Source: Dehalococcoidia bacterium (GTDB taxonomy: Bacteria; Chloroflexota; Dehalococcoidia; GIF9; AB-539-J10). Taken from it: DNA of 36,313 bases. Under the pieces are notes generated by a model. That model had not been told where the DNA came from. It was given only the letters and a program-made list of their open reading frames with translations, and did not search any database. The translations under genes were made by a program, and so were the position numbers. The DNA is taken from the NCBI GenBank assembly GCA_021160725.1, contig JAGHCA010000018.1:1-36313 (forward strand), given 5' to 3'. This document shows positions 1 through 36,313 of this stretch, one piece after another; the stretch's first letter is position 1, and the number at the start of each line of letters is the position of its first letter.

Positions 1-2
1 AA

Positions 3-812
3 GCCCAGGTCCAGGACCATGACCCTAAAGCTCACAAAACCAGCCACGAGAACGGCGGCGGAGACGAGATTTCCGTTGCAGGCTTATCAGGCGAGCTCGC
101 TGACGGCCAGAAGGTCAAGCTCGACCACATCAACAAGACTCACCTCAGCCAGGACTTTGGCGCTTCAGCCACACGCCTGCGAAATATCATAGCGACACCC
201 ATCGCTGGCGAGATTATGCGCATCATGAACATTAAATCAGGCAGCCCCTTTTCCGCTAAGATAAACGGAAACCCCACGGCAACATCTGTCGTCTATGACG
301 GCGACAGCAACGAGGGCATGTTCGACGGCTTATATTCTGGAGCGGACTATTGGGGCAGAATAATCCTCCATAACATTACCAGGGGAAACTCTAGGAAGAT
401 AGTCGACGTAGACGTCGCCACCAAAACCATAACCACCGAATCAAGCACCGATGACTGGGCTGACAACGACGACATAACGGTGCAGTCGCAGACAAACACC
501 TATTCAGGCTTCTTTGACGTGGACGTTAGCGACCAGGTGCCAGCCACAACCGAAGCCATCTACCTGTTCGTAGCCTCAGACGACCAATCTGATACGTATA
601 GCAACCAAAGGGCAGTTTACTTCCATCCCTACGAGACTTACGATGCGGGTAAGAGGCAATGGGTTTCCCCCAAGTCCCCCCTGCAGTCCGATACCGTCCT
701 TCTACTAATTAAAATCATCGACCAGAAATTCACCGCTATGTTCTGGTCAGGCTGTACCGACGTCTCGCTGGTCACCGCTGTCAAGGCCAGCGTCGAGTAC
801 GCAGATACATAA
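3..812 (+). CDS. Phage tail/structural-like protein, 5' truncated by window edge
   Basis: The frame of the 216..812 ORF stays open to the window start (AQVQDHDPKAHKTSHENGGGDEISVAGLSGELADGQ...), so the annotated ATG at 216 is internal. The N-terminal linker style resembles phage tail/appendage proteins, and the next gene is tail-like. Confidence 0.6.
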   Translation, partial: AQVQDHDPKAHKTSHENGGGDEISVAGLSGELADGQKVKLDHINKTHLSQDFGASATRLRNIIATPIAGEIMRIMNIKSGSPFSAKINGNPTATSVVYDGDSNEGMFDGLYSGADYWGRIILHNITRGNSRKIVDVDVATKTITTESSTDDWADNDDITVQSQTNTYSGFFDVDVSDQVPATTEAIYLFVASDDQSDTYSNQRAVYFHPYETYDAGKRQWVSPKSPLQSDTVLLLIKIIDQKFTAMFWSGCTDVSLVTAVKASVEYADT

Positions 813-815
813 AAT

Positions 816-917
816 ATGAAATCCCTGTCCGCCTCCCTCGAAGCCTCCCAGAAAAAAGCCCACCCCATCCAAATTTCCCCTCTTAAGATAAAAGGGGTCA
901 GGGGAGTTATGAGCTAA
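816..917 (+). pseudogene. 33-aa remnant duplicating the N-terminus of the following tail gene (MKSLSASLEASQKKAHPIQISPLKIKGVRGVMS)
   Basis: Aligns with the start of the next ORF (MKTLSATLEAAQKKPHRLP). It ends in TAA, overlapping the next ATG (TAATG), and its 3' half is a dispersed repeat. Confidence 0.55.
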
Positions 918-3043
918 TGAAAACCCTATCTGCCACGCTGGAAGCCGCACAGAAGAAACCCCATCGCCTCCCCTATGTTGAGGCTAAGGTCTATGACTAT
1001 GAGGCCGGTATTAAACGCCTCACCTGGACGAGGCTCTATGAAGGCTCTGAGCCCGATAACCATCATGGTATCGCCTTCGACGGCAACGGCGATATGCACC
1101 GCATCCGGGCCGGTAGCGGTGATGCACTCTATTATCAGAAGCAGGATTGCCCCTTCGGCGTCCCATCTTCTTTCCCATCTGCTTTCCCTATTCCCTTGAA
1201 TGACCCTCCCGCTCTTAATCAGTGGACCCAAATCGCCACCGATTGCGCTGGTCCCTGTGCCATTGCCGCCTGCGGTGCTAAAGTCTATATTTTCTACCGC
1301 AAGACAAATAATACCCTGCGAAAGTACTATTCCCATGATTATGGCCAGTCCTGGAATAATGCCCAGCTCGTAAGCTACGCCGATGTCCTCTCTATGGCTT
1401 CTTGCTGGTGGGGCACCGGCAATGTCGTCGTCTGCTTCGCCCTTAAGTCCAACGAGCTAAACGGAATCGTCCTCGATAGCTCCGACCAGTCAACCAGCCA
1501 GCATATCAAGCAGTTTTACGGCGCCGCCACACATATATTCCTTGACACCTATGGCATCGGTGCTACTTATAATCCCTTCTGGCCCCAGTGCGACATAATC
1601 CTTGCCGCTAAACAGTCCGATACTCCCTATAATCACTACGACCTGTTCAGAACCTGGTTTTCAAGCTCTTATAATTTCGGTGCCCTTGAGAGCTCCCTTA
1701 TGTCCCCCGATGGAGAGGATATCACCTACCAGTACCCCGACTGTCATCTCCCAGCATCAGCCCAGGATTACGAGACCAACCGTATCGTGGCGGTAGAGAA
1801 GTTTGCCGGTACTACCGCCTATACCCGCCCCCTCACCTGCCATAAGGTAAAGGGCACTTACTGGTCCGATACCACCTTTACCGAGCCTAAGCCCTTCCTC
1901 AACATCAGCTCGAATTATGGCTTAAGGCTCCAGAGCACCGCCGACTACTGGTGGTTGGAAAAGCCCAACGGAGTTTGGAGAGCCCCCCGCCCCGCCGCAG
2001 AACCGCTGGACATCTCAAAGCATATCGTTTCCCTGCAACAAAATGTCGCTATCTCCCCTCTTAAGATAAGAGGGGCCGGGGGAGTTATGACCAGCCTCGT
2101 GCTCGAGCTCGATAACTCCAAAGGCCAGTACTCAAACATCGGGGGGTCTGGGGGCGCAGCCCCCAGTGCCCTTCGCTTCCGCAGCGAAATCGTTCTTAAG
2201 CTCGGCTATAAGACCACGGCAGGAGATGAAACCGTCGAAGCCGGTACCTACTGGATTGATTCCTGGGAGTACACCTCGAAGCCCAATATGTCCCGCTTTA
2301 TACTTTATTGCCTCGATGGATGGGGCCTTATGAACCGCTGGACCGCCCGCTACCAGATGAGGTGGAACAAGGACGCAGTTAACCCCAAGAGCGTCTGGCA
2401 AATCCTTTACCAGCTCTTAGCCCGGGTAGGCATTAAGCTCACCAACACCCCGCCCAAGCCCCAGTCCTCCGCCATCAACAACTTCTACCCCGATTTCACC
2501 GTCAACCCAGGCACCCAGGGAGACAGTGCCATACGCAGGCTGCTATCCTTCGTCCCCGACAGGCTCGTATTTCGTGGCCAGGAGGCCTTCACCAAGAACC
2601 CCCTGGCGGATGAGAGCTCATGCTATTCCTACGGCGCTGACCATGCTATCCTCTCAGGTGAATACCGTGAACAAGTGTTCACCAGTCGTGTCCGGGCCAT
2701 TGGCCGAGACGATTCCAACAACCGTATCCTGGAGGAAGCCCAGGACTGGGATTTGCTACAACTCGCTATCGATATCCTGGAGCAGGACTACGACCCCAAC
2801 CTCGACGACGCCACCCGTACCCAGGAGAGAGCCGACGCTATCCTTCGAACTCAACAAATTCAATCAACTCCAGCAACTCTTATTGTCTCCACCAATGTCG
2901 GCCAGGAGCTTTTCGATGTCGTCGGCGTTACCGACCACCGTTGTGGAATCTCGGAGGAGAAGTACCGTGTCCATGCCATTCAGACTGATTACGACCGCCG
3001 CAAAGGCCAGTACGACCAGCGGCTCATTTTAGGTGCGCCATGA
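917..3043 (+). CDS. Phage tail/baseplate-like protein with internal Asp-box (sialidase/BNR-like) segment
   Basis: 708-aa ORF. Contains SHDYGQSW (Asp-box SxDxGx[S/T]W). C-terminal half has tail-hub-like features (LDNSKGQYSN...EIVLKLGYKT...DGWGLM). Confidence 0.55.
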   Translation: MKTLSATLEAAQKKPHRLPYVEAKVYDYEAGIKRLTWTRLYEGSEPDNHHGIAFDGNGDMHRIRAGSGDALYYQKQDCPFGVPSSFPSAFPIPLNDPPALNQWTQIATDCAGPCAIAACGAKVYIFYRKTNNTLRKYYSHDYGQSWNNAQLVSYADVLSMASCWWGTGNVVVCFALKSNELNGIVLDSSDQSTSQHIKQFYGAATHIFLDTYGIGATYNPFWPQCDIILAAKQSDTPYNHYDLFRTWFSSSYNFGALESSLMSPDGEDITYQYPDCHLPASAQDYETNRIVAVEKFAGTTAYTRPLTCHKVKGTYWSDTTFTEPKPFLNISSNYGLRLQSTADYWWLEKPNGVWRAPRPAAEPLDISKHIVSLQQNVAISPLKIRGAGGVMTSLVLELDNSKGQYSNIGGSGGAAPSALRFRSEIVLKLGYKTTAGDETVEAGTYWIDSWEYTSKPNMSRFILYCLDGWGLMNRWTARYQMRWNKDAVNPKSVWQILYQLLARVGIKLTNTPPKPQSSAINNFYPDFTVNPGTQGDSAIRRLLSFVPDRLVFRGQEAFTKNPLADESSCYSYGADHAILSGEYREQVFTSRVRAIGRDDSNNRILEEAQDWDLLQLAIDILEQDYDPNLDDATRTQERADAILRTQQIQSTPATLIVSTNVGQELFDVVGVTDHRCGISEEKYRVHAIQTDYDRRKGQYDQRLILGAP

Positions 3044-3052
3044 TTTGTTTTC

Positions 3053-3607
3053 CTAGCGAAGTAGTGCTTTCTTCAAATCGTTGAGCCTGGGAGCAAAAGA
3101 TTCAACAAGCCTCTGCCGGGCTATTTGCCACTTGTGGTCGGCTTCGATATTGATAGCATCCACTGCTGTTCCTGAGATTCTCAATCGGTGCATGGTTTCC
3201 CGGTAGTTGCTTTCCAATTCCTGTCTCATTTTTTGTTCTGCCTCTTCATATTCTTGAACAAGCCTGCCCATCTCCTCTGCCTCTGGTTGCAACTCCGGCT
3301 CCAAGCAGCTTATCCCTTCGATTATTTTTTTCACGCTATCTCTACCCTGTGCGGTTGTAAGCTCGATAGCCCCTAGCAGGTGCTCGATCGCAGCTCGCTT
3401 TATTATATCCCTCTTCTCCCCTTCGTGTTTGTTTAGCTCCGTAGCTATATCCAGCTGTTGAGAGCCATCAAGCCACTTCTGCGCCAGCGCCTTACCTCTC
3501 TGGCGATACTCCTGCCTCTCTTGCTGTGCCTTTTCCTCGGCTGACAGCTTGCCCAATCTATTTGCTCTCTCTTGAGCAATCTCCCAGGCACTCTTTAGTT
3601 CACCCAT
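3053..3607 (-). CDS. Hypothetical coiled-coil protein
   Basis: 184-aa ORF, charged and helical composition, no recognisable family motif. Confidence 0.6.
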   Translation of the reverse strand: MGELKSAWEIAQERANRLGKLSAEEKAQQERQEYRQRGKALAQKWLDGSQQLDIATELNKHEGEKRDIIKRAAIEHLLGAIELTTAQGRDSVKKIIEGISCLEPELQPEAEEMGRLVQEYEEAEQKMRQELESNYRETMHRLRISGTAVDAINIEADHKWQIARQRLVESFAPRLNDLKKALLR

Positions 3608-3786
3608 ACAATTCCTCCTCCCCAGCCATTGCAGGCCGGAGGCGAAGCAACCTCACATCCCAATCTTTTGAGATTGCTTCAGCACTACCGCGCTTCGCAA
3701 TGACAGAGTAGAGACATTATTAGCATTAGCAGTGCATTTTAGCCTATAATATTGAGGGAGTTCAACAAAGTGAGTTTGAGGTTACA

Positions 3787-4518
3787 GTGATGATTTATCA
3801 TGAATCTGTGAGATTAGCGGAAAATCTTTACTGCTATGTATGGCAGGGCAGAGGGAATAACTGCAATACCATCCTCTTACCAGCAGTCTTAAGGGGGGAG
3901 CGACCACACGTATTAGTTGACCCTGGCCATGTCAGGAACGAGATTGGGGAGCCTTGCTTTAATTCACTGACCCAGGCTATGGAGAAGGATGGTTTCAAAA
4001 TAGATGCTACCGGCCTGGTAATTACCACTCACAGCCATCCTGACCATATCGAAGCCGCTGAATTGGTGGTGAAAAAAAGTGGTGCTTTGTTTGCATTATC
4101 CAGAGAGGAGGACGAATTTTATCGCACGGCGGGGAAGATGTTATTTCAAGCATTCGGCAGTAAGCCACCGCAGGTCGAGCCTTTCTTTTATCTTAAAGAG
4201 GGCGATTTGTCCCTGGGGGCTAAAAACAATAAGGTAGAGATCAAGGTTTTCCTTACTCCGGGACATTCTCCTGGTTCTATTTCCCTTTACCTGGAGGAGA
4301 ACAAAATATTGATCACCGGTGACGTGGTCTTTGCTGGCAGCGTGGGCAGGACTGACTTTCCTGGCGGCAGCCCTTCCTTATTGCGGAAGAGCATTGACAA
4401 GCTATCTCAGCTTGATGTGGAATACCTTATTCCTGGTCATAGCACTGAAAAGAGCAGTATAATCGCGGGCAAGGATAAAGTAAGGCGCAATTTTTACACG
4501 GTCAAGGTGTTTATTTAA
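3787..4518 (+). CDS. MBL-fold metallo-hydrolase
   Basis: 243 aa; TTHSHPDH motif, later PGHSPGSISLY and LIPGHS metal-binding motifs. Confidence 0.9.
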   Translation: MMIYHESVRLAENLYCYVWQGRGNNCNTILLPAVLRGERPHVLVDPGHVRNEIGEPCFNSLTQAMEKDGFKIDATGLVITTHSHPDHIEAAELVVKKSGALFALSREEDEFYRTAGKMLFQAFGSKPPQVEPFFYLKEGDLSLGAKNNKVEIKVFLTPGHSPGSISLYLEENKILITGDVVFAGSVGRTDFPGGSPSLLRKSIDKLSQLDVEYLIPGHSTEKSSIIAGKDKVRRNFYTVKVFI

Positions 4519-4541
4519 AATATAGATATGGTGTAATTGTT

Positions 4542-5216
4542 ATGGAGATGGATGACAGAATTAAATATGCCCTGGAACACACAGAATTAATACGAGCTCC
4601 ACAACAAGAACTGGATACCTTCGGCAACTCTGTTATTGATTATTATGTTGTCACTGAACTGGTGGGAAACCTTAGTGTGGTCAGGGATGGCAAGGTAATT
4701 GCGGAAAGGCCCAAAATTGTCACCCCTACTTACCTGATAAATGTCGAAGGCTTCAGCGAGCAAGCGAGAAAATACATAGCCATGATAGCTCGGGAGAACC
4801 CTTATGGGTCAGGTATCTTTTACCGGTATAAGAACGAACCCAGGGGGATGAACGTCGTCTCCGAGCCTATTGAGCAGGTGATAAACAAGCTAAGCTCTCA
4901 AATAGAGGGGCAAAATAACGCCTTAAGCACCATAATTAAGGGGGTGGAAGAGCTATGGGACGTGTCCCTGCTCATGTTCATCTATGGGTTAACTACCAGG
5001 GCAGCCCGCACTAATATAGCAGAATTTAATCGCAGGGGTTTTTTTAACATAGATGCCAGTGGAGTACCCCAGGGTGCCCGAGATTACATTGAAGAGCTTT
5101 TCGAACATGTAAGTCGTAACCTCTCTCGAGCCCCTGAGCTTGTGATTGAGTTAAACCGCTGGGGCCTATTTCCGGAGTATGAAGACCGGTTCTTTGCTCT
5201 GTTCAGGAGAAAATAA
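4542..5216 (+). CDS. Hypothetical protein
   Basis: 224-aa ORF, good coding character, same strand as and 23 bp after the MBL gene. Confidence 0.65.
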   Translation: MEMDDRIKYALEHTELIRAPQQELDTFGNSVIDYYVVTELVGNLSVVRDGKVIAERPKIVTPTYLINVEGFSEQARKYIAMIARENPYGSGIFYRYKNEPRGMNVVSEPIEQVINKLSSQIEGQNNALSTIIKGVEELWDVSLLMFIYGLTTRAARTNIAEFNRRGFFNIDASGVPQGARDYIEELFEHVSRNLSRAPELVIELNRWGLFPEYEDRFFALFRRK

Positions 5217-5282
5217 GCCCGCCACGGCCCCGATAAAATCGGAGCGTGCTGGGTAGTTACATATAACCCAAAGAGATTAAAT

Positions 5283-5442
5283 CCCAGCTAAATCCCTCTG
5301 AAATGTAAAAAGTAAAAATAAAAATGCAAAGTGACAGAGCAAAAGTCAAAAATTTGCATTTTAAGTTGTCATTTTGATTTTTGACCTTTGATTTTTGAAT
5401 TTCTCCCGAGGCGTGAATCCCGATAAATCGGGACTTCCTCAC
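5283..5442. repeat. AT-rich MITE-like intergenic repeat ending in a small palindrome (tcccgataaatcggga)
   Basis: Shares aaa-tcaaaa/ttttgaattt word content with other intergenic copies in this window; lies between convergent genes. Confidence 0.45.
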
Positions 5443-5454
5443 GGCTGAGACGTG

Positions 5455-6231
5455 CTACATCAGTAGTCCCAGGTACCAGCTTAGTATATTATTCCCCCAG
5501 AGCAATGTTACCATGGCAGCCGCAGCCAGGAAGGGGCCGAAAGGCAGCGTCTCCTTGAATTTTCTCTTTTTAGCTATCACCAGAGCCACAGCTACTATGC
5601 CACCGAGGACAGCTCCGAGAATTATGGAGAGGAAAACTAGGGGAAAGCCGGTGGCCAGACCAATCAAGCCGACCAATTTAACATCTCCCCACCCCATACC
5701 ACCACGGGAGGCTATGGCAATCAAAAAGAATAAAGCAAAGCCAATGCCCCCACCTAGAGCAGCGCTGGCAATTCCAGGCTTTATCACCTGAGTAAGCCAG
5801 GGCCAGGAATATAGCGCCAGCAGCAACGCCACCACCATGCCGGGATAGACTACCTTGTTCGGGATGATCCCATGCTCCAGGTCAATAACAAAAACAATGG
5901 TGAAGAGACAGGCATAGAAAGCCATAACCCCCAGTGCAGGACTCAATCCGTAATGCCACGCCAAAAGAGCGAACACGACGCCAGTGGCAAGCTCCACCCA
6001 GAATAACCTCCGGGGTACGGCAGCCTTACAATAGCGACAACGACCACAAAGCCTGAGATAGCTAAATACGGGGATGAGATCTTTAGCAGCTAGCTTGTGC
6101 TGGCAAGCTTCACAATGAGAAGGTGGAAATACAATAGACTTGCTCTGAGGCAGACGGTCAATGCATACATTGAGGAAACTGCCTACCACCAAACCCAGAA
6201 GGGCGAATACGACTATAAATAATATTTCCAC
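5455..6231 (-). CDS. Prepilin peptidase (A24 family, type IV leader peptidase)
   Basis: 258 aa; GSFLNVCIDRLPQ, paired CxxC motifs (CEAC...CRYC), GWGDVKLVGLIG motif, multiple TM segments. Confidence 0.93.
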   Translation of the reverse strand: MEILFIVVFALLGLVVGSFLNVCIDRLPQSKSIVFPPSHCEACQHKLAAKDLIPVFSYLRLCGRCRYCKAAVPRRLFWVELATGVVFALLAWHYGLSPALGVMAFYACLFTIVFVIDLEHGIIPNKVVYPGMVVALLLALYSWPWLTQVIKPGIASAALGGGIGFALFFLIAIASRGGMGWGDVKLVGLIGLATGFPLVFLSIILGAVLGGIVAVALVIAKKRKFKETLPFGPFLAAAAMVTLLWGNNILSWYLGLLM

Positions 6232-6331
6232 GAATGCTTATTGTGGACGTGTTATGTGCCTGAAGTCAATAGGCAGCAGGTACTAGTGCCCGGTGCATTT
6301 TACTATCATTGTAGGGCAATTTTATCTTGTC

Positions 6332-6365
6332 ATTGCTTCGTCCCGATTTATCGGGACGAAGCAAT
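6332..6365. repeat. Perfect 16-bp inverted repeat with 2-nt loop (attgcttcgtcccgat-tt-atcgggacgaagcaat)
   Basis: Direct reading; related to the other gaagcaatc/cattgcg-type repeats in the window. Confidence 0.85.
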
Positions 6366-6564
6366 CTCCACAGCTAAATCCCAAATCCTAATTTCTAAGC
6401 TCTAAATGCCGATTTCATCGAGCATCTTCGAAAAGTCGGGACAAACCCAAATTTCAAAATTCAAAGTCCTAAACTGTTTTGGTCATTGATATTTTGTGCT
6501 TGGGGTTTCCTCATATAGGATGATAATATAGTAACGTAGTTGCCCAAAATCGGGGTGAGACAAT

Positions 6565-7308
6565 ATGTCAACAAGGCACCATGTTGGTTGCAGCGGCTGG
6601 CATTACGAGCACTGGCGCGGACTTTTTTACCCCACGGAACTGCCCAAGTCTAAATGGCTAGAGTTTTACGCCCGGCAATTTACTACCGTAGAGCTCAATA
6701 ACAGTTTTTATCAGCTACCTTCGGAAAAAGCGTTCACCGCCTGGCGAGAGTCCACACCCGACAACTTCATTTTTGCTGTTAAGGTGAGCCGATTCATCAC
6801 GCATATAAAAAGGTTAAAGAATTTAGATTCCGCAGTGGAGAACTTTCTATCACGTGCTGTTTTGTTGGGGGAAAAATTGGGGCCTTTTCTATACCAACTG
6901 CCTCCTAACATGAAGCGGAACGACGAGCTGTTACAGAATTTCTTATCTTCGCTGCCACCAAAATATCAGCATGTAATTGAATTTCGACATGAATCCTGGC
7001 TTGATGATACCGTATTCGATATTTTACGAGGACACAATATTGGGTTGTGCGTTTTTGACATGCCTGGCTTTAGCTGCCCTCTCATCGCCACCAGTGATTT
7101 TGCCTATGTCCGTTTTCACGGCAGCGAGGGACTGTATTCCAGTTGCTACTCCGATGAAGAGCTTTCCCAATGGTCACAACAGATTGCTCGGCTAGGGCAA
7201 AGCGTTAAAGCCAGCTACATCTACTTTAACAACGATGCTGAGGCATTTGCGGTCAAGAATGCTATGACATTGGAGAATTGCCTAAAGTCGCTCCGCTCCA
7301 AATCCTAA
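6565..7308 (+). CDS. DUF72 family protein (YecE-like)
   Basis: 247 aa; GCSGWHYEHWRGLFYP, FYARQFTTVELNNSFYQLP, YVRFHG motifs. Confidence 0.93.
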   Translation: MSTRHHVGCSGWHYEHWRGLFYPTELPKSKWLEFYARQFTTVELNNSFYQLPSEKAFTAWRESTPDNFIFAVKVSRFITHIKRLKNLDSAVENFLSRAVLLGEKLGPFLYQLPPNMKRNDELLQNFLSSLPPKYQHVIEFRHESWLDDTVFDILRGHNIGLCVFDMPGFSCPLIATSDFAYVRFHGSEGLYSSCYSDEELSQWSQQIARLGQSVKASYIYFNNDAEAFAVKNAMTLENCLKSLRSKS

Positions 7309-7438
7309 ATCCCAAGCACCACATACTAAACAAATTCCAAATATCAAAATCCAAATGCTTAAATGCCAAAACTACTTCCTTTCATCCTTTGGGTTTCGAT
7401 CTTGTCCCGATTAGATCTGGATTGAGCTTTGTCATTTG

Positions 7439-9247
7439 TCATTGTCTGACGAGTTCTTCTTTAACTTTCTTCGCCAGGGCTAGAGTTATGCCTTCTATCT
7501 GGCTGAGTTCTTCCGAGGAAGCTTCCTTGATAGCTTCAATTGAACCAAACTTTTTTAGCAAAGCCTTCTTTCGCCTTGGCCCGATGCCGGGGATACCATC
7601 CAGGGCAGACATGATACCTTCCTTATGGCGCAATCTCTGGTGGTAACTTATAGCGAAGCGGTGGGCTTCATCCCTGGCTCTTTGTAGTATATGGAGGGCG
7701 GAGGAATCTTTAGCTATATAAGCTGGCCGGTGCTCGCCAGGTACAAATACCTCCTCGTTTTGTTTAGCCAGGCTGACCATGGGGACAGACTCTAGCCCTA
7801 ATTCTTGCCTCACCTCCAGAGCAGCGTTAAGCTGCCCTCTGCCACCATCAATGAGGACAAGGTCAGGAACTGCCCAGGCATCTTCGCCTGCCAAACCACG
7901 TTTAAACCTGCGCCTCAGTATTTCTTGAATCATGGCATAATCATCAGCGCCAGTCACGGTTTTGATGCGGAAACGACGATAATACGGTGGTTTAGGCCGA
8001 CCCTTCTCCAAAACAACCATGCTACCCACAGCCAAAGCACCCTGAATATTGGAGATATCATAACACTCTATCCTCCGAGGCACTTTAGGCAGTCGCAGTT
8101 TGTTTTTTAGCTCTATTAAGGCGGAGCTTATAACCTCTGGTCTCATCTCTTTGGCTCGGGCTAGTTCTAAACCTCTAGCAGCATTTTCGGCTACTGTATC
8201 CACCAGTGTTTTTCTAGTTCCCCGCTGTGGCACACGAAGCTCCACCCTGTTCCCTCTTTGCTGCCCAAGCCACTCAGAAAGTATTGCTGGTTCGTCCACC
8301 TGGTGCTGAAGCAATATCAACGGTGGTACATATGAAGCTGAGGCATAGTATTGTTTCACAAAACTGGTCATTATTTGCCCGGGAGACTCGTCATGGATGC
8401 CCTCCATTATAAAATGGTCTCGACCAATGAGTTTGCTGTTACGAACAAGGAAGAGTTCGACATACGCTTGATTGCCATTCTGCGCCAGAGCAATGATATC
8501 TTGTTCCCCACGTAATGTTATAGCAATCCTCTGCCCTTCTATGACTTCTTCTATGGCCTGTATTTGGTCGCGCAGTAAAGCCGCCTTCTCAAATTGAAGC
8601 TGCTGTGCTGCGGCTTTCATCCTAGCGTTTAACTCACGAAGAACAAGCTCCTGCTTTCCCTGCAAAAACAAGATGACCTGGTTTATTACTTCACGGTATT
8701 CCTGTTTTTCCACCGCTCCAACACACGGACCCAAACAGCGATGAATGTAATAATTGAGACAGGGTCGCTTACTTTTACCATCGATGCGTTTGCTGCAACT
8801 GCGAAAAGGGAAGACTTTCTTTATTAACCTCAAAGTTTTGCGTACCGAGCCAGCACTGGCAAAAGGTCCAAAGTATCTAGCCCCGTCTTTTTGAACCCGG
8901 CGAGTAATATAGACGCCAGGCCAATCTTCGTTAAGGTTTATTTTCAGGTAGGGGAAAGTCTTGCTGTCTTTAAGGCGCACATTATATCGGGGGACATATT
9001 TCTTTACCAAGTTACACTCTAAAATAAGCGCCTCTTGCTCGGAACTGGTAACTACGAACTCGAAATCATGTATTTTCGCCACTAATCGTTGTATCTTTGA
9101 TGTTAGGCTAGACGGGGCGCCAAAATAACTTCTTACACGACTGTTCAAATTGGCAGCCTTGCCAACGTAGATGACCTTGCCCTCCTTGTCCTTAAACAGA
9201 TAAACTCCGGGCTTCGCTGGCAAAGCTTTTAATTGTTGTAACTCCAT
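7439..9247 (-). CDS. uvrC: Excinuclease ABC subunit C
   Basis: 602 aa; GIY-YIG N-terminus (PGVYLFKDKEGKVIYVGKA), RRIECYDISNIQG, C-terminal HhH (LDGIPGIGPRRKKALLKKFGS). Confidence 0.97.
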   Translation of the reverse strand: MELQQLKALPAKPGVYLFKDKEGKVIYVGKAANLNSRVRSYFGAPSSLTSKIQRLVAKIHDFEFVVTSSEQEALILECNLVKKYVPRYNVRLKDSKTFPYLKINLNEDWPGVYITRRVQKDGARYFGPFASAGSVRKTLRLIKKVFPFRSCSKRIDGKSKRPCLNYYIHRCLGPCVGAVEKQEYREVINQVILFLQGKQELVLRELNARMKAAAQQLQFEKAALLRDQIQAIEEVIEGQRIAITLRGEQDIIALAQNGNQAYVELFLVRNSKLIGRDHFIMEGIHDESPGQIMTSFVKQYYASASYVPPLILLQHQVDEPAILSEWLGQQRGNRVELRVPQRGTRKTLVDTVAENAARGLELARAKEMRPEVISSALIELKNKLRLPKVPRRIECYDISNIQGALAVGSMVVLEKGRPKPPYYRRFRIKTVTGADDYAMIQEILRRRFKRGLAGEDAWAVPDLVLIDGGRGQLNAALEVRQELGLESVPMVSLAKQNEEVFVPGEHRPAYIAKDSSALHILQRARDEAHRFAISYHQRLRHKEGIMSALDGIPGIGPRRKKALLKKFGSIEAIKEASSEELSQIEGITLALAKKVKEELVRQ

Positions 9248-9422
9248 AGCAAATTTATTGTAGCAAGTGACTTGTATAGAGGCAAAAAACCACGCATTAT
9301 GTTACACTAATAGTCAGCCCGTAATGCCGTATAAGAATCCTCTCTCTTGACAGGCGGGATTTAGGTGAGGATAATATCTCCCTCCAGGAGAGGGATAACT
9401 GTTAGGATTTTTGTAGTTGGCT

Positions 9423-10274
9423 ATGACTGAACTAGATATCACTGCCTTCCTTCAACATTTGACACAGGACAAAGGCTATTCCCAGAATACTGTGGCTGCT
9501 TATCGCAACGATTTGACTCAAATGGCAGCTTTTATTGCCGCAGAGGAAGCGAAGGGCATATTAGAATCCTATGATGAACTCTTGAAGGGCTATTCACTTA
9601 AACTCAGAGAGAAGGGATACTCTGCAGCAACAACCGCCCGCAAGATTGCATCAGCCAGAACATTCTTCAAATTCATGGTTGATTCGGGAAGAGTCAAGGA
9701 AAATCCAACACAAAATCTGTCTTCTCCTCAAGTTAGCAGACACCCATTAAACTTCTTATCATCCTCCGAGTATCAAAAGCTGCTTGCCGAGCCAGCAAAG
9801 CTATCCACCCCAGAGGCTAAAAGAGATACGGTGATGCTGGAATTGCTCTATGCCACTGGCTTACGCATAAGCGAATTAGTATCATTAAATGTTAAAGATA
9901 TTGACTTGAAGCAACATTGCGCGCATATTGATGGTAAGAGACAGGTTCCTTTTGACCATAACTTAAGTCAGATTCTAGGAGATTTTCTCAGGAATGCCAG
10001 GCTGGATTTATTATACGACGAAAGAGAGGAAGCCCTATTTCTTAACCGACGTGGTAAGAGGCTAACCAGGCAGGGATTCTGGCAGATTATCAAGGATTAT
10101 GCTTCCAAGGCAGGACTGGGCAACAAAGTCACACCGCAGACCCTGCGACATAGCTTCGCCAGACGCAAATTACAAAGTGGGACTGACCTCCGTCAACTGC
10201 AGCAACTTTTGGGTCATGCATATATTTCCAGTACAAAAATTTATGAACGACTCCCTTCGAGGCAAAGAGAATGA
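9423..10274 (+). CDS. Tyrosine recombinase, XerC/XerD-like
   Basis: SAM-like N-terminus and catalytic motif set (ATGLRISELVSL, TLRHSFARRKLQSGTDLRQLQQLLGHAYISSTKIYERL). ATG at 9423 preferred over TTG at 9417. Confidence 0.93.
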   Translation: MTELDITAFLQHLTQDKGYSQNTVAAYRNDLTQMAAFIAAEEAKGILESYDELLKGYSLKLREKGYSAATTARKIASARTFFKFMVDSGRVKENPTQNLSSPQVSRHPLNFLSSSEYQKLLAEPAKLSTPEAKRDTVMLELLYATGLRISELVSLNVKDIDLKQHCAHIDGKRQVPFDHNLSQILGDFLRNARLDLLYDEREEALFLNRRGKRLTRQGFWQIIKDYASKAGLGNKVTPQTLRHSFARRKLQSGTDLRQLQQLLGHAYISSTKIYERLPSRQRE

Positions 10275-10513
10275 CGAAAAAATCACGGCGTACTAAAAAC
10301 AAACACCGGGTCGCAGCGACAAAGGCAGCAGGTGGGCTTTCGCAACAACCAAGGCCACAACCCACCAGTCTACAATCGCCAGCTCGAATACCTCCGACAG
10401 CTCAAGACTCGACCGACCGTTACGGATATGTTATATCCGAAGTAAAACGCATCGGCATCATTGCCGGTGCTATAATTCTGGTCCTCATAATATTATCTTT
10501 TATTCTTGGTTGA
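10271..10513 (+). CDS. Small protein with basic N-terminus and C-terminal TM helix
   Basis: 80 aa; ATGA overlap with the upstream recombinase; hydrophobic C-terminus IGIIAGAIILVLIILSFILG. Confidence 0.75.
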   Translation: MTKKSRRTKNKHRVAATKAAGGLSQQPRPQPTSLQSPARIPPTAQDSTDRYGYVISEVKRIGIIAGAIILVLIILSFILG

Positions 10514-11171
10514 CATTCCTAACTGGTATACTGCGGTGGATTTAGAGCGGGCTAGAGAGAATTTATTCAGATATCTTGGCCACGAGATCACAGACAAACG
10601 TGTAGTTGAAGCTATGAAGCGTGTTCCTCGTGAAGCCTTCGTACCACCACAGCAATATCATTCTGCTTATGATGACAGGCCCTTAAGCATTGGCTTTGGG
10701 CAAACTATCTCCCAACCCTTCATTGTGGCGCTGATGGTACAAGCTTTAGCACTCAGCGGAGATGACAAGGTACTGGAGGTAGGTACGGGAAGCGGCTACG
10801 AGGCAGCCATATTAGCTGAGTTAGCGCAGAAGGTGATTACCGTAGAGTGTATACCTGAATTGGCAAAATCAGCTAAGGAAGTCCTGGACAGGCTTGGTTA
10901 TTCCAACATCGAAGTTCACGTGGCTGGCAGGACTTTGGGTTGGCCAGAGGAAGCCCCCTATGATGCTATTATAGTTTCTGCTGGTGCTCCCACGGTGCCT
11001 CAAGTTCTTTTGGAACAACTAGCCTTGAATGGGCGATTGGTGATTCCTGTCGGCTCTCGCTGGCAACAAGAATTACTCAGGGTCACCAAACTAAGGAAAA
11101 GGAACAAAATAGAAAACTTAGGTGGCTGCTATTTCGTGCCGCTTATTGGTGAAGGTGCTTGGGAAAAGTAA
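10506..11171 (+). CDS. pcm: Protein-L-isoaspartate O-methyltransferase
   Basis: 221 aa; RVPREAFVP, GQTISQPFIVALM, VLEVGTGSGYEAAILA motifs. Confidence 0.94.
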   Translation: MVDIPNWYTAVDLERARENLFRYLGHEITDKRVVEAMKRVPREAFVPPQQYHSAYDDRPLSIGFGQTISQPFIVALMVQALALSGDDKVLEVGTGSGYEAAILAELAQKVITVECIPELAKSAKEVLDRLGYSNIEVHVAGRTLGWPEEAPYDAIIVSAGAPTVPQVLLEQLALNGRLVIPVGSRWQQELLRVTKLRKRNKIENLGGCYFVPLIGEGAWEK

Positions 11172-11199
11172 AGAGATTAAAGAAAAGGAGGTTAAAACT

Positions 11200-11754
11200 A
11201 TGGATATACTGGAAATAATAAAAACGAGGCGAAGCATTCGCCATTATGAATCTCAGCCCGTAGAAGAAGATAAGCTTAATACCATACTGGAAGCAGCCCG
11301 CTGGGCACCGTCTTGGAGTAATACCCAATGCTGGAGATTCATAGTAGTTAGAGATGAGGCAATAAAATCTCAGTTAGCTGAAACCCTTACACAGTGGAAT
11401 TCAGCCCGTTCTGCTTCTAGCGTGATACAGGCGCCGGTAGTTATTGCAGCTTGTGCTGAACTAGGAAAGTCTGGCTATAAGGATGGTGTGCTCTGCACAG
11501 ACAGAGATGATTGGCATGTTTTTGATGTAGCTTTGGCCGTCCAAAACCTCGTCTTAGTTGCTCACTCATTAGGTTTGGGAACGCTACACATTGGTGCCTT
11601 TGATGCTGGAGAGGCGGCTCGAATCCTGAAGGTACCGCCGCGAGTGGTCGTGATAGAACTGATTCTCCTCGGTTACCCCAAAAGGGTGGGGAAAACACCA
11701 CCCAGAAAGGAAATCTCTGAAATAGTATTCTATGAGTCTTACGGGCAAAAATAA
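11200..11754 (+). CDS. Nitroreductase family protein
   Basis: MDILEIIKTRRSIRHYESQPV...APSWSNTQCWRFIVV. ATG at 11200 follows an aaaaggaggt RBS; the 11122 start in the track is probably too long. Confidence 0.92.
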   Translation: MDILEIIKTRRSIRHYESQPVEEDKLNTILEAARWAPSWSNTQCWRFIVVRDEAIKSQLAETLTQWNSARSASSVIQAPVVIAACAELGKSGYKDGVLCTDRDDWHVFDVALAVQNLVLVAHSLGLGTLHIGAFDAGEAARILKVPPRVVVIELILLGYPKRVGKTPPRKEISEIVFYESYGQK

Positions 11755-11756
11755 CG

Positions 11757-11830
11757 TGCCCCCAAGGGGATTCGAACCCCTGATCTTCAGCTTGAAAGGC
11801 TGATGTCCTAGGCCTCTAGACGATAGGGGC
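11757..11830 (-). tRNA. tRNA-Glu (anticodon TTC)
   Basis: Reverse strand GCCCCTATCGTCTAGAGGCCTAGGACATCAGCCTTTCAAGCTGAAGATCAGGGGTTCGAATCCCCTTGGGGGCA folds as a cloverleaf with anticodon loop CTTTCAA and TTCGAAT. CCA not encoded. Confidence 0.95.
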
Positions 11831-12124
11831 AACGCTAAGCATTTTAAGGATAAATAGCTAAATATGCAAGTCCAGATAGCCAGGACTGTCTGCACTGCTT
11901 ATTTACTGCTCTGAGCAAAGAGAGCAACCCCTCACCTACCCTACGACTCGAAGCGAGAGGAAGAGGGATAGGCGATAAAATAAGTTCTTTGCCCACTTTC
12001 GGCTTGCTGGTGACTTGAATATAAGTTATCATGTGACAGTTATTATGCGTCCACAACTGGTAGTCTGAAAGTGTATTAGTATAAATTTCGAAGCGATTTA
12101 GTATACTCCCAAGAAGTACCGCGT

Positions 12125-14512
12125 ATGTCAAAAGCAACAAGGCAATCCCTCAAATTAGCTCATATTAGCGTCCGTGGTATTGTTCAGGGTGTCGGCTTCA
12201 GGCCTTTCGTCTATGCATTGGCTGTCGAACACAATCTTAAGGGGTGGGTTTACAACACTTCAGAGGATGTCAAGATTGAGGTAGAAGGTGAAGCAGAAGC
12301 TCTCAGGCAGTTTGAGCTGAAGCTGCAAAAAAAAGCCCCGCCCCTAGCTCATATCGAGAACATAACTATTGAGTATTACCCACCCTGCGGCTACAAGAAC
12401 TTTGAAATTCGGCATAGCCAGGCACAAAAAGGGAAATATCAGCTTATCTCTCCAGATATCGCTACTTGCCCGGCTTGCCTTAGCGAGTTGCTAAACCCTA
12501 AAGACCGGCGTTACCGCTATCCCTTTACCAACTGTACCAATTGCGGGCCGCGCTTTACCATAATCGAAGCTATGCCCTACGACCGCTCAAAAACAACCAT
12601 GCGTCACTTCCAGATGTGCCCTCAATGCCAGGCAGAATATAATAATCCTTTGGATCGCCGTTTCCATGCCCAGCCTAATGCCTGCCCGAAATGCGGCCCC
12701 CAGGTCGAGTTAGTTGATAACCAGAGCAACCTGATAACCAACTCGAATCCCATAGCCGCTGCCAGTCAGTTCCTCAAAGAAGGGAAAATTGTAGCCATTA
12801 AAGGCTTAGGGGGTTTTCTTTTAGCTTGTGACTCCACGATTGATACCGCAGTTAAAACGCTGCGGCAGAGGAAGAAGCGCCCTTCCAAACCGTTTGCCAT
12901 AATGGTATCAGATATAGGCGAAGCTAAAAGGCATTGCTATATCTCATCAGAGGAGGAAAAATTACTTACTTCACCTCAAAGCCCTATCGTGCTTATGAGG
13001 TGGAGAAAGAATTCCTCTGCATCTCGAGAGGTAGCGCCGAATTTACAGTTCTTGGGGGTTATGCTGCCATATACGCCGCTACACCACATACTGCTTAGAG
13101 ATACAGGCTTGCCTTTGGTAATGACCAGCGGCAATCTCAGTGAAGAGCCTATCGCCAGAGACAATGATGAGTCCTTAAGGAGACTTTCGGGAATTGCAGA
13201 TTACTTTCTAATCCACAATCGGGACATCTACTCCCGCTATGACGACAGCGTTGCCATAGTGGAAAGGGGGACAAGCCAGCTTATAAGGCGGGCGCGCAGC
13301 TACGCCCCCTATCCCATCCACCTCCCATTTAACGCCAGGCAGGTGCTAGGTTGCGGCGCTGAAGAGAAGAATACTTTCTGCCTGACCAAAGATAATTATG
13401 CCTTCGTATCTCAACACATCGGCGATATGGAGAATATGGAAACAGTGCAGCACTTTGACAGCACTATATCCCTGTATAAAAGACTTTTCCATATAGAACC
13501 TGAAATCATTGCTCATGATCTCCACCCCGATTATCTGGCTACCAGATATGCCCAGGAGTTAGGAAAATCCGGTATAAAGCTTATTCCTGTGCAGCACCAC
13601 TACGCCCATATCGTCAGTTGCATGGCTGATAACGGACTTGACTCCCCGGTTATAGGAGTGGCCCTCGATGGCACAGGGTTGGGCGTCGATGGAAATATCT
13701 GGGGAGGAGAATTCCTGGTAGCCGACTACCGCAATTTCAGAAGAGTAGGACATCTGGAATACCTGCCTTTGCCCGGTGGAGACGCGGCGATAAAACGACC
13801 CTACCGCACCGCCATAGCCTATATTCTCACCCTCCTGGGGGAAAATACTCTCAACGCTGTCATTGCGACACTGAACGAAGTGAAGGGAAAGCAATCTCAA
13901 TCAGCTTCTATCGGGCAAGTTAGTGAAGTCGAAATAGAGGTTATCAAGCGCCAGATAGAAAGAAAGATAAACTCACCGCTTACCTCAAGCATGGGACGCC
14001 TTTTTGATGCCATATCAGCCCTGTTAGGAATAAGGGGCGAGATAGATTACGAAGGACAGGCAGCGGTGGAATTGGAAATGGCTGCCTTCTCCTCCGCCAT
14101 TGCGAAGCCTGTCCCGAGCGGAGCAAGGGAACTCGATGAAGCACTCCGGCAGGCACAGAAAAGCTACCCCTACCGCATAGTGGAAGACAAAGGAGTAAGA
14201 ATCGTGCGTCTGCAAGACCTGCTCTCAACCGTAATAGAAGACTTACAACAGGGTACCTCGAAGGGAAGGATATCAGTCAAATTTCACAATACCGTAGCTC
14301 GGATGGTAAGCGAGATGTGTCGCTTGATAGCCGATGAAACCGGCATCAATCATGTAGCCTTAAGTGGCGGCGTATTCCAGAATCGCTTGCTACTGAGAAA
14401 AACGGTCAGCTTACTAGAAAGCAGCGGTTTCCAGGTCTTTACGCACAGGCAAGTACCCTGTAACGACGGCGGTATCTCCCTGGGGCAAGCCGTCATCGCC
14501 AATTTCATGTAA
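12125..14512 (+). CDS. hypF: [NiFe]-hydrogenase maturation carbamoyltransferase HypF
   Basis: 795 aa; acylphosphatase N-terminus (VRGIVQGVGFRPFVY), zinc-finger CxxC clusters, YrdC-like and Kae1-like domains (VQHHYAHIVSCMADNGL, ALSGGVFQNRLLL). Confidence 0.97.
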   Translation: MSKATRQSLKLAHISVRGIVQGVGFRPFVYALAVEHNLKGWVYNTSEDVKIEVEGEAEALRQFELKLQKKAPPLAHIENITIEYYPPCGYKNFEIRHSQAQKGKYQLISPDIATCPACLSELLNPKDRRYRYPFTNCTNCGPRFTIIEAMPYDRSKTTMRHFQMCPQCQAEYNNPLDRRFHAQPNACPKCGPQVELVDNQSNLITNSNPIAAASQFLKEGKIVAIKGLGGFLLACDSTIDTAVKTLRQRKKRPSKPFAIMVSDIGEAKRHCYISSEEEKLLTSPQSPIVLMRWRKNSSASREVAPNLQFLGVMLPYTPLHHILLRDTGLPLVMTSGNLSEEPIARDNDESLRRLSGIADYFLIHNRDIYSRYDDSVAIVERGTSQLIRRARSYAPYPIHLPFNARQVLGCGAEEKNTFCLTKDNYAFVSQHIGDMENMETVQHFDSTISLYKRLFHIEPEIIAHDLHPDYLATRYAQELGKSGIKLIPVQHHYAHIVSCMADNGLDSPVIGVALDGTGLGVDGNIWGGEFLVADYRNFRRVGHLEYLPLPGGDAAIKRPYRTAIAYILTLLGENTLNAVIATLNEVKGKQSQSASIGQVSEVEIEVIKRQIERKINSPLTSSMGRLFDAISALLGIRGEIDYEGQAAVELEMAAFSSAIAKPVPSGARELDEALRQAQKSYPYRIVEDKGVRIVRLQDLLSTVIEDLQQGTSKGRISVKFHNTVARMVSEMCRLIADETGINHVALSGGVFQNRLLLRKTVSLLESSGFQVFTHRQVPCNDGGISLGQAVIANFM
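13859..13899 (+). repeat. Dispersed repeat copy inside hypF (cattgcgacactgaacgaagtgaagggaaagcaatctca-like)
   Basis: Matches the cattgcgag...gaagcaatct pattern of intergenic copies (e.g. 21838-21880, 30943-30980). Confidence 0.65.
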
Positions 14513-14620
14513 TCCGGCTTTCTGCGGTTGCCCGACGAAATCGGAGACTCCTCTATCACTCTGAGTCCTGATTTATCGGGACGAAGCAGTCCTCGGTGGA
14601 GAAATAGAATCGCCCCCATT

Positions 14621-15613
14621 TTAGCCAGCCTGCCAGCTCAGAAAAGGATAGGTCACTGCACTCACGATATTCCAGATATAGTCGGAGTTGGTCTGGCCAG
14701 AAGCAACCGCTGTTATATTCCACGCCGCGGCTGTGAAGGTTGCGATGTCCATCATCTCTGCGGTAGTCTTGCCTGTCCCACCAGCTGAAGCACTTTGTCC
14801 GCTGGTTTCTGTATCCCAGAAGGAATTGCTCACGGTGCCATCATTCCATCCCACCAGACCGCCAACATCTGAATTGCCAATCACACCGCCTGTGGAATAG
14901 GAATTGCTTACAGTGCCGTCATTACCTCCCACCAGTCCGCCAACATGTGAATCCCCAGTCACGTTGCCTGTGGAATAGGAGTCGCTTACAGTGCCGGCAT
15001 TGCCTCCCACCAATCCGCCAACATGTGAATCCCCAGTCACGTTGCCTGTGGAATAGGAATTGTTTACAGTACCACCAGTACCACCACTACCTCCAACCAG
15101 TCCACCAACATATCCCTCGCCAGTTACGTTGCCACTGGAACTGGAGTTGCTCACAATGCCATAGTGTGTTCCCACCAGATTGCCAACATACCACTGGCCA
15201 GTCACATCAGCATTCACTACGGTGATATTTTGGATGACTCCCCCTTCGCCAACAGCACCGAAAAGCGCCACATCTCTTTCGGCAGGGCGGTTGATAAATA
15301 GGTCGCGCACTTCGTATCCTTGACCATCGAAAGTCCCGGTAAATGGGTTAGCAGGAGTTCCAATTGGCTGCCAGCCCTGTCCCTCATTGGCTATCGGGCT
15401 CACCAGTTCCTCATAACCGGGAGTAGTGGAATCAAGGTCGTTCATCAGGCGGGGATGGCCGCTCAAGTTGCTCCTGATAGCATCCAAATCATACCAAGTC
15501 CGTATTTCTGCCTTTTGAGAAAATGGGCTACAGCCTGCCATCCCGGCAACTAAAGCCATCGTAATCAAAAAGATGCTGCCCCTTGCCACATAGTTTCTTA
15601 ATTTTCCCAACAT
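14621..15613 (-). CDS. Lipoprotein with tandem GLUG-type repeats
   Basis: 330 aa; lipobox VAGMAGC; repeated GDSHVGGLVGGNxGTVSxSYSTGNVT units (26 aa / 78 bp) and SFWDTETSGQSASAGGTGKTTAEM. Confidence 0.88.
   Translation of the reverse strand: MLGKLRNYVARGSIFLITMALVAGMAGCSPFSQKAEIRTWYDLDAIRSNLSGHPRLMNDLDSTTPGYEELVSPIANEGQGWQPIGTPANPFTGTFDGQGYEVRDLFINRPAERDVALFGAVGEGGVIQNITVVNADVTGQWYVGNLVGTHYGIVSNSSSSGNVTGEGYVGGLVGGSGGTGGTVNNSYSTGNVTGDSHVGGLVGGNAGTVSDSYSTGNVTGDSHVGGLVGGNDGTVSNSYSTGGVIGNSDVGGLVGWNDGTVSNSFWDTETSGQSASAGGTGKTTAEMMDIATFTAAAWNITAVASGQTNSDYIWNIVSAVTYPFLSWQAG
14860..15120. repeat. 78-bp tandem repeats encoding GLUG motifs
   Basis: caacatgtgaatccccagtcacgttgcctgtggaatagga occurs at 14941 and again at 15019 (78-bp period), with diverged units on both sides. 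Confidence 0.85.
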
Positions 15614-15744
15614 CTCCAGCTCCTAACCTAACGGGATAAATTCTTTTTTATTAAAATCTTGATAATTAATAATATATTACAATTTATTGTCAAGAAAATC
15701 GATTTTGGGTGTGCATCAATTGAGATATCGCTCCACTGGTGAGT

Positions 15745-16284
15745 CTATTTCCCTTGCCGTATATAGAGAAACATAAGCAGGGCAGCAATGCTTTTGGCAT
15801 CGCAGATTTCACCCGAGGCAATAAGCCGGGGTATCTCATCCCGGGAAACACGGACAAGCCCGATATCTTCAGTATCCTCAGCCACAAGACGAGAGGGCAC
15901 CAAGTCATTAGCCAAAAAGCAATGGAGATACTCTGTGCCATAGCCCGGGACGGTATAAAAGCCGCCCAATTTGTCTATTTTCCGGGGTAGATAGCCAACT
16001 TCTTCCTGCAATTCACGTCGCACAGAGTCAATGGGCTCCTCACCAGGGTCAACACCACCAGCCGGTATCTCCAGAAGAAACCTGCCCACGGGATAGCGGA
16101 ATTGGCGAACCAGAAGAACATTATCTTGCTCATCCAGAGCCACCACAGCTATACAATCGCTGTGCTCCACTACGTCTCTGGTGGTCTCTTTACCATTGGC
16201 TTTCTCCACGGTGTCAACACGTATATTTACCGCTTGCCCCCGGTAAATCTGCTGGCTAGCTATCTTCTTTTCCGGCTTCACCAT
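15745..16284 (-). CDS. NUDIX hydrolase (ADP-ribose pyrophosphatase-like)
   Basis: 179 aa; NUDIX box GGVDPGEEPIDSVRRELQEEVGY. Confidence 0.95.
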   Translation of the reverse strand: MVKPEKKIASQQIYRGQAVNIRVDTVEKANGKETTRDVVEHSDCIAVVALDEQDNVLLVRQFRYPVGRFLLEIPAGGVDPGEEPIDSVRRELQEEVGYLPRKIDKLGGFYTVPGYGTEYLHCFLANDLVPSRLVAEDTEDIGLVRVSRDEIPRLIASGEICDAKSIAALLMFLYIRQGK

Positions 16285-16304
16285 ACTTTAATTACATTCA
16301 CTTT

Positions 16305-16375
16305 TCATTCTGAGCGAAGTGAAGAATCTCAGAGATTCTTCGTCGCCAAATCCCTTTGGACTCCTCAGAATGACA
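16305..16375. repeat. Inverted dispersed repeat (tcattctgagcgaagtgaagaatctc ... ctcctcagaatgaca)
   Basis: Opposing tcattctgag/ctcagaatga ends and internal gaatctcagagattc palindrome; intergenic. Confidence 0.6.
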
Positions 16376-16409
16376 TTACTAAACGCTCTCAATATACTCT
16401 TGCCGAGCT

Positions 16410-16874
16410 TCAAAGGTAGCGAATAAGAGCGACCTCATCGCAGTTGGGAAACTTGGGACAGCGATAACATTCCGCCCATACCTTTTGGGGCAACTCCGCT
16501 TTGTCGATTAGCTGAAAGCCATGCCTTTCGAAAAAACCAGGCTTGCGAACGAGACAAAAAACCCTGGGTATACCCAACTCCTTAGCCTCTTTGAGACAGG
16601 CCTGGATAAGCAAAGAACCGATCCTCTGGTTCTGTTCCTGTTCAGCGACAGCCAGAGACCTGATTTCAGCTAAATCAACCCAGGCAACATGCAATGCAGC
16701 ACAAGCGACAACCCTATCTCCCTCTTTGGCTACAAAGTAATCTCTGATACCCTCATATATATCAGCTAAGGCACGAGGTAACAACTCTCCTTTATCAGCA
16801 AAATAACTGATCATCCGATGCATGGAATTAGCATCGCTTACCTTTGCCTTTTCAATTTTTATATCAGCTTTCAA
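16410..16874 (-). CDS. GNAT N-acetyltransferase, ArgA/N-acetylglutamate synthase-like
   Basis: 154 aa; AEIRSLAVAEQEQNQRIGSLLIQACLKEAKELGIPRVFCL...FFERHGF. Confidence 0.88.
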   Translation of the reverse strand: MKADIKIEKAKVSDANSMHRMISYFADKGELLPRALADIYEGIRDYFVAKEGDRVVACAALHVAWVDLAEIRSLAVAEQEQNQRIGSLLIQACLKEAKELGIPRVFCLVRKPGFFERHGFQLIDKAELPQKVWAECYRCPKFPNCDEVALIRYL

Positions 16875-17685
16875 TTCTTCCTCCTCCCAGTTTTTGCCAC
16901 AGCGAATTATAGAAGTATGTTGGCTCGTGAATTCTTAAAAAGCGAGCTATGTGAGGGCTGAGCTTCACTCTGACATTTTGCCCGTCTGATAATGGCAATT
17001 CAACTTGTCCATCAATGCTAAGTACAACCTTATCTCTCGTGGCAACCTTCAAATCAACTATGCTCTGTGGAGACAGTACTAAGGTATAGCTCAATCCCAG
17101 ATGGCAGGATATTGGTTGAAGGACGATTTCCCTGGATTGGGGATACAGAATCGGTCCACCAGAGGCCAGAGAATAGCTGGTGCTCCCAGTAGCGGTGGCT
17201 ACAATGACGCCATCAGCACGGTAAGTAGTTAACACTGCACCATCAATTTCTGCTTCGATATTGGCCAGCCGAACCGCAACACTTCGTAGCACGACATCGT
17301 TTAAAGCATGGAAGCTCTTATAGCCAATCTGAGCCTCGAGCATAGCTCTTTCCTCGATCCAGCCTGCTCCCTCGAGCAAATCAGGTAAATTAGACAAGAC
17401 TTCATTGCCATCTATTTCTGTAATAAATCCCAGCCTGCCCAGGTTTATACCTAAAATGGGCACGGCTAGGGGAGTTACAATTCGGACAGTACGGAGGATA
17501 GTGCCATCCCCACCAATACTGAGAATTAACTCCGTGCCCACCACCTTGGTTTTAGCTTCATCTTCCTCCCAAGCTGAACATCGCCACGAAATGACTCCCT
17601 GAGAGGATAGCAACTCTTCCAGCTTCTCAGCTAGGCTTCGGGCTTTCTCCCGTAGTGGGTGATACAGAATACCAATACGCTTCAC
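16864..17685 (-). CDS. nadK: NAD(+) kinase
   Basis: 273 aa; SIGGDGTILRTVR, GINLGRLGFITEI, ATGSTSYSLASGGPI motifs. Confidence 0.96.
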   Translation of the reverse strand: MKRIGILYHPLREKARSLAEKLEELLSSQGVISWRCSAWEEDEAKTKVVGTELILSIGGDGTILRTVRIVTPLAVPILGINLGRLGFITEIDGNEVLSNLPDLLEGAGWIEERAMLEAQIGYKSFHALNDVVLRSVAVRLANIEAEIDGAVLTTYRADGVIVATATGSTSYSLASGGPILYPQSREIVLQPISCHLGLSYTLVLSPQSIVDLKVATRDKVVLSIDGQVELPLSDGQNVRVKLSPHIARFLRIHEPTYFYNSLWQKLGGGRIES

Positions 17686-17730
17686 AGGTGAGCGAAGTGT
17701 AGCACTGGTAAATTCTGACTGTCAAACCAT

Positions 17731-18735
17731 TTAACATATCCGGGGTAGCAATTCCCCGGACAACATATCCACGATTCGGGAGGGGCCGAGCTTGGTTTTC
17801 ATTACTACCCTCCCCGGATGCTCTTTGGTTACCTCGCCGATGATAGCAGCATCTCTACCATAGTTATTTTTTTTCATGCGGGTAAGAATCTTATTGGCAT
17901 CGGCGGGATCAACTACAGCTACCATCTTACCTTCATTTGCCACATAAATGGGATCCAGTCCCAGGAGTTCGCAGGCAGCTTTAACCTCCTCCCTCACAGG
18001 TATCTTAGCCTCTTCTACCACAATACCCACATTCGATTGCCACGCCAATTCGTTGAGCGTAGTCGCCAACCCTCCCCTGGTGGGGTCACGCAGACAATGA
18101 ACATTGGACGAGACCTCCAGCATCTGAGACACCAGTTTGCTCAATGGAGCACAGTCGCTTTCCAAAGCCATGGAGAACTTCAATCCCTCACGCTGACTCA
18201 TTATAGCAATGCCGTGGTCGCCAATGGTGCCACTCAACAGGACTTTGTCTCCAACTCTGGCATTAGCTCCCGAAATATCAACTCCGGCAGAGATTATTCC
18301 TACTCCTGAGGTGGTGATAAACAACTTGTCAGCTTGCCCTCGGTTTACTACCTTGGTATCCCCGGCGATTATACTTACCTCGGCTTCTTCAGCAGCTTTC
18401 TTTACTGATTGCACTACCTGCTCAAGCTCACTTAAGAGGAAACCCTCTTCTATGATTGCTGAGAGACTCAAATATAGAGGTCTGGCTCCATTCATAGCTA
18501 AGTCGTTCACTGTGCCACAAACGGCTAGCTTGCCTATATCCCCGCCGGGGAAAAATATGGGATTTACCACATAGCTATCAGTGGTGAAAGCCAGACGTCC
18601 GCTGGCTTCGAAAACAGCTGAATCATCTAATTTATTCAACGCCGGATTAGCCAGGAAGGGAAGAAATTTTTTCTCCACCAATTCGTGGCTCAACTTGCCA
18701 CCGCTGCCATGAGCTAAAAGAACGCTCTCATCCAT
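17731..18735 (-). CDS. hypE: Hydrogenase expression/formation protein HypE
   Basis: 334 aa; LAHGSGGKLSHELV, TTDSYVVNPIFFPGGDIGKLAVCGTVNDLAMNGA, C-terminal PRIC. Confidence 0.96.
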   Translation of the reverse strand: MDESVLLAHGSGGKLSHELVEKKFLPFLANPALNKLDDSAVFEASGRLAFTTDSYVVNPIFFPGGDIGKLAVCGTVNDLAMNGARPLYLSLSAIIEEGFLLSELEQVVQSVKKAAEEAEVSIIAGDTKVVNRGQADKLFITTSGVGIISAGVDISGANARVGDKVLLSGTIGDHGIAIMSQREGLKFSMALESDCAPLSKLVSQMLEVSSNVHCLRDPTRGGLATTLNELAWQSNVGIVVEEAKIPVREEVKAACELLGLDPIYVANEGKMVAVVDPADANKILTRMKKNNYGRDAAIIGEVTKEHPGRVVMKTKLGPSRIVDMLSGELLPRIC

Positions 18736-18796
18736 AAGACCGCTCCAAACAGTTTAGTTTCTCTATAAGTTCCATCTTAAAATCAGGCTCTCGCCT

Positions 18797-18832
18797 TCAT
18801 AACTCCCCCGGCCCCTCTTATCTTAAGAGGGG
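18797..18832. repeat. Intergenic copy (inverted) of the CCCCTCTTAAGATAAGAGGGGCCGGGGGAGTTATGA repeat
   Basis: Reverse complement is essentially identical to the copy at 2053-2089 inside the 708-aa ORF; contains a 9-bp perfect stem (cccctctta/taagagggg). Confidence 0.85.
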
Positions 18833-18993
18833 CATTCTTAGCTCTTAACATAGATATTATCTATCTCCGTGTTCCCCTTAAGACAAGGATTCCCTCCTTC
18901 TCCTCCTTAAGGTAAGGGGAAGAAAAAGGAGGCTATGAATGTTTCTCAACCTCCCCTTCAATTTAAGCCTGCTCCATATCTACCCTAAGTGCC

Positions 18994-20088
18994 TCACAAA
19001 TTTTCTGGAGTCCTGTATTGATAATAGGCAGCGCAAGCACCTTCGCTTGAGACCATGCAGGGACCGACAGGATTTTTCGGGGTACAGACCTCTCCAAACA
19101 ATTTACACTCGAGAGGTATGACTGCACCCCGGATTATGTCCCCACACCGGCACCCCTTAGGCTCTCTTGCTGGTTTCAAACTCACTGGAAAAGCCTTGTC
19201 AGCGTCAAATCGCTCGTATTTCCCTCTCACCTTCAAGCCACTTTGAGGAACAATGCCAATCCCTCGCCAATTAGCCTCACCGACCTCAAAAACTTCCTCC
19301 ATCAGTTGCCTGGCTTTCACATTTCCCTCTGGCTTTACTCCTCGGGAATAAGCTATTTCCACTTTGGGTTCACATCTTTCAATTTGTTCCGCCAGCTTAT
19401 CTATGCATAACAAGATATCTACTGGCTCAAATCCCGAGATTACACAAGCAACTCCATAATCTCTGGGAATAAATTCATAGGGATGAGAACCAATTATAAC
19501 ACTAACATGCCCAGGACAGATGATACCATCCAGTTTCACCTCACCTGAGTCAAGCAGTGCCTTTATCACCGGCGGGGTCAGCTTGTTGAGGGATAAAACG
19601 CGAAAGTTTTCTATTTTCTCCTGCTGGGCTTTAAGTATAGAAGCAGCTATGGTCGGCGCCGTGGTCTCAAAGCCAATGCCGATGAAGATGACTGCCTTCT
19701 CAGGATTGGCTTTGGCTATCTCTACAGCATCTATGGTGGAATATACAATTCGGACATCCGCGCCCTCAGCTTTCGCCTGCTGCAGGCTCGAATAGCTGCC
19801 GGGAACTCTTATCATATCCCCAAAAGTAGTGATGATGACGTTGGGCAGATGTGCCAGAGCGATGGCTTTGTCCAGGTCGGCAGTGGCGGTAACACATACA
19901 GGGCAGCCTGGCCCCGACTTCATTTCCACCGTTTTGGGGACTAACTGGCGAATTCCGTATCTCAATATGGCATGCGTATGCCCACCACAAAATTCCATTA
20001 GTCTTATGGTTTTGGTGGAGCGCTGGGCAATTTTATATGCTAGTCCCTTGGCTAGCTTGCTGTCTTGATACTCGTCAATGAACTTCAC
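18994..20088 (-). CDS. hypD: Hydrogenase formation protein HypD
   Basis: 364 aa; MEFCGGHTHAI, GPGCPVCVT, IGFETTAPT, CRCGDIIRG motifs. Confidence 0.97.
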   Translation of the reverse strand: MKFIDEYQDSKLAKGLAYKIAQRSTKTIRLMEFCGGHTHAILRYGIRQLVPKTVEMKSGPGCPVCVTATADLDKAIALAHLPNVIITTFGDMIRVPGSYSSLQQAKAEGADVRIVYSTIDAVEIAKANPEKAVIFIGIGFETTAPTIAASILKAQQEKIENFRVLSLNKLTPPVIKALLDSGEVKLDGIICPGHVSVIIGSHPYEFIPRDYGVACVISGFEPVDILLCIDKLAEQIERCEPKVEIAYSRGVKPEGNVKARQLMEEVFEVGEANWRGIGIVPQSGLKVRGKYERFDADKAFPVSLKPAREPKGCRCGDIIRGAVIPLECKLFGEVCTPKNPVGPCMVSSEGACAAYYQYRTPENL

Positions 20089-20302
20089 TTAGACTTGCTA
20101 TCTCTTCTAGGAGCTTCAGAGTCTCTTTCGCTTCAGCTTCGTCTATAACACCTATAGCATATCCCGTGTGGAGCAACACGTAGTCCCCCACCTTCGCCTC
20201 CGGAGTAAAGGCAATGTTAACCCGCCGCCTCACCCCGGCGACTTCGGTTTCGGCCTCATCCCCGTCTATAGAAACAACCTTCACAGGCACTGCTAAACAC
20301 AT
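20075..20302 (-). CDS. hypC: HypC/HybG/HupF family hydrogenase chaperone
   Basis: MCLAVPVKVVSIDGDEAETE...GDYVLLHTGYAIGVIDEAEA; start at the MC motif, not at the longer track start; overlaps hypD. Confidence 0.95.
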   Translation of the reverse strand: MCLAVPVKVVSIDGDEAETEVAGVRRRVNIAFTPEAKVGDYVLLHTGYAIGVIDEAEAKETLKLLEEIASLSEVH

Positions 20303-20581
20303 GACATCCTGTATTTTAGCCCAAATCCGCCCATAATACAATCAAAAAGGGCTTAGCTCTATCCCGATTAAATTGGGCAATCTTGAGAAACCAAGCCGGA
20401 ACATAGTGGTTATATATGGTTCACCTCTTGGCGGATAGGGTACAAGGAGAAAAAATAGAGTTGCCCCTTTTCTGCTTCTGATGCAGTGTAGTGGGGGAGT
20501 TCATCTCTGCCTCATCCCGAACAATTTTGAATTTGAAATTTAGAATTTGTTTAGCCCTGTCCTGAGCGAATTCGCAGAAAT

Positions 20582-20634
20582 TTAGTACCATTGACCCACT
20601 CTTTCAACATGAAAGAGTGGGTCAATGGTACTAA
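20582..20634. other. Perfect 25-bp inverted repeat with 3-nt loop
   Basis: ttagtaccattgacccactctttca-aca-tgaaagagtgggtcaatggtactaa; no T-run follows. Confidence 0.9.
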
Positions 20635-20655
20635 CTGAATATTACCAATAGGCGA

Positions 20656-20684
20656 TTGACGAATGAGGGGCTACACTATACAAT
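20656..20684 (+). promoter_or_regulatory. Putative sigma70-type promoter
   Basis: TTGACG (20656-20661), 17-nt spacer, TACAAT (20679-20684). Confidence 0.55.
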
Positions 20685-20975
20685 ATATAGTACACCGGCT
20701 AAATCTAAAACCGAAAAAGTGTTTGAAAATGTAGTTACCCAATTTATTGGTTGGACAGAGCCTGATAAATGAGCCAACTACAAATACAAACTTTGGAGGT
20801 GAAAAATTCTAAGGATAGCCAGGGCAAAAGAAGAGGGGCAGCTGTTATTCTGAAATAAAGCCTCAGGATAAATTCTTTAACTCCGAGCTAACCCTCAATC
20901 AATTATCATGAAAGGAATAGACCAATGAGCAGTATAAGATAAATAAAGCAAAGAATGTACTTAGGAGGCTAGAAT

Positions 20976-21197
20976 GTGAAGACACAGATTGTCGAACTTG
21001 GAAAGCTAGTGCCTCTGACACCGGTCAAGGGGGCAGAGGCACAGCTAAAGGGGCTCACGATAGAAACCCTCTAGCTGTTTCTTATTGTAACGACACTGAA
21101 CTCCGTTGTCAAGTCCCATTCCCAGATGACCAATTCCCAAACGAACAAGACAAATCTGAGTCTAAAACTGGTAAAGAAGGGAGGCGAAAAAGAATGA
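20976..21197 (+). other. Small ORF interrupted by an in-frame TAG at 21072-21074
   Basis: GTG start after taggaggct RBS; MKTQIVELGKLVPLTPVKGAEAQLKGLTIETL-[TAG]-LFLIVTTLNSVVKSHSQMTNSQTNKTNLSLKLVKKGGEKE, ending in an ATGA overlap with the next gene. Confidence 0.4.
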
Positions 21198-21634
21198 AAA
21201 GATGTGTGAGTAAAGTCAGCCGACAGTTTTGTCATGGAGCGAAGGGCTCCATTGAGCTTGGGATGCTGGTTGAGTTGATGACTCAGCTGCTGGTCGGGCT
21301 GCTGGTGCTGTCTGTCACTCTGGTATCTGCGGCGTCAGCAGTGATTCCTCAAATCGCTGAGTTGGTAAGCGGTGATTCTGGGCAGGAGGCAGCCGTAGAA
21401 TTACAAATGGTGGAAGTAGCGGTGGCAGCCTACCAGGTTGACCATGATGGAGACTTGCCCACTGTTGAAGGTTTCCCGCTTGCTAGTGAGCTTGATGAAT
21501 ACATCCCCGGTGGTGTAGCTGCTCTGAAGGGCACCTATACTCTCGATGGCACTACTGGCGAGGTAACCCAGACTTCCTATCCGGAGCTTAATGCCTTTTT
21601 AAGTGACTTTACACTGCTTGATAGTCTGGGCTAA
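21194..21634 (+). CDS. Small secreted/pilin-like protein
   Basis: 146 aa; KGSIELGMLVELMTQLLVGLLVLSVTLVSAASAVIPQI hydrophobic N-terminal helix, acidic C-terminal domain with AYQVDHDGDLPT; followed by a terminator. Confidence 0.6.
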   Translation: MKRCVSKVSRQFCHGAKGSIELGMLVELMTQLLVGLLVLSVTLVSAASAVIPQIAELVSGDSGQEAAVELQMVEVAVAAYQVDHDGDLPTVEGFPLASELDEYIPGGVAALKGTYTLDGTTGEVTQTSYPELNAFLSDFTLLDSLG

Positions 21635-21653
21635 GGCCAAACCGAAGATGGAG

Positions 21654-21705
21654 AAGGCTCACCGGCGGGATTGGAGCAAAACAATCTCGCCGGTGAGCCT
21701 TTTTG
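21654..21705 (+). terminator. Rho-independent terminator
   Basis: 19-bp stem aaggctcaccggcgggatt / aatctcgccggtgagcctt (one G-T) followed by tttttg. Confidence 0.92.
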
Positions 21706-21798
21706 TTTTCTGGGAAATACTATATCCTATATTTCTAAATGCCAAACAATATCAAAGCAATAATAACAACCACAATGGGTTGGGACAAGTCCGCCTCT

Positions 21799-21880
21799 AC
21801 GGGATTGTTTCACTACGCCTGCGATGACACCCCTATGTGTCACTGCGAGGCTGACGAAGTCAGCCGAAGCAATCTCGTGG
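21799..21880. repeat. Pair of opposed dispersed repeats forming a foldback element
   Basis: gggattgtttcactacgcctgcgatgacac ... gtgtcactgcgaggctgacgaagtcagccgaagcaatctc; the arms are inverted relatives. Confidence 0.65.
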
Positions 21881-21956
21881 ATGGGAATAACGTTACCACC
21901 TTCCCTCACATTAACAACCGAACCATTGCTAAGTAACCCCAAAAAAGACATCCCAA

Positions 21957-21985
21957 TTGACGCTATCCAGGTATTGTGTTATGTT
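21957..21985 (+). promoter_or_regulatory. Putative promoter of ilvD
   Basis: TTGACG, 17-nt spacer, TATGTT; ~35 nt before the ilvD ATG. Confidence 0.5.
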
Positions 21986-22020
21986 ATGCGACATCATTCA
22001 TTTTTAGGTGCATAAGTTAA

Positions 22021-23688
22021 ATGCGAAGCGACATGGTGAAGAAGGGAATCGAGCGGGCGCCCCACAGGTCACTGTTGCGGGCTGTAAGTTGCTCTTCAGA
22101 TGACTGGGACAAGCCATTTATTGGAGTAATCAATAGCTTTAGCGAGATTGTTCCCGGGCATATTCATTTGCAAACAATTGCCAGGGCGGTGAAAGAGGGT
22201 ATCCGCAGTGGGGGCGGGGTGCCTTTTGAGGTCAATACCATAGCTGTTTGCGATGGTATAGCTATGAACCATCCGGGAATGAAATACAGCCTGCCCAGCC
22301 GGGAGCTCATTGCTGACTCGGTGGAAATCTTGGCTCAAGCCCATGCCTTCGATGCCCTGGTATTCATCCCAAACTGCGATAAGGTCGTGCCTGGGATGCT
22401 GATGGCTGCGGTCAGACTTAATTTACCCTCTGTCTTTGTTAGTGGTGGCCCTATGCTAGCTGGGAAGCTTGTCCAGGAAAACGCTGCCAGGGCTGTTGAC
22501 CTTATCACGGTCTTTCAAGCGGTAGGCAAGGTGGCCAAAGGCATGATGACCCACAATGAGTTGCAAGAACTGGAAATGGTCGCCTGTCCTGGTTGTGGAA
22601 GCTGTGCCGGGATGTTCACCGCCAATACTATGAATTGCCTCAGCGAAGCACTGGGGATAGCCTTGCCGGGTAATGGCACGATACTCGCAGTGGAAGCACG
22701 GCGCAGGCAACTAGCTTACAAAGCTGGGCAGCAGGTGATGGAAGTTTTAGCCAAAGATATTCGACCCAAAGATGTTATCACCAGGGATTCTCTGTACAAT
22801 GCCTTTGCTGTGGACATGGCTCTGGGTGGCAGCACAAACTCTGTGTTGCATCTTACTGCTATAGCACATGAGGCTGGGATAGATTTTCCCTTGTCCCTGA
22901 TAAACGAGATTAGCGACTCCGTCCCTCATATCTGCAAATTAAGCCCGGCGAGCGACTATCACATTGAGGACCTGGACTTAGCGGGTGGCATTCCTGCCAT
23001 AATGCATGAACTATCGGGATTGCTGAAGCTTAAGGCAAACACTATTTTAGGCAAGCCAATAGGCGACATTGCAAAGAGGACCGAAGTTAAGAATAGAGAA
23101 GTGATTCGCCCTCTGACACAACCATATGCCCACACTGGTGGTATTAGCATATTATTTGGCAATTTGGCGCCATCTGGCGCCGTAGTCAAAAGCGCTGCAG
23201 TAGCTCCTGAGATGTTAGTTCACCAGGGTCCAGCAAGGGTTTTCAATAGCGAGGAGGAAGCTACAGCAAAGATAATGAAAGGCGAATTTAAGTCAGGCGA
23301 AGTGATCGTCATCCGCTACGAAGGACCCAAGGGCGGGCCAGGAATGCGGGAGATGTTAACAGCTACTTCTCTCCTCAGCGGTATGGGCATGGACAAAGAG
23401 GTGGCTCTTATTACAGACGGACGCTTTTCCGGAGGCACACGAGGAGCAGCCATTGGCCATGTCTCTCCTGAGGCGGCAGAGAAAGGTCCTATAGCTGCTT
23501 TACAAGACGGCGATGTAGTTAAGATAAACATACCTGACCACAAATTGGAAGTGGAATTAAGCCAAAAAGAACTGGAACAACGGCTGACTTCACTGCCTCC
23601 CTTTGAACCCAAGATCAAGACTGGCTACCTTAAGAGATATAGTGATAAAGTAAGCTCGGCCAGCACTGGTGCGGTGTTTGCTGAGTAA
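22021..23688 (+). CDS. ilvD: Dihydroxy-acid dehydratase
   Basis: 555 aa; [57 protein letters not shown] motifs. Confidence 0.97.
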
Positions 23689-23699
23689 GGAGCTATTCT

Positions 23700-25481
23700 A
23701 TGAAGAAAACTGGCGCTCAGATTCTCTGTGAGAGTTTAATTAAAGAAGGGGTAGAGGTGATTTTTGGCATTCTCGGTGGTGCCGTCTTGCCAATATATGA
23801 TGCCTTCCCCCAGTATCCGAAGCTCCGGCATATACTGGTTCGCCATGAGCAGGGAGCAGCTCATGCTGCCGATGGATATGCTCGGGTTACACATAAAGCA
23901 GGAGTATGTATTGCTACCTCAGGACCTGGAGCTACTAATCTGGTTACCGGCATTGCCAATGCTTATATGGATTCAGTTCCCATGATAGCTATAACTGGCC
24001 AGGTGGCCAGACCTGTTATTGGCAAGGATGCTTTTCAGGAGACGGATATCACAGGCATTACCCTTCCAATTACCAAACATAACTATCTTGTTAACGACGT
24101 TGCTGAGCTGGCTGAAACGATTAAAGAAGCTTTTCACATTGCCCAGACAGGGAGGCCGGGACCCGTGCTTATTGACATACCACGGGATGTCCAGCAGGAG
24201 CAAGGGGACTTTGTTTATCCCGATAAGCTTGATTTGCCTGGCTATAGGATACCTTCTCGCGGTCACCCAGCTCAAATTAAGAAAGCAGCAAAGCTCATTA
24301 ATGAAGCTGCGCAGCCTGTTATCATCGCTGGCAGGGGGATAATTATTTCCCAAGCCTACGACGAGTTTAAAGAATTTGCTGAGAAGGCTCAAATACCAGT
24401 GGCTCATACCCTCCTTGGTCTGGGCTCCTTCCCTGGAAACCATATACTCGATTTGGGCATGCTAGGGATGCACGGCGCACCTTGCGCCAATATGGCAGTG
24501 CAAAACGCCGACCTTCTAATTGCTATTGGTATGAGATTTGATGACCGAGCTACAGGAAATACCAGGGAGTTCGCTCCCAATGCCCGCATTATTCACATAG
24601 ATATAGACCCTGCAGAGATTGGGAAAAATATACCTACAGATGTTCCGGTAGTCGGGGATGTAAAAAGCGTGCTCACAGCTCTGAATGCACAGATTGAGAG
24701 AGGAGAACATGTGGATTGGCTTTCTAAAATAGAACAGTGGAGGTATGAGCATCCATCGCTGGAAATCAGGCAAAGTGATGAGCTTCTGCCTCAATACATT
24801 ATTCACCAGATCTGCGAGGCCACCAACGGTGATGCTTTTGTAGTCACCGGGGTGGGACAGAATCAAATGTGGGCGGCGCGATATTTCGTTTATACCAATC
24901 CCAACAGTCTTATTTCCGCAGGGGGGTTGGGGCCCATGGGGTTTGAACTACCGGCGGCTATAGGAGTTAAAATCGGTCGTCCCGGCGAGGTGGTATGGTG
25001 TGTTGCCGGCGACGGCGGATTTCAAATGACTATCCAGGAATTAGCTACCATTACACAGGAAAATATCGCTGTAAAAATAGCTATCCTAGACAATGGGTAT
25101 TTAGGCATGGTAAGACAGTGGCAAGAGCTATTCTATGAACGACGCTACGTGGCCACGAAACTTTGGAATCCCGATTTTGTCAAAATTGCTGAGGCTTACG
25201 ATATCCCCGGTCTTCGGGTGACACGGAGGGAGGAAGTTATCCCAGCAATACAAAAGGCCATGGAGTATCCCGGACCTTTTCTCATTGACTTTCTTATTGA
25301 GCCCGAGGAGAACATCTATCCCATAGTGCCACCAGGAGAAAGCCTGGCCAGATTCTATGAGCCATCAAAGCCGGAAGTATCAGGGGGGCAAATTCTAAGT
25401 ACAAAGCACGAAATGCTAAACAATATTAAAACCCAAAACTCCAATGATCAAAAGATGAGGGTTTTGAACTTGGAAATTTGA
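23700..25481 (+). CDS. ilvB: Acetolactate synthase large subunit
   Basis: 593 aa; VIFGILGGAVLPIYD, RHEQGAAHAADGYAR, GDGGFQMTIQELATI...DNGYLGMVRQWQELFY. Confidence 0.97.
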   Translation: MKKTGAQILCESLIKEGVEVIFGILGGAVLPIYDAFPQYPKLRHILVRHEQGAAHAADGYARVTHKAGVCIATSGPGATNLVTGIANAYMDSVPMIAITGQVARPVIGKDAFQETDITGITLPITKHNYLVNDVAELAETIKEAFHIAQTGRPGPVLIDIPRDVQQEQGDFVYPDKLDLPGYRIPSRGHPAQIKKAAKLINEAAQPVIIAGRGIIISQAYDEFKEFAEKAQIPVAHTLLGLGSFPGNHILDLGMLGMHGAPCANMAVQNADLLIAIGMRFDDRATGNTREFAPNARIIHIDIDPAEIGKNIPTDVPVVGDVKSVLTALNAQIERGEHVDWLSKIEQWRYEHPSLEIRQSDELLPQYIIHQICEATNGDAFVVTGVGQNQMWAARYFVYTNPNSLISAGGLGPMGFELPAAIGVKIGRPGEVVWCVAGDGGFQMTIQELATITQENIAVKIAILDNGYLGMVRQWQELFYERRYVATKLWNPDFVKIAEAYDIPGLRVTRREEVIPAIQKAMEYPGPFLIDFLIEPEENIYPIVPPGESLARFYEPSKPEVSGGQILSTKHEMLNNIKTQNSNDQKMRVLNLEI

Positions 25482-25518
25482 ATTTGTTTAGAGTTTAGAG
25501 ATTAGGATTTGGAATTTA
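25388..25518. repeat. MITE-like AT-rich repeat spanning the ilvB 3' end and ilvB-ilvN junction
   Basis: attctaagtacaaagc...ctaaacaatattaaaacccaaaactccaatgatcaaaa...gggttttgaacttggaaatttgaatttgtttagagtttagagattaggatttggaattt; opposed ends and similarity to 35308-35420. Confidence 0.75.
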
Positions 25519-25522
25519 TCTA

Positions 25523-26029
25523 TTGGGGGACAAATTGGCTAATACAAAACACACTTTGGTAGCTTTAGTGGAGGATAAACCGGGTGTACTTAATAGAATA
25601 GCCAGTTTATTTCGACGACGCAACTTCAATATCCAAAGCCTGGCTGTTGGGAGTAGCGAACATCCCGGCTTATCTCGCATGACCATTGTCGTTGGCGGGG
25701 ATATTGCTCAAGTAGAGCAGGTGAGAAAGCAACTGGAAAAACTTATCAATGTGGTTAAAGTCACCGATATAACTGAAGAAGATATGGTGAGCAGGGAGTT
25801 GGCCTTAATTAAGGTAAAGGCTACCACCACGACAAGAAGCGAGATAATGCAAATCGTGGGTATTTTTCGGGCTAATATAGTAGATGTCGGTCCGAATTCA
25901 CTGACGGTAGAAGTGACTGGCGATGAGGATAAGGTAAATTCTCTGCTGGGGCTCCTGCACGATTTTGGTGTTAAAGAGCTTTCACGGACTGGTAGGATAG
26001 CCTTGACTCGGGGAAGCAATCCTTTTTAA
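25523..26029 (+). CDS. ilvN: Acetolactate synthase small subunit
   Basis: KHTLVALVEDKPGVLNRIASLFRRRNFNIQSLAVG ACT domain. Start uncertain (TTG 25523 or TTG 25535). Confidence 0.95.
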   Translation: MGDKLANTKHTLVALVEDKPGVLNRIASLFRRRNFNIQSLAVGSSEHPGLSRMTIVVGGDIAQVEQVRKQLEKLINVVKVTDITEEDMVSRELALIKVKATTTTRSEIMQIVGIFRANIVDVGPNSLTVEVTGDEDKVNSLLGLLHDFGVKELSRTGRIALTRGSNPF

Positions 26030-26200
26030 ATAAGGAAGAGCCACTGAATGAGGCCCTTTTTTGTATTTTAAATCTTGTGTCCCATTTTTAAGGGCTTTCT
26101 GTGTTTAAGATAAATGACTACTTAGTCAGCCCAGTTGCGGTCAAAAAAGGCGATTTTGCATTTGTTTTCACTGCTTTTCATCAATATAAACCGACACATC

Positions 26201-26209
26201 TGCTATAAT
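26201..26209 (+). promoter_or_regulatory. Putative extended -10 element (TGCTATAAT) upstream of ABC genes
   Basis: Direct reading in the 253-bp ilvN-ABC gap; no clear -35. Confidence 0.4.
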
Positions 26210-26282
26210 ACCTGCTTAGTGTGGGAGAGGTAGTTCTATAAACATTCCACTAAATCTGATTACAGAATCGAGGCATTGCTGG

Positions 26283-27212
26283 GTGTTTGCGGTACATGTA
26301 GAAAAGCTAGTCAAGATATATGACAACCGACGGGTGCTTGACGGAGTTAACCTTGATGTGCCAGAAGGCGAGTTCTATGCCCTGATGGGGCCCAATGGTT
26401 CGGGCAAGACTACACTGGCTTCAATAATTGCTGCAGTGAAGACGCAAGATAGCGGCATTGTTGAAGTCTATAAAAATAAGCCGGCACAAGCTAAGGAATT
26501 CATAGGATATGTACCCTAGGAAAATTTCTCTTCGCCCAAGCTTTCAGGAGGAGAAAACTTGATGTATTTCGCCAATCTCCTGGGATATTCCCGGCGCCAA
26601 GCAAATCAACTGGTGGTTGAAATGCTTCAAAACGTTGGGCTTTCTGAAGGATCGGATAAGAGAGTAGCCAAGTATTCTGGCGGGATGAGGAAAAGGTTAG
26701 AAATTGCCACAGCAATTTTCCCTGGCATAAAGGTACTTATCCTGGATGAGCCGACCACTGGTCTCGACCCCACTGCCCGAAGAGCCTTTTTCAACATGAT
26801 ACAAGAGATTATGGATAAGAAAACCAGTATTATCTTGATTACTCATATCGGGAGCGATGCCGAGCTAGCCTCAAGAGTGGGTTTAATGGACAACGGCAAA
26901 ATGATAGCCGAAGGCACTCCTGATGAGCTCAAGAGGAAACATGCTGTCGAGGATGCGATAACCGTGGAGACAGCCATGAAGAGTGATAGTGTGGTCTCAG
27001 TTTTAAAGGATTATAGCATCAATGGAAAGGTAACGGAGTCAGAAGTCGGCTACAAAATCTACTCGCGAAATGGAGACAAAATACTGGCCGATATGGTAAG
27101 GAGCCTTGACCAAGCCGGCCAGAGAGTGATGCGTATCGAAATGGCGCGGCCCACCCTCGAAGACGTTTTCTTCAGACTTACTGAAAGGCACTTGCAGGAG
27201 GCAATCGAATAA
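26283..27212 (+). pseudogene. ABC transporter ATP-binding protein interrupted by in-frame TAG (26517-26519)
   Basis: [24 protein letters not shown]...GPNGSGKTT...FIGYVP[TAG]ENFSSPKLSGGENLMYFANLLGY...YSGGMRKRLEIA...VLILDEPTTGLD; same frame on both sides of the stop. Confidence 0.88.
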
Positions 27213-27986
27213 GTGAGGCAGATATCTGCAGGCTATACCAAGGCAATCAAGGAGCTACTCAGGGAGAAGGCGGCACTGTTTTGGACCATAGCCTGGCCGA
27301 TAATCTGGGTACTCATTGGAAGCTTCTCATTTACGGGTAGCGCCCCACAAGGAGTGATTCCTTATATCAAGGGTTCTATTGCAATTTCAATGATGGTTTT
27401 CGCGCTGATGATAGCCGGCATGTCTAACCTTCCTGCCAGTATCGCTGGTGACAGGGCCAATGGCTTGCTTGCCAAGCTGAAATCAATGCCCATAAAACCT
27501 TACAAAGATTTCCTCGGCAGAATCTCTGCCGTTATTACCCTTTCTTTACTGGCAGCAGCTCTGGTTATAGTAATTGGTATCGCAGTCGGTGCACGTTTCA
27601 CAGGAACTGGAATCGAGATTCTACAGGCGATTGGCTTCGTCTTTCTGGTAATCTGTGCCTCTGCTGGAGTTGGGCTTATAGCCGGCACATTGATTAAGAA
27701 TCTTCAGGGTGCAATTAGGACAGGCGTCGGCATTGCAGTAATAACATCCGCCATATCGGGCCTTTTTGCTCCGTACGAGGTTCTACCGGTGCCACTGCAG
27801 GTATTTTCTCGAGTCTATCCTATTTCCCCAGCACAGGCATCAATTGTACACTTACTGGCCGGACCAGATATGGTTGCGTATAATCCTTTAGCTTCCGGAC
27901 AGATAACTCTCACTATAGCTCTTTCTTTTGCATTTCTCTTTGCCGGTACAGTTTTATACTCAAGGCTCGGCTGGAAGCTTGATTGA
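27213..27986 (+). CDS. ABC-2 type transporter permease
   Basis: 257 aa, GTG start, about six TM segments, GDRANGLLAKLKSMPI motif; follows the ATPase. Confidence 0.9.
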   Translation: MRQISAGYTKAIKELLREKAALFWTIAWPIIWVLIGSFSFTGSAPQGVIPYIKGSIAISMMVFALMIAGMSNLPASIAGDRANGLLAKLKSMPIKPYKDFLGRISAVITLSLLAAALVIVIGIAVGARFTGTGIEILQAIGFVFLVICASAGVGLIAGTLIKNLQGAIRTGVGIAVITSAISGLFAPYEVLPVPLQVFSRVYPISPAQASIVHLLAGPDMVAYNPLASGQITLTIALSFAFLFAGTVLYSRLGWKLD

Positions 27987-28038
27987 ATTATAATCCTGCT
28001 CTTTGTTATATTAGTTAGGATTTTGTAAAGGAGGTATT

Positions 28039-29031
28039 ATGGCTAAAATTTATTACGACAAGGATGCGGACCTGAATTTGCTCAAAGGAAAGACAATTGG
28101 CATTATTGGTTTTGGGAGCCAGGGACACGCCCATGCCCAGAATCTAAGGGACAGTGGCTGCCAAGTCATTGTTGCTGAATTACCAGGCACTAAAGTCTGG
28201 GAGACGGCAAAGAAAGCTGGTTTTGAAGTAGCCACTGCCTCTGAAGTAGCCAAGAAGGCAAATATAATTGTTATGCTAGCTCCGGATACTTTGCAGCCCA
28301 GAATCTATCGGGAGTCAATCGAAAAGGAAATGGGCCCTGGCAAGACCTTGATGTTTGCTCACGGTTTTAGTATCCACTTTTCCCAAATAGTGCCCCCGGT
28401 CGAAGTTGATATAAGCATGATAGCACCCAAATGCCCCGGACATATACTCAGAAAGCTTTATGCTGAGGGTTCAGGAGCCCCGGCCCTGGTAGCTGTCCAG
28501 CAAGATGCCTCTGGCAAAGCAAAGGATATGGCTCTGGCCTATGCCAAGGGCATTGGTTGCACTAGAGCTGGAGTTCTAGAAACCACCTTCGCCGAAGAGA
28601 CTGAAACCGACCTTTTCGGCGAGCAAGCAGTTCTTTGTGGTGGAATCTCCTCCCTGATAAAAGCTGGCTTTGAAACATTGGTAGAGGCTGGCTATCAACC
28701 GGAGATCGCCTATTTCGAGGTTTGCCACGAGTTAAAGCTCATTATCGACCTGATTTATCAAGGTGGTTTGAGTTACATGCGCTATTCTATAAGTGATACA
28801 GCAGAGTACGGAGATTATACGCGGGGCCCACGAGTCATTGACGATTTAGTCAGGGAAGAAATGGAGCAAATTTTAGCAGAAATTCAGAATGGCAGTTTTG
28901 CCACGGAATGGGTTTTGGAAAACCAAGCTGGCCGCCCCAGCTTCAATGCTATAAGGCGGATGGAAGCTGCCCATCCTATTGAAGTTGTAGGTAAAAAATT
29001 AAGAGATATGATGCCCTGGCTGAAGGGCTAG
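28039..29031 (+). CDS. ilvC: Ketol-acid reductoisomerase
   Basis: 330 aa; [53 protein letters not shown] aaaggaggt. Confidence 0.97.
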
Positions 29032-29190
29032 GTATTATGAGAAAAGCTTGCTCCTGATATACCACCGTAAGCTCTAAATTTTTATAAAACCTGGCAGTAC
29101 TCTGCTGGCGCACATGTTACCCTGCTTCAACAGATCTGCTCACTCTATCAGCTCATAATTATCTTGCTAAGAAGGGGGAAAGCAACGAAA

Positions 29191-29340
29191 ATGAGCAGGA
29201 TAAATATAATCAAAGTCGTTATTCCCTGTGCACTCGGGATGACAACAATTGCCGTCGCCCCTTTTAACTTGGGAATTGCCCCTCATCCGAAATTTGAAGC
29301 TGCCGAGCATGCCAGGATTTCGGCAAATGATAGCATTTAA
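29191..29340 (+). CDS. Possible 49-aa small ORF of unknown function
   Basis: MSRINIIKVVIPCALGMTTIAVAPFNLGIAPHPKFEAAEHARISANDSI; agggggaaag upstream; hydrophobic N-terminal half. Not in the ORF track. Confidence 0.25.
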   Translation: MSRINIIKVVIPCALGMTTIAVAPFNLGIAPHPKFEAAEHARISANDSI

Positions 29341-29473
29341 ATAGCGAGACAAAGAGCTCAAAGTGATAATCAACATTGATAAACAACTCCGGTGGGTTAG
29401 CTATTTGTAGAAAAACCATAAGCTGGGTAGAAAGTTTGACGTAGATGCTGAGTGCAGGGTAAACCTGCCCGGG

Positions 29474-30571
29474 ATGAAGGCTGTTATTCTGGCTGATGGG
29501 GAAGCGACCAGACTGCAATCCCTTACGTGCAACACCCCAAAAATCATGGTCTCCGCGTTGAATCGACCTTTCTTCGAACACCTTATCGCCTATCTCAAAA
29601 AGCACAATATCACCGACATAATCCTCGCGGTAGGCAAGATGTCTTAGCAGATCGAGCATTATTGCGGCAATGGCACCAAGTTCGGTGTCAGTTTAGCTTA
29701 CTCGACAGAAGATTTCCCCATGGGAACAGCAGGAACAGTGAAAATTGCGAAAGGTTCCTGGACGATTCCTTCATTGTTTTTAACGAAGATATTTTCACAA
29801 ACATTGACCTGAGCACGATGATACAATTGCACCGCCAGAATAAAGCCACAGCCAGCCTGGCTTTGACCCCTGCGGACGATCCTACTATTTATGGAGTAGT
29901 GGAGACAGATAGCCGGGGCATTGTCAAACGCTTTATCGAGAAGCCAAGTCGGGACAAGGTAACTACCAATATGATTAATGCTGACATCTATATCTTGGAA
30001 CCTGAAATCTTGAGTTACATCACCCCCAACATATTCTCCATTTTGAGCGTGATGTTTTTCCACCGCTTTTAGACAGAGGACAGGCCATATATGGCTACCC
30101 ATCCCAAAATTACTGGATTGATATTGGCACTCCAGATAAATATTTGAGATTACAGCACGATTTGCTCTGGCACCCCGACTTGGTCGGAGTAGGTAATAAG
30201 GATACTGAATTTGAAGGTGCGAGTTTTACTCACTCCTTGGCTAAGATTGAGGGCCAGTAATAGTCGGCAAAGCTTGCTTCATTGACAGGAATTCCATAAT
30301 AAGGGGACCAGCCATCCTGGGAGCAGGGTGTCGTGTAGAAGAAGACGCAGTATTAGAAGGGGTGATATTGTGGCAGGATTGTAAAATTGGCAAAGGAGCC
30401 AAGCTGAGAAACTGCCTGGTTGCCTCCCGTCGCCATATCGGTGAGGAGAGCGAAGTTATGGATGGCTGCATTCTAGGGGACGATGTGCTGATTGGTAAAG
30501 GGAATAAGCTATCTAATGGAATCAAGATTTGGTCAGGTAAAGCTATCGAGTCTGCTACGATTTCGTTCTAA
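29474..30571 (+). pseudogene. Sugar-nucleotidyltransferase (mannose/glucose-1-phosphate type) pseudogene
   Basis: Reconstructed across frames: MKAVILADGEATRLQSL..NTPKIMV...FFEHLIAYLKKHNITDIILAVGKMS[TAG]QIEHYCGNGTKFGVSLAYSTEDFPMGTAG...FIVFNEDIFTNIDL...GVVETDSRGIVKRFIEKP...YWIDIGTPDKYL...VIVGKACFIDRNSIIRGPAILGAGCRVEEDAVLEG. Multiple stops and frameshifts. Confidence 0.9.
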
Positions 30572-30942
30572 ATAGACAAGCCCCACTTCTCCTTTCGCTC
30601 AATTGCCCATCGTGCTTCGAGAGAATCAGGACATAGCCCGCGTTCTCTCACGCCAGGCAGAGGATTTGAGCCCCACCGACAATGCCACACCCGACCAGGT
30701 CTTGACAACCCCTAGGATTGTAGCACAATAGTACTATAAGAGGCGGAATATAGGATATAAGGCTGGTGGTCAAGTGTATACGCGAAGGGGTTGTGGTAGT
30801 TCGAGCTACAGTCAGTCCATAATATGTAAATATGTAATTATGTGAACTGCGCTCTTTTCCCTCGCCATAGTAAAAATCAACCCACCCTTCCGAAATTGAG
30901 GTTGTTCAGAAAAGTGCAACGCACTACGCTCCCCATTCACCA

Positions 30943-30980
30943 TTGCGAGCCCCGACTTTTCGGGACAAAGCAATCCCATA
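30943..30980. repeat. Dispersed repeat copy (cattgcgagccccgacttttcgggacaaagcaatccc)
   Basis: Same pattern as 6332-6365 and 35207-35292. Confidence 0.7.
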
Positions 30981-31066
30981 AGGGATATGAGCCTGATAGG
31001 TTGGCAATTTATTCCTCGCTAAAAAGAGGCGACATATAGAGTGTCACCCAACGAAGGAGGTGAAAC

Positions 31067-32770
31067 GTGAAGATAATGATTAGCTCGAGGAGGAATCATC
31101 GCACGAGAATAGTTTGTATCTTCTTAATCGCGGTAGCCTTAATTGCAGTGATGGCAGGCTGTAATGCTACCCAGTACGAAATCACCATGGCAGTGAACCC
31201 TGAGGAAGGGAGAACAGCAATTGACCTGACCGGCGCTTCACCTTACGAAGCAGGTGCAAAAGTTACTATAAAAGCAGAGGCCAACCTGAGCTACCGGTTT
31301 GTCAAGTGGACGGTGCCGGCAGGCACATTCGATGATGAAGAGGCAACAGAGACTACCTTCACCATGCCGGCTCGAGATGTCACCGTCACCGCTAATTTTG
31401 AGCTTGTTCCCCCTGACCACTACAAGTTCTACGAAGTGGGCGGAGAGAAAGTGCCGATAGGGGAGGAGGTGCAACTGGTAGACCAGTTCGGAACTTCCAA
31501 CGCAACGGTGGAGGCAGCCACATACTTCGGCAATCCTGTCGAGAAGATACATGGTGATATGAAGGCCCCGATTGCGGACGAGAACCGCCACTACACCCTG
31601 TACGAACTATTGCTCGAAAGAGAGCCTGAGTCGTGGACAGTGACGGTCAACAACCAGTTTCAGGACGATGTGGAGCTGACAGTGTTCGGTCCCTTATACT
31701 TGGCTGTGCCAACACAGAAGGAAGACCACGAAGCGCCTGTGTGTCTCAACCACTACCTGGTCTACAAGGCTTATGGACCGATGGTGAATGACGAGGTTGT
31801 GCTCAGCGACCAATTCATCGAGGATGAGCCCGCTGTGGTATATGAACCCTACTACTTCGCCAACCCCGTCAAGAAGACAGTAGTTGACAGCGGCGATGTA
31901 GCAGCGATCGAGGACCCGGATCTGCATTGGGTACTCTACAATATATGGGACGAGGCGAGCCCGCCCATCGACAAGAGAATACAGATAAACAATCAGTTCG
32001 GTAACCAGACCCTTGACCTGCTCGAACAAGAATTCCTCGCTACACCCTCCCAGAAGTTAGAATGGGAGCAGCCTCTCAACCATTTCAAGTGCTACTTAGC
32101 TGAATGGGCGGATGAACCGCCAATGTTCGAAGTGCCTGTGCAACTGGAGGACCAGTTTGTCACTATCAACGCGACGGTGTTATGGCCCGAACTCTTTGCC
32201 AACCCTGTCCAGAAGGAGAAGATGGTCGGCGAAGAAGAATGGGAGAAGACGCCCATCTCAGACCCGAAAGACCACCTCACGTTCTACTTATTAGCATACA
32301 ACATGACACCTCAGGTATGGGAAGTGACGGTCACTAACCAGTTTGACCCTGCACCTGACTACCAGACATTGTGGATAACAGGTCCGAAGTACCTGGCTGT
32401 GCCAACCCAGAAGGGAGACCACAGTCCTCCAGACAGTCTTGACCACTTCTTGGTCTATGAAGTCCTTGACTATACGTGGGTGCCGGAGGCATCCTTGTTT
32501 CTCCGGGACCAATTCACCGAACAATATGCTGACGTTCACGTACTTAAATATTTCGCCGTACCCGCCAAAAAAACTCATGGATCTGTTACTACGCCAATAA
32601 TAGAGGGTGACTATCATCTGGTATTCTACTGGATAGACGGCGGGTCAGCATATAATGAGGTGCCGCTACCGATTGAGAATCAGTTCGGCAAGCAGCTACT
32701 TTGGTGGCAACAGTCCGAATATGATTTACTCGGCGCGCCCTCAGTGAAGCTAGACGTGAAGGGACCCTAG
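31067..32770 (+). CDS. Lipoprotein with N-terminal InlB-B-like repeat and tandem uncharacterised modules
   Basis: 567 aa; lipobox VIAVMAGC-like (ALIAVMAGC); YEITMAVNPEEG...FTMPARDVTVTANFE; repeated NQFG/DQF...FANPVxK...DHxLxxY...NQF...LAVPTQKxDH modules. Confidence 0.85.
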   Translation: MKIMISSRRNHRTRIVCIFLIAVALIAVMAGCNATQYEITMAVNPEEGRTAIDLTGASPYEAGAKVTIKAEANLSYRFVKWTVPAGTFDDEEATETTFTMPARDVTVTANFELVPPDHYKFYEVGGEKVPIGEEVQLVDQFGTSNATVEAATYFGNPVEKIHGDMKAPIADENRHYTLYELLLEREPESWTVTVNNQFQDDVELTVFGPLYLAVPTQKEDHEAPVCLNHYLVYKAYGPMVNDEVVLSDQFIEDEPAVVYEPYYFANPVKKTVVDSGDVAAIEDPDLHWVLYNIWDEASPPIDKRIQINNQFGNQTLDLLEQEFLATPSQKLEWEQPLNHFKCYLAEWADEPPMFEVPVQLEDQFVTINATVLWPELFANPVQKEKMVGEEEWEKTPISDPKDHLTFYLLAYNMTPQVWEVTVTNQFDPAPDYQTLWITGPKYLAVPTQKGDHSPPDSLDHFLVYEVLDYTWVPEASLFLRDQFTEQYADVHVLKYFAVPAKKTHGSVTTPIIEGDYHLVFYWIDGGSAYNEVPLPIENQFGKQLLWWQQSEYDLLGAPSVKLDVKGP

Positions 32771-33003
32771 CCTTTAGAATAGTCGACGGTAGATCAACAA
32801 GCGCCATAAGAGTATCGCTAACTGAGTAAGCGACAGGGGGGGTTGCCCTCACCCCCTCCTCTCCAGGACTGATATATTGTACAAACAACACGCTAGGCTA
32901 GCCTCCCCTTACGCCAGCATCTCATCCACCTCACCTCAAGCATTGTTGCACTGGTAGTAAACTTGAGTGCTGGCGAAGCCGGGACAACCACCAAAGTCAA
33001 GGG

Positions 33004-34092
33004 CTAGACATTAAATAAGAAGGTAACTACGTCTCCATCCTGGATGATGTAGTGTTTGCCTTCCGTCCTGAGCAGACCTCTTTTACGCGCCTCAGCCAGG
33101 CTGCCGCAGCTTTCCAAATCACCATAGCTGACGACCTCAGCCCGGATAAATCCCCTTTCCATGTCGGAGTGAATCTTTCCCGCCGCTTTTGGTACCGGAG
33201 TTCCAGCTGGAACAGTCCAGGCCTTTAGCTCAGAGGAAACCGTGGTAAAGAAAGAAATCAGCCCCAGAAGGCTATAGGAAAGCTCGATAACCCGGTCCAG
33301 CGCCGGCTTGCTCAGCCCCATAGTTTCACGAAATTCCCTGGCTTCAGCATCGCTGAGCTGAGCTAGCTCCATCTCCAGCTTGCCGCACAGAGCTACCACG
33401 GCAAATTGGGGATAAAGGGAACTTATCTCACTTTCCAGTTTTGAAGCCTGTAATATCTGCTCCTCCCCTATATTAAGAATTACCAGCATGGGTTTGGCAG
33501 TAAGAAATTGATAGTTGGCCAGCATCTTCATTTCTTCCTTCGACAAACCTTGCAGTCTTATTGGTATATCTCTCTCTAGCTCCGCCTTCACCTTTTGCAA
33601 CAAAAGTTGCTCCTTTAAATAAAATTCCCGCTCTGCTGCTTTAGCCCCTTTCAAGCTGGGCTCCAGTTTGTCCAACCTTTTCTCCAAAATAGTTAAATCC
33701 GAAATAGCGAGTTCTAAATCTAAGGAAGCTATGTCTCGCTTGGGATCTATACTTCCTTCAGGATGTGGAACCTTGTCATCTTCAAAAGCTCGAACTACCT
33801 GGAGCAAGGCATCGGCGGTGGTGAGATAGTTCAAGAATTCTCCTCCGGGGCCCTCTTTGCCGAAGCCCTTGATAGAACCAGCAATATCTAGGTAACTAAC
33901 CTCTGCAGGCACAATTTTTTTGGGATGGAATATACCTTCCAGCACCGAGAGCCGGGAATCGGGCACCTTGGCTACGCCGGTATTGGGAGCCAGTGTAGGG
34001 GAATAAGCAGCAACTTCAGCCTTGCCTCTGGTCAGGGCATTAAAGATGGTCGTTTTACCGCTCTCAGGTGTCCCGATAATGGCAACCTTCAT
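33004..34092 (-). CDS. YchF/OLA1-like P-loop NTPase (divergent)
   Basis: 362 aa; MKVAIIGTPESGKTTIFNALT, DIAGSIKGFGKEGPGGEFLNYLTTADALLQVVR, C-terminal TGS-like end (RAEVVSYGDL...IQDGDVVTFLFNV). Confidence 0.92.
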   Translation of the reverse strand: MKVAIIGTPESGKTTIFNALTRGKAEVAAYSPTLAPNTGVAKVPDSRLSVLEGIFHPKKIVPAEVSYLDIAGSIKGFGKEGPGGEFLNYLTTADALLQVVRAFEDDKVPHPEGSIDPKRDIASLDLELAISDLTILEKRLDKLEPSLKGAKAAEREFYLKEQLLLQKVKAELERDIPIRLQGLSKEEMKMLANYQFLTAKPMLVILNIGEEQILQASKLESEISSLYPQFAVVALCGKLEMELAQLSDAEAREFRETMGLSKPALDRVIELSYSLLGLISFFTTVSSELKAWTVPAGTPVPKAAGKIHSDMERGFIRAEVVSYGDLESCGSLAEARKRGLLRTEGKHYIIQDGDVVTFLFNV

Positions 34093-34165
34093 GATTATAT
34101 CCTACCATATTTTAGTTTTGTGCCTCTGCCAGGAAAAGTCGATGCTGTGCTAGAATATCAGGTAA

Positions 34166-35170
34166 ATGTTCTACATTCTCTATGGTCAGGACTCTTTCTC
34201 CCTCAATCAAGCCGTGGAGAAAATTAAAGCTGGCCTGGGCGACCGGGAGTTGGTGGCGACTAACACCACCAGCTTAGAGGGCAAGAATCTAACTTTAAGT
34301 GAACTTAGAAATAAATGTGGCGCCGCTCCTTTTTTATCCTCATACCGGCTGGTGATAGTTGATGGCTTGTTAGGGCGCTTCGAAGCAAAACAAGGCCGAC
34401 CACGGTCTGGCAGAGGTAAATCTAGAAATGGGCTGGGGGAGTGGGAAGGTCTGGCTTCTTACGTCGGGAAAATGCCGGAAACGACTGTGTTAATGCTGAT
34501 TGACAGGGATGTGAAGGGAAATAATCCTCTGTTAAAGAAGCTTTCACCGCTAGCTGAAGTAAGAACCTTCCCCTTGCTGCGAGGTAGGGATTTAAAGGTC
34601 TGGATACAGCAGCGGGTAAAGGAAGAAGGCGGCGATATCACCTCCCCAGCCGTGAAATTGCTCGCTGAACTCATAGGCGGAGACTTATGGGCGATGAATG
34701 GTGAAATCCAGAAACTAATTCTTTATGGCCAGAACTGTCCCATCAGCGAAGATGACGTCAAACAACTGGTAAGTTATGCCCAGGAGGCTAACATCTTTGC
34801 TCTGGTGGATGCAGTAGCTGAAGGACATACCGAGTTAGCCCAGCAGATACTGCATCGGCTGTATGACGACGGTATGCAACCAACACATATCCTGGCTATG
34901 ATTACCAGGCAATTCCGCTTAATAGCTCTAACCCTAGACTTGCCCAGGAGGCTATCCCGTCCACAAATTCAGGAGAGGTTAGGGCTGAAATCAAGCTACC
35001 CCCTGGATAAAACGCTTAGCCAGGCCAAACTGTATGATTTTGAGGGCGTAAAGCGGGTTTACGACAAGCTTCTGGAGACCGACTCAGCCATCAAAACTGG
35101 CAAATACAGCGATAAATTGGCTCTCGAGCTCCTGGTAACCGAACTTGCCTGTCTGAAGTTAACTGCATAA
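34166..35170 (+). CDS. holA: DNA polymerase III delta subunit
   Basis: 334 aa; FYILYGQDSFSLNQAVEKIK...GGDLWAMNGEIQKLILYG...IFALVDAV...ALTL. Confidence 0.92.
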   Translation: MFYILYGQDSFSLNQAVEKIKAGLGDRELVATNTTSLEGKNLTLSELRNKCGAAPFLSSYRLVIVDGLLGRFEAKQGRPRSGRGKSRNGLGEWEGLASYVGKMPETTVLMLIDRDVKGNNPLLKKLSPLAEVRTFPLLRGRDLKVWIQQRVKEEGGDITSPAVKLLAELIGGDLWAMNGEIQKLILYGQNCPISEDDVKQLVSYAQEANIFALVDAVAEGHTELAQQILHRLYDDGMQPTHILAMITRQFRLIALTLDLPRRLSRPQIQERLGLKSSYPLDKTLSQAKLYDFEGVKRVYDKLLETDSAIKTGKYSDKLALELLVTELACLKLTA

Positions 35171-35206
35171 ATCATTATAGTTCTCCCTCCCTCAAACTCT
35201 TTTTGC

Positions 35207-35292
35207 CATTGCAAGCCTCGATTTATCGGGACGAGGCGATCCCATTCTCCGCTCTATCATTGCGAGCGGAGCGAATGCGGAGCATGGCAATC
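35207..35292. repeat. Composite dispersed repeat (cattgcaagcctcgatttatcgggacgaggcgatccc / cattgcgagcggagcgaatgcggagcatggcaatct)
   Basis: Two adjacent copies of the cattgcgag..caatc family. Confidence 0.7.
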
Positions 35293-35307
35293 TTGCAAAA
35301 GAACATC

Positions 35308-35420
35308 CTAAATACTAATCAATATCAAATGACCAAAAACCCAATGCCCAGAAGGGTTTTGAACTTTGAATTTAGATATTGGGATTTGTTTAGGATTTAG
35401 TACTTAGAGTTTAGAATTTA
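35308..35420. repeat. MITE-like AT-rich element with opposed ends
   Basis: cctaaatactaatcaatatcaaatgaccaaaaacccaatg...ggttttgaactttgaatttagatattgggatttgtttaggatttagtacttag; left and right halves are inverted relatives. Confidence 0.8.
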
Positions 35421-35493
35421 CCGTGGAAAGTTGCCTCTGGCTATTCTAAAACACATTGTCCCATTTATGATAGGCTTAATTAGGAGGTTCATA

Positions 35494-35946
35494 ATGAAAG
35501 CATGTGAAGGACGAATGGGCCGGGTTTTTGTGATACGGCTGGAGGATGGGGAGGTGGTACCCGAATGTATCGAGCGGTTCGCCGAAGAGAAGGGAGTATC
35601 CGTGGGGCAGGCTATCCTGGTGGGTGGAATTGGAGGTGGCGACGTCGTTGTCGGCCCGAGACACTCGGAAGAGAAGCAGCCAGAGCCCATGCTCCTGCCC
35701 GTTGATGGAGCCCATGAAGTGGTGGGGGTGGGAGTGCTCGCCCCCGGTGAAGAAGGCAAACCGGTCTTGCATATCCATGCTGCGCTGGGGAGAGCAGGGC
35801 AGACCATGACCGGATGCCTGCGGCAGGGCGTCACCACCTGGCTCGTGGGAGAGGTTATCCTCTATGAAATCCTCGGTGCAGACATGGTACGTATCCAGGA
35901 CAAGCAGAGCAGCTTCGAGCTTCTGGAGCCAGGGGTTAATAAATAA
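35494..35946 (+). CDS. PPC/DUF296 domain DNA-binding protein
   Basis: MKACEGRMGRVFVIRLEDGEVVPECIERFAEEKGVSVGQAILVGGIGG...LHIHAALGR...GEVILYEI; RBS taggaggttcata before ATG 35494. Confidence 0.9.
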   Translation: MKACEGRMGRVFVIRLEDGEVVPECIERFAEEKGVSVGQAILVGGIGGGDVVVGPRHSEEKQPEPMLLPVDGAHEVVGVGVLAPGEEGKPVLHIHAALGRAGQTMTGCLRQGVTTWLVGEVILYEILGADMVRIQDKQSSFELLEPGVNK

Positions 35947-36067
35947 AGAATTTTGTGGACATATCACCCTCACCTTAATCCTGGCCCGTCAAGCGTCAAG
36001 GGGGCTTTGCTTCAAAAGCGCCATCTATTCTAACAGTCGGATGATGGTTTTTTTAAAAGTCTACCTA

Positions 36068-36292
36068 TCATTTCCCGCCAAGATATGGCGATATTATCAT
36101 GAGGATAAGTCCAGCGAAAAATACAAGTAATATTGACCATGTATCAGCTTTTATCACTAATAATGCCAAAGAGCCAATCACACCTGCGAACCCGATACTA
36201 TATACCCATTGAAGATCTGCTCTTCTTTGTGCTGTTTTGAGAAGCATTTTTATCTCAGTCAATTCCTTCTTAATTTCATTATCTTCACCCAT
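36068..36292 (-). CDS. Small two-TM membrane protein
   Basis: 74 aa; charged N-terminus and two hydrophobic helices; aaaggaggaatcatt RBS upstream on the minus strand. Confidence 0.7.
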   Translation of the reverse strand: MGEDNEIKKELTEIKMLLKTAQRRADLQWVYSIGFAGVIGSLALLVIKADTWSILLVFFAGLILMIISPYLGGK

Positions 36293-36313
36293 TAATGATT
36301 CCTCCTTTATAAG

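Follow-up and report, generated by a model that had tools for sequence, protein, structure and literature searches.

Dispersed hairpin repeats in frame at four loops of a phage hub-like gene from Dehalococcoidia

In a 36,313-nucleotide stretch of Dehalococcoidia DNA (the window), a gene whose product resembles a phage baseplate hub carries dispersed repeats in frame, and among its homologues unrelated repeat families replace one another in the same four loops. We consider it probable, at roughly 0.7, that this pattern arose by recurrent insertion or replacement by mobile REP-like repeats, filtered for in-frame events which a loop could tolerate. The window is contig 47 of draft genome G000 (1.45 Mb in 104 contigs), whose near relatives are Dehalococcoidia/Chloroflexota MAGs. 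The gene and the copies of its first repeat, family A, are as follows.

917 to 3043, plus strand: hub-like gene with repeat-derived loops, 708 aa (by translation)
2054 to 2090, plus strand: family A hairpin repeat in loop L1, read SPLKIRGAGGVM; exact 37-mer copy
18797 to 18833, minus strand: intergenic family A copy with one mismatch, at the first base
816 to 917, plus strand: 33-aa leader ORF, MKSLSASLEASQKKAHPIQI-SPLKIKGVRGVMS and stop; a partial duplicate of the main gene's N-terminus, ending with a family A copy
876 to 912, plus strand: that variant family A copy in the leader ORF, with three mismatches

A sequence-only reading had put the 37-mer at 2053-2089. The exact copy is real and lies one base further on, and translation of 917-3043 confirms that it is read in frame as SPLKIRGAGGVM within the 708-aa ORF. 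The reverse-strand near-copy at 18797, with a differing first base, was recovered as that reading had described it. The variant at 876-912 is also present, but it is not plainly intergenic as had been thought; it is in frame in the leader ORF, whose stop overlaps the start codon of the 708-aa gene as TAATG. From 100 dinucleotide shuffles, 0 copies of the 37-mer are expected. A search of G000 with the 21-bp hairpin core, allowing up to 3 mismatches, found about 16 distinct places against 0 for the reversed-pattern control, which bears out the proposal that a dispersed palindromic repeat has been accepted in the coding frame of a phage-tail-type gene. The core folds as a 9-bp stem (-13.3 kcal/mol). 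It is commoner in G006, G015 and G003 than in G000, with up to about 36 places in relatives, and was not found in G012, G001 or G020. A repeat of family A, J or B also stands directly before the start codon in the window (877-897) and at loci L018, L083, L027, L032 and L047, a fifth recurrent site.

The 708-aa protein gave no match in Pfam or PHROG. The AlphaFold model of the full-length protein was poor (pLDDT 46, 20 alignment rows) and that of the C-terminal half was better (pLDDT 70, 55 rows). With the C-terminal model, Foldseek retrieved the PVC/eCIS hub (E 6e-6), Mu gp44 and VgrG at E values of 6e-6 to 1e-3 and a TM score of about 0.3; the C-terminal half thus resembles, in its predicted fold, a phage baseplate or tail-tip hub. 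This predicted fold is what the protein would have in common with the phage hubs Mu gp44, VgrG and the PVC hub; it is unlike them in the low TM score, in having no Pfam match and in having no relative among 50,697 phage records. The orthologue in G012 has a weak tail match (phrog_1887, E 0.001), and its gene is preceded by genes for a portal, a major capsid protein and an SU10-type adaptor. Together with the hub these are the particle genes that lie at the syntenic locus, as a gene transfer agent might have them; neither a large terminase nor a tape measure was recognised among the proteins scanned. In six genomes the hub-like gene lies together with genes for an MBL hydrolase, an A24 peptidase and uvrC where the contig extends, at 66-87% identity. 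The last two anchor the locus in the window.

5455 to 9247, minus strand: A24 peptidase and uvrC, host genes anchoring the syntenic locus (Pfam and synteny)

This synteny is most simply explained by vertical inheritance of the locus with the loops altered in place. Outside the loops the hub-like gene evolves under purifying selection (dN/dS 0.12-0.24 for near homologues), and the gene is most simply regarded as old, phage-derived and vertically inherited. In G019 it is split by a frameshift (locus L087, 6001-8161) and may be decaying or mis-assembled.

Relatives of the hub protein were drawn from viral contigs (49 relatives), with more from genome collections. Its four loops are at residues ~374-392 (L1), 406-417 (L2), 645-654 (L3) and ~452-457 (L4). 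The C-terminal model (pLDDT 70) shows an inter-strand turn at both L1 and L4, coil at L2 and the end of a helix at L3. The suggestion that the family A repeat sits in a surface loop agrees with the model as far as a low-confidence loop between two strands is concerned; a model of such modest confidence can only point to its exposure. L1 lies between ISL and L.IELDNS, where the segments of the homologues differ and are mostly dispersed repeats: about 85% of 53 homologues hold there, in frame, one of several unrelated families. These are B in two frames (VIAS.. and SLRA..), C, D, E, F, G, I, and J nested after E; family A was found again in L1 of locus L043. Family B is gtcattgcgag...gcaatctc, family C is gtcattctgagcgaagcgaagaatct, family D is gtaggggagggtcttgtaccctccc and family E is cctctccctcgacgggagaggg, and families F, G and I are short-period repeats. 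The two reading frames of family B in L1 indicate that its arrivals were separate. The prediction of a ~12-aa insertion exclusive to this genome is therefore not supported as it stood, because most relatives hold a different repeat at this place; nor is the site the only one, since the protein's other three loops, and host genes, also hold repeats. L2, after KGQY, contains family D, F, H or the native ASPGxGxLASL. L3 is ten codons long in nearly all homologues, which fill it with family B (SLRAERGN), family C (VTLSAAKGL), family I or native sequence. L4 contains B, E, I, J or the native SKPNMSRF. In the window gene, L1 is occupied by A, L2 by H and L3 by a decayed copy of I.

2143 to 2166, plus strand: family H hairpin repeat in loop L2 (GGSGGAAPS), GGGGTCTGGGGGCGCAGCCCCCAG; two related copies in G014
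2849 to 2878, plus strand: decayed family I repeat in loop L3 (TQQIQSTPAT); in homologues these ten codons hold B, C, I or native sequence

In the incomplete G000 assembly, family H is present as a single copy, the L2 copy itself. The six syntenic orthologues have six different L1 contents: A, B, BxB, decayed C, an unassigned sequence and I. No strict family C copy was found in G001, though its own L1 resembles decayed C. Repeat matches in 54 near homologues fall almost wholly in the loops, and no repeats were found in the loops of 9 distant homologues; in distant homologues (31-35% identity) L1 is short and native.

The families in the loops are dispersed through the genomes that carry them. 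Whole-genome searches, each with 0 hits for the reversed control, found 112 copies of family B in G019, 80 in G012, 63 in G003, 6 in G000 and 0 in G020; 25 copies of family C in G003, 19 in G015 and 7 in G000; and 13 copies of family D in G020 and 16 in G012. G020, which is without family B, has family D in L1 and L2 alike. Contigs with family E, F or G in the tail gene have further copies of it beyond that gene (reversed controls 0). So do those with family I, which was left out of the density counts because it is of low complexity and its reversed control was not clean in metagenome contigs. When the G012 gene was scanned against 384 kb of its own genome with 22-mers, irrespective of family, the closest matches were in L2 and L3 and a weaker one in L1. 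In the window, families B and C also occur at the following places.

3672 to 3703, minus strand: family B copy directly downstream of the phage-derived cluster
16304 to 16329, plus strand: family C copy outside called ORFs
30940 to 30975, plus strand: family B copy surrounded by a 69-aa ORF only
35257 to 35292, plus strand: family B copy surrounded by a 94-aa ORF only

We considered a special enrichment of repeats in the tail gene and rejected it; the density of 0.37-0.55 per kb equals that of the neighbouring DNA (0.34-0.43 per kb), and what is special is the confinement to loops. Of 84 family B and C repeats at metagenome loci L003-L051, 83 shared the orientation of the tail gene, those outside genes included; orientation was mixed in a sample of the G012 chromosome. 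Two other repeat structures of the window are a 78-87 bp unit present four times in tandem inside a minus-strand gene (14821-15172), and a perfect 25-bp inverted repeat with a 3-base loop (20582-20634) in a long region without a called gene.

Loop content changes often. On a tree built without L1-L3, the family in L1 changed at least 31 times. On a tree built with none of the four loops, and with families merged, L1 changed at least 28 times compared to 34 for shuffled labels, and L3 at least 17 times compared to 18.3. As these counts are near the shuffled-label values, loop content has little phylogenetic signal. The 4 changes at L4 are an underestimate, the column range having missed family B inserts. 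All loop statistics, the codon identities given below included, are descriptive, as related rows are non-independent and the loops were partly defined after the data had been seen; a binomial figure was set aside on the same grounds. A difference in one loop is already seen between homologues whose flanks are 92-93% nucleotide-identical, and in the two flank-identical pairs the loops are identical as well.

The loops match the repeats at the level of DNA. For residues shared between proteins, the repeat-derived codons of L3 are 94% identical, compared to 53% for synonymous codons in the flanks, and in distant pairs the figures are 93% and 44%. The codons for LRAERGNL in L1 are 100% identical vs. 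67% in the flanks. These figures refute the notion that the loops came about by chance or protein-level convergence with no repeat involved, which we regard as having a negligible probability; certain native loops do resemble repeat-encoded peptides (AERPGSLV vs. AERGNLV), but neither such codon identity nor an exact 37-mer, with 0 expected, is accounted for in that way. The uniformity of the SLRAERGN DNA across divergent homologues, together with one B variant common to L4 of loci L008, L036, L038 and L087, could instead reflect homologous exchange between phages or loci, in which few repeats entered and mostly existing alleles were recombined. The number of families and the two B frames at L1, however, speak for many separate entries, as do nested and tandem forms (loci L032 and L083), partial decay and genome-specific repeat loads, and synteny of the locus extends over six host genomes. 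We therefore judge exchange of this kind quite unlikely as the main source.

Repeats were also found in frame in ordinary host genes. In G012 and G000, in-frame copies lie in hypF, mfd, trpE, purC, rsmA, a DUF1015 gene, an aldehyde dehydrogenase gene and the portal gene. The cleanest host-gene case is hypF.

12125 to 14512, plus strand: hypF, host gene with an in-frame repeat (Pfam)
13860 to 13896, plus strand: family B repeat in hypF, with a C-type centre nested inside it, read in frame as VIATLNEVKGKQS

Within the genus, the hypF orthologues of G010, G004, G011 and G008 are without the repeat, those of G012, G006 and G009 have B only, and those of G000, G019, G005, G015, G001 and G002 have B with the C-type centre. 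The solved HypF structure 3VTH has about 18 residues fewer at the repeat position. The hypF sites, with and without the repeat, are clean, which bears on whether the loops could be artefacts of metagenome assembly at repeats. Every source is a draft MAG or a metagenome contig, and breaks at repeats are frequent in such assemblies; a chimeric join, however, would alter a flank, and about 50 separate contigs keep the frame and the conserved sequence on either side, so we regard an artefact as highly improbable. In two species mfd, the transcription-repair coupling factor gene, has in-frame repeats (loci L145, 2-2236, and L131, 5704-9216). The portal gene at locus L123 (G012 C3, 10574-12094) has consecutive in-frame B repeats read VIASVAKQSQ, IATSPRFIGAPRND (in reverse orientation) and SLRGTPVPKQSQ.

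A domesticated particle, gene-transfer-agent-like or bacteriocin-like, might draw on the host repeats as a peptide pool, with swapping of the hub loops under selection. Loop content outpaces the rest of the gene in change and keeps little phylogenetic memory, four loops are involved, the locus is kept in six genomes under purifying selection, and the DNA of L1 and L3 is identical, all as such adaptive exchange would have it. But hypF, mfd, trpE and purC encode enzymes that do not need diversity and show the same phenomenon, the tail gene is about as dense in repeats as its neighbours, and flank-identical pairs are loop-identical. Adaptive exchange thus seems to us unlikely. We hold equally doubtful the stronger form in which host repeats would constitute a shared library of peptide cassettes, and four-loop swapping in a vertically inherited particle would be favoured or actively catalysed beyond being tolerated. 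A phage tail-type gene with hypervariable segments also recalls a diversity-generating retroelement or a phase-variation cassette. Here, however, unrelated sequences replace whole blocks, base-biased edits from one template were not found, and flank-identical pairs do not vary, so that such a system is very improbable.

We return to recurrent insertion and replacement by mobile repeats. In this reading, a short mobile REP-like hairpin repeat would have landed in frame in the phage-derived hub gene, in a lineage that holds many repeat families whose copies arrive or replace one another in coding DNA, probably through insertion resembling transposition and through recombination of repeats with each other. 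Nearly all coding insertions would be lost to purifying selection, and the survivors would be stop-free and in frame, at turns tolerant of length or sequence. If only a few turns are free, different families would follow one another there, making the loops a changing patchwork of host repeats whose content is probably largely neutral. Insertion alone is not sufficient, because L3 has ten codons whatever its content and L1 has 7-8 residues in a clade of 57% identity; replacement must occur. In three of three proteins the L1 and L3 copies within one gene are identical in 24 of 24 bases, suggesting conversion between copies. Given the codon uniformity across lineages, transfer of cassettes between loops or genomes may play a part, as may selection acting directly on the DNA. 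G000 has no Y1 transposase (RAYT-type, PF01797); G012, G014 and G005 have one copy each.

The hub-like gene offers an unusually rich natural series on the old problem of whether new protein segments come from mobile non-coding repeats: many families have made dozens of changes at four loops of a single gene, and alleles with and without repeats can be compared directly. In this Dehalococcoidia lineage, metabolic and repair genes also receive repeats in frame. Because peptides such as VIAS..., CHSERSE... and SLRAERGNL recur in unrelated proteins, gene calling and the building of protein families are affected.

Enterobacterial RU are small mobile repeats which lie inside genes, add peptides and carry ORFs, according to the abstract of PMC2759123; they differ from the repeats here in their longer units of 103-168 bp. 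A literature search on the repeat sequences themselves found nothing relevant. Same-site succession of families is not known among RU.

The excerpt of PMC3733652 describes intragenic GTAG/CGTC REPs as 20-40 bp hairpins in ORFs of many species, often in DNA repair genes, and notes that recB of X. campestris and of X. oryzae has different REPs at about the same site. Our families D and J likewise begin with GTAG, and mfd carries repeats here. In contrast, A, B, C, E and H have no GTAG/CGTC end in the units seen, and A has neither motif in its 37 bases. The association with RAYT (Y1_Tnp) expected of GTAG/CGTC REPs was not found in G000, and at least 28-31 changes at one loop, with four loops in one protein, are not described for REPs in that excerpt. 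The same excerpt describes the RPEs of Rickettsia as short dispersed palindromic repeats in frame within genes likely encoding functional proteins (PMC3733652). The likeness to these elements that the sequence-only reading had drawn holds for the phenomenon: the repeats here are dispersed (about 16 places), form hairpins and lie in frame in ORFs of known function with repeat-free homologues, as in hypF; the hub gene likewise has distant homologues whose loops are native. They are unlike RPEs in that unrelated families share and replace each other in the loops of one protein, in that the phylum is another, and in that the carriers are a phage-derived hub and host enzymes. By this analogy the Dehalococcoidia repeats resemble RPEs in kind, and we do not claim membership by descent. 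Intragenic REPs and RPEs are already known, and serial replacement by many families is unusual; what is new is the scale (many families, four loops and dozens of changes in one protein), the proof at the DNA level, the phage-derived carrier and the Dehalococcoidia host.
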